Assembly: GCA_903860985.1 (NCBI GenBank)
Contig: CAIOSO010000050.1
Coordinates: forward strand, 1 to 64,000
DNA length: 64,000 bases
Reading direction: 5' to 3'
Origin: an uncultured Flavobacteriales bacterium
GTDB taxonomy: Bacteria > Bacteroidota > Bacteroidia > Flavobacteriales_D > Crocinitomicaceae
Translations under genes and position numbers: made by a program
The notes under the pieces: model-generated
The model's database searches: none
What the model was told of the DNA's origin: nothing
What the model saw: only the letters and a program-made list of their open reading frames with translations
In this document: positions 1 to 64,000 of the stretch, piece by piece
Layout: the number at the start of each line of letters is the position of its first letter
Numbering within the stretch: the first letter of the stretch is position 1

Positions 1-1907
1 ATAATTTCTAGTGGAAAAATAATGGTCATACATTCTGTAGTCGTTGGTGAGCCACATGCTTCACTCAAGGTAACACAATAAACTGTTCCTGAATTAATCG
101 GATCAACGGTAAGTGAACTTCCATTTCCAATTGGTAATCCGTCTTCTGTCCATGTGTATGTGTACGTTGTGGACCCACCTGCTCCTGTTGCTGTTAAAAG
201 AATCGCATCCTCAGAACAGATCATGGTATCTTGTGTCAAGAAGGTAATATCCAGTGGCGCTGGTTCACTAATTGTTACATCCAACGTTTGAACACAACCG
301 TTTATATCAGTTACCGTCACCGTGTGTAATCCTGCACCTAAATCCAATGCTGTTGCTGCTGAAGCGGTAGAACCTGTCCAACTGTAAGAATATGCTGGAG
401 TTCCTTGTGTTACGTTCACCGTTGCTTGTCCATTCGCAATGGTGTAACAGTTCGCATTGACAATGTTCGTCATTGTTAAAATCATTGGAGGAATTTCCGT
501 GATTGTCACGTAAATCGTATCCGCGCATCCAGATGCTGTGGTAGCATAGCACCAGTAGTTACCGGCACTTAATCCCGTTGCGGTTTGTGTATTTTGACCA
601 TTACTCCATTGAAAATTAACGACTCCTGTTATTGGAGTAACTACTGCTGTTGCAGTTCCGTCACTTCCCCCTGGACAAGAAACCGGAGTTGTAGTCGAAT
701 TAAATGTAGCAGGGTTGTCGGAAACAACCGCTGTTCCGGTTGCTGTACAACCATTGCCATTTACAACAGTAACTGTATATGTACCTGCCAATAATCCAGT
801 TGCAGTTGCGCCCGTTGCACCATTACTCCAAGCATACGTATAGGGTGGAGGAGATCCTGCTCCTGGTAAAGCTGTAGCCGTTCCAACACCTTGTGAGCAA
901 ATATCGGGAACGGTTGAAGTTGCCAAGGTTGGATTGGTAACGGTCAACCAAGTTGTATCGTTTGTAATCGAACCAACACTTGTCCCACAAGCAGCACCGG
1001 TTAAAAAATAACCCGTTGTACCACTTGGAACCGGACTCACGTTTAATGTTCCATTGTTGTAAGGGAAGGTTTGTCCTAAAGTATTTGCCCAAAGGAAATT
1101 ACTCCCTGGACTATTCACCATAACATATGGAACCTGGGAAATAGTATATGAAGTAGTACTTGAAGGAGAAGTAGGTAAGAAACGACGCCCATCCTGGTTC
1201 GCACTCCAAACAGAAACATTTCGTCCTGGTGTAATGTGAGCTAGATTCATTGGTTGATTTTCAGAACCTTGAATAGCTAAACTACTATTCCATGTCCCAC
1301 AAATTGGTTTGTTACCAATGTGCAGTTCGAAAATATTAGACGTTTCATAAAGAATTATTGCTAGGTAATTACATTGCGTTGTACATCCGAACATGGCTAC
1401 GTTCTTATAAAGAACAACAAACTTACGATTGGGGGCTGTCCCAATGGTTTGATATTGCACTTGTCCAGCTGTAGAAGGGTTTAAATCTTGATAAGCAATC
1501 ATAATAGAATTGCTAGCGGATGGAAAAGCCATATTCGGTAGAGGGGTTACTCCCCCCAATGACCAAGGACAATAGCCGCCTGCATTTGCCATGTTAAAGG
1601 AAATTAATCCGTTTGAACCAATCACGCAATTTGAATAATTCACACCATAAAAACTGAATGGAAATCCAATTGAAACGGCACCGGACCAAACGTCATCACT
1701 TAAAAATACGCTAGTAGGTGCATTTAAATAGACTCCAGCAGCAGTACCAGGATTCACCCCCGTATTGCAATTATTTATGGTAACTGTTTGTCCAGCACAA
1801 ATGGTCGCATCTACCCCAAGACATAATACTACATTGCTTTGAGCGAATGAGTTGAGTTGAGTAGCTAACATCAATACAATGGAGCTTGTTAACTTGATGA
1901 AATTCAT
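1..1907 (-). CDS. Large secreted protein with SprB/PKD-like repeats (partial, C-terminus off left edge)
   Basis: Open frame missing from ORF track because its stop is outside the window. Minus strand from ATG 1907 reads MNFIKLTSSIVLMLATQLNSFAQ (signal peptide), then repeats such as GLLAGTYTVTVVNGNGCTATGTAVVSD, GLSAGNYWCYATTASGCADTIYVTITE and LGAGLHTVTVTDINGCVQTLDVTISE, typical of SprB repeats in T9SS/gliding-type adhesins. Confidence 0.85.
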   Translation of the reverse strand, partial: MNFIKLTSSIVLMLATQLNSFAQSNVVLCLGVDATICAGQTVTINNCNTGVNPGTAAGVYLNAPTSVFLSDDVWSGAVSIGFPFSFYGVNYSNCVIGSNGLISFNMANAGGYCPWSLGGVTPLPNMAFPSASNSIMIAYQDLNPSTAGQVQYQTIGTAPNRKFVVLYKNVAMFGCTTQCNYLAIILYETSNIFELHIGNKPICGTWNSSLAIQGSENQPMNLAHITPGRNVSVWSANQDGRRFLPTSPSSTTSYTISQVPYVMVNSPGSNFLWANTLGQTFPYNNGTLNVSPVPSGTTGYFLTGAACGTSVGSITNDTTWLTVTNPTLATSTVPDICSQGVGTATALPGAGSPPPYTYAWSNGATGATATGLLAGTYTVTVVNGNGCTATGTAVVSDNPATFNSTTTPVSCPGGSDGTATAVVTPITGVVNFQWSNGQNTQTATGLSAGNYWCYATTASGCADTIYVTITEIPPMILTMTNIVNANCYTIANGQATVNVTQGTPAYSYSWTGSTASAATALDLGAGLHTVTVTDINGCVQTLDVTISEPAPLDITFLTQDTMICSEDAILLTATGAGGSTTYTYTWTEDGLPIGNGSSLTVDPINSGTVYCVTLSEACGSPTTTECMTIIFPLEI

Positions 1908-2095
1908 ATTTTTTATTGAAGTATGTAACATGTTTTCGATTACTTGCAGTTAGTTCTGAGCATTAAACGACGAAGTTTCGTTCTTGGTTGCTTAATGGTG
2001 TCAAAAATATGAAAAAAAGTTATGCAACACAAGGATGATCTATTGGTAATTCTGTTTTTCCGAGGCGAAAAAATGCTTAAATAAGTGAATTGTAG

Positions 2096-3553
<1,458 letters not shown>

Positions 3554-3572
3554 TATCCCATTCATAAAAATG

Positions 3573-3602
3573 AAAATCCCGTCTTTGGCGGGATTTTTTT
3601 TG
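3573..3602 (+). terminator. Rho-independent terminator downstream of gdhA
   Basis: ATCCCG-tcttttgg-type loop-CGGGAT stem (3576-3581/3589-3594) followed by T8. Confidence 0.85.
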
Positions 3603-3635
3603 CGCTTATTTTCTGAATTTTCAGCACCTTTGTAC

Positions 3636-4136
3636 GTGATTCATCGACTGATAATTTGCTGTTTTATTCTTTGTCAACACTGGTTTTGTTCAGCGCAAAA
3701 TCAAGTTGCGTCTAGTGTTTGGCGCATTGGACTCACACAGGAAGTTCAGAAATTCAACCCGTTTACACGTGCACGCATTCAAGTTGACCGAAATAAAAAC
3801 TTGTTCGCGGTGAACCTTGGACTTTCCGTGCAAAAAGCATCCCAACAGATCTTCGCTTCAACTTTTGCGATTGATTACGCTCATCTGTGGGAAATTCACC
3901 GTGTTTCCCTTGGACCAGTCATGGATATTTCCATAGATTCGTATGTGTTTGGCACGCGTTTTTTGTACCTTCATTCTTCGGTCGGTTATCGATTGGCTTT
4001 CGGTGAACAATGGCAATTTTTTCAAGAAGCAACGATAGGACCAACGATGGAATCCTTTAGCTACTTGAATCAAAAGAATCAGCAATTCACGTGGAATTTT
4101 CATATTAAACTAGGACTGCAGTATGCGCTACGTTAA
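3636..4136 (+). CDS. Hypothetical secreted protein
   Basis: ORF track start 3570 sits in the gdhA terminator. GTG at 3636 gives VIHRLIICCFILCQHWFCSAQ, signal-peptide-like. Confidence 0.5.
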   Translation: MIHRLIICCFILCQHWFCSAQNQVASSVWRIGLTQEVQKFNPFTRARIQVDRNKNLFAVNLGLSVQKASQQIFASTFAIDYAHLWEIHRVSLGPVMDISIDSYVFGTRFLYLHSSVGYRLAFGEQWQFFQEATIGPTMESFSYLNQKNQQFTWNFHIKLGLQYALR

Positions 4137-4923
4137 GTTAACTTTCTTGTTAGGTGTCCTTTTTGCTTGCACGAAAAGCGAAGAAGTCAAAAACATCCTT
4201 GTTTTTGGACATGCTGGAATGGGATTGAGTATGGATAATTCCATTTATCACGACAATTCAAAAGAAGCGGTTTCACTTGCCTTGAATTTACCAACGTCCA
4301 ATGGGGTGGAGGTGGATGTGCGTCTAGGAGCGGATGGAACCCTGTGGCTCTATCACGACGAATGGTTGGAAGCGGAAACTAATGGCGAAGGATGCGTTTC
4401 AGACTTGAGTGATCAGGATTTATCTAACATCAACTATCGAACGCTGAAGAAAGAAAAGTTGGTGAAATTAGTCGATGTCTTGAGTTTGCTGCATGAGGAT
4501 CAGCAGTTGTTTGTTGATTTGAAACCTGTCAATTCATGTCTCAATGAACGGGTGGACTTCGAACGCTTGAAAGAAGCTTTTGAGGAACAGTTACAGGGAC
4601 ATGAGAACCAAGTGAAAATCATCTGCTCCTATGAATATTGGCTAAACGAACTGGCGGCTGAATACGAAGTATTGTACTCGACGGATGATGTAGAAGAAGG
4701 AAAGAAAATGATTCAGAAACATCCAGGCATCGTTGGACTAGTCATTCGGAATGCAGTGATTGATGCACAAGATGTTACATGGATCAAACAGCAAAATCAA
4801 ACGGTGTATTTGTACGATATTCGTTCGTTGAAAGGAATTCGACAAGCGTATGCTAAGAATCCAACAGGAATCCTAGCAGATGATCTCAGGAATGCGTTAG
4901 AAGAAAGAGGTTACGCTTTGTAG
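4123..4923 (+). CDS. Glycerophosphodiester phosphodiesterase family lipoprotein
   Basis: Lipobox-like LFAC; FGHAGMG...[10 protein letters not shown]...[29 protein letters not shown]. Confidence 0.75.
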
Positions 4924-5993
4924 AAAGGTAACTTTACTACTTGCGCTTTGACACCTTTTTCACGGATTTCAATGAAGATTTCACTCTCCAATTTGCTGTT
5001 CTCAATTGTTACGTAGCCAAGTCCAATTCCTAATTTCATACTTGGGGACATCGTTCCAGATGTTACTTTTCCGATAACTGTTCCAGCTGCATCCAAGATA
5101 GGATAATCGTGACGAGGAATTCCACGGTCAATCATTTCAAAAGCGACTAATTTACGTGTAACACCTGCTTCTTTTTGTTTCGCAAGGAACTCAGAATCCG
5201 TGAAATCCTTCGTGAATTTCGTGATCCATCCCAATCCTGCTTCCAATGGAGAAGTCGTGTCATCGATATCGTTACCGTATAAACAGAAGCCCATTTCTAA
5301 ACGGAGCGTGTCACGCGCTGCAAGTCCGATAGGTTTGATGCCAAAATCAGCTCCAGCAGCAAAAACTGCGTCCCAAACTTGATTTGCATCTTCATTTTTT
5401 ACATAGATTTCGAATCCACCTGAACCCGTATAACCTGTTGCGGAAATCATGATATTTTCAATTCCAGCGAATGTCCCATGTTGGAACGTGTAATACGTCA
5501 TGTTCGATAAATCGATATCCGTCAAAGATTGCATTGCTTCCGCGGCTTTAGGACCTTGGATTGCCAACAAGCTGTATTGGTCAGAAAGATTTTCCATCTC
5601 CACACCAAGGTCGTTCAGAGAAGAAATCCAATTCCAATCTTTTTCAATGTTCGAAGCATTCACTACAATGAAATACTCTTCCGCATTCACACGGTAGATG
5701 ATTAAGTCGTCTACAATTCCCCCTTTGCCATTTGGCATGCACGAGTACTGTGCTTTGCCATCGAACAACACCGAAGCATCGTTGGAAGCAAACTTTTGTA
5801 TCAGCGCCAAGGCATTTGGACCACGTAAAACAAATTCACCCATGTGAGAAACATCAAAAACACCTACGGCGTTGCGCACGGTTTCGTGTTCAGCATTCAC
5901 ACCTTCGTATTGTACGGGCATGTTGTATCCAGCAAATGGAACCATTTTCGCTCCGAGGTCAATGTGTTTTTGTGTGAGTGCAGTGCTTTTCAT
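4911..5993 (-). CDS. gcvT: Aminomethyltransferase, glycine cleavage T protein
   Basis: [32 protein letters not shown]...[10 protein letters not shown]...[14 protein letters not shown]. Confidence 0.95.
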
Positions 5994-6024
5994 CAGAGAA
6001 GAATTAATGTGTGAATATTGTGAA

Positions 6025-6591
6025 TTAGTTTTTTACTCGTTCAACGTAAACACCTGTTCTTGTGTCGATTTTGATCACCTCGCCATTATCGATAAACAAA
6101 GGAACTTTTACTTCTGCTCCTGTTGCAATGGTTGCCGGTTTCATCGAGTTCGTTGCAGTATCGCCTTTTACACCTGGTTCTGTATAGGTAACTTCAGAAA
6201 TAATGTACATCGGTAATTCAACCACAAGCGGCATCTCTTCTTCCGCGTGGAAAAGGATATTCACCATCATTCCTTCTTGTAAGAATCCAGGTTTTTCAAC
6301 CATTTTCAACGGAATATTGACTTGCTCATATGATTCATTGTTCATGAATACATAGGATTCAGGTTCTTGGTACAAGTATTGGTATTCACGGTTCTCAATG
6401 CGTACAGGGTCAATTTTATGTCCAGCTGAAAAGGTGTTATCAATCACTCTTCCTGACTCAATTTGACGCATTTTTGTACGCACAAACGCAGGTCCTTTTC
6501 CTGGCTTAACGTGTTGGAATTCGATGATTTGATAAAGTTTATCGTTGTGACGTATGCACAATCCGTTGCGGATATCTGAAGTATTTGCCAT
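6025..6591 (-). CDS. efp: Elongation factor P
   Basis: [43 protein letters not shown]; full length 188 aa. Confidence 0.97.
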
Positions 6592-6612
6592 AATTCAATT
6601 CAAATTAGGTCG

Positions 6613-6620
6613 CAAATATA
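6613..6620 (-). promoter_or_regulatory. -7 box TATATTTG for efp
   Basis: CAAATATA on + strand, 21 nt upstream of the efp ATG. Confidence 0.5.
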
Positions 6621-6825
6621 GGATTTTGAGTTGAAATCACCATCCTTTCCACTGAAATTCATGGCCCGTTAACTTCAATCAAGATGGAACTTTTTGGGAA
6701 ATGGACTTAGTTCTTGAAATAAAGCCCTTTATCAACCGATTTTCGTTCATAAAAATCACTATTTACATGTAAATTCAGTGTGTCTAAAGGTTATTTTTGT
6801 TATTCCGAAATCATTAAAATTCGAA

Positions 6826-8712
6826 ATGGTAGAAAATCAATATACTGAAGACAACATACGCTCCCTCGATTGGAAGGAACATATTCGACTTCGTCCGGGT
6901 ATGTATATCGGTAAGCTAGGCGATGGTGCTGCGGCTGACGATGGAATTTACATTCTTGTGAAAGAGGTGGTGGATAATTGTATCGATGAATTTGTCATGG
7001 GTAACGGGAAACGGGTGGACATAAAAGTGAAAGATGGAACGGTTTCGGTTCGTGATTATGGACGAGGAATTCCGCTTGGGAAAGTAGTGGAAGTAGTTTC
7101 CAAAATGAATACCGGTGGAAAATATGATTCGAAAGCTTTTAAGAAATCCGTTGGTTTAAATGGAGTCGGAACAAAGGCGGTGAATGCCCTTTCCTCTTAT
7201 TTCATGGTTTATTCCGTACGTGAAGGTGAAAAGAAAATGGCTGAATTCTCGAAGGGGGAATTGGTGAAGGATTATCCAATGGAGAAGACAGATGAGGTGA
7301 ATGGAACCTATGTTGAATTTATTCCGGATGAATCGATTTTTAAGAAATATGCTTTTAAAACTGCGTATTTAGATAAAATGATGTGGAATTATTGCTATTT
7401 GAATCGTGGATTATCCATGTATTACAATGGGGAGAAGTTTCAATCTAAAGATGGACTAAAAGATTTATTGGAAAACAATATGGACGGTGATCCATTGTAT
7501 CCAATAATTCACTTGGAGGACGAAGATATCGAGGTAGCATTTACGCATGGAAGAACGTATGGTGAGGATTATTATTCCTTCGTCAACGGTCAACATACGA
7601 CACAAGGGGGGACACATCAAAGTGCTTTCCGTGAATCGGTTGCGAAAGTCATTCGTGATTTTTACAACAAAAACTACGAAGCATCGGATATTCGTCAGTC
7701 CATTGTGGCGGCGATTGCGGTGAAAGTAATCGAGCCGGTGTTTGAATCACAAACGAAAACGAAACTTGGATCGCAAGAAATCGAACCAGGTGGAAAATCG
7801 ATGCGTGCATTCATCAATGACTTCTTAAAAGACAAACTCGATAATTACTTGCATCGAAATCCAGATGTAGCGGAGACAATCGAAAAGAAAATCAAGCAGT
7901 CGGAACGCGAACGTAAAGAATTAGCGGGAATCCGTAAAATTGCTCGTGACCGCTCTAAAAAATCAAATTTACACAACAAGAAATTACGTGATTGTCGCTC
8001 GCACTTAACGGATTTAAAAGATGAAAAACGCGAAGAGACCACACTCTTTATTACGGAAGGGGATTCAGCGAGTGGATCCATTACGAAATCAAGAGATGTA
8101 ACGACTCAAGCTGTATTTTCATTGAGAGGTAAGCCATTGAATTGTTATGGTTTAACCAAGAAAGTCGTGTATGAGAACGAGGAGTTTAACTTGATTCAGG
8201 CGGCTTTGGACATTGAAGACGATATGGACAATTTGCGCTACAACAAGATTGTGATTGCGACAGATGCCGACGTCGATGGAATGCATATTCGCATGCTGCT
8301 CTTGACATTTTTCCTCCAGTTTTTCCCGGATTTGGTGAAACGCAACCATGTATATGTGCTGCAAACACCCTTGTTCCGTGTGCGAAACAAAAAGAAAACC
8401 ATTTATTGCTATTCGGATGAAGAACGACGCAATGCCATCGAAGAAATTGGCAAAGGTGCGGAGATCACGCGCTTTAAAGGACTTGGGGAGATTTCTCCAG
8501 ATGAGTTTATTCACTTTATCGGAGAAGATATTAGGCTAGAACCAGTGCTCTTGACAAAAGACAATTCGATTGATTCAATTTTATCCTATTTTATGGGTAA
8601 AAACACACAAGAGCGCCAAGAATTTATCATCGAAAATTTGCGTGTCGAAAAGGATGTAGTGGATCATAGCAAAGCCGAATTAAATACGAACGAAATAGAA
8701 ATTGCTTCTTAA
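6826..8712 (+). CDS. parE: DNA topoisomerase IV subunit B (GyrB/ParE type)
   Basis: [56 protein letters not shown]17 of the called ORF is the likely start. Confidence 0.93.
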
Positions 8713-8714
8713 TC

Positions 8715-11405
8715 ATGGCAGAAGACGAAATAGAAGACTTGAATCCATCTTTGGGAGATGAACATAATCCATTTGAAAATAAACAGGTGGATGATAAAAT
8801 CATTCCTGTTGGTGGCTTGTATCAAAATTGGTTCTTGGATTATGCCAGTTACGTAATCCTAGAAAGAGCAGTTCCTGCTTTGAATGATGGACTGAAGCCG
8901 GTACAACGACGTATTCTCCATTCCATGAAAGAATTGGAAGATGGTCGATACAATAAAGTGGCGAACATCATCGGAAATACCATGAAGTATCACCCGCATG
9001 GGGATGCATCTATTGGGGATGCATTGGTCCAATTAGGACAAAAAGAATTATTGATTGATTGCCAAGGAAACTGGGGAAATACATTAACGGGGGACGGAGC
9101 AGCCGCGCCACGTTACATTGAAGCACGATTGTCCAAGTTTGCCTTACATGTGGCTTTTAACCCGAAGACAACAAACTGGTTGATGAGTTATGACGGGCGC
9201 AACAAGGAGCCGGAACAACTTCCAATGAAATTCCCACTGTTGTTAGCACAAGGAGCAGAAGGAATTGCAGTAGGGATGGCCTGTAAGTTTTTGCCGCACA
9301 ACTTCATCGAATTAATTGATCAATCCATCAACCATTTACGCGGAAAAAAAGTGGAGCTTCTTCCCGACTTTCCAAATGGTGGAATGGCTGATTTTACGGG
9401 ATACAACGATGGATTACGTGGTGGACGTGTACGCGTTCGTGCGAAGATCAAAAAGGTCGATAACAAAACCTTGACGATCCATGAAATTCCATTTGGTACA
9501 ACGACCGGATCCTTGATTGAGTCGGTGCTTAAAGCCAACGATAAAGGGAAAATTAAGATTAAGAAAATCGAAGACAATACGTCCTCGGAGGCCGAAATCA
9601 TCGTGCATTTATTTCCCGGAGTTTCACCAGATAAAACGATTGATGCACTTTACGCATTTACGGATTGCGAAGTGTCGATGGCACCAAACTCCTCGATTAT
9701 CGATGGAGATAAGCCACGGTTTTTAGGGGTAACAGAAATCTTAAGAATCAATACGGACAATACCGTTCGCTTGTTGAAACTCGAATTGGAAATTCGTTTG
9801 GATGAGCTGGAACGACAATGGCATTTCTCTACCTTGGAGAAGTTGTTCATTAACAATGAAATGTACATCGACTTTAAGCACTACAGTGATCGCGAGTCCT
9901 TGTATGAATATTTATACAAGCGTTTCGATCCCTTCAAAAAACAGTTGATTCGCGCCATTGAGGATGAAGATTTGCACAAATTGACGCAAATCCCGATGAT
10001 TCGGATCACGCGATTTGACTCCACGAAAGCGGATGATGTATTGTTGAAAATCGAAGAAGAGATTCAAGTGGTAAAAGCCCATTTGAATAACTTGGTGGAA
10101 TATGCCATCGATTATTACAAAGATTTAAAGAAACGTTTTGGTGCTGGAAAAGAGCGTAAAACGGAAATCAAAGTATTTGATAACATCAGCGCATCGAAAG
10201 TAATCATTGCGAATCGTAAGTTGTACGTGGATTACGAAGAAGGATTCATCGGTTATGGTCTGAAGAAAAATGAGCCAATTGGCGATTGTTCGGACATTGA
10301 TGACATCATTTGTTTCTTTGCGTCCGGTAAGATGTTGGTCACCAAAGTTTCGGATAAGAAATTTGTCGGCAAAGACCTGATCTTCGCAAGTGTTTGGAAG
10401 AAAGGTGACACAAGAACGATTTACCATTTGTTCTATCAGGACGGGGTAGGTGGAGCGACGATGATGAAGCGTTTTTACGTGAATTCCATTACGCGCGATT
10501 CAGAGTACGACCTAACGAAGGGAGCAAAAGGATCAAAAATGTTATATTTCTCTGTTCATCCAAACGGAGAACGCGAAGTGATTTCGGTATTGTTGCGTCC
10601 AAGACCACATTTGAAACGTTTGCGTTTCGATGTTGATTTAGGCGAATTGCTCATCAAAGGACGAAATTCAGCAGGGAATCGTGTGACGAAAGAAATCATC
10701 CAGAAAATCATTCAAAAAGAAGTAGGTGGTTCCACGTTGGCAGCACGGAAGATTTGGTATGATGGAATCGTTGGACGACTCAATGACGAAGGTAGAGGGA
10801 AGTTCTTAGGATCATTTAAAGGAGATGACCGAATTTTGACTTTGTATCGCAACGGTGAATACCGCTTGAGTTCTTTTGATTTAGCGACACATTTCGACGA
10901 GGACATGGTTCACATCGAAAAATGGATTCAGGATCGACCAATTTCAACAGTCTATTTTGATGCGGAAAAAGAAATGCATTACGTGAAACGTTTTGTCTGT
11001 GAAGTACAGGTCGATAAACGTATTTCCTTTATCAGTGAAGCAGCGGGTTCCTACATGGACGTTGTTTCGACAGCTTATCGTCCAGAAGCAAAAATTGTGT
11101 ATAATAAATTGCTAAAGGAAACGAAGAACCTTCCGGACAATGTCATGAACCTAGCAGATTTGATCGAAGTCAAAGGAATGAAAGCGCAAGGAAATCAAAT
11201 GACGAAGTTGAAAGTCAAAGAAATCATCTTGACGCATCCCATCGATGAAAGTCCAGAACCTTGGCCAGAAGAAAAACCGACAGAGTCCACCAACGACGAC
11301 GTAGAAATCCTTGAAGAAGATGAAGCGGGTCCAATTCCAAGCATGGAATGGGATTTAACCAAGAAAGAAGAAGAGGACAACGAGGACCAGATTAAGTTGT
11401 TTTAG
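8715..11405 (+). CDS. parC: DNA topoisomerase IV subunit A (GyrA/ParC type)
   Basis: DYASYVILERAVPALNDGLKPVQRRILHSM; KYHPHGDASIGDALV; GNWGNTLTGDGAAAPRYIEARL. Starts 2 nt after parE stop. Confidence 0.93.
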   Translation: MAEDEIEDLNPSLGDEHNPFENKQVDDKIIPVGGLYQNWFLDYASYVILERAVPALNDGLKPVQRRILHSMKELEDGRYNKVANIIGNTMKYHPHGDASIGDALVQLGQKELLIDCQGNWGNTLTGDGAAAPRYIEARLSKFALHVAFNPKTTNWLMSYDGRNKEPEQLPMKFPLLLAQGAEGIAVGMACKFLPHNFIELIDQSINHLRGKKVELLPDFPNGGMADFTGYNDGLRGGRVRVRAKIKKVDNKTLTIHEIPFGTTTGSLIESVLKANDKGKIKIKKIEDNTSSEAEIIVHLFPGVSPDKTIDALYAFTDCEVSMAPNSSIIDGDKPRFLGVTEILRINTDNTVRLLKLELEIRLDELERQWHFSTLEKLFINNEMYIDFKHYSDRESLYEYLYKRFDPFKKQLIRAIEDEDLHKLTQIPMIRITRFDSTKADDVLLKIEEEIQVVKAHLNNLVEYAIDYYKDLKKRFGAGKERKTEIKVFDNISASKVIIANRKLYVDYEEGFIGYGLKKNEPIGDCSDIDDIICFFASGKMLVTKVSDKKFVGKDLIFASVWKKGDTRTIYHLFYQDGVGGATMMKRFYVNSITRDSEYDLTKGAKGSKMLYFSVHPNGEREVISVLLRPRPHLKRLRFDVDLGELLIKGRNSAGNRVTKEIIQKIIQKEVGGSTLAARKIWYDGIVGRLNDEGRGKFLGSFKGDDRILTLYRNGEYRLSSFDLATHFDEDMVHIEKWIQDRPISTVYFDAEKEMHYVKRFVCEVQVDKRISFISEAAGSYMDVVSTAYRPEAKIVYNKLLKETKNLPDNVMNLADLIEVKGMKAQGNQMTKLKVKEIILTHPIDESPEPWPEEKPTESTNDDVEILEEDEAGPIPSMEWDLTKKEEEDNEDQIKLF

Positions 11406-11434
11406 CGTGATTGCGTGAAACAAACGGATTTAAA

Positions 11435-11629
11435 ATGGATGTAATCGGTGAAATATGTTGGTACATGATATTTTTCACGCCATTGATATGCATCCCACTC
11501 GTTTGGAAATTCAGTAGTCAAACCAATGGCGTAAAGTTGCTCATCGGCTTGCTTTTGGCTTTTGCCTTATCCGTATTCCTTTTCTTTTTCAGTTTAGCCA
11601 TCGTTTTTAGAAATGGAATGGGTTCTTGA
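11435..11629 (+). CDS. Small two-TM membrane protein
   Basis: MDVIGEICWYMIFFTPLICIPLVWKF...LLIGLLLAFALSVFLFFFSLAIVF; the called 11411 start is TTG. Confidence 0.4.
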   Translation: MDVIGEICWYMIFFTPLICIPLVWKFSSQTNGVKLLIGLLLAFALSVFLFFFSLAIVFRNGMGS

Positions 11630-11726
11630 TGGACAAAGGAATAGCGAAAAAATCACTAAAATTTCGAATGATGTTTGTTTCTTCTATCTTTTTCCAATCT
11701 GAATCTAAAAATAACGGAAGTATTGC

Positions 11727-11981
11727 TTAAACTTTTGGATATTTACCAGGGTCCTGGTAAGAATTTCGTATACCATAAACGGAAATGGTGAAAGTGTTTT
11801 CGTCGACTATGTAATGAATGATATATGGAAAATGTTTCACTACTTTCATTCTAAATTCATCATATCGAATTTGATAAAAAGGGTTTTTCTTAAGGTCTTG
11901 GAACGCAGAATTAATGGAAGAAGAAAATTTATTTGCTAGAGAGGGATGAATGCCTCGTTGATACAGGAACTGTTTTAGCAC
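11727..11981 (-). CDS. RelE/ParE-family toxin, possibly N-terminally truncated
   Basis: SLANKFSSSINSAFQDLKKNPFYQIRYDEFRMKVVKHFPYIIHYIVDE...VYGIRNSYQDP pattern; GTG start; no N-terminal beta strand before it. Confidence 0.65.
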   Translation of the reverse strand: MLKQFLYQRGIHPSLANKFSSSINSAFQDLKKNPFYQIRYDEFRMKVVKHFPYIIHYIVDENTFTISVYGIRNSYQDPGKYPKV

Positions 11982-12069
11982 CGCTGTTTTTGAAACCCTA
12001 CGATTAACGGCCCCGCTGGATTTTCAATCCTGCGGAATTCCCCATTACTTTTCACACTCTTTATTTTCG

Positions 12070-12077
12070 TATTTTTG
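12070..12077 (+). promoter_or_regulatory. -7 box-like TATTTTTG before a small ORF at 12085
   Basis: Matches TAnnTTTG, followed 7 nt later by an ATG with a 44-codon ORF. Confidence 0.25.
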
Positions 12078-12253
12078 ATCAACAATGAACCCTGTCGGAT
12101 TAGTTCATCACACTGTAAGCAAAATGAAAAATAGATTTATTTATTTGGTGAACTCATCAGAACAGCATGAAAGAGTTGAAAGCTGTGAGCCGGGACATCT
12201 GTTTTTGGAGGGATGGTGAAGATGTGGATACCTGCAGTTGCAAAATGGAAAAA

Positions 12254-12466
12254 TCAATCAAAAGAATGCATAACATCGTCCCAATCTTTAAAATCTTCCG
12301 CTTTTGCATTTTTTAATCGCTCGCGCATCAGGTTTTTTTCCGATTCGCTCACAATAACGTTTTCCTCAGAAAGTTGATGAACACGAATGTAATTCAGTGT
12401 TTTCAAGAATTCAAGTAATTTATTCGTCTTGCTTTCATCTTGAATATCTAACAAAAGTTGTGTCAT
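12254..12466 (-). CDS. Antitoxin-like addiction module component
   Basis: 70 aa: MTQLLLDIQDESKTNKLLEFLKTLNYIRVHQLSEENVIVSESEKNLMRERLKNAKAEDFKDWDDVMHSFD, typical of Bacteroidetes antitoxins partnering RelE/ParE toxins. Confidence 0.6.
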   Translation of the reverse strand: MTQLLLDIQDESKTNKLLEFLKTLNYIRVHQLSEENVIVSESEKNLMRERLKNAKAEDFKDWDDVMHSFD

Positions 12467-12590
12467 GTTGATGGATTTTCCTTGGTTGATTCTCTCTCTT
12501 TTGAAAAGTGTCCTTTACTTCTCTTTAAACAAAGTTAAATATAATCATTACTGAATTAGTTCACACCTTTTTTTTAGCTATTATTTTCGT

Positions 12591-12598
12591 TAAATTTG
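12591..12598 (+). promoter_or_regulatory. -7 box TAAATTTG
   Basis: TAnnTTTG match 19 nt before ATG 12618. Confidence 0.5.
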
Positions 12599-12617
12599 TT
12601 AGATAAAATCGACCAAC

Positions 12618-13955
12618 ATGAATGCATTAAGAGAAGACAAAATCAACTACGCCAACATTGGATTAATGCTTATTACAGCGGTACTTGCATACTTTTATCC
12701 ATTTGAAACATTCTTATTGGCATATGCATACCTAGGACCCCTGCATTACTTGACGGAAATCAGTTGGTTGCACGACCGTAACTATTATGCGAAAGGTAAA
12801 TACGATTTCGTTGTTTTGTTGTTGGTTGGAATACTGCTTTCCTATGCGGCTTTTGCGAAGGATTTTGGTGTCAGCGTTGAAGTGTATGACTACTTTGTGA
12901 AAATGAATCTCTTCGATAAACTCTTGGTTTTCGCCTTGTTTAGCGCAGTTCTTTTCGCCTTGGTGAAAAACTTGATCGTGAAAATTGTAGCCATTCTATT
13001 CTTGTATGTATTCGTTTCTGGTTGGTTGAGTCCAGATAATGCCACATCGAACGCAGAGAGCACAACGGTTTTCGCCTTGACTTCCTTGGTGCCAACGTTG
13101 ATTCACGTGTACCTGTTCACTGGACTATTCATGTTGTTCGGTTCACTGAAAACAAGAAGCGTTTCGGGAATGTGGCAAATGGTTGGATTCGTGACCGTTC
13201 CTTTGTTATTGGTTTTTGCCTTGCCAGTCGATCCAAAAGCACCCATTTCTGAGTTTGGTAAAAATGCACATTACGCGAAAGGAGATGGATTCTATGCGAC
13301 GAACATCAGCATCATGGATCATTTTAACCTCATTAACGATCCAGTTTACACGAATGCGGACTTCGTTTCTTTCGTGAAGAAAAAGGATTTTAAAGATGCG
13401 AATGCACAATACAACTTCATTACAAAAGAAAACCTAAATGGATTGGTGGATAGCCTTTCTAAGATTCCAAACAAGGCGTATTTAATCAATAAACAACCTT
13501 TGAATCCAAATTTCCAAGTGGACAACATTCTACTTTTATTCTCGAAGGAAGGAATGTTGGATGAATACCAAATGAAGCCGATTCCGGCGAAATTGTTTAC
13601 GGGATTCTCTTTGGAGAAATATGCATCCATTGTCTACAATTCAACGATTGGAATCATGTTGATGCGTTTTATCGCCTTCGCATACTTATACCACTATTTG
13701 AACTGGTTCAGTAAAACGGAAATCATCCGTTGGCACCAAGTTCCGAAATTGCGTTTTGCCGCAGTAATTTTACTTTGGGTCGTTGCGAGTGTATTCTATG
13801 CTTACGATTATTCTTTGGGATTAAGTTTGTTGTTCTTCTTGAGCTTCTCTCACGTACTCCTAGAATTTCCTCTGAACATCATGTCCATTGTTGGAATTGG
13901 AAAAGAATCCATGTCCATTATGAAAAATGGATTTAAAGCGCCCTCTGCTGAATAA
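12618..13955 (+). CDS. Polytopic membrane protein of unknown function
   Basis: 445 aa, multiple hydrophobic segments, His-containing motifs GPLHYLTEISWLHDRNYY, YLYHYLNWFSKTEIIRWHQ and FSHVLLEFPLN. Confidence 0.8.
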   Translation: MNALREDKINYANIGLMLITAVLAYFYPFETFLLAYAYLGPLHYLTEISWLHDRNYYAKGKYDFVVLLLVGILLSYAAFAKDFGVSVEVYDYFVKMNLFDKLLVFALFSAVLFALVKNLIVKIVAILFLYVFVSGWLSPDNATSNAESTTVFALTSLVPTLIHVYLFTGLFMLFGSLKTRSVSGMWQMVGFVTVPLLLVFALPVDPKAPISEFGKNAHYAKGDGFYATNISIMDHFNLINDPVYTNADFVSFVKKKDFKDANAQYNFITKENLNGLVDSLSKIPNKAYLINKQPLNPNFQVDNILLLFSKEGMLDEYQMKPIPAKLFTGFSLEKYASIVYNSTIGIMLMRFIAFAYLYHYLNWFSKTEIIRWHQVPKLRFAAVILLWVVASVFYAYDYSLGLSLLFFLSFSHVLLEFPLNIMSIVGIGKESMSIMKNGFKAPSAE

Positions 13956-13971
13956 TTAGTTAAAAGAAACG

Positions 13972-15129
13972 ATGATGAAAAACGTATTTTATTTGTTATT
14001 ATTTGTTGCCTTTGTATCAAACGCACAAGTACAAGTTCAAGAACAAAGTTCAATCAACATGAGCTTGGGTAATAGTTTAGTAGTTACCATGCCTGACGGT
14101 AGATATACCATGTCGGATGCTGGTGCTTCTTATTTTGCCCAACTTTCGCTAGGCTGTGTTTCTAAGACCTATCCACATTATTTCTATAAAGGATTTAGTG
14201 AAAAAGTTCCAAGTGGCAGTCCAAAAGATCTTTGGCCTTCCTTCTGTGGTTGCTATGATTGGCATAGCAGTGTGCACAACCATTGGTGCATGATTAAAAT
14301 TTTGAAGCTGTTCCCAAATATTGCGGAAGCTGCCGAGATGAGAAGTCGTTTGAATGAAAGTTTTAATCCAGAGAAAATAAAAAAGGAGTTGGAATATGTT
14401 CGAACGCATGAAAATGGACTCTTTGAATTTCCATACGGACAATCATGGGTTTTGAAAATGGCGGAGGAATTAAGTACGTGGAAAGATCGCGATGCCCAAC
14501 GTTGGTTGAATAACCTAGCTCCTTTGAGTAATTACATCGCTTATGTGCATTCTGTCGTTTGGAAACAAGTAGATCAGGTCGAATTATCTGGAAGTCACGA
14601 TAGTCCAGCGATGGCACTTTCTTTTGCCTATGATTACGCTGTTCAATTCAATGATGATAAATTGAAAAAAGTGGTTTCTTCTGCTGCGATGAAATATTAT
14701 GGAAAAGTTCAAAATACAAGTATTGAAAAAGAACCATACGAATACGATTTCATGTCAGCTAGTTTGTTAGTAGCGGATTTAATGCGAAAAGTAATGACTC
14801 CGGAAAAATACGTGAAATGGTGCAAGAAATTCTGTCCGAATTTATTCATTTCAACCAAGGTGAATGTGGCGCTACAAATCAAACGTACTGGAAAACACGA
14901 TGGATACGAATCGCATTGGGATGGATACCACCTCAACCGTATTTGGTGTCTGAACGGAATGTTGAAAACGTTTCCGGAAGCAACCTTGGATGAAGCGACG
15001 AAAGCGGAATGGGTGTTAGCGATGAATCAAATGTGGGACTACGCACAAGAAAGTATTGGAAAAGGAAATTACGACATCGACCATTGGTTGTCGTCCTTTT
15101 CTGTGTTCGCTCTAATCGGTTACGAGTAA
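13972..15129 (+). CDS. DUF2891-family secreted protein
   Basis: Signal peptide MMKNVFYLLLFVAFVSNAQ; CGCYDWHSSVHNHWCMIKIL, ELSGSHDSPAMALSFAYDYA, YESHWDGYHLNRIWCL. Confidence 0.75.
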   Translation: MMKNVFYLLLFVAFVSNAQVQVQEQSSINMSLGNSLVVTMPDGRYTMSDAGASYFAQLSLGCVSKTYPHYFYKGFSEKVPSGSPKDLWPSFCGCYDWHSSVHNHWCMIKILKLFPNIAEAAEMRSRLNESFNPEKIKKELEYVRTHENGLFEFPYGQSWVLKMAEELSTWKDRDAQRWLNNLAPLSNYIAYVHSVVWKQVDQVELSGSHDSPAMALSFAYDYAVQFNDDKLKKVVSSAAMKYYGKVQNTSIEKEPYEYDFMSASLLVADLMRKVMTPEKYVKWCKKFCPNLFISTKVNVALQIKRTGKHDGYESHWDGYHLNRIWCLNGMLKTFPEATLDEATKAEWVLAMNQMWDYAQESIGKGNYDIDHWLSSFSVFALIGYE

Positions 15130-15801
15130 ATTCACTTTAGCTAATACCCAGTTTAACTGTTCTTCTTTTGTGAGTTGAGAATTGTCTAGTACAAGTGCAT
15201 CCGCAACTTGAATTAATGGACTTTCTTCACGTGTTGAATCTAGGTGGTCACGTTCAGCTAAGTTCTGGCGGACTTCCTCTACAGTCATCTCGATTCCTTT
15301 GGATTGCATTTCTGCCAATCTACGCTGCACGCGAATTTCTGGATCGGCAGTGACAAATAACTTCAGTTCAGCATCTGGGAACACGACCGAACCAATATCG
15401 CGACCATCCATAACGATTCCACCAAGCACGCCCATTTTTTGCTGGGCTTCTACTAATTTTTCACGGATCGGTTTGTAGGCTGCCACAATGGAAACAATCT
15501 CAGCGACTTTAGGCTCGCGGATTTCATGCGAAACATCTTGTCCGTTTAAAAAAATGTGGGATTCAGCAGCAACTGCGACAAAGTGAATGTCCATCTGCGA
15601 CAGTTGCGCATCGATTCCGGTCTTGTCTAATGCGCCATCTTGAATCAAGTGCTGTCTTAAACAGTAAAGTGCAGCGGCACGGTACATGGCGCCAGAATCA
15701 ATAAATACATAACCCAATCGTTTCGCGAGATCCTTAGCGAGGGTGCTTTTTCCGCAAGCTGAAAACCCGTCAATGGCGATGGTGATTCTTTTTTGGTTCA
15801 T
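15112..15801 (-). CDS. cmk: Cytidylate kinase
   Basis: MNQKRITIAIDGFSACGKSTLAKDLAKRLGYVFIDSGAMYRA; MDGRDIGSVVFPDAELKLFVTAD. Confidence 0.95.
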   Translation of the reverse strand: MNQKRITIAIDGFSACGKSTLAKDLAKRLGYVFIDSGAMYRAAALYCLRQHLIQDGALDKTGIDAQLSQMDIHFVAVAAESHIFLNGQDVSHEIREPKVAEIVSIVAAYKPIREKLVEAQQKMGVLGGIVMDGRDIGSVVFPDAELKLFVTADPEIRVQRRLAEMQSKGIEMTVEEVRQNLAERDHLDSTREESPLIQVADALVLDNSQLTKEEQLNWVLAKVNLLVTD

Positions 15802-15865
15802 GCCTCAAAAATAATTGTTTTGACTTGATTCCATCCTTCTTCCTTCCAAAGTTTGAGAAAAAGTC

Positions 15866-15893
15866 AAAAAAAAAGCCTCCCGGAGGAGGCTTT
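15866..15893 (-). terminator. Rho-independent terminator of gap
   Basis: GCCTCC-cgga-GGAGGC stem; on minus strand followed by a T tract. Confidence 0.85.
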
Positions 15894-15896
15894 CAA

Positions 15897-17342
15897 TTAA
15901 TAGTACATCGCTCTTCGAACTTTCGAAATGTATTTCGCTAGTCGAATTACTTGTTTTGTATAACCGAATTCGTTGTCGTACCATGCGTACAAGACTACAT
16001 TTTTACCGTCCACAGAAGTAATCGTTGCGTTGGAGTCGAAAACGGAACAACAGGTATTACCGATGATGTCACTTGAAACCAATTCTGGATCGAAGGAATA
16101 GTGAATTTGATTCACCAATTCGCCGTTCAAAGCTGCATCTTTAATCGCTGCATTGACTTCCTCCACAGTTGTTCCTTTTCCAAGTTCAAGGTTTAAGATA
16201 GCCAAAGATCCATTTGGAGTTGGGACACGCACTGCGTTTGCAGTTAATTTATCTTTTAAATTTGGAATCACTTTTGTAACCGCACTTCCTGCTCCTGTTG
16301 AGGTTATGACCATGTTAATCGCTGCGGAACGTCCACGACGCACTTTTTTGTGCATGTTGTCCAACAAGTTTTGGTCATTCGTATACGCATGTACCGTTTC
16401 GATGTGTCCTTTTACAACGCCAAATTTGTCGTTCACTACTTTTAAAATAGGGGAGATGGCATTCGTTGTACAAGAAGCTGCAGAGAAAATGTTTTCATTT
16501 TCAATGTCCAAGGTTCCTTGGTTGATTCCGTAAACGATGTTTGGTACTTCTTTACCAGGTGCCGTCAATAATACTTTGGAAACACCTTTCGCTTGAAGGT
16601 GGCGGGACAATTGCTCACGGTTGGTGAAAACACCAGTATTATCAATGATTAACGCGTTGTTAATACCAAACAGCGTATAATCAATGTCCTCTGGATTTGA
16701 CGCATCGATCATGGACACAATTTGTCCATTAATGACCAAGCTTTTGTTTGTCAAATCCTCGATTACTGTTCCTTTGAATGCACCGTGAACGGAGTCATTG
16801 CGCAACAACGAAGCACGTTTGATGATGTCTGCATCGCTGGATCCGCGTGTAACAATCGCTCTTAAACGCAATTGTTGTCCTTTTCCAGCTTGTTTGATCA
16901 ACTCTCTTGCTGCCAATCGTCCAATACGTCCAAATCCATATAAAACAACATCACGCGGCTCGATTGGTTCTTGCGCTGGAAGTTTGCCGAGTTTATCTGT
17001 TAAGAATTCCGCTTTGGATGCATAATTGGCATGTTCTGCTAGCCACTCACTTGCAAGTTTTCCAATGTCCAATTTAGATGCTTTCACATCCAAGGTCATT
17101 AAATCAACGGCTAACTCAGAAGTGGTAAACACATCAATGGGTTTATTCACAACTTTCTTTGCGTACTCGTGTAAATTCAGAATTTCAGAAATAGTAACAT
17201 CCGTCAAGTGATTACGGAATAACACCAATTCAATTCCTTTGTCGTACAATAATTCGCCGACTTTACTTTGCAACGTTACCGCTGCGCGCTCCTGCTCAAT
17301 GTGCGAGTGAAGCTCCTTTTCATAGCCATCTTTCGATTCCAT
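15897..17342 (-). CDS. gap: Glyceraldehyde-3-phosphate dehydrogenase, long form with ~125-aa N-terminal extension
   Basis: GFGRIGRLAARELI, SAASCTTNAISPIL, RRGRSAAINMVITSTGA, YDNEFGYTKQVIRL. Confidence 0.93.
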   Translation of the reverse strand: MESKDGYEKELHSHIEQERAAVTLQSKVGELLYDKGIELVLFRNHLTDVTISEILNLHEYAKKVVNKPIDVFTTSELAVDLMTLDVKASKLDIGKLASEWLAEHANYASKAEFLTDKLGKLPAQEPIEPRDVVLYGFGRIGRLAARELIKQAGKGQQLRLRAIVTRGSSDADIIKRASLLRNDSVHGAFKGTVIEDLTNKSLVINGQIVSMIDASNPEDIDYTLFGINNALIIDNTGVFTNREQLSRHLQAKGVSKVLLTAPGKEVPNIVYGINQGTLDIENENIFSAASCTTNAISPILKVVNDKFGVVKGHIETVHAYTNDQNLLDNMHKKVRRGRSAAINMVITSTGAGSAVTKVIPNLKDKLTANAVRVPTPNGSLAILNLELGKGTTVEEVNAAIKDAALNGELVNQIHYSFDPELVSSDIIGNTCCSVFDSNATITSVDGKNVVLYAWYDNEFGYTKQVIRLAKYISKVRRAMYY

Positions 17343-17399
17343 TCTTTTTTTTTGTTTTATGTGTTGATTGATTGTTGATTCTAAAAAATAGGGAAGAAA

Positions 17400-17430
17400 A
17401 AAAGGCTGTCCACTTTCGCAGACAGCCTTA
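17400..17430 (-). terminator. Rho-independent terminator of rpoD
   Basis: AAGGCTGTC ... GACAGCCTT stem, T tract on minus strand. Confidence 0.85.
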
Positions 17431-17437
17431 ACAATGA

Positions 17438-18304
17438 TTATCCTAAGTAGGACTTCAGTAATTTATTTCGCGACGTGTGACGCAGTCGTCGAATCGCTTT
17501 TTCTTTGATTTGACGAACACGCTCACGTGTCAAGTTGAATTTCGCTCCGATTTCCTCTAACGTTAAACCGTGATTCATTCCGATTCCGAAGAACAAACGA
17601 ATGATTTCACGTTCTTTATCTGTTAGTGTGCTCAACGAACGTTCAATTTCTTTCTGTAAAGACTCGGCCATTAAGGCTTGGTCTGTACGAGGAGCATCTG
17701 AATTGGACATCACATCCATTAATGTTCCACCATCTTCGTTTGACGATAGGGGAGCATCCATTGATACGTGACGACCAGATACACTTAAACTTTCCTTGAT
17801 TTTTTCTTCAGGAACTTCCAATGCTTCAGCTAATTCTTCAGCGGAAGGTGGACGTTCGAATTCTTGTTCAAGTCGAGAAAACGCCTTGTTGATTTTGTTC
17901 AATGATCCAACTTGGTTCAAAGGCAAACGTACAATACGTGCTTGCTCTGCTAATGCTTGTAAGATGGATTGACGAATCCACCAAACGGCGTATGAGATAA
18001 ATTTGAATCCACGCGTTTCATCAAATTTCTGTGCTGCTTTGATTAATCCAAGGTTTCCTTCGTTGATTAAGTCTGGAAGCGTTAAACCTTGATTTTGGTA
18101 TTGCTTTGCTACGGAAACGACAAAACGTAAGTTCGCTCTTGTCAGTTTTTCCAAAGCTTTTTGATCACCGGCTTTTATCTTTCTGGCTAATTCTACTTCT
18201 TCCTCTGCTGTGATCAGTTCTTCACGACCAATATCCTGTAGATATTTATCTAAAGACTGACTCTCTCTGTTTGTTATCGATTTGGTGATTTTGAGCTGTC
18301 TCAT
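17438..18304 (-). CDS. rpoD: RNA polymerase primary sigma factor, short Bacteroidetes type
   Basis: [32 protein letters not shown]...[67 protein letters not shown]. Confidence 0.97.
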
Positions 18305-18462
18305 GCTGCTGGATATCTCTAATTATTTGTTAATTTTCTATCTATTCTATCGTAGTTGGAAGCAAAGTAACGCCAAAAATTGTGATTGAAAAAATTTAGT
18401 TTCCACAATTTATTAACTTTTATCAACGAGTTCTCAACCCTTGTTTTTGGACTTAAAAAAAC

Positions 18463-19929
18463 TTACAGTCCCAAGCCTTTATATTCTCTTTTTCCACTCT
18501 CAGTCATGATTTCAAGTAGGACACCTCGGTTCACACCGCTTAATTTCCCGCTTAATTGTTCGATGCTTTCGATGGGTTCATTGTTCACTTTTAAGATAAC
18601 ATCGCCTACGTTTAATCCCACCGCTTTTAATTTACCTGCAGTGATGGATTTGATTTTTACGCCATAGGCAATATTTAATTCTTTTTTCTCCTTTGCACTC
18701 ATTTCGATGAAGGTCGCACCCAAGGCTTGACTTTTATTAATTTCTTCCTTGGACATCAACGCTGTCTCACCTTCTTTGTTACGCAAAACCAACTCGCGAA
18801 TCACTTCTTCTCCATCTTTTTTACGAACGGTTATTGAAACTTTGTCGCCCGGACGACGTTTTCCAATTTCTTCTTGTAGGGCAGAAACGGAGTTTACTTC
18901 CTTGTTTCCGATTTTTAAGATGACATCTCCGTCCTTCAGTCCAGCCTTGTCTGCACTACCGTCCTCAAGGACTTTCGCTAGAAATACTCCTTTTAGATTA
19001 GGCAGGTTATTTTTCTCTTTGATTTCTTGTGAAATGTCTGATATTTGAACGCCTAGGTATCCACGCTGAACGAGTCCGTAATCGATGAGGTCGCTCATTA
19101 CCTTTTGAACTAAGTTCACTGGAATGGCAAAGGAATAGCCGCTGTAACTTCCGGTTTGAGAAGCAATGGCTGTGTTGATCCCAATAAGTTGACCTTGCGT
19201 GTTGACCAACGCCCCACCACTGTTTCCAGGGTTTACGGCAGCATCCGTTTGAATAAACGATTCAATAGGAACGATGTCCTGTCCATTGCGCTCGCTCAAT
19301 AAATTAATGTTTCTCGCTTTAGCAGAAACAATTCCAGCTGTTACGGTAGATGTTAAATTAAAGGGGTTTCCAACAGCCAATACCCATTCACCGATTTTTA
19401 AATCATCGCTATTTCCAAGTGGAATAGGTGTGAAACCGGATCCATCGATTTTCAATACAGCGATATCCGTTGCGGGATCTGATCCAATTATTTTTGCAGT
19501 ATATTTAGAGTTGTCATTCAAAATCACCTCGATTTCGCTTGCGTTTTCAATGACATGGTTGTTCGTGACGATGTACCCTTCAGAAGAAACAATGACACCG
19601 GAGCCGGAACTTGCTCCGTATTGTTTAAACTCTTTTCCTCCAGCACCAGGTCCATAAAACAATTCCTGAAAAGGATCCCGTTGAAAAGTTGTCTGAACTA
19701 CTTTTGTGGTAATATGAACCACTGAATTAATGGTGTTTGCAGCGGCATCCGTAAAATCTGCACCCACTGGGACTCCACTCATCGATACTTGATGAGCAAA
19801 ACGATTTCCATCTAAAACTTGCTCAGAAAGTTTCGTGGAAGAATGTTCGATAATGACATAAGTAGCTAAGGGTAAGGTTCCGCCCAATATGCCTAATCCT
19901 AACATTTTAAAGTAAGCTAAAAAATTCAT
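18463..19929 (-). CDS. degP: Do-like periplasmic serine protease with PDZ domains
   Basis: GSGVIVSSEGYIVTNNHVI; TDIAVLKI; TDAAVNPGNSGGALVN; two PDZ-like regions. Confidence 0.93.
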   Translation of the reverse strand: MNFLAYFKMLGLGILGGTLPLATYVIIEHSSTKLSEQVLDGNRFAHQVSMSGVPVGADFTDAAANTINSVVHITTKVVQTTFQRDPFQELFYGPGAGGKEFKQYGASSGSGVIVSSEGYIVTNNHVIENASEIEVILNDNSKYTAKIIGSDPATDIAVLKIDGSGFTPIPLGNSDDLKIGEWVLAVGNPFNLTSTVTAGIVSAKARNINLLSERNGQDIVPIESFIQTDAAVNPGNSGGALVNTQGQLIGINTAIASQTGSYSGYSFAIPVNLVQKVMSDLIDYGLVQRGYLGVQISDISQEIKEKNNLPNLKGVFLAKVLEDGSADKAGLKDGDVILKIGNKEVNSVSALQEEIGKRRPGDKVSITVRKKDGEEVIRELVLRNKEGETALMSKEEINKSQALGATFIEMSAKEKKELNIAYGVKIKSITAGKLKAVGLNVGDVILKVNNEPIESIEQLSGKLSGVNRGVLLEIMTESGKREYKGLGL

Positions 19930-20032
19930 AATAAAACAGTTTTAAAATTTCTATTCTTCAAACGCAAATAGTATTCCAAAAATTGTCTTAAAAATGTTAA
20001 ATTTTGTTAAGAAATGAATCGGAATAAATCGA

Positions 20033-20040
20033 TACTTTTG
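20033..20040 (+). promoter_or_regulatory. -7 box TACTTTTG for the dapF operon
   Basis: TAnnTTTG match 10 nt before ATG 20051. Confidence 0.5.
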
Positions 20041-20050
20041 TTCAAGCTTT

Positions 20051-20827
20051 ATGGAGATTGAATTTTCGAAATATCAAGGAACAGGGAACGACTTTATTTT
20101 AATCGATAATCGTCAGGGACAATGTGACAATTTGTCTCAGTCTGACATTCAGTTTTACTGTGACAGACGCTTTGGCATTGGTGCTGACGGATTGATACTG
20201 ATTCAATTGTGCTCAGATGCATCGTTTGAAATGGTGTATTTTAACGCAGATGGTTCCCAGTCCTTTTGTGGAAATGGTGCGCGATGTGCGGTGCATTTTG
20301 CTTCAACTTTAGGAATCGACACGCGTCAGGTAATCTTTAAAGCGATTGACGGAATGCATTCTGCCTCACAATGTGGAGAAGAAGTGCGCATCCACATGCA
20401 AGATGTTGCATCCGTGACTAGAGATGGAGAAGCCTACGTTCTTCACACAGGTTCACCACATTATGTTACAATCTCCGACAATCACTCTTCAGAAAACGTT
20501 ATTCAAACTGGAAAATCTATTCGATACAATGCTGCTTATCAGCACGACGGAATCAATGTCAATCTGCTATCGATACAAGAAAACAACATTTCTGTTGCAA
20601 CCTACGAACGAGGTGTGGAAGATGAAACACTTTCTTGTGGGACAGGCGTAACCGCTTGTGCCTTGGTATATGCATTGATTTGCGACACAACTAAACAGCA
20701 CGTAAAAGTTCAAACGAAAGGTGGACAATTGGAAGTATTCTGGAAAAAAACTGAAACAGGATTTCAGGATATTTTTTTAGTGGGTCCAGCCACTTTTGTA
20801 TTTCAAGGCAATATAAAACAATGTTAG
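20051..20827 (+). CDS. dapF: Diaminopimelate epimerase
   Basis: MEIEFSKYQGTGNDFILIDNR; GADGLILI; FCGNGARCAVHFA; ETLSCGTGVTACAL. Confidence 0.96.
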   Translation: MEIEFSKYQGTGNDFILIDNRQGQCDNLSQSDIQFYCDRRFGIGADGLILIQLCSDASFEMVYFNADGSQSFCGNGARCAVHFASTLGIDTRQVIFKAIDGMHSASQCGEEVRIHMQDVASVTRDGEAYVLHTGSPHYVTISDNHSSENVIQTGKSIRYNAAYQHDGINVNLLSIQENNISVATYERGVEDETLSCGTGVTACALVYALICDTTKQHVKVQTKGGQLEVFWKKTETGFQDIFLVGPATFVFQGNIKQC

Positions 20828-21345
20828 TTGGTGCTAAAGTTTATTTAAGAGCAGTCGAAAAATCGGATGCAACAACTATTTACATGTGGGAAAATAACCC
20901 CGAAAACTGGAAAGTTTCCAACACGGAAGTTCCCTTTTCGATGTTTGATATCATGGCACTGATTGAACATCAAGCGGATCTTAGAAAATCTGGTCAACTT
21001 CGTTTTGTTATTTTGGAAAAAGAAACCGAGCGACCATTGGGGGTCATCGATTTATATGAGGTAAATTTCAAGCATGGCTATGCTTCTGTGGGTATTTTAA
21101 TTGCGATGGATGCAGATCGAGGAAAGGGATTTGCTGCCGAAGCACTGCAGTTGCTCATTCACTACACGCGCGATTATTTAGAACTTCGTAACTTACAATG
21201 TTCCATTCATGGAGATAATTTTGCCAGTATAGCCTTCTTTGAGCGCATGAATTTCCACAAAGTAGGTGTGCGCAAAGGATGGCTCAAGTTTAAAGGAAAT
21301 GAAATAGATGAAATAAGTTATCAATTATGTCTAAAGGAAAATTAA
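20821..21345 (+). CDS. GNAT family N-acetyltransferase (RimJ/RimL-like)
   Basis: VYLRAVEKSDATTIYMWENNP; GVIDLYEVN; DADRGKGFAAEAL. Overlaps dapF by 7 bp. Confidence 0.85.
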   Translation: MLVGAKVYLRAVEKSDATTIYMWENNPENWKVSNTEVPFSMFDIMALIEHQADLRKSGQLRFVILEKETERPLGVIDLYEVNFKHGYASVGILIAMDADRGKGFAAEALQLLIHYTRDYLELRNLQCSIHGDNFASIAFFERMNFHKVGVRKGWLKFKGNEIDEISYQLCLKEN

Positions 21346-22397
21346 TAATCTTCGGTGGTATTTTGGCCATCATTGGAATGATCGTCATTGGGCCAAAAGC
21401 GCTACTTTACCTAGCAGGAAGTCACAAAAGCATCAATGCTGAATCTCAGGCTTTTTACATCAGTGGTTCCATGGATTTGAATCAATTAGCAGATCAATTA
21501 GTACAGGAAAAAATCATTGATGACCCAAATTCTTTTGTTTCAGTAGGCGAGTACAAGGGATTGACGAATAAAACAATCGCATCCGGAAAATACATCGTTG
21601 AATCTGGAACAAATTACCGAACCTTACTAAATGGATTCACTAAGAATTCGAATGGAAATGGGAACGCGGAAGTGGAAGTGGAAGTGACGTTTAACAATTG
21701 CCGCGACATCTATCAAATGGCTGGAAAAGTATCCAAATGCATGGATGTAGATAGTGCAAAGCTCATTTCTTTTTTACAGTCAGGTTCTACACTTTCTGCC
21801 CTTGGCTTTACTATTGAGCAATTACCGGCGCTATTTATTCCGGATAGTTATCATATGTACTGGGATTCGAACGAGGAAACATTCGTCAATCGAATGGCAA
21901 AAGAATTTAAAAACTTCTGGACTCCAGCTCGAAAGAAAAGTTTAAAAAATATAGGTTTAATATCACCTAGTCAAGCGGTGACGCTAGCAAGTATTGTATA
22001 TTCCGAGCAATCTGTGAACGCGGATGAATGGCCAATCATCGCCGGTTTGTACTTGAATCGTGTCAACCAAGGAATTCGCTTGCAATCGGATCCAACATTC
22101 AAATTCTGTTGGGGAGATCAACTAAAAGGTGTGCAACGTTTGTTGGAAGTTCACCGAAACATCGATTGTCCATACAATACGTACAAAATCAACGGACTTC
22201 CTCCGGGACCTATTTGCTTGCCTTCTCCGAAAGTAGTCGATGCGGTTTTGAATCGTGCGGACGTGGATTACATCTACATGTGTGCGAAACCAGATTATTC
22301 TGGACGTCACAATTTTGCTGTTTCCGGAGCGGAGCACATGCGAAATGCGGATGCGTTTCAATCCTGGTTGGCTGCGGAACTTAGAAAAAAGAATTAA
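21327..22397 (+). CDS. mltG: Endolytic murein transglycosylase MltG
   Basis: LASIVYSEQSVNADEWPIIAGLYLNRVNQGIRLQSDPTF; YNTYKINGLPPGPICLPS. Confidence 0.93.
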   Translation: MSKGKLIIFGGILAIIGMIVIGPKALLYLAGSHKSINAESQAFYISGSMDLNQLADQLVQEKIIDDPNSFVSVGEYKGLTNKTIASGKYIVESGTNYRTLLNGFTKNSNGNGNAEVEVEVTFNNCRDIYQMAGKVSKCMDVDSAKLISFLQSGSTLSALGFTIEQLPALFIPDSYHMYWDSNEETFVNRMAKEFKNFWTPARKKSLKNIGLISPSQAVTLASIVYSEQSVNADEWPIIAGLYLNRVNQGIRLQSDPTFKFCWGDQLKGVQRLLEVHRNIDCPYNTYKINGLPPGPICLPSPKVVDAVLNRADVDYIYMCAKPDYSGRHNFAVSGAEHMRNADAFQSWLAAELRKKN

Positions 22398-22400
22398 GCT

Positions 22401-23390
22401 ATGAAAAGAAGAAATTTCCTCAAACTTGGCGCTGCAACTGGAATCCTTAGTTTGATTGAGCCCGCGAAAGCGGCAAAGGTCGTAGCGACTTCAGCAAGTG
22501 GCAAAGTGAAGGGTCCAATTGTACTTTCTACATGGATTCATGGACTTGATGCCAACAAAGCAGCTTGGGAGGTCCTCAAAAATGATGGATCCGCATTGGA
22601 TGCCGTTGAAAAAGGTGTTCGCGTGACCGAATCAGATATTACGAATCGCAGTGTAGGAATCGGTGGACGTCCAGACCGCGACGGACATGTAACCCTAGAT
22701 GCATGTATCATGGATGAGCGTTCGCGCTGTGGTTCCGTTGCATGTTTAGAAGGAATTGCACATCCGATTTCGGTGGCACGTGCGGTGATGGAAAAAACAC
22801 AACACGTGATGTTGGTGGGTGATGGCGCACGTCAATTTGCCTTGGATTATGGCTTTGATACCATCAAAACGCCGATTTCAGAAGTCAAAAAAGACTACGA
22901 AAAGTGGAAAAAAGAAAACAAAGACCTTTTCAAAAAACCAGAAATTAACCACGAAAACCACGATACCATTGGAATGATTGCGATGGATGCGAAAGGGAAT
23001 TTTAGTGGAGCATGTACGACAAGTGGATGGGCCTACAAAATGCATGGACGCGTAGGTGATTCGCCGATTATTGGCGCTGGATTGTTCATCGACCAAGAAG
23101 TAGGAGCAGCAACCTCCACCGGACTTGGTGAAGCGATTATTCGTGTAGCTGGAAGTCATACTGTTGTTGAACTCATGCGTCACGGTTATTCACCAATGGA
23201 TGCCTGTAAAGAAGCATGTATGCGCATCATCAAAAAACACGATGATTTGACAGGATTACAATGTGGATTCATTGCTTTGGATAAAGACGGTAATTACGGT
23301 GCATATTCGATTTACAATGGATTCAACTTTGCCTTGAGAACCATGGAAGAAGAGAAAATGGTCGATGCAACCTTTGATCGCAACTGGTAA
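22401..23390 (+). CDS. N4-(beta-N-acetylglucosaminyl)-L-asparaginase (glycosylasparaginase family)
   Basis: MKRRNFLKLGAATG leader; VGIGGRPDRDGHVTLDA; autoprocessing HDTIGMIAMDAKGNFSGACTTSGWAYKMHGRVGDSPIIGAGLF. Confidence 0.9.
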   Translation: MKRRNFLKLGAATGILSLIEPAKAAKVVATSASGKVKGPIVLSTWIHGLDANKAAWEVLKNDGSALDAVEKGVRVTESDITNRSVGIGGRPDRDGHVTLDACIMDERSRCGSVACLEGIAHPISVARAVMEKTQHVMLVGDGARQFALDYGFDTIKTPISEVKKDYEKWKKENKDLFKKPEINHENHDTIGMIAMDAKGNFSGACTTSGWAYKMHGRVGDSPIIGAGLFIDQEVGAATSTGLGEAIIRVAGSHTVVELMRHGYSPMDACKEACMRIIKKHDDLTGLQCGFIALDKDGNYGAYSIYNGFNFALRTMEEEKMVDATFDRNW

Positions 23391-25858
23391 TGGGAAAATG
23401 GATTACTGTCATTCTTTGTAGTATGTTCGGACTTGTTCAAGGTCAAACCGTGCTGAATTGGACCTACAAAAACCCAAAAACAAACGAATGGAAATCATTT
23501 GGTGAAAAGGGAAGTATTCAAGAAGCGCTGTATCATTCAGTTGAATTGCCTGACCCTTTTTACGGTAAAAACGAAGAGCTTTACCAATGGATTGAGGAAT
23601 TTAAATGGGAATTTCAATCCAAATTTTATCTCACGGAAGAACAATTTCTGGCGAAGGAAATTGAACTGTACTTTCCAAATGTGGATACGTACGCAGCAGT
23701 ATATGTCAATGGGAAGTTGGCGGGAAAAACGGATAATTTCTTTCATCCATTTACCTTTGAAATAAAATCAAATTTACAGTGTGGCTACAATGACATTCGT
23801 GTCGTTTTTACTCCGCCAACGCTCTATCACAAGGAACGTTATGAAACCGAGGCTTTTCACTATCCAGCGCCGAATGATCCTTCCAACTGGAAAGTAGCGC
23901 CGCTATCACGCAAACCACAATACCAATTTGGTTGGGACTGGGCACTCCGCATGAACACCATTGGATTTGCAAAACCTGTGGAAGTGCGCATTGCCAAAGA
24001 GAATGAAATTCAAGGACTCACCATTCAAACCTTATCGATCCCGAAAGAAGAGCTTTTTGCGCGCTTGAAATACGTTTTGGATGTTGAGGATGAGACAGCG
24101 TCCTTTCAAGTCATATCTGAACTGTACGGCGAACTTCCGCTGAAAAAAAATACCACTACGGGACATTTGGAGGCAGAAGTCATTCAATACAATCCGCAGT
24201 TATGGTGGCCTGCTGGAATCAGTGAGCCAAATCTTTACCACGATACACTTCGACTTTTTGTTAATGGCAAATTGGTGGATAAAAAAGCCCTTCAATTTGG
24301 AATACGAACTGCAGAATTGATTCAAAATAAAGACCAATGGGGAACATCCTATGAATTTCAGGTAAACGGACTTCCGATCTTCTGTAAAGGAGCGGATTTC
24401 ATTCCACCATCTGTTTTTCCTGCATCCATTAGCGAAGACGATTGGATCAATCAGGTCGAACAAATGTCCAAGGCGAACTTCAACATGGTACGCATCTGGG
24501 GCGGAGGATTTTATCCAGAGGAGGTTTTTTTCCGTGCATGTGACGAAAAAGGAATCATGGTGTGGCAGGATTTCATGTTTGCTTGTGCAATGTATCCCGG
24601 TGATGAAGCGTTTTTAAAAACAGTTGAAGCAGAGTTCAATTACCAGATTCCTCGTATTTCTGCGCATCCATCGGTCGTGTTATTTAATGGAAACAACGAA
24701 GTCGAAGTCGCATGGAAAAATTGGGGATTTCAAAGTCAATACCATTTATCCGATTCAGAACAAGAAAGCGTTTTGAATGCCTACAATGCCTTGTTTAAAG
24801 GATTGGCGCCGAAAATCGTTTCCAACTGGACCAACACACATTACATTCACACCTCTCCGTTAAGTAATTGGGGAAATGACGATTTCTACAATCATGGATC
24901 TCAGCATTACTGGGGTGTTTGGCACGGAAAAGACCCGATGTCCGATTTCGCAACGAAAATTGGACGTTTCAACGCCGAATATGGATTCCAAAGTTTTCCT
25001 GAATTTGCCACCTTGAAGTCTTTTTCCGAACGTTCCGATTGGAGTTTGTCCAGTCAGGTGATGAAGCACCACCAAAAAAGCTACGTGGGAAATGGAATGA
25101 TTCAAAAGCATGCCAATTTATTGTTCGGTAAAAGCAAGGATTTTGAACAATTTGTTTATTTCTCCCAATTGACGCAACGATACGCCGTTTCGAGTGCAGT
25201 ATCTGGACATCGTTTGGATGCTCCGCGTTGCATGGGAACCTTGTATTGGCAATTAAACGATTGCTGGCCAGCACCGACGTGGTCGAGCATCGATTACCAG
25301 GGAAATTGGAAAGCCTTGCATTATGCCATGCGTGAGGACTATCAACCGGTGGCTATTTTACAGAAAACAACGGATAAAGGTGAAGTGCAACTTTATGTGA
25401 AGTCCGATGTCATGGAGAATCAAGATTTAGGATATAAAATATTGATTTACAACTTGAATTCGGGTGATCGTGGATTATCTCCATTATTTGTTGATGGCAA
25501 AGCAAGCGTGGCTTATCAAGAGAGTAAAATGATTTGGAGCGTCGTTCCAAAAAACGAACAACTGATTCGGGTAGAATTATCGAACGGCGTTACTCGAGAT
25601 TTTGTTGTTGGACCTGCACCAAAAAAACGAGAGGTTCAAATTGAACTATCGATTAAAAATGTGGACAAATTGAACAAAACGGCAGAGTTTTGGGTGAAAA
25701 ACAGTGCTTTTTGCGCTGATTTCTGGCTTTTTTCGCAAAAATCCGGAATTTCCTTTGATCGTAACTTTGTTCATTTACTGCCAGGAGAGCACCTCATTCG
25801 CATTCAATTTGCTGGTGAAGTTCCACAATTGGAAGATTTCAATTATTTGTATCACTAG
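23390..25858 (+). CDS. GH2 family beta-mannosidase
   Basis: Signal peptide; FCKGADFIPP; MVRIWGGGFYPEEVFFRACDEKGIMVWQDFMFACAMYP; NGNNEVEVAWKNWG; NAEYGFQSFPE; LYWQLNDCWPAPTWSSIDYQGNWKALHY. Confidence 0.9.
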   Translation: MGKWITVILCSMFGLVQGQTVLNWTYKNPKTNEWKSFGEKGSIQEALYHSVELPDPFYGKNEELYQWIEEFKWEFQSKFYLTEEQFLAKEIELYFPNVDTYAAVYVNGKLAGKTDNFFHPFTFEIKSNLQCGYNDIRVVFTPPTLYHKERYETEAFHYPAPNDPSNWKVAPLSRKPQYQFGWDWALRMNTIGFAKPVEVRIAKENEIQGLTIQTLSIPKEELFARLKYVLDVEDETASFQVISELYGELPLKKNTTTGHLEAEVIQYNPQLWWPAGISEPNLYHDTLRLFVNGKLVDKKALQFGIRTAELIQNKDQWGTSYEFQVNGLPIFCKGADFIPPSVFPASISEDDWINQVEQMSKANFNMVRIWGGGFYPEEVFFRACDEKGIMVWQDFMFACAMYPGDEAFLKTVEAEFNYQIPRISAHPSVVLFNGNNEVEVAWKNWGFQSQYHLSDSEQESVLNAYNALFKGLAPKIVSNWTNTHYIHTSPLSNWGNDDFYNHGSQHYWGVWHGKDPMSDFATKIGRFNAEYGFQSFPEFATLKSFSERSDWSLSSQVMKHHQKSYVGNGMIQKHANLLFGKSKDFEQFVYFSQLTQRYAVSSAVSGHRLDAPRCMGTLYWQLNDCWPAPTWSSIDYQGNWKALHYAMREDYQPVAILQKTTDKGEVQLYVKSDVMENQDLGYKILIYNLNSGDRGLSPLFVDGKASVAYQESKMIWSVVPKNEQLIRVELSNGVTRDFVVGPAPKKREVQIELSIKNVDKLNKTAEFWVKNSAFCADFWLFSQKSGISFDRNFVHLLPGEHLIRIQFAGEVPQLEDFNYLYH

Positions 25859-26141
25859 AAAGATTCATCAAAACTTTCAATGCCAAGCGATTCAGGACAT
25901 CCGGAGTAAGTATCGATGAGGTAACGGATTTTTGAAAAATTTCAAATGAAACTGTGATTCATTTTCTTTTTTCTTTTTATTTTGAAAAAAAACAAGAGTA
26001 TTCGGCGAACAATAATTAGTTGATTTCTTGCGTTGATTTCAATGTGATGGATTTTATTCCTCGCCAACAATTTGCTTTTGATCGTAGAACCATTTACAGA
26101 ATGCAAATTCAGTGAAAAAATCAATCAACTAAAACGAGTCA

Positions 26142-27224
26142 ATGAAGAATGATCTGAACGCACTTCTTTCGCAAATCAGTCAGTTAGATGGTCAATTAAC
26201 CACTCAAGCCGCAAAGTCGATTGACCGTTTGTTAACCATACGAAATTGGTTGATCGGAGGATACCTTTTTGAATATGAACAGAATGGATCTGATCGAGCG
26301 AATTATGGTTCCAAATTAGAGCTTACTATTGCCGAATCATTAAATCGAAAGGGATTATCTGAACGGAATTTAAAATTGTTCAAACAGTTTTATGTAGTTT
26401 ATCCTCAAATTATGCAGACAGTGTCTGCACTGTTTAGTCTTCCCGAAAAGATAGAACGAACAACCTCTGCATTATCTCCATCGTCCATTGGTTCTGATGA
26501 CGATATATCGAAGTTAATCGATAATCTCTCTTTTTCCCACCTCACAGAATTGATGAAAATAACGGATAAAGATAAAAGGCAATTCTATGAAATTCAAGCG
26601 ATTAAAGGAACATGGTCCGTCCGAGATTTAAGGCGACAAATCAATAGTTTAAGCTATGAAAGAACGGCCTTGTCGAAACACAAACGGAAGGTGCTAGATT
26701 CCATTAAATCGAACGAAGTACAAACCGTACAGTCCCTGATAAAAACTCCCTTTGTTTTTGATTTTCTGGATTTGCCTGATTCTATTTTAGCTGTTGAATC
26801 TGACTTTGAAAATGCGCTGATTAGTGATTTAAGGAATTTTATGTTGGAATTGGGACATGGCTTTTGTTTTGAAGGGCAACAAAAGAGAATTGTTATTGGC
26901 GGTGAGTATTTTTTCATTGATTTAGTTTTTTATCACCGAATTCTGAAATGTCATATCCTTATCGAATTAAAAGTGGATGGATTTAGTCACGCAAATGTCG
27001 GACAATTAAACACCTATGTTCAATATTTTAAACGCCATGTTCAGGAAAAAAATGATAATCCACCGATTGGTATTTTGCTATGCACGGATAAAAACGATGA
27101 ATTGGTCGAGTATGCTTTAGGAGGTATGGACAAAAATTTATTTGTCACCACGTATCAAACAGCATTGCCAAGTCAGCATGAGTTGAAACAATTTCTACAA
27201 AAAGAAAAGAGAAAGATTGCTTGA
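26142..27224 (+). CDS. YhcG-like PDDEXK nuclease family protein (DUF1016)
   Basis: N-terminal DUF1016-like SIDRLLTIRNWLIGGYLFEYEQNGSDRANYGSKLE...; nuclease core FFIDLVFYHRILKCHILIELKVDGFSHANVGQLNTYVQYF. Confidence 0.88.
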   Translation: MKNDLNALLSQISQLDGQLTTQAAKSIDRLLTIRNWLIGGYLFEYEQNGSDRANYGSKLELTIAESLNRKGLSERNLKLFKQFYVVYPQIMQTVSALFSLPEKIERTTSALSPSSIGSDDDISKLIDNLSFSHLTELMKITDKDKRQFYEIQAIKGTWSVRDLRRQINSLSYERTALSKHKRKVLDSIKSNEVQTVQSLIKTPFVFDFLDLPDSILAVESDFENALISDLRNFMLELGHGFCFEGQQKRIVIGGEYFFIDLVFYHRILKCHILIELKVDGFSHANVGQLNTYVQYFKRHVQEKNDNPPIGILLCTDKNDELVEYALGGMDKNLFVTTYQTALPSQHELKQFLQKEKRKIA

Positions 27225-27232
27225 AATCTGAA

Positions 27233-28201
27233 TCAATAACCAACCTTCGTTCGAACGCGTTTTAAGACGGCATTTGCAACGGATTGTGCTTTTTGTGCAC
27301 CGATTTGAAGTGCTGCATCGATTTCAGATGGATTCGCCATTAATTCATCGAAACGCAAACGTTGTTTTTCAAATTTGCTCAAGATCAATTCGAACAATGC
27401 TTGTTTCGCATGACCAAAACCGTATCCGCCACGCAAATAATTTTCGCGCATGGTTTTTACTTCTGTTTCGCTCGCCAATAATTGATACAAGGCAAAGGTC
27501 GGACAGGTATCTGGGTTCTTCGGGTCTTCCAGTGGCGTACTGTCCGAAACAATGGACATGATTTGCTTTCTCAACTGTTTTTCCGGTAAGAAAATATCGA
27601 TGTAATTCCCTCTCGATTTACTCATCTTTTCGCCATCTGTTCCAGGAATCAACATGGTGTCCTCACGGATTTGTTCTTCCGGAAGCACCAAGGTGTCGCC
27701 GTAGGCTAAATTGAAACGATTGGCTACGTCTCGTGTCATTTCAATGTGTTGCTTTTGATCTTTTCCAACGGGAACAATCTCTGCATCGAACAACAAAATA
27801 TCTGCTGCCATCAAAATCGGGTAGGAGAAGAGTCCACCATTGACATCGTCTAAACGATCTGCTTTGTCCTTGAAACTATGAGCAAGCGTCAAACGTTGAT
27901 ATGGATACATGCACAGCAAATACCACATTAACTCGGTGACTTGTGGTACGTCGCTTTGACGATAAAATACTGTTTGTGAACTATCTAAACCAAATGCCAT
28001 CCATGTAGCTGCAGTAGCATAGGTATTTTGACGTAAGGTATCGCCTTCTTTGATTTGTGTCAAGGAATGCATATCAGCAATAAACAGGTAACTTTCATTC
28101 GCTGGATTGGAAGCTAATTCAATAGCGGGAAGAATCGCACCTAAAATATTTCCTAAGTGTGGTGTTCCTGTACTTTGAATTCCTGTTAAAATGCGCGCCA
28201 T
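27233..28201 (-). CDS. trpS: Tryptophan--tRNA ligase
   Basis: GIQSTGTPHLGNILGAI; FIADMHSLTQ; PVGKDQKQHIEMTRD; GTDGEKMSKSRGNYI. Confidence 0.96.
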   Translation of the reverse strand: MARILTGIQSTGTPHLGNILGAILPAIELASNPANESYLFIADMHSLTQIKEGDTLRQNTYATAATWMAFGLDSSQTVFYRQSDVPQVTELMWYLLCMYPYQRLTLAHSFKDKADRLDDVNGGLFSYPILMAADILLFDAEIVPVGKDQKQHIEMTRDVANRFNLAYGDTLVLPEEQIREDTMLIPGTDGEKMSKSRGNYIDIFLPEKQLRKQIMSIVSDSTPLEDPKNPDTCPTFALYQLLASETEVKTMRENYLRGGYGFGHAKQALFELILSKFEKQRLRFDELMANPSEIDAALQIGAQKAQSVANAVLKRVRTKVGY

Positions 28202-28270
28202 TTGATGTTTCTTTTTTCAAAATTACTCATTTCTACGGAATCGAAGGATTCCAATGTGCATTGAAAAACG

Positions 28271-28278
28271 TATCTTTG
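28271..28278 (+). promoter_or_regulatory. -7 box TATCTTTG immediately before plsC-like ATG
   Basis: 3 nt between box and ATG 28282. Confidence 0.55.
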
Positions 28279-28281
28279 ATT

Positions 28282-29052
28282 ATGCGCAATTTTTTCGGTG
28301 TATTTGGATTGATTTGGAAACTCTACATTGCCGTGGTTTTTAGTGTTTTCGCGCTCCTCTTCTACCCCTTATTTCTCGTGCTCATAATGAATCCAAATTG
28401 GAAGAAGTTTAGCTTTAAACTATTCGTTATTTGGAGTTGGATCATGCGTTTTTGTTGCTTTTACGGAGTAAGGGTCATGGAAAAAGCGACCTTGCCTGAT
28501 GGGCCCTACATCATCGTGGCTAATCATACTTCTTACCTAGATATTCTTCTTATGCATTCTATTTTACCAAAGTCGCCGTTTGTGTTTCTTGGGAAAAGTG
28601 AGATCTTAAAGTACCCCATTCTAGGAACCTATTTTAGAAATTTGAACATTCCGGTGTATCGCAAGAATAAAAATAAAGCAGGACAAGCGTATTCCATGGC
28701 GCACAAAGCCGTGGCAGATGGATGGTCATTAGTTGTTTTTCCCGAAGGAACAATTCCGGATAAAGATTGCCCCAAAATGCTCCCATTTAAAGACGGTGCG
28801 TTTAAAATGGCAAAGTCCATGGGGGTTCCATTGTTGCCTTTAACGTTTACGAATAATTATAAACTTTTTTCCGATCCAACAGATATTCTGGGTCCAGCTC
28901 AACCTGGAATCTCCCGGGTGTACATCCATCCATATTTTACGGTGGAGGAATTAGGTCAAATGGAAATAAGTGAAATCCGTCAGGCCTGCTTTGATCGAAT
29001 TAATGCACCAATTTTAATCGAATTTCCACACTTATTCAAGGAAAATAAATAA
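28282..29052 (+). CDS. plsC: 1-acyl-sn-glycerol-3-phosphate acyltransferase
   Basis: VANHTSYLDILLMH; VFPEGTIP; PLLPLTF. M42 of the called ORF; the called extension is antisense to the trpS start. Confidence 0.88.
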   Translation: MRNFFGVFGLIWKLYIAVVFSVFALLFYPLFLVLIMNPNWKKFSFKLFVIWSWIMRFCCFYGVRVMEKATLPDGPYIIVANHTSYLDILLMHSILPKSPFVFLGKSEILKYPILGTYFRNLNIPVYRKNKNKAGQAYSMAHKAVADGWSLVVFPEGTIPDKDCPKMLPFKDGAFKMAKSMGVPLLPLTFTNNYKLFSDPTDILGPAQPGISRVYIHPYFTVEELGQMEISEIRQACFDRINAPILIEFPHLFKENK

Positions 29053-29061
29053 TTTTGACAC

Positions 29062-29352
29062 ATGAAAATCACGGAAGAATTAATTGATCACATTGCACAC
29101 CTGGCTCGATTAGAGTTTCAAGGAGAAGATAAAGTTTCCATTAAGAAGGACATGGAGCGCATGATTGAGTTCGTGGATAAATTATCAGAAGTCGATACGA
29201 CAAACGTGGAACCATTGATTTTTATGTCGGAAGAAATCAATCGTCTGCGCGAAGATGAGCCGAAAGTCACAGTGACTCATGACGAGGCCTTGCGAAACGC
29301 GCCCAAAAAAGATTCTGACTATTTCCGTATTCCAAAAGTGTTGGATAAATAA
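29062..29352 (+). CDS. gatC: Asp-tRNA(Asn)/Glu-tRNA(Gln) amidotransferase subunit C
   Basis: MKITEELIDHIAHLARLEFQGEDK...MERMIEFVDKLSEVDTTNVEPL; RLREDEP. Confidence 0.93.
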   Translation: MKITEELIDHIAHLARLEFQGEDKVSIKKDMERMIEFVDKLSEVDTTNVEPLIFMSEEINRLREDEPKVTVTHDEALRNAPKKDSDYFRIPKVLDK

Positions 29353-29354
29353 AG

Positions 29355-30227
29355 GTGAAAGTATCTGGGTTTACGTTTATTCGAAACGCCATCAAGTTGG
29401 ATTATCCAATTGTGGAGGCAATCCAATCCATTTTACCTCTTTGTGACGAAGTAATTGTGGCTGTCGGAAATTCAGAAGACGATACCTTAGCATTGATCCA
29501 ATCCATCGATCCATCGAAAATAAAAATCATTGAAACCATTTGGGACGATACCCTGCGTGAAAATGGCGCAGTGCTTGCGGATGAGACAAATAAAGCGTTT
29601 CAGTCCATTTCAAAGGATAGCGATTGGGCATTTTACATTCAAGGTGATGAGGTCATTCATGAGAAAGACCACGCAGAAATCCGTGCGAAAATGGAATTGT
29701 ACGTCAATGATGTAGAAGTAGACGGACTCCTGTTTTCCTATCAACATTTTTATGGTTCCTACGATTTTATCGGTGCGTCCAATAACTGGTACAAAAATGA
29801 AATCCGCATCATCCGCAATTCTGCCAATATCTACTCATACCGCGATGCACAGGGATTCCGCAAGGATGATAATCAGAAATTAAATGTTGCAGTTATAAAA
29901 GCGAACGTATATCACTACGGCTGGGTGAAGGATCCAAGAGCAATGCAGGCGAAGCAAACTTCGTTTCACAAACTTTGGCACGATGACGAATGGTTAGAGA
30001 AGAACATTGAGGACGTCGAGTTTTTCCCATACGAAGAGCACATCAATGGATTGGCGCGATTCAAAGGAACGCATCCACACGTTATGCAGCCACGTATTGA
30101 TCGCTTGAATTGGACCTTCAAAGTTGATCCAAGTAGAAACAAAAAATCCTTCAAAAATAAATTGAAGGATTTGTTGAAATTCATTGGAATTGATACGAAT
30201 TACCGCAATTACAAGCAGATTCGCTAA
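29355..30227 (+). CDS. Glycosyltransferase family 2-like protein
   Basis: GTG start; KVSGFTFIRNAIKLDYPIVEAIQSILPLCDEVIVAVGNSEDDTL; WAFYIQGDEVIHE. Confidence 0.8.
   Translation: MKVSGFTFIRNAIKLDYPIVEAIQSILPLCDEVIVAVGNSEDDTLALIQSIDPSKIKIIETIWDDTLRENGAVLADETNKAFQSISKDSDWAFYIQGDEVIHEKDHAEIRAKMELYVNDVEVDGLLFSYQHFYGSYDFIGASNNWYKNEIRIIRNSANIYSYRDAQGFRKDDNQKLNVAVIKANVYHYGWVKDPRAMQAKQTSFHKLWHDDEWLEKNIEDVEFFPYEEHINGLARFKGTHPHVMQPRIDRLNWTFKVDPSRNKKSFKNKLKDLLKFIGIDTNYRNYKQIR
30138..30175 (-). terminator. Rho-independent terminator of trmB inside the convergent glycosyltransferase CDS
   Basis: AAATCCTTCAA (30144-30154) pairs perfectly with TTGAAGGATTT (30162-30172); on minus strand followed by TTTTTTG. 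Confidence 0.75.
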
Positions 30228-30929
30228 TTAAGAAATCTTAAATTTACAGTACTTGATTTTGTGTCCACGTGAAGAAAATAATTTCTCGTAGTAGGTTTGT
30301 ATGTGGAAAATCTCTCGGGTATCTTGATCTAAGTTCTCCGGAAGATTCGCGTACAAATCCCAAGTAGATTCTAAACATTCGTACTTGTTCTCTTCGATTT
30401 GCTCCAAGGTATATTCAAACAAGATGTCGCTGTCCGTTTTCATGTGAACGATACCACTCGGTTTTAATATTTTCTTGTAACGATCGATAAAGAGGGGAGA
30501 AGATAAGCGTTTACGCGCTTTATTTGGTTGTGGATCAGAAAAGGTCAACCATATCTCATCCACTTCGTGTTCACCAAAGTAATCGAGGATGAAGTCAATG
30601 CGTGTGCGTAAAAAGGCCACATTGCTTAAATTCGTTTCCAAGGCATCTTTTGCACCAATATAAATGCGATTCCCTTTTAAATCAACGCCGATGAAATTCT
30701 TTTCCGGGTATTTTCTTCCGAGTCCAACGGAGTATTCTCCTTTTCCACAACCAAGCTCTAAGATGATGGGATTGTCGTTCTGAAAGACTTCCTTACGCCA
30801 ATTACCTTGAATAGGGAATGGTTCTCTAAAAACAGGTTCATATACATTCGAAAATGACTTTAGCGCCTCAAATCGTAAAAGTTTATCTTTTCCCACGGGG
30901 TGTTTTTTGGATAGGTTTGGATTCTTCAA
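30228..30929 (-). CDS. trmB: tRNA (guanine-N7-)-methyltransferase
   Basis: ILELGCGKGEYSVGLGRKYPEKNFIGVDLKGNRI; EIWLTFSDPQPNKARKRL. Confidence 0.95.
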   Translation of the reverse strand: MKNPNLSKKHPVGKDKLLRFEALKSFSNVYEPVFREPFPIQGNWRKEVFQNDNPIILELGCGKGEYSVGLGRKYPEKNFIGVDLKGNRIYIGAKDALETNLSNVAFLRTRIDFILDYFGEHEVDEIWLTFSDPQPNKARKRLSSPLFIDRYKKILKPSGIVHMKTDSDILFEYTLEQIEENKYECLESTWDLYANLPENLDQDTREIFHIQTYYEKLFSSRGHKIKYCKFKIS

Positions 30930-30991
30930 AAGAAAAACGCGAAATTATAACTTATTTTAGATTAAAGAGCTGTAGTCTCGCTTTCGCTGTA

Positions 30992-30999
30992 TAAATTTG
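30992..30999 (+). promoter_or_regulatory. -7 box TAAATTTG immediately before ATG 31003
   Basis: 3 nt between box and ATG; the called TTG start (30997) is inside the box. Confidence 0.55.
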
Positions 31000-31002
31000 T
31001 CC

Positions 31003-31569
31003 ATGCATTTTGTCGAACCTTATTTCAACTGGCGTGGAGATTACGTCGCAGCGGAGGATCCACTTTCCCCATTTTTCGAACGAGAGTACAGTGAATTTGA
31101 GTTCACAAATAGCATTTACGACTTCTACATTCATCCCCAATGGGATTCGATTGGATCACCGACTTTATTTATCAAACTCCTTATGGTGGACTACGATTCG
31201 GCGTATGCCATAGTGGAGTTAATCGGCGAGTGGAACGATGCCATTGAAAACGACATCATGATCTTGAAGCGCGACATCATCGATGTACTGATAGAACAAG
31301 GTATCAATCAATTCATTCTCATCGGAGAAAACGTATTGAATTTTCATTATTCGGACGACTGCTACTATGAAGAATGGTTCGACGATGTTGAAGAAGGTTG
31401 GATAGCCATGGTGAACTTTCACGACCATGTTGTACGCGAATTTGAACGCATCAACATTGATCATTACTTTGTGATGGGCGGAGAGTTAGAGGACATCGAA
31501 TGGCGCACGTACAAACCGCAGCACTTCTATGAAAAAGTAGAGGCGCTTGTGACCAAGCGCCTCGGGTAA
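31003..31569 (+). CDS. Hypothetical acidic protein
   Basis: MHFVEPYFNWRGDYVAAEDPLSPFFEREYSEFEFTNSIYDFYIHPQWDSIGSPTLFIKLLMVDYDSAYAIVEL; ATG 31003 preferred. Confidence 0.75.
   Translation: MHFVEPYFNWRGDYVAAEDPLSPFFEREYSEFEFTNSIYDFYIHPQWDSIGSPTLFIKLLMVDYDSAYAIVELIGEWNDAIENDIMILKRDIIDVLIEQGINQFILIGENVLNFHYSDDCYYEEWFDDVEEGWIAMVNFHDHVVREFERINIDHYFVMGGELEDIEWRTYKPQHFYEKVEALVTKRLG
31540..31563. terminator. Perfect 10-bp hairpin GAGGCGCTTG-TGAC-CAAGCGCCTC, candidate bidirectional terminator or insulator
   Basis: Lies in the last codons of the 31003-31569 CDS, at the junction with convergent 31570-33189; no clear T tract on the + side, weak one on the - side. Confidence 0.45.
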
Positions 31570-33189
31570 TTATTCATATTCCTTAAAGATACTATTTAAC
31601 CATCGAAGCATGCCGAACATGAGCAAGGATGCAGCGCATAAAAGCACAACATTCACGTAAAAGAAATTTGCTTTGTCTTCGTAGTTGTCCCACATGGAGC
31701 TAAGAACACCGGACAATTTATTTCCAATCGAGGTTGCTAAAAACCAACCACCCATCATTAATGACGTTAATCGTGGTGGACTTAATTTTGAAACGAGCGA
31801 AAGCCCCATTGGACTCAAGAACAGTTCACCAATCGTAATAACAGCATAAGATGAAATAAACCACCATGGCGATGCCTTTGCAATTCCGTTGTTATTCGCG
31901 TAAATCGCTCCAACCATAACAAAGCAGGATAATCCAGAAATCAGCAATCCAAAGGCAATTTTAGTTGGTGTGGATGGCTCTTTTCCTTTGCGACGTAAAA
32001 ACGCAAATAAGGCGATGATGAGTGGAGTCAGCGCCACAACCCAAAACGGATTAACGGATTGAAAAAGGTTCGTATTAAAGGCAAATATTGAATCACCTTC
32101 TTTCGGTTTTTCTGGCTCTGGAATATTTTTAAAGTAATATGGGTAATTCCATTCCTTTATTTTTTTGTCTTTCACACGGAACTGTTCGTCCATTAAGACC
32201 ACTGAGTCTTTTTTGTAGCTAATTTCCTCAGCGAGGTATAATCCTTTTGCGACTGGAAGAATAGCAGTTGGAACCTCTCGGTCTGTATACCGGTCAGCCC
32301 AAGTATTCAAAGTCGAGCCATTTTGTTTAAAAACCGCCCAGAATGCAATGACAACGGCAAAAATTGCCAGCATCGCAGCAATTGGTTTTTTCTCCTCAGG
32401 TGGAGATTTGTAGAGTAATCGTCCATAAAAGAAAATCACTGGAATACATCCAAATAAAAAGGCATCGGTCGTAGCGGAACCAACCAACGGTTCGGGAAGT
32501 AATAACGCCAACAATCCAAATCCAATGGACGGAAGTAGAATCACCGAGAAAATATGAAGTAAGGACATATCGTTCTCCGATTTTGGTTTAATTACGTCCA
32601 CATGTTTATAGTGCTTTGTTCCAACCCAGAAAATGATGATGCCAATGAACATTCCGACTCCTGCCGCTAAAAAAGCTGCATACCAGCCATATATATTGTA
32701 AAGCGCAGCACCGAAAAAATTACAAACGAATGCTCCGATATTGATTCCCATATAAAAGATACTATAACCGGCGTCTTTTTTAGATTTGTATTCATCCGAA
32801 TTGTAAACATTTCCGAGCAAGGTAGAAATGTTGGGTTTGAAAAATCCATTACCCAATATCACTAGTACCATGGCTACATAAAGTGTTGTTTTGTCGTGAA
32901 CCGACATCAAACAATAACCAATTCCCATCATGATTCCACCGATGGTTATGGACCTGCGATAACCTAGAACTCGGTCAGCTAAAAGCCCACCAATAAAAGG
33001 TGTAAGGAATACAAATGCGATGAAAGTGCCATATAAATCAGAAGCTTCTTTTTCATTGAAGCCAAATCCATGTACGGAGTCCTTTAAATAAAGCGTAAAA
33101 ATCCCGATCATCAAGTAGTAACCGAATCGTTCCCACATTTCTGAAAAGAATAAGTAGGGAAGTGCTTTTGGATGTGTGCTTTTTGCCAT
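31570..33189 (-). CDS. POT family peptide MFS transporter
   Basis: FFSEMWERFGYYLMIGIFTLYL; YSIFYMGINIGAFVCNFFGAAL; SYAVITIGELFLSPMGLSLVSKL. Confidence 0.93.
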   Translation of the reverse strand: MAKSTHPKALPYLFFSEMWERFGYYLMIGIFTLYLKDSVHGFGFNEKEASDLYGTFIAFVFLTPFIGGLLADRVLGYRRSITIGGIMMGIGYCLMSVHDKTTLYVAMVLVILGNGFFKPNISTLLGNVYNSDEYKSKKDAGYSIFYMGINIGAFVCNFFGAALYNIYGWYAAFLAAGVGMFIGIIIFWVGTKHYKHVDVIKPKSENDMSLLHIFSVILLPSIGFGLLALLLPEPLVGSATTDAFLFGCIPVIFFYGRLLYKSPPEEKKPIAAMLAIFAVVIAFWAVFKQNGSTLNTWADRYTDREVPTAILPVAKGLYLAEEISYKKDSVVLMDEQFRVKDKKIKEWNYPYYFKNIPEPEKPKEGDSIFAFNTNLFQSVNPFWVVALTPLIIALFAFLRRKGKEPSTPTKIAFGLLISGLSCFVMVGAIYANNNGIAKASPWWFISSYAVITIGELFLSPMGLSLVSKLSPPRLTSLMMGGWFLATSIGNKLSGVLSSMWDNYEDKANFFYVNVVLLCAASLLMFGMLRWLNSIFKEYE

Positions 33190-33204
33190 AATACGTTTTT
33201 AAAA

Positions 33205-33235
33205 TAAAAAAGGCTACCTGATGAGGGTAGCCTTC
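33205..33235 (-). terminator. Rho-independent terminator between tandem POT genes
   Basis: GGCTACC-tgatga-GGGTAGCC with T tract on minus strand. Confidence 0.8.
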
Positions 33236-33251
33236 AAGTGTCATTTATCGG

Positions 33252-35228
33252 TTATTTAACGCCATTCATCATGACTAAAAGTCGTTTTGATAATAGGAAT
33301 AAAATCACAGATGCAGTTCCGGCCATGAATACAAAGATCATGAAGAAGTTGTATAGATTTTCAATTTTCATTCCTAGGAAACTTGGTTTTTTTGGTTTGA
33401 TATTCCAAATCTCAATTGATTTTGCGTCTTCACTACCTTTTTTGCCAGCCTCGTATTTTAACACGTATAACAAGTTTCCGTCGGCATTACTGAACATGGT
33501 GTAGTTGAATTTCGGTTTAGACCCAACAATCAATTTTTGTGTGAATTCCGAAACCTCATTTTTAGAAACTACCCCAACGGAAACCCCTAACAATGAGTCT
33601 GCTTTTTCCTCAGCTTCGATTCCGAACAATTTGTTTTTAAATGATTCTGCAAAGCCCAGTTCCTTTTCCGCTTTGAAATCATCAGAAAGTAATTGAACAC
33701 TTGCTGTATGATTGGCAAATTCAGTTTTCCAAGATTTAACCGAGTTACTATCCAATTGCGTAAGGTTCATGGTCGTATCACTTGCATTAAAAGCAAACGC
33801 ACTCACTGGAATGGATTTCTCCATTTTCACTTCTTCTGGATAAAGTGAACTCAAGTCTCCGGCAAATTTATTCGCAGTCGCCGTTGATAAGAACCAAACT
33901 CCCATTAATAAAGAAGCAAAACGAACAGGAGCCAGTTTAACAACCATGGACAAACCAATTGGTGATAAGCAAAGTTCACCGAAGGTATGTACAGAATACA
34001 GCGTAACCAACCAGAACATACTCACTTTGACACTTGGATCTAAATCCTTTACGCCAACAGCGATGATCAAATATCCTACAGCCAATAAGAACAATCCTAC
34101 CGATTGTTTTACAGGTGAACTTGGTTCACGGTTGCTAGCACCTAATTTTGTCCATAAATAAGCGAAAATTGGCGCAAAAATAACAATGGCAACAGCATTG
34201 ATACTTTGGAAATATGAAGAAGGAACCTCCCAATTAAAAAGGTGGCGATCTGTTTGCTCTTGCGCAAAGAACGTTAATGATGCTCCGGCTTGTTCGAATG
34301 CCGACCAGAAGAAGATGACGAAGAAGGCGATGATGAAAATCACCCAAATGCGCTGTTTTTCTTGTTTTGTTAAACTTTTATCGACGATAATCGATGCTGG
34401 CGCAACGATACAAAGTGTGTAAATGAACGCTCCTACTAAATCCAAACCCATAAGACCTTTAAAAGCCACAAATAATCCACCGGAAATAAAAATCCATTGA
34501 ATCATTTTCCCAAAGTTCATTGGTTCTTTAATTGTTTCAGCTGCTGGTTCGATTTTTTTAGGTTTCGCACCAATCGCCTCACCATTTGGTTTAATGATGT
34601 ATTTATTTTTTAATAATTCGAAAACAATTGTACTGATAATCATCCCGATACATGCAGCTAGGAATCCCCATTTAAACATGGCAGGCACAATCAATTCTTC
34701 TTTATCGTAAACTTCTCCAAGTCCACCAGTAATTAATGGAGCAATGAAAGCACCGAGGTTAATACCCATATAGAAAATGGTGAATGCAGAGTCAACGCGT
34801 TTATCACCTTCCTCATACAATTGTCCCACCATTGTGGAAATGTTTGGTTTAAAGAAACCATTACCAAAGATCAAGAATCCAAGTCCAACAAACATCATTG
34901 TAGATGCGAGATTCACGTCCGTGTAAAAGGAGCCTGCGAGGAACATAAAGAATTGACCAATCGCCATCATGATTCCTCCAACAAATATGGAACGTCGATT
35001 ACCCCAATAACGATCTGCAACGTATCCTCCAATAAGCGGTGTTAAATAAACAAGTCCAGTGTAATTTCCATAAACTGTAGAAGCTAAAGACTTATCAAAC
35101 ATCAGCGCATTGACCATAAATAAGGTGAAGATGGCGCGCATCCCATAGTAGCTGAATCGCTCCCACATTTCCGTTACAAATAACAAATAGAGTCCTTTCG
35201 GATGTCCTTTTCGTGCATTATTTTCCAT
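33252..35228 (-). CDS. POT family peptide MFS transporter with C-terminal-proximal insertion
   Basis: FVTEMWERFSYYGMRAIFTLFM; FTIFYMGINLGAFIAPLI; YSVHTFGELCLSPIGLSMVVKL. Confidence 0.92.
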   Translation of the reverse strand: MENNARKGHPKGLYLLFVTEMWERFSYYGMRAIFTLFMVNALMFDKSLASTVYGNYTGLVYLTPLIGGYVADRYWGNRRSIFVGGIMMAIGQFFMFLAGSFYTDVNLASTMMFVGLGFLIFGNGFFKPNISTMVGQLYEEGDKRVDSAFTIFYMGINLGAFIAPLITGGLGEVYDKEELIVPAMFKWGFLAACIGMIISTIVFELLKNKYIIKPNGEAIGAKPKKIEPAAETIKEPMNFGKMIQWIFISGGLFVAFKGLMGLDLVGAFIYTLCIVAPASIIVDKSLTKQEKQRIWVIFIIAFFVIFFWSAFEQAGASLTFFAQEQTDRHLFNWEVPSSYFQSINAVAIVIFAPIFAYLWTKLGASNREPSSPVKQSVGLFLLAVGYLIIAVGVKDLDPSVKVSMFWLVTLYSVHTFGELCLSPIGLSMVVKLAPVRFASLLMGVWFLSTATANKFAGDLSSLYPEEVKMEKSIPVSAFAFNASDTTMNLTQLDSNSVKSWKTEFANHTASVQLLSDDFKAEKELGFAESFKNKLFGIEAEEKADSLLGVSVGVVSKNEVSEFTQKLIVGSKPKFNYTMFSNADGNLLYVLKYEAGKKGSEDAKSIEIWNIKPKKPSFLGMKIENLYNFFMIFVFMAGTASVILFLLSKRLLVMMNGVK

Positions 35229-35335
35229 AAATATAGTTTAGTTTACCTGCCGAATATAGTAAAAAAACATGGGTTAGATTCCATTCGGACATTTCAATTA
35301 CTGAATTTTTCACATCTGATTGAAAAAGAATCAAA

Positions 35336-35343
35336 TATCTTTG
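35336..35343 (+). promoter_or_regulatory. -7 box TATCTTTG for tcdA
   Basis: TAnnTTTG match 14 nt before ATG 35358. Confidence 0.5.
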
Positions 35344-35357
35344 CGAAAAAAAATACG

Positions 35358-36095
35358 ATGGTAAATTGGTTGGAGCGGACTGAATTGTTGCTTTCTAAAG
35401 AGCAGATGTATCGATTGAAACAAGCGCATGTGTTGATTGTCGGACTCGGTGGAATCGGTTCCTTTGCAGGAGAATTTATCGCACGAGCTGGAATTGGAAA
35501 GATGACCATCATCGATGGGGATGTCTTTGACTCGACAAATAAAAACCGTCAATTAACGGCGCTTGATAGTACCATTGGCATTAATAAAGCCGTTGTTCTT
35601 GCCGAACGAATTATGGACATCAATCCAGACATACAGTTAAACATCGTTGAAGAGTTTGTCCTGCCGGAACGTGTGTGGGAATTGCTCGACGAACATCAAC
35701 CGGACTATGTCATGGATTGCATTGATTCCGTTACGCCAAAATTGGAATGGTTGATTGCCTGCAAACGCAAAAAGGTAAAAATCATCAGTCACATGGGTGC
35801 GGGAGGAAAAACAGATCCAAGTAAAATTAAAGTGACGAACATTCAACATGTTTCGGGATGTAAACTCGGTGCGCACATGAAAAAGCGCTTGAAAAGAAAA
35901 AACATTTCCTACCGTGGTATCAAAGCCGTTTATTCGACTGAAATTCAACAAAAGGATTCCTTAAAAATGACCAATGGAACTAATTTCAAGAAGTCCTTCT
36001 ACGGTACTATTTCGTATATGCCGGCTTTATTTGGACTCGTAGGAGCAGCAGAAGTGATTCAGTTCCTTGCAAATAATACCGAGGAAATCGCTTGA
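35358..36095 (+). CDS. tcdA: tRNA threonylcarbamoyladenosine dehydratase (ThiF/E1-like)
   Basis: MVNWLERTELLLSKEQMYRLKQAHVLIVGLGGIGSFAGEFIARAGIGKMTIIDGDVFDSTNKNRQLTAL; M53 of the called ORF. Confidence 0.9.
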   Translation: MVNWLERTELLLSKEQMYRLKQAHVLIVGLGGIGSFAGEFIARAGIGKMTIIDGDVFDSTNKNRQLTALDSTIGINKAVVLAERIMDINPDIQLNIVEEFVLPERVWELLDEHQPDYVMDCIDSVTPKLEWLIACKRKKVKIISHMGAGGKTDPSKIKVTNIQHVSGCKLGAHMKKRLKRKNISYRGIKAVYSTEIQQKDSLKMTNGTNFKKSFYGTISYMPALFGLVGAAEVIQFLANNTEEIA

Positions 36096-36151
36096 TTCTC
36101 ATCTAATTTGCGTACTTTTCGTTCGCTAAAAACATTAATTCATTCAACAAC

Positions 36152-38155
36152 ATGAAAAAAACTACACTATTTATTGCATCTGTATTATTGTGCAGCACTT
36201 CGTTTGCGCAATTGTTTTCAGATAATTTTGACACGTATGCGGCAGGCTCCTTTTTAGGGCCTCAATCGGCTTCTTGGTCCACTTGGAGTGGGACAGAAGG
36301 AGCGGCAGAGGACGTAACAATAACGAATAACAATGCCAATTCAGTACCTAATTCCATCTATCTTGCATCTACGGCAGCATCTGGCGGTCCACAAGATGTT
36401 GTTTTGAAATTCGGACAAGTATATAACAGTGGAATTTTTACCCTTCAATCTGATTTTTACATCAATGCAGGAAAAAATGCTTATTTCAACTTGCAAGCTG
36501 CAGCGACTTTAGGACAAGTTTGGGCCTTGAACGTAAATATGGATGCAGGACAAGTTTCCATAGATGATGGAAATACGCCCAATCTTGCCGTAGGTTCGTA
36601 TGCCGATGCGACTTGGTTTACCTTGAAAATTGAAGCGAATTTAACTTTACATGTATGGAAAGCATACGTGAATGGTGCGCTGATTGGAACATGGATGAAT
36701 GGGGTCAATGCGGTTGCCGCAGCGGATTTCTATCCGGTTCAAAACAGTGCATTTTACATGGATAACGTAAGTTTTGATCATCAAACGTATACCTTGCCAA
36801 ACTTGAATGCCATGATTGCGAATGTAAACATGGGCGGAGAAATCGCTGGACAAAACGTTACTCCAACAGTGAAAGTGTTGAATGCTGGGGCAACGGCAAT
36901 TACTTCATTTGATGTAAACCTTTCTTACAATAGTCAAAACTACCCATTCTCTGTAACGGGTGTGAACGTTGCAAGCATTGGAACATACACGGTGAATATG
37001 CCAGCTAATGTTTTGGTTCCAGGATTGCTAACCTATACAGCAACAATTTCTAATATCAATGGTGGGAATGATGATATCGCTGGTGACAATACATTAGCAG
37101 GACAAATTGACCCAGTGGTTCCCGCAGCTGGTAAAATGGTGGTTGGTGAAGAAGCAACAGGTACGTGGTGTCAATGGTGTCCACGTGGAGCCGTTTTCAT
37201 GGACTTATTCAAAACGAAATACGATCAATATTGGGCTGGAATCGCTGTTCATAATGGTGACCCAATCACAAACGTAGATTACGACGCAGGAATGGGTGCA
37301 TTAATCAGTGGATATCCAAGTGCGGTTGTCGATCGATTAGCAGATGTTGATCCTTCTGGAATGTCTCCGGATTTCTTTACACGTTTACAAACTGCTCCAG
37401 TGGCGACAATCGTTAACGGTGCGACATGGGATGCAACAACCCGTGTATTGAATGTTTCAGTAACTTCGAATTTCGCTATGGCGGCAAATAGTAATTATAA
37501 AGCAGCTTGTGTATTAACCGAAGATGAGGTAACAGGTACTGGTGCAGGTTACAACCAATCTAATGCATACGCTGGCGGAAACAATGGAGTAATGGGTGGA
37601 TTTGAAACTCTTTCTAACCCAGTTCCAGCTTCAACAATGGTATACAACCACGTCGCTCGAGCAATTGCTCCAAGCTTTACTGGAATGCCAAACAGTTATC
37701 CAGCAACAGTGAATGTAGGTGATTCATACACGATGAATGTTAGCTTTACTCTACCTGCGGATTGGGATGAAACGAAAATTAGCATCATTGGAATGATTAT
37801 AGATCCAACAGGAAAAATTGACAATGCAGGACGTGCAACCATCGCTGAAGCTGTCACAAATGGTTACGTAGCGGGATTGAACGATATGCCTGCGACTGAT
37901 TTGACACAAGTGATGACAGTTTATCCAAATCCAGCTTCAACGTCTGCAACGGTTAATATTCACATCGCTCAAGAGTCAAACGTTTCCATGAAATTAGTTG
38001 ACTTTGCAGGAAAATTAATCAGCGAAAAAGAATATGGATCAGTTCAAGGAGACTACCAAATCAACATGAATACAAGCAACTTCAAAGCGGGTGTTTACTT
38101 TGTTGAATTGATGGTTAACGGACAAACAACATCGAAAAAATTGATCATCGAATAA
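36152..38155 (+). CDS. Secreted Omp28-like protein with T9SS C-terminal sorting domain
   Basis: Signal peptide; thioredoxin-like GEEATGTWCQWCPRGAVFMD; C-term YPNPASTSATVNIHIAQ...AGVYFVELMVNGQTTSKKLIIE. Confidence 0.85.
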   Translation: MKKTTLFIASVLLCSTSFAQLFSDNFDTYAAGSFLGPQSASWSTWSGTEGAAEDVTITNNNANSVPNSIYLASTAASGGPQDVVLKFGQVYNSGIFTLQSDFYINAGKNAYFNLQAAATLGQVWALNVNMDAGQVSIDDGNTPNLAVGSYADATWFTLKIEANLTLHVWKAYVNGALIGTWMNGVNAVAAADFYPVQNSAFYMDNVSFDHQTYTLPNLNAMIANVNMGGEIAGQNVTPTVKVLNAGATAITSFDVNLSYNSQNYPFSVTGVNVASIGTYTVNMPANVLVPGLLTYTATISNINGGNDDIAGDNTLAGQIDPVVPAAGKMVVGEEATGTWCQWCPRGAVFMDLFKTKYDQYWAGIAVHNGDPITNVDYDAGMGALISGYPSAVVDRLADVDPSGMSPDFFTRLQTAPVATIVNGATWDATTRVLNVSVTSNFAMAANSNYKAACVLTEDEVTGTGAGYNQSNAYAGGNNGVMGGFETLSNPVPASTMVYNHVARAIAPSFTGMPNSYPATVNVGDSYTMNVSFTLPADWDETKISIIGMIIDPTGKIDNAGRATIAEAVTNGYVAGLNDMPATDLTQVMTVYPNPASTSATVNIHIAQESNVSMKLVDFAGKLISEKEYGSVQGDYQINMNTSNFKAGVYFVELMVNGQTTSKKLIIE

Positions 38156-38175
38156 GATCAAGTAAACGTAAATAA

Positions 38176-38209
38176 AGAAAAGGACTGCTGAAAAGTGGTC
38201 CTTTTTTTA
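38176..38209 (+). terminator. Candidate Rho-independent terminator
   Basis: AAAGGAC...GTCCTTTTTTT. Confidence 0.6.
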
Positions 38210-39349
38210 TGCAATAACTCGAATGGACTCTTGGACTTTCTGCGTCTTTTCGCGGACTTCATCCATGTTTGAACCGGTGATGGTGACGTGTCCCATTTTG
38301 CGGAAGGACTTCGTGATTTCTTTTCCGTAAATGTGTGGGTAAACCCCGGGAATCGACAAGATGTCTTTCAATCCTTCATAGATTGCTGGACCCTCAAATC
38401 CTTTTTCCCCAACAAGGTTGATCATCGATCCGCATTGGATTAATGACGTATCGCCCAAGGGTAAATTGAGGAGGGCACGTAAATGCTGTGCAAATTGTGA
38501 CGTGTGACAAATTTCAATCGTGTGGTGTCCGCTGTTATGTGGACGTGGAGCGATTTCGTTCACCAATAAACTTCCGTCGTTCGTTAAAAAGAACTCCACA
38601 GCGAGCAATCCTACCATATCCAGTTTTTGGATGATGTCTTTTGCAATTTCATCTGCTTGTTGTTCAACGTTTGAATCGATGTCCGCGGGAGAGAACAAGA
38701 ATTCCACCAAATTCGCTTCTGGATTGAATTCACATTCCACACAGGGAAAAGTAGTCATTTCGCCGTTTTCATTGCGAGCCACAATTACGGAAAGTTCTTT
38801 TTGAAAAGGAATTTTGTTTTCAATGATGCTTGGTTCATCGAAAGATGTCAGTGCATCGGCTTCTGACTTCAGAATATTCACTCCTTTTCCATCGTAGCCG
38901 CCTGTACGCAATTTATGTACAATGGGAAAACTCGCTTTTGCTAATAAATCAACTCGATTTTCTATGAAGGCAAATGGAGCAGTAGGTATGTTTTGATCGA
39001 TATAAAATTGCTTTTGCAATCCTTTGTCGCGAATGATGCGCAAGACACGCGGTTGCGGAAATACCTTTACGCCTTCTTTTTCAAGGACCTCCAAAGCTTC
39101 AATGGAAACGTTTTCGATTTCAACGGTGATGAGGTCTTTGTCCTTCCCAAATGCGTAAACGGCATCGTAATCGGTAATGGAACCACAGGTAAAGGAATGA
39201 GCGAGGTGCGCACAAGGAGCAGCCGCGTCTCCGTCCATCATGTGCAGGTGAATATTCAGGTTCGTTGCCTCTTGAATAAGCATGCGTCCGAGTTGTCCAC
39301 CACCAAGAACTCCCACTTTCATTTTTTTACCATACCAAATTGCTTCCAT
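38207..39349 (-). CDS. purK: 5-(carboxyamino)imidazole ribonucleotide synthase
   Basis: MKVGVLGGGQLGRMLIQEA; KLRTGGYDGKGV; NEIAPRPHNSGHHTIEIC. ATG 39349 follows a -7 box by 4 nt; ATG 39322 is the alternative. Confidence 0.93.
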   Translation of the reverse strand: MEAIWYGKKMKVGVLGGGQLGRMLIQEATNLNIHLHMMDGDAAAPCAHLAHSFTCGSITDYDAVYAFGKDKDLITVEIENVSIEALEVLEKEGVKVFPQPRVLRIIRDKGLQKQFYIDQNIPTAPFAFIENRVDLLAKASFPIVHKLRTGGYDGKGVNILKSEADALTSFDEPSIIENKIPFQKELSVIVARNENGEMTTFPCVECEFNPEANLVEFLFSPADIDSNVEQQADEIAKDIIQKLDMVGLLAVEFFLTNDGSLLVNEIAPRPHNSGHHTIEICHTSQFAQHLRALLNLPLGDTSLIQCGSMINLVGEKGFEGPAIYEGLKDILSIPGVYPHIYGKEITKSFRKMGHVTITGSNMDEVREKTQKVQESIRVIA

Positions 39350-39353
39350 GCAA

Positions 39354-39361
39354 CAAAGATA
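39354..39361 (-). promoter_or_regulatory. -7 box TATCTTTG for purK
   Basis: CAAAGATA on +, 4 nt from ATG 39349. Confidence 0.5.
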
Positions 39362-39421
39362 CAGCAAGGAAATTAAACCAATGGAATTCAAAGAAAATTT
39401 TCAATTACGTCCGCAAAATCG

Positions 39422-39429
39422 TACCTTTG
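39422..39429 (+). promoter_or_regulatory. -7 box TACCTTTG for hpt
   Basis: TAnnTTTG match 7 nt before ATG 39437. Confidence 0.5.
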
Positions 39430-39436
39430 CATCTAT

Positions 39437-39976
39437 ATGAAAGATGTGCGCACCATTCATGACAAACAATTTCAATCCTACATCAGTGCAGCGGAAATTC
39501 AATCTGCAGTCGAAAGATTAGCACAGGACTTGGAAAAGGACTATCAAGGAAAGAAGGTGATTTTCTTGTCCATTTTGAATGGTTCCTTCATGTTTACAGC
39601 GGATTTAATGAAGTGCATCTCTTCCAATGTGGAGGTTTCCTTCGTGAAAGTAAGTTCGTACCAAGGAACAACAACCTCTGGACGCGTAGATGAATTAATT
39701 GGATTGAATACGGATTTGAAAAATCGTTCAGTGATCATATTGGAAGACATCGTCGACACAGGAATTACGATCGATAAGGTCCTCACTTTATTGAAAACAC
39801 AGGATATGGAATCCATTGAAATATGTACCCTGTTGTTCAAACCGGAGGCATATTTAGGAAAAAACAGACCGAAATACATCGGGATGGAGATTCCAAATAA
39901 ATTTGTTGTAGGCTATGGTCTAGATTACAACGAATTAGGTAGAAATTTAAAAGAGATTTATCAATTAATAGACTGA
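39437..39976 (+). CDS. hpt: Hypoxanthine phosphoribosyltransferase
   Basis: VIFLSILNGSFMFTADLM; SVIILEDIVDTGITIDKVL. Confidence 0.93.
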   Translation: MKDVRTIHDKQFQSYISAAEIQSAVERLAQDLEKDYQGKKVIFLSILNGSFMFTADLMKCISSNVEVSFVKVSSYQGTTTSGRVDELIGLNTDLKNRSVIILEDIVDTGITIDKVLTLLKTQDMESIEICTLLFKPEAYLGKNRPKYIGMEIPNKFVVGYGLDYNELGRNLKEIYQLID

Positions 39977-39979
39977 CTT

Positions 39980-40552
39980 ATGTTAAACATTGTACTATTT
40001 GGACCTCCAGGAGCAGGGAAAGGAACGCAATCGGAACGTTTAATTGAAAAATATGGATTGGTTCACCTTTCGACAGGAGATATTTTCCGCGCGAACATTA
40101 AAGGAGAAACAGCACTTGGAACCTTAGCGAAAAGTTACATGGATCAAGGACAACTCGTTCCAGATTCTGTAACAATTGACATGTTGCGATCAGAAGTCGT
40201 TAAACATGAGTCACCGAGAGGCTTCATCTTTGATGGATTCCCTCGTACAAATACGCAAGCGGAAGCACTAGATGCTTTCTTGAATGAATTAGGTACTGGA
40301 ATCAGTCTGATGTTGGCCTTAGAAGTAGAAGAGAATGAGTTGAAAACGCGTTTATTGAAACGTGCAGAAGTGAGTGGACGTGCTGATGATGCGAATCCAG
40401 AGGTGATTGAAAAAAGAATCAATGTGTACAATCAAGAAACTGCACCGGTAAAATCGTACTATCAAGCTCAACACAAGTTTACATCCATCAATGGAATTGG
40501 AAGTATTGATGAAATTACTAACCGTTTGTTTCAAGAAATTGATGCAATTTAA
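39980..40552 (+). CDS. adk: Adenylate kinase
   Basis: MLNIVLFGPPGAGKGTQSERLIEKYGLVHLSTGDIFR; FDGFPRTNTQAEAL. Confidence 0.97.
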   Translation: MLNIVLFGPPGAGKGTQSERLIEKYGLVHLSTGDIFRANIKGETALGTLAKSYMDQGQLVPDSVTIDMLRSEVVKHESPRGFIFDGFPRTNTQAEALDAFLNELGTGISLMLALEVEENELKTRLLKRAEVSGRADDANPEVIEKRINVYNQETAPVKSYYQAQHKFTSINGIGSIDEITNRLFQEIDAI

Positions 40553-40561
40553 AGCCTAAGA

Positions 40562-41563
40562 ATGGCATCTGACAATTTCGTTGATTACGTAAAAATCCAC
40601 TGTACCTCTGGTAACGGAGGTGGAGGTTCAACTCACTTTCGCCGTGAAAAATACATCCCAAAAGGTGGTCCTGATGGGGGAGATGGTGGACGTGGTGGAC
40701 ACATCTACTTGCGTGGAAATAAACAATTGTGGACTTTACTTCACTTGAAATTTCATAAACATGTCAAAGCTGGACATGGTACGCACGGTGCGGGAAATAT
40801 GAAAACAGGTTCTCAAGGCGAAGATAAATACATCGATGTTCCACTTGGTACCTTGGCTAAGGACGGTGAGACTGGAGAGGTCTTATTTGAAATTACACAA
40901 GACGGCGAACAAGTGATCATACAACCTGGTGGAAAAGGGGGGATGGGAAATGATAACTTTAAATCTCCAACGAATCAAACACCACGCTATGCGCAGCCAG
41001 GCGAACCTGGAAAAGAAGGTTGGAAGATTTTGGAAATGAAACTCTTGGCAGATGTCGGACTGGTTGGATTCCCAAATGCTGGAAAAAGCACCTTACTTTC
41101 TGTGGTTACAGAAGCGAAACCAGAGATTGGGGATTATGCGTTTACGACCTTGCGTCCAAACTTAGGAATCGTTTCTTACCGTGATCACCGTTCATTTGTC
41201 ATGGCAGATATTCCGGGAATCATCGAAGGTGCACATACAGGAAAAGGCCTTGGACTTCGTTTTTTACGTCACATCGAACGAAATTCCTTATTGCTATTCA
41301 TGATTCCAGTAGATAGTGATGACATTAAAAAAGAATACAATGTCTTGTTGAACGAGTTGAAACAATATAATCCTGAGTTATTACATAAAGAGCGTTTGTT
41401 AGCTATTACGAAAAGCGATATGTTGGATGATGAATTAATTGGACAAATGAAAAAGGATATTCCGAATATTCCGCACGTATTCATTTCTTCTGTTGCTCAA
41501 AAGGGAATCGTTGAATTGAAAGATTTGATTTGGAAGCACTTAACAAATGATCTCCCAGCTTAA
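40562..41563 (+). CDS. obgE: GTPase Obg
   Basis: [56 protein letters not shown]. Confidence 0.97.
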
Positions 41564-42134
41564 TTCGTGGGATGAACAACTGGTGTTGTGGGTAAATGCT
41601 CAGCACAATGGATTCCTTGATCAACTCATGTGGGTACTTTCTTCCAAATGGTTGATTTTACCGATTTTACTTGGACTCATTTTCCTCTTTCGTACACAGC
41701 AAAAATCGTGGAAGCAAATTGGCATATTTCTGCTTTTCGGAACCTTCATGATCATTTTGTGCGATGTTATTTCAACGCAACTTTTCAAAGAAGTGTTCCA
41801 CCGTTTTCGTCCTTCACACAATGTTCGAATCGCGGAGCAACTTCATTATCATTTATTTTCGGATGGATCTCCCTATCTCGGTGGGAAATACGGCTTCGTT
41901 TCTTCTCACGCTGCAAATTTTGCTGGATTCGCCGTTTTCTTTTGGCCCTTCTACGTAAAATCGTGGATGAAGTGGGCACTTGTTTCGCTCGTTGTATTGG
42001 TGATGTACAGCCGCATGTATTTGGGCGTGCATTACTTCACGGATGTGATTGTCGGAGCGCTTCTCGGAATGCTCATCGCGTATGGAATACGTCGCTTTAT
42101 TTTGTCACGTTTTGTTAAAATCAACAAAGGATGA
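41547..42134 (+). CDS. PAP2 family phosphatase
   Basis: [52 protein letters not shown]. Confidence 0.92.
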
Positions 42135-42487
42135 ATTGGATATTCGTTTTTATTGGCGGTGGACTCGGGAGCTTGGCGCGCTTTGGCATGAGCAAAGCTT
42201 TACCATACAAACAAGGATTCCCATGGGCAACGTTCTGGAGTAATTTATTGGCGTGTATTGTTTTTGCCTTGGTGCTGTACTTCAGTTCGAAAATCGCCAA
42301 AACAGATTGGCTTCATCCCTTATTACTTGCTGGATTCTGTGGTGGCTTCAGTACATTTAGCACCTTTTCTTACGAGAATTTTCTCTTACTTTCCAACGGA
42401 CAATACAGCATCTTTGCACTCAATGTGCTTGTGTCAATAGTAGCTGGAATCGCTGTTTTTGCTTTGGTGTTGCGTTTAAATCCGTAA
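42131..42487 (+). CDS. crcB: Fluoride efflux channel CrcB/Fluc
   Basis: GGGLGSLARFGMSK; WATFWSNLLAC; GFCGGFSTFSTFSYE. Confidence 0.93.
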   Translation: MNWIFVFIGGGLGSLARFGMSKALPYKQGFPWATFWSNLLACIVFALVLYFSSKIAKTDWLHPLLLAGFCGGFSTFSTFSYENFLLLSNGQYSIFALNVLVSIVAGIAVFALVLRLNP

Positions 42488-43180
42488 AGTCGATAAGCCA
42501 CCGTCGATGCCAATGATTTGACCGGTAACCCAAGAAGCTTTTTCGGAGAGTAAAAATGCGGCGTAATCTGCCATGTCAGCAACTGTTCCCACACGTTTCA
42601 TGGGATGACGCAATCCATTCGCTTCTTTCTTCTGATCGGAATTCAAGAGGTTTTGTGCCAATGGTGTATCCGTAAGTGATGGCGCAATGCAATTCACGCG
42701 AATGCTCGGTGCTAATTCTGCTGCTAGGGATTTGGTGAGTCCTTCCAAGGCTGCTTTTGAAACGGAAACCTGTGTGTGGAAATTCAATCCTTGACTCGCT
42801 GCAATCGAACTAAACAATAAAATGGATGGTGTCACACCAGCTTTTAGTCTTGCCACGTTCCCTTGAATGCATTTGATGGCACCCAACACTTGTAAGTCAA
42901 AATCGTCTTTGAATTGTGCTGGAGAAATGCGAGCGAATGGCTTCAGTGAAATGGCGCCGGGACAATAAACGATTCCGTCTAAACGTTCGGGTAGGAAGGC
43001 AAAGTCCAAGGACTCTGAACGGACATCCAATTGCTGGTAATGGATTCCAGAAGGAAGACCCGCATGTTCTTTCGTGAAGTAGGTTCCAAACACTTGGTGT
43101 CCTTCGGCGTGCAATGTTCGAGCTAGTTCCAGTCCGATTCCGGACGATGCACCAACAATGAAATAATTTTTTGTTTCCAT
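42476..43180 (-). CDS. SDR family oxidoreductase
   Basis: YFIVGASSGIGLELARTLHAEG; STxxxVSKAALEGLTKSLAAELAP; GQIIGIDGG. Confidence 0.9.
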   Translation of the reverse strand: METKNYFIVGASSGIGLELARTLHAEGHQVFGTYFTKEHAGLPSGIHYQQLDVRSESLDFAFLPERLDGIVYCPGAISLKPFARISPAQFKDDFDLQVLGAIKCIQGNVARLKAGVTPSILLFSSIAASQGLNFHTQVSVSKAALEGLTKSLAAELAPSIRVNCIAPSLTDTPLAQNLLNSDQKKEANGLRHPMKRVGTVADMADYAAFLLSEKASWVTGQIIGIDGGLSTLRI

Positions 43181-43299
43181 GAAAGTGTAACAAGTTTCAA
43201 AAGAAATGGTTCTTTTTTACCATGATTTAAATTGGATAATGATCAAAATCTAGGGGCTTGACATCATTTTGTATCCATTCACAGTTGTTTTTATCTCCA

Positions 43300-43625
43300 A
43301 CTTTTTGTCCGATTGTCGGACTTGATCCAAAAAGTTCACAAAAAGATCAATCCCGAAATATCGGGATTCGAATTCTATGTCGGGCCCAATTCTATTTTGA
43401 ATTTCTTTCTTCGAAGTGATAACAACAAACATCCACAAGATCGCTTTCTCGCGCATGAAAAGATGCAACGCAAACCCTCACGACGAAGTTGCGTTAAAAT
43501 TTCTGGCTGTCTGAGCCGAGGAACGAGAGCGAGTTTCAGAAATTTTAGCAACAAGGAAGATGAGGGTCGTTTCATCTTTTAAGCGCTAGACCTTTTTGTT
43601 ACTTTTTGGGGCAATGCCAAAAAGT
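43300..43625. repeat. Nested inverted-repeat intergenic element (~326 bp)
   Basis: Both ends carry ACTTTTTG...CCAAAAAGT hairpins flanking inverted CACAAAAAGATC / GACCTTTTTG. Central palindrome: AAAAGATG(43458)/CATCTTTT(43573), ACCCTCA(43474)/TGAGGGT(43561), GTTGC(43488)/GCAAC(43548), AAAATTTCTG(43496)/CAGAAATTTT(43537). Confidence 0.85.
43349..43368. repeat. Perfect hairpin AATCCCGA-AATA-TCGGGATT inside the element
   Basis: 8-bp perfect stem, 4-nt loop. Confidence 0.85.
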
Positions 43626-43707
43626 AAAACAATAAAAAAAATTTCCCATACTATAACATTTTGACATGGTACATTAATTTAGCTACATTTATCAAAAATT
43701 AAACGAC

Positions 43708-44448
43708 ATGAACTTCTTTAAAAAACACGCAGCAACCATCATGATCACTTTTGCGGTGATCGTAACCGGATACATTTTAGGACATTCCTACCTATCCAAA
43801 GGGAAACCAGATCCTGTGATTAGCGTGACCGGTTTAGGGGAGCAGTCATTTGACTCGGATTTAATCGTTTGGCGTGCGAATTTTTCCCGCAACAACATGG
43901 AATTGAAACAAGCGTATGCGGATTTGAATAATGACGTGAAACGCGTGAAGTCTTACTTGATGTCCAAAGGAATCTCGGAAGATGAAATCGTCTTCGAAGC
44001 AGCCGATATCCAAAAGATGTTCCACACGGAATACGACGGCGATGGAAATGAAACTGGTTCGTACTTTACAGGTTATAATTTGACACAAAGTTTAAAAGTC
44101 CGTTCCAAAAAAGTAGATACTGTGGAGAAAACTTCACGTGAAGTATCGCAGTTAATCGATGCGGGAATTGAGTTGAATTCCAATGCACCAGAATATTACT
44201 ACACGAAGTTGGCAGAGTTGAAAATCAAAATGATTGAAGAAGCAACGAAGGATGCGTACAACCGTGCGCAAAAAATCGCAGAAAACGCAGGTGGTAACCT
44301 TGGTGGACTAAAAACAGCAGACATGGGTGTGTTCCAAATCACGGCAGAAAATTCTTCCGAGGATTACTCGTGGGGTGGAAGTTTTAATACCTCCTCGCGC
44401 CGCAAAACAGCGAACATCACGATGCGTTTAGAGTATAAAATCGACTAA
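43708..44448 (+). CDS. SIMPL domain-containing protein (DUF541)
   Basis: ISVTGLGEQSFDSDLIVWRANFSRNNMELKQAYADLNNDVKRVKSYLMSKGISEDEI; KDAYNRAQKIAENAGGNLGGLK. Confidence 0.88.
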   Translation: MNFFKKHAATIMITFAVIVTGYILGHSYLSKGKPDPVISVTGLGEQSFDSDLIVWRANFSRNNMELKQAYADLNNDVKRVKSYLMSKGISEDEIVFEAADIQKMFHTEYDGDGNETGSYFTGYNLTQSLKVRSKKVDTVEKTSREVSQLIDAGIELNSNAPEYYYTKLAELKIKMIEEATKDAYNRAQKIAENAGGNLGGLKTADMGVFQITAENSSEDYSWGGSFNTSSRRKTANITMRLEYKID

Positions 44449-45452
44449 AGAAACAGTGATTTATCTAAATTCAACCATTCCAAGGTGGAATTGGAAAAGA
44501 TGTTTTCTTTGTCCTGCATGGATAAATCACTTTCTTCGATGAATTTTCCAATTTCCAAATCTCCCAGAGGGAACGGATAATCAGAACCTAAACAGACGCG
44601 CATTGATCCTTGCATCTTCAGAATGTACTTCAAGGCATCGATGTCGTGTGTGATGCAATCCACCCAGAACTTCCCAACGTAATCACGTGGATTCACTTCA
44701 TTGTCAATCGCCACTAAATCGGGACGACAATTGAATCCATGTTCGATGCGGCCTAAAGTGGGAAGAAAAGACCCACCGGCATGCGAAAAGCACACGCGTA
44801 GGTTTGGCAAGCGTTCCAGTACACCACCGAAAATCATCGAACAAGCTGCGCGAGACGTTTCTGCAGGCATTCCCACTAACCAAGGTAACCAATACTTTTT
44901 CATACTGTCAAATCCCATCATTTGCCATGGATGAATCATCACCGCCATTCCGAGACGTTCACACGCTTCGAAAATCGGGAAGAAGCGTTCTTCACTTAAA
45001 TTCTCGTCGTTGATGTTTGATCCAATCTGAATACCGACGTGTCCAATGGCTTTGGCGCGTTCCAATTCTTTTATCGCTAATTCGGTGTCCTGCATCGGGA
45101 TGGTTGCTAGTCCAATGTAGTTTTTCGGATATTTCGCCACCAATTCGGCAATGTGGTCATTCAAATACTCGGACAATTCCAATCCGTGTTTCGGTTCTGC
45201 CCAATAGGAGAAAAGCACCGGAATCGTACAAACAACTTGTGTTTGCGTTTGAAATTGCTCGTATTCACCCAAACGTAAGTCTTCGTCCCAGCAATTTTCT
45301 TTGATACGTCTAAAAAACTGTCCACCTTGCATCATATCTGCACTTCGGTCCTCATTGTGATTCAAGTAAATGAATTTCCCGTAGCCAAATTTCTCCGTCC
45401 AATTCGGTAAATTCTTCGGAATGATGTGAGAGTGCATGTCGATTTTCAGCAT
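44445..45452 (-). CDS. Amidohydrolase, ACMSD-like (2-amino-3-carboxymuconate-6-semialdehyde decarboxylase)
   Basis: MLKIDMHSHIIPKNLPNWTEKFGYGKFIYL; MIHPWQMMG; RVCFSHAGGSFLPTLGRIEHG; LGSDYPFPLG. Confidence 0.88.
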   Translation of the reverse strand: MLKIDMHSHIIPKNLPNWTEKFGYGKFIYLNHNEDRSADMMQGGQFFRRIKENCWDEDLRLGEYEQFQTQTQVVCTIPVLFSYWAEPKHGLELSEYLNDHIAELVAKYPKNYIGLATIPMQDTELAIKELERAKAIGHVGIQIGSNINDENLSEERFFPIFEACERLGMAVMIHPWQMMGFDSMKKYWLPWLVGMPAETSRAACSMIFGGVLERLPNLRVCFSHAGGSFLPTLGRIEHGFNCRPDLVAIDNEVNPRDYVGKFWVDCITHDIDALKYILKMQGSMRVCLGSDYPFPLGDLEIGKFIEESDLSMQDKENIFSNSTLEWLNLDKSLFL

Positions 45453-45495
45453 AGGTCAGATTTTGGTAGCGAAGATAAGGAAAATGTGATTAGGA

Positions 45496-45990
45496 CTAAA
45501 GAGCTGTTTCAACTTTCAACTCCATCACATAATCATCCATGAAAAAGCCATGTCCGATGTCGAATTTCTCTTCTTTTCGGATGCTGAATCCCAGTTTGTC
45601 GTAAAAGAACTTCGCTTTATTGGCGCGATTCACTTGAAGGAAAATATAGGCACACTGTTTTGCTTTTGCGCGTTCGATGGCTTTGTCCATGAGCTTTTTT
45701 CCTGCACCAAGTCCTTGGGCAGTTGGCAGGACGTACACTTTGTTGACTTTTAATTCGTCGCCTGTTTGTTCAATCGCCAGAAAACCAATATCCATGGAAT
45801 CATTTTGTAGAAGGTAAAATTCGTGTCCGGCTTGTTGTTGTCCTACGAGTGTTTCCGTGGAGTACATCCAATTCAACATGAAGTCCATTTGTTCTTTCGT
45901 GATGATGTCAGCGTAGGTATGCGGCCAGATTTCACGTGCCAAGGATTCAAGAATCGGTAATTCGAGTGCGGTTGCGAGACGAATGTCCAT
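45496..45990 (-). CDS. GNAT family N-acetyltransferase
   Basis: DELKVNKVYVLPTAQGLGAGKKLMDKAIERAKAKQCAYIFLQVNRANKAKFFYDKLGF. Confidence 0.9.
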   Translation of the reverse strand: MDIRLATALELPILESLAREIWPHTYADIITKEQMDFMLNWMYSTETLVGQQQAGHEFYLLQNDSMDIGFLAIEQTGDELKVNKVYVLPTAQGLGAGKKLMDKAIERAKAKQCAYIFLQVNRANKAKFFYDKLGFSIRKEEKFDIGHGFFMDDYVMELKVETAL

Positions 45991-48171
45991 TTATTGCTTG
46001 ATAAAACGTTCTTGCTGTACTTTGCCGTCGATGATCAAGCGAATGAAGTACGTTCCTGCTGGAAGGTCAGAAACATAGACTTTTCCATCGTAGATGTTCT
46101 TTTCGTAGATGCTTCCTTCCATATCGATGATGTCTACCGTTTTCGGAAGTTCAACGATCGTGAAATGCAATTCGTTCATCACGGGATTTGGATAGACGTT
46201 CCAATCGATTTCGTGCGGCACTTTTTCAAATCCTAAGGTCTGTAAAGCTAATTTCACCGCAGCGTATGCGTTGATTTTTCCTGCTCCCCAAATCGGACTT
46301 CCCTCTGCTGGAATGTTTCCTGTTAAATTATCCTCTCGAGCAGTCAACATGATGATTTCTTTCACTTGTCGCGCTGACAAATATGGATTCGCTTCTAAAA
46401 TCAATGCGGAAACTCCAGCGACCATCGGTGAAGCCATGGACGTTCCAGACATTTTCGCGAAGTGATAGGTTTTGTTATTGAAACTGACATTGTCTACAGA
46501 AGAGAAGGTTGCATCGGTGAACGAGGACATGGCAGAAATAATCGCTACTCCAGGCGCAGCAATGTCTGGTTTCATTTGTCCGTCGTAACGTGGACCAACA
46601 GAAGAGAAAGAGGCAATTCCACCACCGACAGGATTCCCACTTCCGTTCAAATACTGTGAGGAGTAAGCAGCGACACTGATGACATCTTCGGAGCAAGAAG
46701 GTTCGCTGATTCCGTTTTGGTTATCACCTGAAATCGATCCACCGTAGGAGAAAGAGAAAGGCATTCCCCAATTTCCAACGTCGTTCGAAAGTTCAGTCAC
46801 ATTCCAGTAATGAACCGTTCCTGTTTCCGCTTTTGATTTTAGTAATACACGAAGAGCGGTGTTGGTATTCTTCACACGTAAACGCATTTGTGGTCGTCCA
46901 TTCAGTGGATGAGCTGCATCTGCGGTAATGTTAAACCATATGGTGTCGACGCCAGTTACTAAAAACGAATCAATGTAGTTTGTAACCGTTGCAGTGCTGT
47001 AAAATGGACTTTCTACCAATGTATTTCCAGCGTTATTGGTGATCAGCAATCCATTCTCGAAAGAATTTCCTGCTTCACCCCATGCATGAATACTTTGTCC
47101 CCACATGTTTGCATTCGCCGAGTAAGAATAAAAATCAATGCGAGACTTGAATTGATCTTGGTTGAAGGATTTCTTAATGTGAAAATTGACATTTCCATTG
47201 TTTCCTCCAGAGTTTGCGAATACAACACCTAAATCGGTATAAGCAGTGATTGCTTGACTTAAGATCGATGTTCCATCCAGTGTTCCGAAGTGGTAAAGTC
47301 CCCAGGACATGTTAACGACCAATCGTTTTCCGTCCGCTTGTGCTTTTTGGTACATCCATTCCCACGCATCGAGAACCGCAGCTTCATCGACTAAAAAGGT
47401 TACAAACAAAAAGTTGGCATCGAAAGCGACTCCTTTGTATGGAGTTCCGGCACCACCACCACCTGCAATACAAGAAACATGTGTTCCGTGTGTCGCATAC
47501 GAATAGATATTTGATGTGTCACTTCCAGCGGCAAGCAACTCACCTTGTGTCGTGTATTCTGTGCCATACGCAAATCCCTGTGGATGCGGACCGCTCGTTT
47601 TGTATTGATCCCAAGCTGCCACGATGCGTGATTGTTGCATAGCGGTGTCGTAAAACACGGGAGAAGTGTAGTCAAATCCCCAATCCGTTACGCCAATGTA
47701 CACATCCTTACCTGAATACCCTTGTGGCAATCCAATTCCTTGGTGGACACTGTCCGCATGCATGTCTACAATGGCTTTGTCTAGTGAATTGTGAATTTTG
47801 GAGGCGATTTCTAAGTAAGCGAGTCCTTTAATGTTTACGAGTTGACTTGTCTTATTTAAAGGAACTTTGATGCTTACTAAATTTGCGATTGGACTCCCCA
47901 CAATGAATCCTCTTTTGATTAAATCAGAGCGATTGAATCCTTCCGAAATCTTTCCAAGAAAAGACAAATAGTAACTTCCGTTGATTTGGTAAATGGGGTA
48001 ACGCGCTAAAAGATCTGGGTGAACAACACCTTTCTCCACCATTAATTGATGGTGAATCGTTGCCAAGTCCACTCGGTTACTTGCGCTCATTTTCACTTGT
48101 CCATGCAACAGAAATCCACTTAGTAGAAAGGTGAATAACAATGAGATATGGTGCTTGGAGAAGTTCATCAT
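45991..48171 (-). CDS. S8 subtilisin-like serine protease with T9SS sorting domain
   Basis: GVTDWGFDYTSP; THGTHVSCIAGG; MSGTSMASPMVAGVSALI; C-term VYPNPVMNELHFTI...AGTYFIRLIIDGKVQQERFIKQ. Called TTG start 48177 lies in a -7 box; ATG 48171 preferred. Confidence 0.92.
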   Translation of the reverse strand: MMNFSKHHISLLFTFLLSGFLLHGQVKMSASNRVDLATIHHQLMVEKGVVHPDLLARYPIYQINGSYYLSFLGKISEGFNRSDLIKRGFIVGSPIANLVSIKVPLNKTSQLVNIKGLAYLEIASKIHNSLDKAIVDMHADSVHQGIGLPQGYSGKDVYIGVTDWGFDYTSPVFYDTAMQQSRIVAAWDQYKTSGPHPQGFAYGTEYTTQGELLAAGSDTSNIYSYATHGTHVSCIAGGGGAGTPYKGVAFDANFLFVTFLVDEAAVLDAWEWMYQKAQADGKRLVVNMSWGLYHFGTLDGTSILSQAITAYTDLGVVFANSGGNNGNVNFHIKKSFNQDQFKSRIDFYSYSANANMWGQSIHAWGEAGNSFENGLLITNNAGNTLVESPFYSTATVTNYIDSFLVTGVDTIWFNITADAAHPLNGRPQMRLRVKNTNTALRVLLKSKAETGTVHYWNVTELSNDVGNWGMPFSFSYGGSISGDNQNGISEPSCSEDVISVAAYSSQYLNGSGNPVGGGIASFSSVGPRYDGQMKPDIAAPGVAIISAMSSFTDATFSSVDNVSFNNKTYHFAKMSGTSMASPMVAGVSALILEANPYLSARQVKEIIMLTAREDNLTGNIPAEGSPIWGAGKINAYAAVKLALQTLGFEKVPHEIDWNVYPNPVMNELHFTIVELPKTVDIIDMEGSIYEKNIYDGKVYVSDLPAGTYFIRLIIDGKVQQERFIKQ

Positions 48172-48174
48172 TCT

Positions 48175-48182
48175 CAAATATA
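48175..48182 (-). promoter_or_regulatory. -7 box TATATTTG immediately before subtilase ATG
   Basis: CAAATATA on +; 3 nt between box and ATG 48171. Confidence 0.55.
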
Positions 48183-48258
48183 AGTAAAAGCAGGGACTTG
48201 AAGTGTTAAAAAACCCAATAAAATCAAGCTTTTTTATCCACGTGACAATGTGAATAAG

Positions 48259-48891
48259 CTAAAGTGTTTGAAATAGTTGTTCTTTCGGTTTTCGGACTTT
48301 AGCTAGGTGTTGGTAGTTGTCCTCTGTTGAGCGAAACCCAATTGGGCACAATAACACACTTTTTAAGTTTTGATCACCCAGACCTAATAATTCGTCTAGT
48401 TTTTTCGCATTAAATCCCTCCATCGGCGTTGCGTCCACACGGATACTCGCACACGTATGAAGTAATTGTCCTAGTGCAATATACGCCTGACGTACATTCC
48501 ATGGCTCAACGTCACTGTCCGACATATTCAAAATGTTTTTCTTCAAGAATTCACTGAATCCAGCAGCTCTTTCAGGCGGAGTATTTCGTGTTTCCGTGAC
48601 TAAATTGACGTGATCATCTAAGTAAGACTCCGTAATCGATGTGTACGAACAAATAATCAAGAGGTGAGAGGCGTCGACAACTTGTCCTTGATTGAAGGCA
48701 ATTTCTTTGATTTGTTCTCTCAATGCTGGACTTGAAACGAAAATAAATTTAAGCGGTTGGATTCCATATGCAGATGGGGTGAGGCGCAAGGAGTCTTTAA
48801 CTGTTTCCAGTTGTTCATTCGTTAATTTCTTTGTTGCGTCGTATTGTTTTGTCGCGTATCTCCAGTTTAAATCGTCTATTATCTGTTTCAT
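48259..48891 (-). CDS. NAD(P)H-dependent nitroreductase family oxidoreductase
   Basis: DLNWRYATKQYDATKKLTNEQLETVKDSLRLTPSAYGIQPLKFIFVSS; ATPMEGFNAKKLDELLGL. Confidence 0.88.
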   Translation of the reverse strand: MKQIIDDLNWRYATKQYDATKKLTNEQLETVKDSLRLTPSAYGIQPLKFIFVSSPALREQIKEIAFNQGQVVDASHLLIICSYTSITESYLDDHVNLVTETRNTPPERAAGFSEFLKKNILNMSDSDVEPWNVRQAYIALGQLLHTCASIRVDATPMEGFNAKKLDELLGLGDQNLKSVLLCPIGFRSTEDNYQHLAKVRKPKEQLFQTL

Positions 48892-48892
48892 A

Positions 48893-49606
48893 TTAAAATA
48901 TCATTGGTACTTCTATAACTAGCATTCGTCCTTTTTGTTTATTCTTGAGGACAATTTCTTTTGTATCCCATATTCCCATTGCGTCGCGCTCCTTCAAAAG
49001 TTCTTGTTCGATTTCAAACGCGCCATCAATGTTCATGAAGTATGCACCATTTCCTTCGCCTTTGATCTCGTAAGTCAGGGAAGAGTTTTCTTCCATACTC
49101 ACCAGGTGAATCCATGCGTTTTGATGAATCCAAACACCTTCTTGATCCGCATGAGGTGAAACCAATTGTAAGAATCGTTGTTCTGAATCCTTCAAGTCAT
49201 AGGACTTTTGCTCGTAGCGAGGAGTGACTCCTTGTTTATTTGGGAAAATCCATATTTGAAATAAATTAAGGTCTTCTTGGTTGCTGGCATTCATTTCACT
49301 GTGAAAAATTCCGGTTCCGGCTGACATCACCTGAACTTCGCCCGCTTTTACGATTTCACTGAAACCCATGCTGTCTTGATGGCGAAGTGAGCCGCGCAAA
49401 GGAATTGTAATGATTTCCATGTTGTCGTGGGGGTGTTTTCCAAATCCCATTGCTGCGGCAACAATATCGTCGTTTAATACGCGCAATGCGCCAAAGTTGA
49501 TGCGTTCTGGATTGTACCATTGCGCGAAACTAAAGGAGTGTTTTGCGTTCAGCCAACCATGATTGGCGTGACCACGAGTTTGCGAGGTGTGTAGGACTCT
49601 TTTCAT
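48893..49606 (-). CDS. Pirin family protein
   Basis: MKRVLHTSQTRGHANHGWLNAKHSFSFAQWYNPERINFGALRVLNDD; GFGKHPHDNMEIITIPLRGSLRHQDSMG. A -7 box at 49626-49633 lies downstream of the called start. Confidence 0.92.
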   Translation of the reverse strand: MKRVLHTSQTRGHANHGWLNAKHSFSFAQWYNPERINFGALRVLNDDIVAAAMGFGKHPHDNMEIITIPLRGSLRHQDSMGFSEIVKAGEVQVMSAGTGIFHSEMNASNQEDLNLFQIWIFPNKQGVTPRYEQKSYDLKDSEQRFLQLVSPHADQEGVWIHQNAWIHLVSMEENSSLTYEIKGEGNGAYFMNIDGAFEIEQELLKERDAMGIWDTKEIVLKNKQKGRMLVIEVPMIF

Positions 49607-49708
49607 TCGTATGCGATTGTTTGGACAAAGGTACGCACTATCCATTTGCAGCGCTTGATTTTGTTCATTTTCACGTAATTCAATAACGTGTGTTAATTCT
49701 TTTTCACA

Positions 49709-51190
49709 TTGAGTGTCATGAGAAGCCGGAAAAATGTGGATATTCGTTTCATGGTATTAAGTAGATTTTGGCTAATCATCTTCATTAGCTCTGTATTATT
49801 TGTCTTTGCTGGACTCTTTTTGTCCAATTCTTATTCGATCGAATATGTCTTAAATGGAAAAAAGGATAGTCCGATTTTAACAGGTGAACGCTACCTGAAG
49901 GATTGCTCCAGTAGCTTCCAAGAAAAAATTAAGTCGGCTCCGGAAGGAACCTTAGTGTATAATGTCAATCCGGATGACAGCGATACGACCTACGTATTGA
50001 AGAATCAAACCGTACAAGTATTCAAAGGAACGCAAAAGGCCGATGGACTTCTCGAAACCTGTAAAGCGAGTTTGTTTGACTTGATTTTACCGTTGATGGC
50101 TTATTTGGCCTTCTTCTGTGGAATCATGCAGTTGTTGATTGACTCTGGAGCGACGGAGCGATTGGCAAGACGCTTGAGTCCGTTCTTTGTGAAGGTTTTT
50201 CCTTCGGTCCCGAAAAATCATGAGTCCATTTCGTACATGACCTTGAATTTTTCAGCAAACTTTTTAGGACTCGATTCCGCTGCGACGCCATTTGGATTGA
50301 AAGCCATGCAAAGTTTACAGGAAATCAATCCGGACAAAGACCGTGCATCGGATGCACAGATCATGTTCTTGTGTTTACACGCTGCCGGACTCACCCTTAT
50401 TCCTACATCGATTATCGGTTATCGTGCTGCAGCCAATGCAGCGAATCCAGCGGATGTCATGTTGCCTTGTATCGTGACTTCGCTCATTGGAACCTTGGCG
50501 GCCTTTTTTATTGTCGGTATTAGACAGCGCATTCAATTCCGCAGTGCGACCTTGTTATTGGCGTTGACATCCATCATTGCAGCAATCATCGGACTTTTAC
50601 TTTACGTGAATAGCTTGGATTTAATCGGTAAGAACTTCTTTTCGAGTAATTTTTCGAGTGTATTGTTACTTGGAATCATCGTTGCTACCTTGATTTTTGC
50701 CTTTATTCACGAAAAGAAATTCAAAGAAAAAGAAACAACCGTTTTTGATTCATTCGTCGTAGGTGCAAAAAGCGGCATCAACACAGGAGTGGCCATTTTT
50801 CCATACGTGCTTGGAATGTTAGCAGCCATTTCGCTCTTCCGTAACAGCGGTTTATTCGAAATCATCAGTAATTGGATTGCCACAGGATTTCATTTCATCG
50901 GCGTCTCCAAAGAAATCACAGATTCTTTACCTGTTGCATTGTTACGACCATTTAGCTCTAGTGGCTCACGTGGATTCATGTTGGATGCGATGAATAATTT
51001 CGGTCCAGATTCCTTAGCAGGTAGATTGAGTAGTATTTTTCAATGCAGCGCTGAAACAACCTTTTATGTGATTGCCGTGTACTTCGGTTCGATCAATGTG
51101 CGCAACACGCGTTATGCCTTAGGTACGATGTTGTTGGTCGACTTAATCTGTGTGATTACGGCTATTTTTGTAGCACTTTGGTTTTTCTAA
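49709..51190 (+). CDS. Nucleoside-recognition (Gate) domain membrane protein, SpmA-SpmB fusion-like
   Basis: Two halves: SPFFVKVFPSVPKNHESISYMTLNFSANFLGLDSAATPFGLKAMQSLQ and FDSFVVGAKSGINTGVAIFPYVLGMLAAISLFRNSG...LLRPFSSSGSRGFML. Confidence 0.85.
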   Translation: MSVMRSRKNVDIRFMVLSRFWLIIFISSVLFVFAGLFLSNSYSIEYVLNGKKDSPILTGERYLKDCSSSFQEKIKSAPEGTLVYNVNPDDSDTTYVLKNQTVQVFKGTQKADGLLETCKASLFDLILPLMAYLAFFCGIMQLLIDSGATERLARRLSPFFVKVFPSVPKNHESISYMTLNFSANFLGLDSAATPFGLKAMQSLQEINPDKDRASDAQIMFLCLHAAGLTLIPTSIIGYRAAANAANPADVMLPCIVTSLIGTLAAFFIVGIRQRIQFRSATLLLALTSIIAAIIGLLLYVNSLDLIGKNFFSSNFSSVLLLGIIVATLIFAFIHEKKFKEKETTVFDSFVVGAKSGINTGVAIFPYVLGMLAAISLFRNSGLFEIISNWIATGFHFIGVSKEITDSLPVALLRPFSSSGSRGFMLDAMNNFGPDSLAGRLSSIFQCSAETTFYVIAVYFGSINVRNTRYALGTMLLVDLICVITAIFVALWFF

Positions 51191-51212
51191 TAACTGACAA
51201 ACTTTCCTAGAA

Positions 51213-51704
51213 ATGTTAAGACGACTCTTTGGTTCTTCACCAAAAAACACGGAAGCAGCGAAAAAGCCTATCACCGCAGCTCCGTTGCACGATGTAAATT
51301 ATCCATCGCTTGTCTTTATTGCGTGGGCAAAAGCGGTAGAAGGAAACAAGGATCTTCAGCTTTGGTTGCGGGATAATGGTTATCCAGAATTGTACATGGC
51401 GACTTTTGCCATTCTCCTGAAGGATGAAGCGCGAAATTGGTTGATTGAAAACGGGTACGCTCATCTAATGGCGATGATTAATGCCGCAGAAGGAAACTTG
51501 AAAGCACAAGAATGGTTATTGAAAAATAACTTTGAAACGCTGTATCACATGTCCTTGGCAATTGATCACGAAGACAATAGCTGGTTTTGGCTAGCGAAGT
51601 TCGCGTCTCAAGAAATACGCATTCTAACCAAATCTATTCAACGAGTGAAAGATGAAATTGAGGAAAACCACAATGACATGCACTCGATTGGTAAAGACGT
51701 TTAA
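51213..51704 (+). CDS. Hypothetical helical-repeat protein, 25-residue period
   Basis: LQLWLRDNGYPELYMATFAILLKDE / ARNWLIENGYAHLMAMINAAEGNLK / AQEWLLKNNFETLYHMSLAIDHEDN / SWFWLAKFASQEIRILTKSIQRVKDE. Confidence 0.8.
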   Translation: MLRRLFGSSPKNTEAAKKPITAAPLHDVNYPSLVFIAWAKAVEGNKDLQLWLRDNGYPELYMATFAILLKDEARNWLIENGYAHLMAMINAAEGNLKAQEWLLKNNFETLYHMSLAIDHEDNSWFWLAKFASQEIRILTKSIQRVKDEIEENHNDMHSIGKDV

Positions 51705-51710
51705 GGAAAC

Positions 51711-52979
51711 TTACAACAACATGGCTGCTGGATTCTCCATGTACGTTTTAAACGTTTGAAGGAAGCTAGAACCTGTTGCACCATCAACTACGCGGTGGTC
51801 ACAAGACAAGGTCACTTTCATGACATTTCCTGGGACAACTTGTCCGTTTTTAACCACAGGAACTTCTTTGATTCCGCCAATCGCTAAAATACAGCTGTCT
51901 GGTGGATTCACAATTGCCGTGAAGGATTCAATCCCGAACATTCCAAGGTTTGAAATCGTGAAGGTATTTCCTTCCCAATCACTTGGTTGTAGTTTTTTAT
52001 CTTTTGCTTTTTGAGCGAATTCACGCACTTCAGCAGAAATTTGAACCAATCCTTTCGTGTCTGCGTGACGAATCACTGGAACCAATAATCCATCTTCTAC
52101 AGCCACAGCTACACCGATGTGAACGTGTTGGTTGCGACGAATGAAGTCACCCATCCACGAGCTATTCACTCCTGGATTTTGTTTCAAGGCCATAGCAACT
52201 GCTTTCACGACTAAATCGTTGAACGAAACTTTCACTCCGTCCATGCTGTTTAATGCTTTTCTAGACGCAATCGCTTGATCCATGTTGATGTCCATTGTCA
52301 AGTAGAAATGCGGCGCTGTAAATTTACTTTCCGCTAAGCGACGAGCAATGGTTTTACGCATTTGACTTACTGGCTCATCTGTGAACGATTCAACACCGCT
52401 TGAAGCAGCTGTAAAGGTTCTTTCAGCTGGCGTGTATGGTGTGTAATGATCCACATCGCGTTTCACGATGCGTCCACTTTCACCTGTTCCAGCAACGGAA
52501 TGAATGTCAATTCCTTTTTCACTTGCCATCTTTTTCGCTAATGGAGATGCGAAAACGCGTCCATTCGTATTGTTCGCGATTGGAGCACTTGTTGTCGCTG
52601 GAGCTGGAGTAGGAGCAGGGGTACTTGCTGCTGGACTCGCAACTGGAGAAGGGGTAGGAGCTGTTTCTGTTTTTGGAGCTTCAACAGCAGCGCCTGGAGC
52701 ATTTGCTCCTGCACTTGCCAATGCCGCAGAAATATCTTCACCAGCTTGACCGATAATTGCCAACACGCTATTTACGGGTGCAGCTTTTCCAGTCTCTACT
52801 CCGATGTGTAATAACACACCATCGTAAAAGGACTCGAATTCCATGGTTGCTTTGTCCGTTTCAATTTCAGCTAGAACTTCACCAGCTTTAACGGCGTCAC
52901 CCACATTTTTATTCCAAGTTGCAACAACACCTTCGGTCATTGTATCACTCAATTTCGGCATGTAAACGATTTCAGCCAT
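51711..52979 (-). CDS. pdhC: Pyruvate dehydrogenase E2, dihydrolipoamide acetyltransferase
   Basis: Lipoyl EIETDKATMEFES; Ala/Pro linker; E3-binding FASPLAKKMASEKGIDIHSVAGTGESGRIVKRDV; catalytic LSCDHRVVDGATGSSFL. Confidence 0.95.
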   Translation of the reverse strand: MAEIVYMPKLSDTMTEGVVATWNKNVGDAVKAGEVLAEIETDKATMEFESFYDGVLLHIGVETGKAAPVNSVLAIIGQAGEDISAALASAGANAPGAAVEAPKTETAPTPSPVASPAASTPAPTPAPATTSAPIANNTNGRVFASPLAKKMASEKGIDIHSVAGTGESGRIVKRDVDHYTPYTPAERTFTAASSGVESFTDEPVSQMRKTIARRLAESKFTAPHFYLTMDINMDQAIASRKALNSMDGVKVSFNDLVVKAVAMALKQNPGVNSSWMGDFIRRNQHVHIGVAVAVEDGLLVPVIRHADTKGLVQISAEVREFAQKAKDKKLQPSDWEGNTFTISNLGMFGIESFTAIVNPPDSCILAIGGIKEVPVVKNGQVVPGNVMKVTLSCDHRVVDGATGSSFLQTFKTYMENPAAMLL

Positions 52980-52999
52980 GGATTCTTTATTTTAAGTTT

Positions 53000-54052
53000 T
53001 TAATATTCTTTGATGTACGGATAGTCAGTTTGCGTGTATACATCTTCGTATAACTCATGTGCTTCTGGATATGGAGAGTTTTCAGCAAATTCCACTGATT
53101 CTTCCACTTCCTTTTTCACCCAAGCAGAAATTTCTTCCATTTCTTTTTCATTTAACCACTTGTTGTCCTGAATAGTAAGTAAACAATGCTCAATTGGATC
53201 TTGTTGCATCCACTCAGCTACTTCGTCTTTTGTGCGGTATTTTTGAGGGTCAGACATTGAGTGTCCTTTGTAACGGTAGGTACGAATATCCAACAATGTT
53301 GGTCCGTCGCCACGACGAGCACGAATACACGCTTCTTCAATCGCTTCGTGAACACTTTCTGGACGCATTCCATTCACCACTTTCGACGGCATTTCGTAAG
53401 AAAGTCCAATTTTCGAAAGGTCTGTTACATTCGTTGTGCGCTCCACCGATGTCCCCATCGCGTAGTTATTGTTCTCAATGATGAAAATCACTGGAAGTTT
53501 CCAGTTCATCGCCATGTTGAATGTTTCATGAAGTGCTCCTTGTCGAACAGCTCCATCTCCCATAGATACAAATGCTACGTTATCGGTTCCGTTGTATTGT
53601 TCTGCGAAAGCAACTCCAGCACCCATGGCAATTTGTGCTCCAACGATTCCGTGTCCACCCATGAAGTTTTTCTCTTTGTCAAAGAAGTGCATGGATCCAC
53701 CTTTTCCTTTGGAACAACCAGTTGAACGTCCGTAAAGTTCCGCCATCAATACACGTGGATCTGTTCCAAGTGCAATTGGATGCGCGTGATCGCGGTATGC
53801 TGTCATGTGTTTATCGCCTGTTTGACAAGCGCTTGCTGTTCCTGCAACAATGGCTTCTTGTCCAATGTAAAGGTGACAGAATCCACCAAATTTTTGTTGA
53901 ATGTACAACTGACCAGTTTTCTCTTCGAAACGACGAATTAATAACATGTCTTTGTACCATTTGATGTACGTTTCTTTGGAAAACTTAGGTTTTCCTGCAG
54001 ATTTAGTAGCAGTGCTTGCTTTTTTTGCGCTTGTTGTAGCTTTTGCTGGCAT
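53000..54052 (-). CDS. pdhA: Pyruvate dehydrogenase E1 component subunit alpha
   Basis: YKDMLLIRRFEEKTGQLYIQQKFGGFCHLYIGQEAI; GKGGSMHFFDKEKNFMGGHGIVGAQI; GDGAVRQGALHETFN. The called GTG 54076 overlaps the -7 box; ATG 54052 preferred. Confidence 0.95.
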   Translation of the reverse strand: MPAKATTSAKKASTATKSAGKPKFSKETYIKWYKDMLLIRRFEEKTGQLYIQQKFGGFCHLYIGQEAIVAGTASACQTGDKHMTAYRDHAHPIALGTDPRVLMAELYGRSTGCSKGKGGSMHFFDKEKNFMGGHGIVGAQIAMGAGVAFAEQYNGTDNVAFVSMGDGAVRQGALHETFNMAMNWKLPVIFIIENNNYAMGTSVERTTNVTDLSKIGLSYEMPSKVVNGMRPESVHEAIEEACIRARRGDGPTLLDIRTYRYKGHSMSDPQKYRTKDEVAEWMQQDPIEHCLLTIQDNKWLNEKEMEEISAWVKKEVEESVEFAENSPYPEAHELYEDVYTQTDYPYIKEY

Positions 54053-54075
54053 AATACGTCCGTTATTTTCGGTCA

Positions 54076-54083
54076 CAAATATA
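54076..54083 (-). promoter_or_regulatory. -7 box TATATTTG for pdhA-pdhC
   Basis: CAAATATA on +, 23 nt from ATG 54052. Confidence 0.5.
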
Positions 54084-54141
54084 AGAAGGAATTTGAATAT
54101 AATTACAAATTGTCATCTTTACACTAAGTGACATTTTTTGA

Positions 54142-54981
54142 TTAGTGAAGTTTAAGTAAATGTTCTATTTTATTTATGGGAATGCTGAACTCAATCGTTC
54201 CCTCCGCATAATTAGAGATTTCATACGGCATATACATGAAATGGATGCTTTTTCCATCAAAATAAAAATTATCGTTGCACGCAAATTGGTCGTTTTCAAA
54301 CCAAAAGTCGAAGGAGTGATCTTTTGAACTTACACTGACGTTTGCAGGAATCCCTTTTGACTTCTTGAAGTACTTTTCGGCAATGCGATTGAATTCCTTG
54401 ATGTCTGTAACAAAATCAGTCAATGATAATTCCTTACCTGAACGTTTATCAAATTGGAAATACCCTGTCCCGTAATTGCCATGCGCGCCACCTTCGTACG
54501 AACTCGACACCTCGGTTAAGGTGGTAAATTCTTTGTGCGCATCATCGATAGCATATTCGTCTGACATCGAATAGGTCATTTCAAATTCCGATTTACTTCG
54601 GTTCGCATATCGTTTAAAATCATTCATCGATTTCTCGATTAGTTGAACAGTCAATGGATCTTTTGAAACGGGCACACCGTCTTTTCGAAACAAGGATTTT
54701 TTAATAAAATCATTGATAGCGACTTGCCAAACATTGAGTTGTCCTTTATCCTCGTAGAACACGTAGGAAATAAAACTGGTGGAAGTGTCCTCGCCTTTAC
54801 CAGCAACTATAGAGTAACTTCCCTTAATCAGTTTCGCTTCATTTTCAGTTGGAAGTTCTTTTTTTACTGCTTCTTTTGGAGTAGGAGCGACGTGTTTCGC
54901 TTCTTTCTTATTCGGTTCTGGCGTTTGACAAGAGAAAAGTGAAAGGCAGGCTCCAAGTAGGATGAAAGTTAAATTTTTCAT
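54142..54981 (-). CDS. DUF3298/DUF4163-like lipoprotein
   Basis: MKNLTFILLGACLSLFSCQTPEPNKKEAK lipobox; EVSSSYEGGAHGNYGTGYFQFDKRSGKELSLTDFV. ATG 54981 overlaps the lgt stop. Confidence 0.75.
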   Translation of the reverse strand: MKNLTFILLGACLSLFSCQTPEPNKKEAKHVAPTPKEAVKKELPTENEAKLIKGSYSIVAGKGEDTSTSFISYVFYEDKGQLNVWQVAINDFIKKSLFRKDGVPVSKDPLTVQLIEKSMNDFKRYANRSKSEFEMTYSMSDEYAIDDAHKEFTTLTEVSSSYEGGAHGNYGTGYFQFDKRSGKELSLTDFVTDIKEFNRIAEKYFKKSKGIPANVSVSSKDHSFDFWFENDQFACNDNFYFDGKSIHFMYMPYEISNYAEGTIEFSIPINKIEHLLKLH

Positions 54982-55826
54982 TGTGCGGGACTGTTTTTTG
55001 ACGCGCGATAAATCAAATAAATTCCACACAGCACAAATGGAATACTTAATAGTTGTCCGGTGTTTAAGCTCCATTCAAAGTCTCTTGCGGTCTGACCAAT
55101 TTTGACGAATTCAATAAAGAATCGGGATCCAAAAATCATGATTAAGAAGGAACCGAAAATGAATCCTTGTTGCTTGAACTTTTCTTTTTTCCAATAAAGG
55201 AATAGGAGGATGAAAAAAGCAAGGAGGTAACAAATCGCTTCGTAAAGTTGAGCTGGATGTCTAGGTGTCGGATCGTACATGTGCAATTGGTCATTCCAAT
55301 AGTTTTGAAATTTGAATGCCCATGGAACATTTGTTGGATCTCCAACCATTTCGTGATTGACTAAATTTCCAAGGCGGATAAACGTCGCGCCAATTGCTAC
55401 AGGAGCGGAAATTCGGTCGAGCATCCACAAATAAGGACGTTTTAATACTTTTTGGGAATAGTACCACAAGGAAAGGAGAATCACAATGGCAGCACCGTGA
55501 CTCGCTAATCCACCTTCCCAAATTTTAAAAATGTCAGCTGGATGAGACAAATAACCGCGGTCGACAACGACACCATTTTGTATTTCGTCGAAAAGAGGAC
55601 CATAGAAAAAAACGTGTCCAAGTCGTGCGCCAATAACGGTTGCTGGAATCATGAACCAAACAAGTTTATCCAACAGTTCGTCGCTGATTTGTTCTTCCTT
55701 GAACATGCGTTTCACCACGAAATAACCGAGAATAAGTCCAGTTACAAATAATAACCCATAGAGGTTAGGCGTTCGCCAACCATCAATAATTTCCGAATCA
55801 ACGGTCCAGTTTATAGCTAAAATCAC
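54978..55826 (-). CDS. lgt: Prolipoprotein diacylglyceryl transferase
   Basis: GLLFVTGLILGYFVVKRMF; GARLGHVFFYGP; GGLASHGAAIVI; RLGNLVNHEMVGDPTNVPWAFKF; PRHPAQLYEA. Confidence 0.94.
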   Translation of the reverse strand: MILAINWTVDSEIIDGWRTPNLYGLLFVTGLILGYFVVKRMFKEEQISDELLDKLVWFMIPATVIGARLGHVFFYGPLFDEIQNGVVVDRGYLSHPADIFKIWEGGLASHGAAIVILLSLWYYSQKVLKRPYLWMLDRISAPVAIGATFIRLGNLVNHEMVGDPTNVPWAFKFQNYWNDQLHMYDPTPRHPAQLYEAICYLLAFFILLFLYWKKEKFKQQGFIFGSFLIMIFGSRFFIEFVKIGQTARDFEWSLNTGQLLSIPFVLCGIYLIYRASKNSPAQ

Positions 55827-56908
55827 TTGTCTCTATTTGAAAGTTCAATCAAAGATAAGGGTTTTTCAGGATTGTGTTTAAAGGGAAGTTTATTTGATCT
55901 ACCTTTTTTGAAAATTCGATTACTGTTCTCGATTCCCTTGCGCATTTCCTTCTGAACCTCTTCAGGTAAGTGAATGGTTTCCAGGCATTCAGATGAACAG
56001 CAGTTCTCCATTTTCTCCTTGCAAGCTTCGCATTGAATGAAGAGCAAATGACATGCGTCGTTCACACAATTCGTGTGCGTATCCGCAGGATCGCCACATT
56101 GATGGCAAACAGCGATGATGTCGTCAGAAATACGTTCGCCTCGACGTTCATCGAATACGAAGTTTTTTCCAATGAATTTATTCTCAATTCCTTGTTCCTT
56201 CGCGTCGTTAGCGTATTTAATGATTCCACCTTCTAATTGATGGACATTTTGGAATCCACGGTGTTTGAACCATGCGGATGCTTTTTCGCAACGTACGCCA
56301 CCCGTACAGTACATGACGATGTTTTTATCCTCGTTACCTTTTAAATACGTCTCTTCGATGTAGGGAAGGGATTCTCTAAACGTATCGACATCGGGAAGAA
56401 TTGCGCCTTTGAAATAACCAACTTCTGATTCGTAGTGGTTACGAAAATCAATGAGAATGGTGTCTGGTCTCTCTGTTAATTCGTTGAATTCTTTTGCATT
56501 CAAGTGTTTTCCTTTATTGGTCACATCGAATGTTTGGTCATCTAATCCGTCCGCAAGAATTTTATCACGCACTTTTATTTTTAACTTCAAAAAGGGGAAT
56601 TCGGCTTCGGAATCATCCACAGAGAAATTAAAACGTACACCCTGTAAAAAATCGATGTCGTACAATTCTTCGCGAAACTGACTCAAGTTGTGTGTTGGGA
56701 CCGCAATTTGTGCGTTGATTCCTTCATGTGCGACGTATGTTCGTCCCACGACTTCTAATTTCGACCACATCAAGAAAAGGTGATCTCTGAATAAGTGAGG
56801 ATTTTCAATTTGTGCGTATTGGTAGAATGAAATGGTGATGAATTGATGTCCCACTTCACGCAAATGCGCTTCTAATTCCTCCTTATTTAATGTGTTCCAC
56901 AGTTGCAT
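55823..56908 (-). CDS. trhO: tRNA uridine(34) hydroxylase, rhodanese family
   Basis: YVAHEGINAQIAVP; LIDFRNHYESEVGYFKGAILPDVDTFRESLP; MYCTGGVRCEKASAWFKHRGFQNVHQLEGGIIKY. Confidence 0.94.
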   Translation of the reverse strand: MQLWNTLNKEELEAHLREVGHQFITISFYQYAQIENPHLFRDHLFLMWSKLEVVGRTYVAHEGINAQIAVPTHNLSQFREELYDIDFLQGVRFNFSVDDSEAEFPFLKLKIKVRDKILADGLDDQTFDVTNKGKHLNAKEFNELTERPDTILIDFRNHYESEVGYFKGAILPDVDTFRESLPYIEETYLKGNEDKNIVMYCTGGVRCEKASAWFKHRGFQNVHQLEGGIIKYANDAKEQGIENKFIGKNFVFDERRGERISDDIIAVCHQCGDPADTHTNCVNDACHLLFIQCEACKEKMENCCSSECLETIHLPEEVQKEMRKGIENSNRIFKKGRSNKLPFKHNPEKPLSLIELSNRDK

Positions 56909-57003
56909 GCTATGTTGAATTAAATAATTAATACAGCAAAGATAAGGAAATGAGATGGCTGAAAAAAATGACGAAAGTCATTAAATACAGAAATAGGAAC
57001 CGC

Positions 57004-57855
57004 CTAACTTGATTTTTCGAAACGTTTACTTTGATTTACTTTCCAGTTGAACCAATATTTCCCAAAAATCAAACTTAGGCTTTTATCAAAGGGAATCTGC
57101 GTCAAGCGTACCAATCCGGTTTTAAAGGTAACTAGGGGATTTCGATGCCATTTTCTAAATCCAATAGATAAACTTGCATCGGTATAAATCATTTGGTGCC
57201 AATATCCAGATGGAATAAATAGCGTGTCGCCATGATCCAATGTAAGCCGATATGCTTTCAACTCTTTCAAAGCTGGGTAATCAGTTAAGTTTACGTTAAA
57301 TAGGTTCACCATGGATGTTGAATTGAAGGGAATTCGGTAAAGTAGATGTGATTGTTTAGGTTCAATAAGAATGATTTCTTTTCGCCCAAAAAGTTGTAGT
57401 AATAGTCCATCGTCGTACATAAAATCATAATGAAGCGGAACCACAGTTCCTTTTCCACCAAGAAACATCATGTTGGGTAACTGAAATGGACAGGTAAAAA
57501 AATCTGGACAAGGAATTTCTTTCGCTAATTTCTTGTTTTTACTGAGTATCGGGTTGACAAACATTCTCAGGTCTGAGGGTTTGTTTTCACGAATCAACTG
57601 AAGCATGTGATTCATCGAAACGGAATGGTCGCCACGCAAATAAGCCGTTCTATTTTTGTGCTGTCTACTGAATACTTTCACCATGAAATGCCCAATTTCT
57701 TTTTCTAAAAAATTGAGGTCCCATTTACTCGCTGGAGTTTGATCGAGAAGTCCTTTAATAAGAACCGGTTTGTTCGTTTTTATCCAGGATTCGTTGAAAC
57801 CAGCCTTGGTAACATCCTTGACGTGAATTTGATCGGTGATATCGGTGAATTCCAT
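57004..57855 (-). CDS. Cupin-like/JmjC-type 2-oxoglutarate oxygenase
   Basis: NKPVLIKGLLDQTPASKWDLNFLEKEIG; FLGGKGTVVPLHYDFMYDDGLLLQLFGRKEIILIEP; GDTLFIPSGYWHQM (HxD...H). Confidence 0.85.
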   Translation of the reverse strand: MEFTDITDQIHVKDVTKAGFNESWIKTNKPVLIKGLLDQTPASKWDLNFLEKEIGHFMVKVFSRQHKNRTAYLRGDHSVSMNHMLQLIRENKPSDLRMFVNPILSKNKKLAKEIPCPDFFTCPFQLPNMMFLGGKGTVVPLHYDFMYDDGLLLQLFGRKEIILIEPKQSHLLYRIPFNSTSMVNLFNVNLTDYPALKELKAYRLTLDHGDTLFIPSGYWHQMIYTDASLSIGFRKWHRNPLVTFKTGLVRLTQIPFDKSLSLIFGKYWFNWKVNQSKRFEKSS

Positions 57856-57991
57856 AGCAATTGGTTTTAGATCATAAATCTAATTGCGAAAAGCAGGAAT
57901 TTAAAATTGAATAACGCATTAAGTATTTGTTAATCTGCGAATTACGCAAATACCAGGAAATAAATACAAGCGATGATATCGAATGAATAGT

Positions 57992-58372
57992 TTAGCTAGG
58001 CAATCTGACTAGGTAAATTTTTCGAATTTCACCTCTCCAGGTGTGGACCTTACCTTCGAATCTTTTTTGATCATCGGATAATTTAAAGGTCAAGAAATTA
58101 GTGATGTTATTCGCATCCATTTGAAAGGTTAAAATGGAACCATCAAATTTTACCTTATGGTAATTAGGTAACCAATCCACTTGCGAATTGTGTAAGGAAA
58201 TCAATAATGAATCATTTTTTTGTATAAGTCGAAGGGTGTCGACATAATCCACGTCACTATCAATCCAATGTTCGGACCAAAGACCAGAAATGGTTGGAAT
58301 GGATTGTTTCATGGAGGAAGTAAGAACGACAATCAATCCAAGAAACAAACTGAAGTGAAGTACATTTTTCAT
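57992..58372 (-). CDS. Hypothetical secreted protein
   Basis: MKNVLHFSLFLGLIVVLTSSMKQ signal peptide; lipocalin-like small beta-rich composition. Confidence 0.6.
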   Translation of the reverse strand: MKNVLHFSLFLGLIVVLTSSMKQSIPTISGLWSEHWIDSDVDYVDTLRLIQKNDSLLISLHNSQVDWLPNYHKVKFDGSILTFQMDANNITNFLTFKLSDDQKRFEGKVHTWRGEIRKIYLVRLPS

Positions 58373-58375
58373 GTT

Positions 58376-59185
58376 TTATACAGCCACATTATATTCGCGT
58401 AGAGCATCGTTCAAGGAAGTCTTTAAATCCGTAGAGGCTTTTCGTTGACCAATAATTAACGCACATGGAACTTGATAGGATCCAGCTGGAAATTCTTTTG
58501 TGTATGTCCCAGGAATCACAACACTTCGCTCTGGCACATATCCGCGGTGTTCGATTGGTTCTGGTCCTGAAACGTCAATGATTTTGGTGGATTTTGTTAG
58601 AACAACATTCGCTCCTAAAACAGCTTGCTTCCCAACACGAACGCCTTCCACCACAATGCAACGCGATCCGATAAACGCATCATCTTCAATAATCACAGGA
58701 GCAGCTTGCAATGGCTCTAATACGCCACCGATTCCAACGCCACCGCTTAAGTGTACATTTTTTCCAATCTGCGCACAACTTCCAACGGTTGCCCAAGTAT
58801 CCACCATGGTTCCTGAGTCTACGTATGCGCCAATGTTGATGTAAGAGGGCATCATAATGACACCCGGTGCAACAAACGCACCATAACGTGCGATTGCATG
58901 AGGAACAACGCGTACTCCTAATTCTTTGTAATTACGTTTTAAAGCCATTTTATCGTGAAACTCGAATGGACCCACTTCAATGGTTTCCATTTGACGAATC
59001 GGAAAGTACATGACAACAGCTTTCTTCACCCATTCATTGACAATCCACTCACCATTTTCTCCTGGTTGAGCAACACGAAGTCGTCCTTTGTCCAAATCTT
59101 CTATTACCGTTTCAATCGCCTTAATCGTATCTTTGTCCTTCAATAATTCACGGTTATCCCATGCTGCTTCAATTTGTTGTCTCAT
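58376..59185 (-). CDS. dapD: 2,3,4,5-tetrahydropyridine-2,6-dicarboxylate N-succinyltransferase
   Basis: MRQQIEAAWDNRELLKD; left-handed beta-helix AYVDSGTMVDTWATVGSCAQIGKNVHLSGGVGIGGVLEPLQAAPVIIEDDAFIGSRCIVVEGVRVG. Confidence 0.96.
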   Translation of the reverse strand: MRQQIEAAWDNRELLKDKDTIKAIETVIEDLDKGRLRVAQPGENGEWIVNEWVKKAVVMYFPIRQMETIEVGPFEFHDKMALKRNYKELGVRVVPHAIARYGAFVAPGVIMMPSYINIGAYVDSGTMVDTWATVGSCAQIGKNVHLSGGVGIGGVLEPLQAAPVIIEDDAFIGSRCIVVEGVRVGKQAVLGANVVLTKSTKIIDVSGPEPIEHRGYVPERSVVIPGTYTKEFPAGSYQVPCALIIGQRKASTDLKTSLNDALREYNVAV

Positions 59186-60500
59186 GCTGTAAGTTTGATG
59201 TTTTTGGAATGAAAAGTAGGATGATTAATCCGATTGCGAAGAAAATCACTAAAGCTAAGATCGATGTTCGGATATTTAAATATCCTTCGATGAGTCCGAA
59301 CGTTAAGGTTCCAACTGCTAATCCGATTTTCTCTGCTAAATCGTAGAAACTAAAATAGGAGGTCAAGTCTTTGGTTTCAGGAAGTAATTTGGAATACGTT
59401 GACCTAGCCAATGATTGAATTCCTCCCATCACGAGTCCAACGATCGCTGCAGCAATGAAAAACTGCCACGGTTCATAAACCAAGTAATAGACTCCGAGAC
59501 ACAGTGCAATCCAAATGACAATGGCAATTCCTATGGACTTTAAGTTTCCAATTTTACGGGAGACTTTGGATAAAAGAAAGGCGCCGAGAATTCCAATAAA
59601 CTGAATAATTAAAATCGAAATAATGAGGTCCTGTTGTTTGATTCCACGGACTTCTTTATTGGCAAAAGCAACAGCCATCACCATGATGGTTTGAACAGCC
59701 ATATTGAACATGAAGAACGAAAATAAATAACGTTTCAATGGAATATTCAACTTGATTTCCTTCCAAACTTTATACACTTCGCGGTATCCTTTGACAATCA
59801 TATTACCCTCCACTTTACTTGTGGCAGTCGATTTAGGTAGGCGAATGAACGAATAGGTCGCAAAACTAATCCACCAAAGACTAACGAGTGGAAACGCAAA
59901 ACGAATAGGAATGGCTTTCGTGAAAACGGTTAGTATCAACACGATAATCAACAAAATAGAACTACCCAAATATCCCATAGAGAATCCACGTGCACTGATT
60001 TTATCGTGGTCTTTCGGTTCAGCGATTTCTGGTAAATAGGAATTGTAGTAGACTAAACTTGCCCAGAAGCCAACGGAGCCAAAGAACAAAGCGAGAATGC
60101 TCCAATCGATGTAGAAAGGACCTCCTTCAACAGAACAGCGATCCGCATGGAAAAAATAAAGGAGTCCGCTTGAGATTGCTCCCAGGTAACAAAAGAACTG
60201 CATAAACAGTTTTCGTTTTCCTCCTGCATCTGCGATTCCCGATAAAATAGGCGTCAACAACGCGACGACGATGTAGGACAAACAGATCAAATAGGCATAA
60301 AACTCCGTGTTTTTGAATTCCATTCCGAAAACAGAAACGGCATCAAAAATGGTTGCTTTGGTAATTGGATCCTTGACGCTTGTTTGTGTTTCGTACAAAA
60401 TTGGAAAAATTGCCGAACTGATAATGAGTGGATAAACGGAATTTGCCCAGTCATACATCACCCATCCGCGGATGATTTTTTTATCTCCTTTTTCAATCAT
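59169..60500 (-). CDS. UMF1/Atg22-like MFS transporter
   Basis: RGWVMYDWANSVYPLIISSAIFPI; LLTPILSGIADAGGKRKLFMQFFCYLGA; GGIQSLARSTYSKLLPE. Confidence 0.88.
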   Translation of the reverse strand: MIEKGDKKIIRGWVMYDWANSVYPLIISSAIFPILYETQTSVKDPITKATIFDAVSVFGMEFKNTEFYAYLICLSYIVVALLTPILSGIADAGGKRKLFMQFFCYLGAISSGLLYFFHADRCSVEGGPFYIDWSILALFFGSVGFWASLVYYNSYLPEIAEPKDHDKISARGFSMGYLGSSILLIIVLILTVFTKAIPIRFAFPLVSLWWISFATYSFIRLPKSTATSKVEGNMIVKGYREVYKVWKEIKLNIPLKRYLFSFFMFNMAVQTIMVMAVAFANKEVRGIKQQDLIISILIIQFIGILGAFLLSKVSRKIGNLKSIGIAIVIWIALCLGVYYLVYEPWQFFIAAAIVGLVMGGIQSLARSTYSKLLPETKDLTSYFSFYDLAEKIGLAVGTLTFGLIEGYLNIRTSILALVIFFAIGLIILLFIPKTSNLQHETTN

Positions 60501-60516
60501 ATACGAATGTAGAAAA

Positions 60517-61737
60517 TTATTCTAATCCAGCGATGTATTTGCTTAAATAGCTAAATCCTTCGGTTAATTCACCTGTTATCGTTGTTTGAGATCCTCTTGA
60601 TATGACATCATCTGGATCTTTTCCAAACAAACACGGGAGTACATGTTTCAATAATTCGTTTCCGAAATCTTCCGATGCGTCTTTTGGTAACTCACATGGT
60701 AAATTGTCAATCGCCATCACCGCAATCGCACCTTCTTGCATGAAGTCCACTTCGGTTTGGGTTAGTGGATCGTAGCCATAAATTCCATTGCCAATTTTAC
60801 TTGGACGAATCGTACATGCGATGGGACCAGAAATGTCACAGGAAATATCCCCGACAACTTTGATTCGATTGTCTGCATGCAATAAATCTTCATTAGTTAA
60901 AATGTATGGAGATTTTGCACTCCAGAAGTGACAAGGGATATACATGACTGATTTGTTGGAATAGCGACTAAACGTCGAAAGGTAATTTTCTGGCGTTGAA
61001 TAGAAATCCTTTTTCACGAAGGACGTCCCATCTTTCGGAGCAAAATAATCCTCTGCCTCTAAATGTGTGTAAACGGGTCCTTCAAACGAATTTTTCAAGT
61101 ATTCCTCTGGACTGACTTCTGTAATCGGTAACAAATCAATGATTTCTCTCGCTCCATGTCCAACACGACCAAATCCCGTTAAAACGACACGGAAATCAGC
61201 AGGTAAGTCCACTTTTTTTAATTCTTGTTCCACTTCCTTACGGTCTTCACATTCATTGGCAGGTTTCATGGAATAACGTCCAGATTTTAAGCCGTACGTT
61301 AAGAATGCGTTGTAGCATCCAACAATTCCTGCATACCGACCAAAGCCAATGATGCGTTTATTGTATTTATCTTTCAATACTTCGTAATCTACCAGACGGA
61401 TTTTTTTATCCAAAACGGCATTCAACAGATCGCGATTGTACGGTTGTTTTTTGAAGGTATGCGAAAAGAAGAAAAAGGTTTTGTTCGGAATTAAATCCGC
61501 GATTTGTACCTCTTTTACGCCAAAAATATAATCGCAATCCGTTAAGAAATCTACCAATTCAATTCCTTGTTCCGCATAAGCTGCGTCCGGATATGTTCGA
61601 ATAGGACTGCGTTGAACGACAACTTTCACCTCTGGATATAGTACTTCAATGGCTTTACACTGTTTCGGTGTTAATGGGACACGAAAATCCGGCGGTACTT
61701 TTCCTTCGCGGATGACACCTAATGTGATTGATTTCAT
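60517..61737 (-). CDS. NAD(P)-dependent oxidoreductase, saccharopine (LYS1-type)/alanine dehydrogenase-like
   Basis: MKSITLGVIREGKVPPDFRVPLTPKQCKAIEVLYPEVKVVVQRSPIRTYPDAAYAEQGIEL; VVLTGFGRVGHGAREII; DISCDISGPIACTIRPSKI. Confidence 0.8.
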   Translation of the reverse strand: MKSITLGVIREGKVPPDFRVPLTPKQCKAIEVLYPEVKVVVQRSPIRTYPDAAYAEQGIELVDFLTDCDYIFGVKEVQIADLIPNKTFFFFSHTFKKQPYNRDLLNAVLDKKIRLVDYEVLKDKYNKRIIGFGRYAGIVGCYNAFLTYGLKSGRYSMKPANECEDRKEVEQELKKVDLPADFRVVLTGFGRVGHGAREIIDLLPITEVSPEEYLKNSFEGPVYTHLEAEDYFAPKDGTSFVKKDFYSTPENYLSTFSRYSNKSVMYIPCHFWSAKSPYILTNEDLLHADNRIKVVGDISCDISGPIACTIRPSKIGNGIYGYDPLTQTEVDFMQEGAIAVMAIDNLPCELPKDASEDFGNELLKHVLPCLFGKDPDDVISRGSQTTITGELTEGFSYLSKYIAGLE

Positions 61738-61740
61738 AAA

Positions 61741-62418
61741 TTAAATTCCTTGAGGGAGTAAATATTGGTCGATGAATTCACGAACACACGCATCTCCACC
61801 TTTTCGAGATAGGATGATGTGACATTCTGTTTTAACGGAATTTACTGCGGAGGATGGACAAATAGCTAATCCAACGGCTTTCATCACCGCTAAATCATTG
61901 ACATCGTCACCGATGATTGCAACTTCGTTTAGGCTGATTCCTAATTCACTGCACCAGACATTGAGAATGTCTAATTTCGGCTCGCGTCCAACGTATACAC
62001 GTTCAATTCCGAGAACTGCGGCACGATCTTGTATCATGTGTTCTGTGAATCCGGAGGAAATAATTCCCAATTGAACAGGACCATTTTTCACAACGTGCAT
62101 GATTGCAAGTCCGTCTTGTGTATGGTATCGTTTTAATTGATCTCCTTTTTCACTCATGAACATGCCACCATCAGTTAAAACGCCATCGACATCCAAAATG
62201 AGTAATTTCAGTTTGTCAAGTTGCTTTTTGAAATGGTTGTTGCGAAACAAGGGTTTGAAAAGAAGCGCTGTCAAATCAACTTCGTATTCTTCACAGACTG
62301 CTTCTAAATCATACACAGAAAGTTCATTCACGTGTTCCACATCCAAATCGGACAAGAAATCATCGAACTCGATTCCGTTTTTTTGACAAAGTCCTTTTAT
62401 GTTTTGTTCTAATAACAT
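61741..62418 (-). CDS. KdsC-like HAD phosphatase with HTH-like N-terminal extension
   Basis: HAD core LKLLILDVDGVLTDGGMFMSEKGDQLKRYHTQDGLAI...IISSGFTEHM...IGDDVNDLAVMKAVGLAICPSSAV; N-term ~60 aa NIKGLCQKNGIEFDDFLSDLDVEHVNELSVYDLEAVCEEYEVDLTALLF. Confidence 0.85.
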   Translation of the reverse strand: MLLEQNIKGLCQKNGIEFDDFLSDLDVEHVNELSVYDLEAVCEEYEVDLTALLFKPLFRNNHFKKQLDKLKLLILDVDGVLTDGGMFMSEKGDQLKRYHTQDGLAIMHVVKNGPVQLGIISSGFTEHMIQDRAAVLGIERVYVGREPKLDILNVWCSELGISLNEVAIIGDDVNDLAVMKAVGLAICPSSAVNSVKTECHIILSRKGGDACVREFIDQYLLPQGI

Positions 62419-62419
62419 C

Positions 62420-63418
62420 TTATATCATTTTGTAACCTACACTTGCTGCAACAGCTTGAAGGTCTTTTTGTAATTGTTTGAATTCTTCGTAATTCAACTG
62501 CTGTGAAGCATCTGATTTCGCCACCTTTGGATTTGGATGTGCCTCGATTAAAAGTCCATCGATTCCCATAGCAACACATGCACGAGCTAATGGATTGACA
62601 CCATACGCATATCCCATCGCATGAGAAGGATCCAACACGATTGGAAGATTCGTGTATTCTTGTAACCAAGCAACGCCGCAAAGATCCAAGGTGAAACGTG
62701 TTCCTGTTTCGAAGGTACGAATCCCTCGTTCACACAAAATCACATTCTCGTTTCCACCAGCTAGTACAAATTCAGCCGCTTGAACAAATTCTTGCAGTGT
62801 TGTTCCGAATCCACGTTTGATCAATACAGGCTTTTTGATTTTTGCACATGCACGTAAAATTCCTTGGTCGTACATCGCTTTTGCTCCAACTTGAATGATG
62901 TCCGTGTGTTCAATGATTTCCTCAATGTGTGTCGCATCGCGCGCTTCTGTAATCACATTCAAACCGTATTCGGTTCTCATTTTTGCTAATAATTGCAATC
63001 CTTCTAATCCTAATCCTTGGAACGAATACGGACTCGTTCTTGGTTTGTAGCAACCACCTCTCAAGGTACTTAAGCCCATTCCAACGAGTAATTCCGCGGA
63101 CGAACGAATTTGTTCTTCGGATTCTACTGAGCATGGACCACCGATTAAAATAGTGTTTTTCGTATTTCCACCAATGCTCACATTTCCAATTTTTACTTCG
63201 CGTTTTTCCGAACGAAATCGTTTAGAAGCCAATTGAATGTCGTTGGCAAATACCCAATGTTCGGTCGTGATTGACTCGAGATCAGCAGGCAATTCCTTCA
63301 CGCCAGAACCGGTAATGAGGTAGTTTTTTCCTTCGTAAGTGATGTGAAAAGCTTTGTGTTTTTCAGCGAATGTCGCGCAGTCGTTCGCGCTAACGGTTGA
63401 TTTTAATTCAATGATCAT
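62420..63418 (-). CDS. aroF: 3-deoxy-7-phosphoheptulonate (DAHP) synthase, type I-beta-like
   Basis: IGGPCSVESEEQIRSSAELLVGMGLSTLRGGCYKPRTSPYSFQGLGLEGLQLL; LDPSHAMGYAYGVNPLARACVAMGIDGLLIEAHPNP. Confidence 0.92.
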   Translation of the reverse strand: MIIELKSTVSANDCATFAEKHKAFHITYEGKNYLITGSGVKELPADLESITTEHWVFANDIQLASKRFRSEKREVKIGNVSIGGNTKNTILIGGPCSVESEEQIRSSAELLVGMGLSTLRGGCYKPRTSPYSFQGLGLEGLQLLAKMRTEYGLNVITEARDATHIEEIIEHTDIIQVGAKAMYDQGILRACAKIKKPVLIKRGFGTTLQEFVQAAEFVLAGGNENVILCERGIRTFETGTRFTLDLCGVAWLQEYTNLPIVLDPSHAMGYAYGVNPLARACVAMGIDGLLIEAHPNPKVAKSDASQQLNYEEFKQLQKDLQAVAASVGYKMI

Positions 63419-64000
63419 AGTTCTCCCTTGATGAGGTTGACAAAATTAATAATTCCCACTGCCTGACCTTTGTCGTTCACGACCGGTAAATACATGACAG
63501 GGAAGTTGGATTTTTTTAAGGTATGTAATAATTCAATGACAGTCGCACTTGCTTGAACGCACATGGGCTGACGATTGATAAATTCTTTTGGATCAATGTC
63601 CGCTGTGTTCTCTAAATGTTTGAGAAACGTTTTGCGAATATCTGCACTGGAAACGAGTCCGAATAGTTGTTGGTCTTCTTCCAAAGCCAAAGCAAATCCC
63701 ATTTGACCGATTTCTACCGCCTCGAGGATTTTTTTTGTCGAACAATCAGCGACTTCGAAACTTGGCGCCTCGTTTAAGGGAATCATGAAATCACCTATTT
63801 TAAAGGTAGATTCAATTTCACGTTTGGTTAAATTCATTAAAGCATTTCCGATACTAGGCCCATTAAACAAATAGGAACCAGAAACAGCCGAGCTAACGCC
63901 CATGTTGCGGAGGATGAAGGATACTTCACCATTAACGCCACCGTCGACATGAATCGATTTACTTGGATACTTAGTACGGAACTGACGAATTTTGGAAAAA
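63415..64000 (-). CDS. Ribulose-phosphate 3-epimerase-like domain fused to a CBS pair (partial, N-terminus off right edge)
   Basis: Frame stays open above called ATG 63903 to the window edge: FSKIRQFRTKYPSKSIHVDGGVNGEVSFILRN-MGVSSAVSGSYLFNGPSIGNALMNL (RPE C-terminus-like VDGG and GSxLF), then CBS pair GDFMIPLNEAPSFEVADCSTKKILEAVEIGQMGFALALEEDQQLFGLVSSADIRKTF...FINRQPMCVQASATVIELLHTLKKSNFPVMYLPVVNDKGQAVGIINFVNLIKGEL. Confidence 0.75.
   Translation of the reverse strand, partial: FSKIRQFRTKYPSKSIHVDGGVNGEVSFILRNMGVSSAVSGSYLFNGPSIGNALMNLTKREIESTFKIGDFMIPLNEAPSFEVADCSTKKILEAVEIGQMGFALALEEDQQLFGLVSSADIRKTFLKHLENTADIDPKEFINRQPMCVQASATVIELLHTLKKSNFPVMYLPVVNDKGQAVGIINFVNLIKGEL

Follow-up and report, generated by a model that had tools for sequence, protein, structure and literature searches.

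In the window, by which we mean the whole 64,000-nt stretch analysed here, an SDR gene (42476-43180, minus strand) and a SIMPL/DUF541 gene (43708-44448, plus strand) flank a palindromic stretch at 43300-43627. The flanking genes are divergent, and so a 3'-untranslated role is impossible for this copy. The initial annotation described a nested palindrome with hairpin-bearing ends, extending over 43300-43625. Every arm that it named is found in the sequence, and the right hairpin reaches 43627. The stretch is a palindrome on several levels, in which the hairpins at the two ends are inverted relative to each other and a long central hairpin lies between them. Its parts are as follows:

43300..43335, left end hairpin ACTTTTTG…CCAAAAAGT, inverted counterpart of the right end hairpin; copies of this module occur in sister genomes
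43307-43321, GTCCGA-ttg-TCGGAC, within the loop of the left end hairpin
43337..43348, CACAAAAAGATC, judged from the sequence to be the inverted counterpart of GACCTTTTTG near the right end
43349..43368, inner hairpin AATCCCGA-AATA-TCGGGATT, absent from some copies and multiplied in the relative G036
43369..43457, middle part, less conserved among copies and shorter here than in sister copies
43458..43580, plus strand, central long hairpin, with 93% of cells paired versus 37-50% when slid; its arms are AAAAGATG / CATCTTTT, CCCTCA / TGAGGG, GTTGC / GCAAC and TAAAATTTCTG / CAGAAATTTTA, and it has an internal loop CGACGAA / AAGGAAGA
43507-43536, tip of the central hairpin
43507..43514, plus strand, 5' side of the tip loop, CTGTCTGA, in the match to covariance model R1 (43496-43548, 62 bits)
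43531..43536, plus strand, 3' side of the tip loop, GAGTTT, also from model R1
43599..43627, plus strand, right end hairpin TTACTTTTTGGGGCAATGCCAAAAAGTAA, ~60 nt after the tip, a spacing common to several phyla

The stems are broken by internal loops, and GATCAA within the segment at 43337..43348 is complementary to TTGATC in the loop of the left hairpin. The pattern of the right end hairpin has its sole match in the window at this position, where 0 were expected. The copy is asymmetric: end hairpins are present on both sides and the tip in the right half only, and the left half is shorter than in sister copies.

The stretch folds far better than shuffled sequence. The z-score is -6.0 for DNA, -5.4 for RNA from the plus strand and -7.0 for RNA from the minus strand, and 0 of 100 dinucleotide shuffles were as good in each case. 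Two small ORFs overlap the element. Neither has a Pfam match and no open frame is kept among the element copies; thus, the element is taken as non-coding, in agreement with the initial annotation, which saw no credible protein here, and the protein-coding reading is rejected.

The tip motif and the end hairpin

When genome contigs were scanned for exact matches to CTGTCTGAGC-N(5-25)-GCGAGTTTCAG, 52 stretches were returned. Besides the window's own genus, these come from several species of Thioalkalivibrio and Solimonas, from Marinobacterium, and from one MAG each of Geobacter, Bacteroidales and Arcicella; the tip is also present in Ralstonia and in several families of Bacteroidota. An early impression that similar CTGTCTGAGC..GAGTTTCAG motifs exist in other Bacteroidetes is thus borne out, and extends to Proteobacteria. 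One pattern match in Rhizobium (L068) has no model match and is regarded as chance. Rfam 15 contains no family for the tip and gave no match with E<=1 over the window element.

The conserved tip, CTGTYTGA…GAGTTT, is carried on stems of unrelated sequence in different lineages: its flanks are unrelated between groups, yet they pair with each other. Among 15 hand-aligned lineages or stem types, 113 of 120 pairs are formed versus 65.7 on average in 20000 shuffles, with 91 as the highest shuffled value, and alignment A1 (20 sequences) contains 50 double-change cells versus 16.6 expected (0 of 500 shuffles), with the qualification that the shuffle test is inflated by within-genus relatedness and that the hand alignment leans towards structure. 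Slid controls are free of the relatedness weakness and reach a covariation score of at most 0.23, compared with 0.56. The invariant columns of A1 are CTGT.TGAG and CGAGTTT. Compensatory base changes are therefore present across lineages, and they fit a folded single strand of DNA equally well as a structured RNA.

Model R1 was built from the tip alone, without the end hairpin. In a sample of 149 Bacteroidota genomes, nine matched (E<=0.01), and these belong to six families including the window's own; there are six weak matches in genome G113. Weaker tip-model matches are seen in Parabacteroides distasonis (L198, 1711-1751 minus and 2077-2117 plus; L199, 2048-2088 plus). The two in L198 form an inverted pair, and HU and smalltalk-protein genes adjoin the L198 and L199 matches.

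Downstream of the tip, mostly at ~60 nt, there is a hairpin of the type G[GT]TACTTTYTTKG…CAARAAAGTA[AC]C. It is found in most Thioalkalivibrio copies, the window genus, one Bacteroidales, Arcicella and some Solimonas copies, at a distance of 20 nt in Arcicella and ~76-83 in some others; the Geobacter MAG has the tip alone. Twelve copies newly found with R1 have a perfect AT-rich hairpin 60-84 nt downstream (mostly 60-67), and because the model does not include that hairpin, its presence is an independent check. Two further R1-found copies, L233 and L243, lack a perfect end hairpin. Many Bacteroidota copies have a CTTGAT box upstream of the end hairpin that is complementary to the hairpin loop (ATCAAG), with CTTGAC/GTCAAG and CTTGAA/TTCAAG as variants of the pair, and the complementarity of the letters suggests that box and loop may pair in an alternative fold. 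The end hairpin may be common to several element types. A replicon of Paraburkholderia caribensis (L196, ~2500-3100) contains a palindrome of several hundred bases that is bounded by the same TACTTTTCTTTG…CAAAGAAAAGTA hairpin and has no CTGTYTGA tip.

Copies, complete elements and insertion sites

The window's own genome (G000) has the element in three places: the window copy itself (contig C50), a second copy beside an HU gene (C33:54196-54584), and a diverged third copy at C58:571-627 that was detected with the covariance model. Matches at E<=0.001 occur in 10 further genomes of the genus, and none of those sampled elsewhere in the order matches at the DNA level. Copy number varies widely. 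The genus relative G002 has the element in dozens of places, with copies arranged in tandem arrays whose unit of ~500 bp consists of left hairpin, middle, core, right hairpin and linker. Among the copies, the core and the right hairpin are better conserved than the middle. Copies, relatives and compensatory changes were thus all found, so that the stretch is not the isolated single copy that the initial annotation named as the outcome to speak against it.

Two sites differ in occupancy between relatives. The SDR-SIMPL intergenic region is short and empty of the element in G013, G016 and G023, contains one copy in G000 and G015, and contains an array in G002. At the HU locus, G000, G002 and G036 have the copy and G015 lacks it. 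Empty sites, which the initial annotation had proposed as something to look for, are therefore present; the relatives are too diverged for the exact junctions to be read at either site, and so gain and loss are not separated. At the SDR-SIMPL site of G002 (C4:77900-79750, L087), the array consists of three full units and one core-less unit with a ~500-bp period, which suggests local amplification.

The SDR-SIMPL intergenic region (43181-43707) is 97.5-97.9% identical between G000 and G015, compared with window averages of 84.6% for intergenic and 87.8% for coding DNA. Recombination or constraint may be the cause. The 97.5% identity extends into the intergenic flanks outside the element, and because these flanks are equally conserved, the high identity is not used as evidence of constraint.

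Outside the genus, head-to-head dimers are found. A Ralstonia replicon has two tips in this arrangement, placed between cphA and a flavin reductase gene. One hairpin lies outside each tip, and the palindrome extends further still; the upper stems of the two are unlike in sequence, but each pairs. One Thioalkalivibrio genome contains nine paired elements, again with hairpins outside the tips, along with shorter derivatives. Those with both ends delimited are ~705-800 bp, and their ends have GAACCAGGCCCAGCC in common, although the borders are not perfectly crisp. No ORF-bearing version was seen among the paired ends of this genome. Terminal inverted repeats take the form of the end hairpins in the window, ~47-bp inverted ends in G444, and inverted ends in Solimonas, Ralstonia and Thioalkalivibrio. 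A plasmid search with the window element gave no match; with a Solimonas query, it gave end hairpins only, in three large replicons, among them the Ralstonia replicon that held the full dimer. Target-site duplications, also proposed at the outset as a check, are inconsistent: among the six Thioalkalivibrio elements delimited at both ends, a 3-bp match is seen in one and no match in the other five. Some transposon groups make no target-site duplication.

Interpretation of the element

With moderate confidence, we read the stretch as a degenerate copy of a family of non-coding, non-autonomous, dispersed palindromic elements. Several observations speak for a dispersed element: dispersal and copy-number variation in the genus, the two presence/absence sites, tandem arrays, the tip occurring across phyla, and the end hairpin. 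Each end of a complete element would be a module consisting of a long hairpin capped by the asymmetric CTGTYTGA…GAGTTT loop, a spacer of ~60 nt, and the AT-rich end hairpin, …GTTACTTTTTG…CAAAAAGTAAC…. A complete element, as in Ralstonia and Thioalkalivibrio, would then be two tip modules placed head to head, and the window copy would have kept the tip module in its right half and the end hairpin alone in its left half. It would thus be a degenerate, asymmetric derivative of the complete element, which we consider probable to the same degree as the reading to which it belongs. We infer that the unit spreads by transposition, with an enzyme encoded elsewhere acting in trans; this enzyme would recognize the end module, tip together with end hairpin, in the form of a folded single strand, and its cleavage would leave no target duplication. 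Spread by recombination is also possible. Several points speak against this reading: the screen for a mobilising gene, which covered Y1/RAYT-type transposases only, found none; no ORF was seen between the ends; and in Thioalkalivibrio the borders are not fully crisp and target duplications are not consistent.

The tip and the end hairpin occur at similar spacing on unrelated stems in Bacteroidota and in beta- and gamma-proteobacteria, which suggests one recognizing molecule common to these phyla. We know of no such molecule for the tip. A bolder proposal, which we put forward tentatively and regard as somewhat doubtful, is an unnamed cross-phylum class of mobile palindromic elements whose ends are read as folded single strands, via one tip loop, by a widely distributed protein other than Y1/RAYT.

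It is rather unlikely, but deserves the most attention among the alternatives, that the core is a structured RNA (stand-alone or in untranslated regions) with a tip loop that binds a widely conserved protein, dispersal being secondary. Conserved asymmetric internal loops with G/A-rich sides lie between covarying helices, as such an RNA might have. In both the genus set and the Thioalkalivibrio set, the tip strand gives a more stable consensus structure than its complement does, a difference favored by the choice of pairs in RNAalifold. Where the element lies between two genes of one direction, the tip strand agrees with them in 10 cases and runs against them in 4; this orientation bias is weak, and the rough gene-context calls are unreliable in GC-rich genomes. 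One site, L004, received different classes in two runs. RF01731 (TwoAYGGAY), a candidate CsrA-binding RNA, matches the opposite half of one Solimonas element with a score over its gathering cut-off. Among deviations from strict pairing, G-U is as frequent as A-C in the genus set (22 each), which gives no RNA-strand signature there. Across lineages G-U is slightly ahead of A-C, with 4 versus 0 for the 15 lineages and 13 versus 9 for A1; in Thioalkalivibrio the counts are 117 versus 14, but also 71 versus 8 on the other strand, and the palindromes fold on both strands. Further points against an RNA are the small size of the orientation bias, the lack of a match between the tip and any Rfam family, and the position of the window copy between divergent genes. 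Moreover, in complete elements the two strands each bear the tip, as mirror images, an arrangement that suits the ends of a DNA element better than one RNA.

The same mirror-image ends, defined and with one tip each, look like element ends rather than a binding site and speak against a further alternative, which we consider improbable: a DNA site that binds a host factor (a nucleoid protein, gyrase or the like) or forms a cruciform, and that recombination and horizontal transfer would copy with no transposase of its own. Such a site would agree with the lack of a mobiliser and of a consistent target duplication, and the tandem arrays fit unequal crossing-over. The identity of G000 and G015 in the SDR-SIMPL intergenic region (97.9%, against 84.6% for other intergenic DNA) could be added in its favor, but as described above the high identity reaches the flanks outside the element and so is not specific to it.

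Finally, a REP/REPIN-type element moved by a RAYT (TnpA-REP, HUH Y1) transposase would also appear as dispersed intergenic hairpins, and the own genome has one RAYT-like gene, but this reading fails and is very improbable, because neither tip nor end hairpin occurs at any of 53 Y1_Tnp loci (relatives and carriers, up to 1.5 kb on each side) and three carrier genomes (G003, G055 and G496) have no Y1_Tnp match; a RAYT/IS200 partner is rejected on the same grounds, and a different repeat, GCAGGATTGCAAATCCTGCG, flanks the RAYT-like gene. The latter (G000:C55, L107, 1426-1995) is an HUH Y1 gene whose GCAGGATTGCAAATCCTGCG-type repeats form a REP family of their own within this genome; the gene resembles TnpA-REP subclass 2.6 in its NHIH…YIHNNP motifs (PMC6006769).

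Comparison with known systems

We searched Rfam 15 and the open literature by sequence strings and by concept, and beyond REP papers these gave no description of the tip or of the element family. Within these sources the family is undescribed; the subscription literature lies outside them, and an earlier description may exist. The novelty lies in the scope: a single tip motif and end hairpin common to several phyla. The covariance model and the coordinates make both a tip-binding protein and movement of the element directly testable, and would allow annotation of repeats that are now left blank or called small hypothetical genes.

The non-autonomous dispersed element that we favor is closest to MITEs. 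Like them, it is short, non-coding, multi-copy and mostly intergenic, with terminal inverted repeats and presence/absence between relatives. The MITE-like character given in the initial annotation is supported by the dispersal, the variation in copy number, the empty sites in relatives and the terminal inverted hairpins, but the element falls short of full membership of the class, since the search turned up neither target duplications that are consistent nor a parent transposon. In contrast to MITEs, the element has come to light here with no cognate transposase or full-length parent and no consistent target-site duplication; its ends are hairpins, and it has an internal tip motif that is kept across phyla.

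REP sequences are hairpins of 20-40 nt with a GTAG/GTGG (or CGTC) tag at the foot (Di Nocera 2013, PMC3733652). The element resembles REPs, REPINs and BIMEs in that these are dispersed intergenic palindromes, often in head-to-head pairs, and occur in several phyla (PMC3733652; Quentin 2018, PMC6006769). It differs in measuring hundreds of bases rather than 20-40 per REP unit, and in not lying beside any of the 53 Y1_Tnp genes; the hairpins of the window have no GTAG/GTGG or CGTC tag at the foot. In the narrow REP/RAYT sense, therefore, the comparison with REPs made at the outset does not hold.

In TIRYT elements, a Y1 transposase gene lies between long terminal inverted repeats (Di Nocera 2013, PMC3733652). 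Here, too, the terminal repeats are long and partly self-complementary, and are also dispersed as families without the gene. The difference is that no Y1 gene was found between or beside the ends of our elements; this comparison is one of architecture.

The TwoAYGGAY RNA (RF01731) matches neither the window element nor the tip module itself. The likeness lies in Solimonas variicoloris (L077), where two minus-strand matches above the gathering cut-off (4468-4539 and 4926-4985) are found upstream of the tip. The match at 4926-4985 is in the opposite half of a hairpin-bounded element with its tip at 5142-5176, and that at 4468-4539 is by an adjacent related copy. Some members of TwoAYGGAY may thus be pieces of the tip-bearing class of palindromic repeats.
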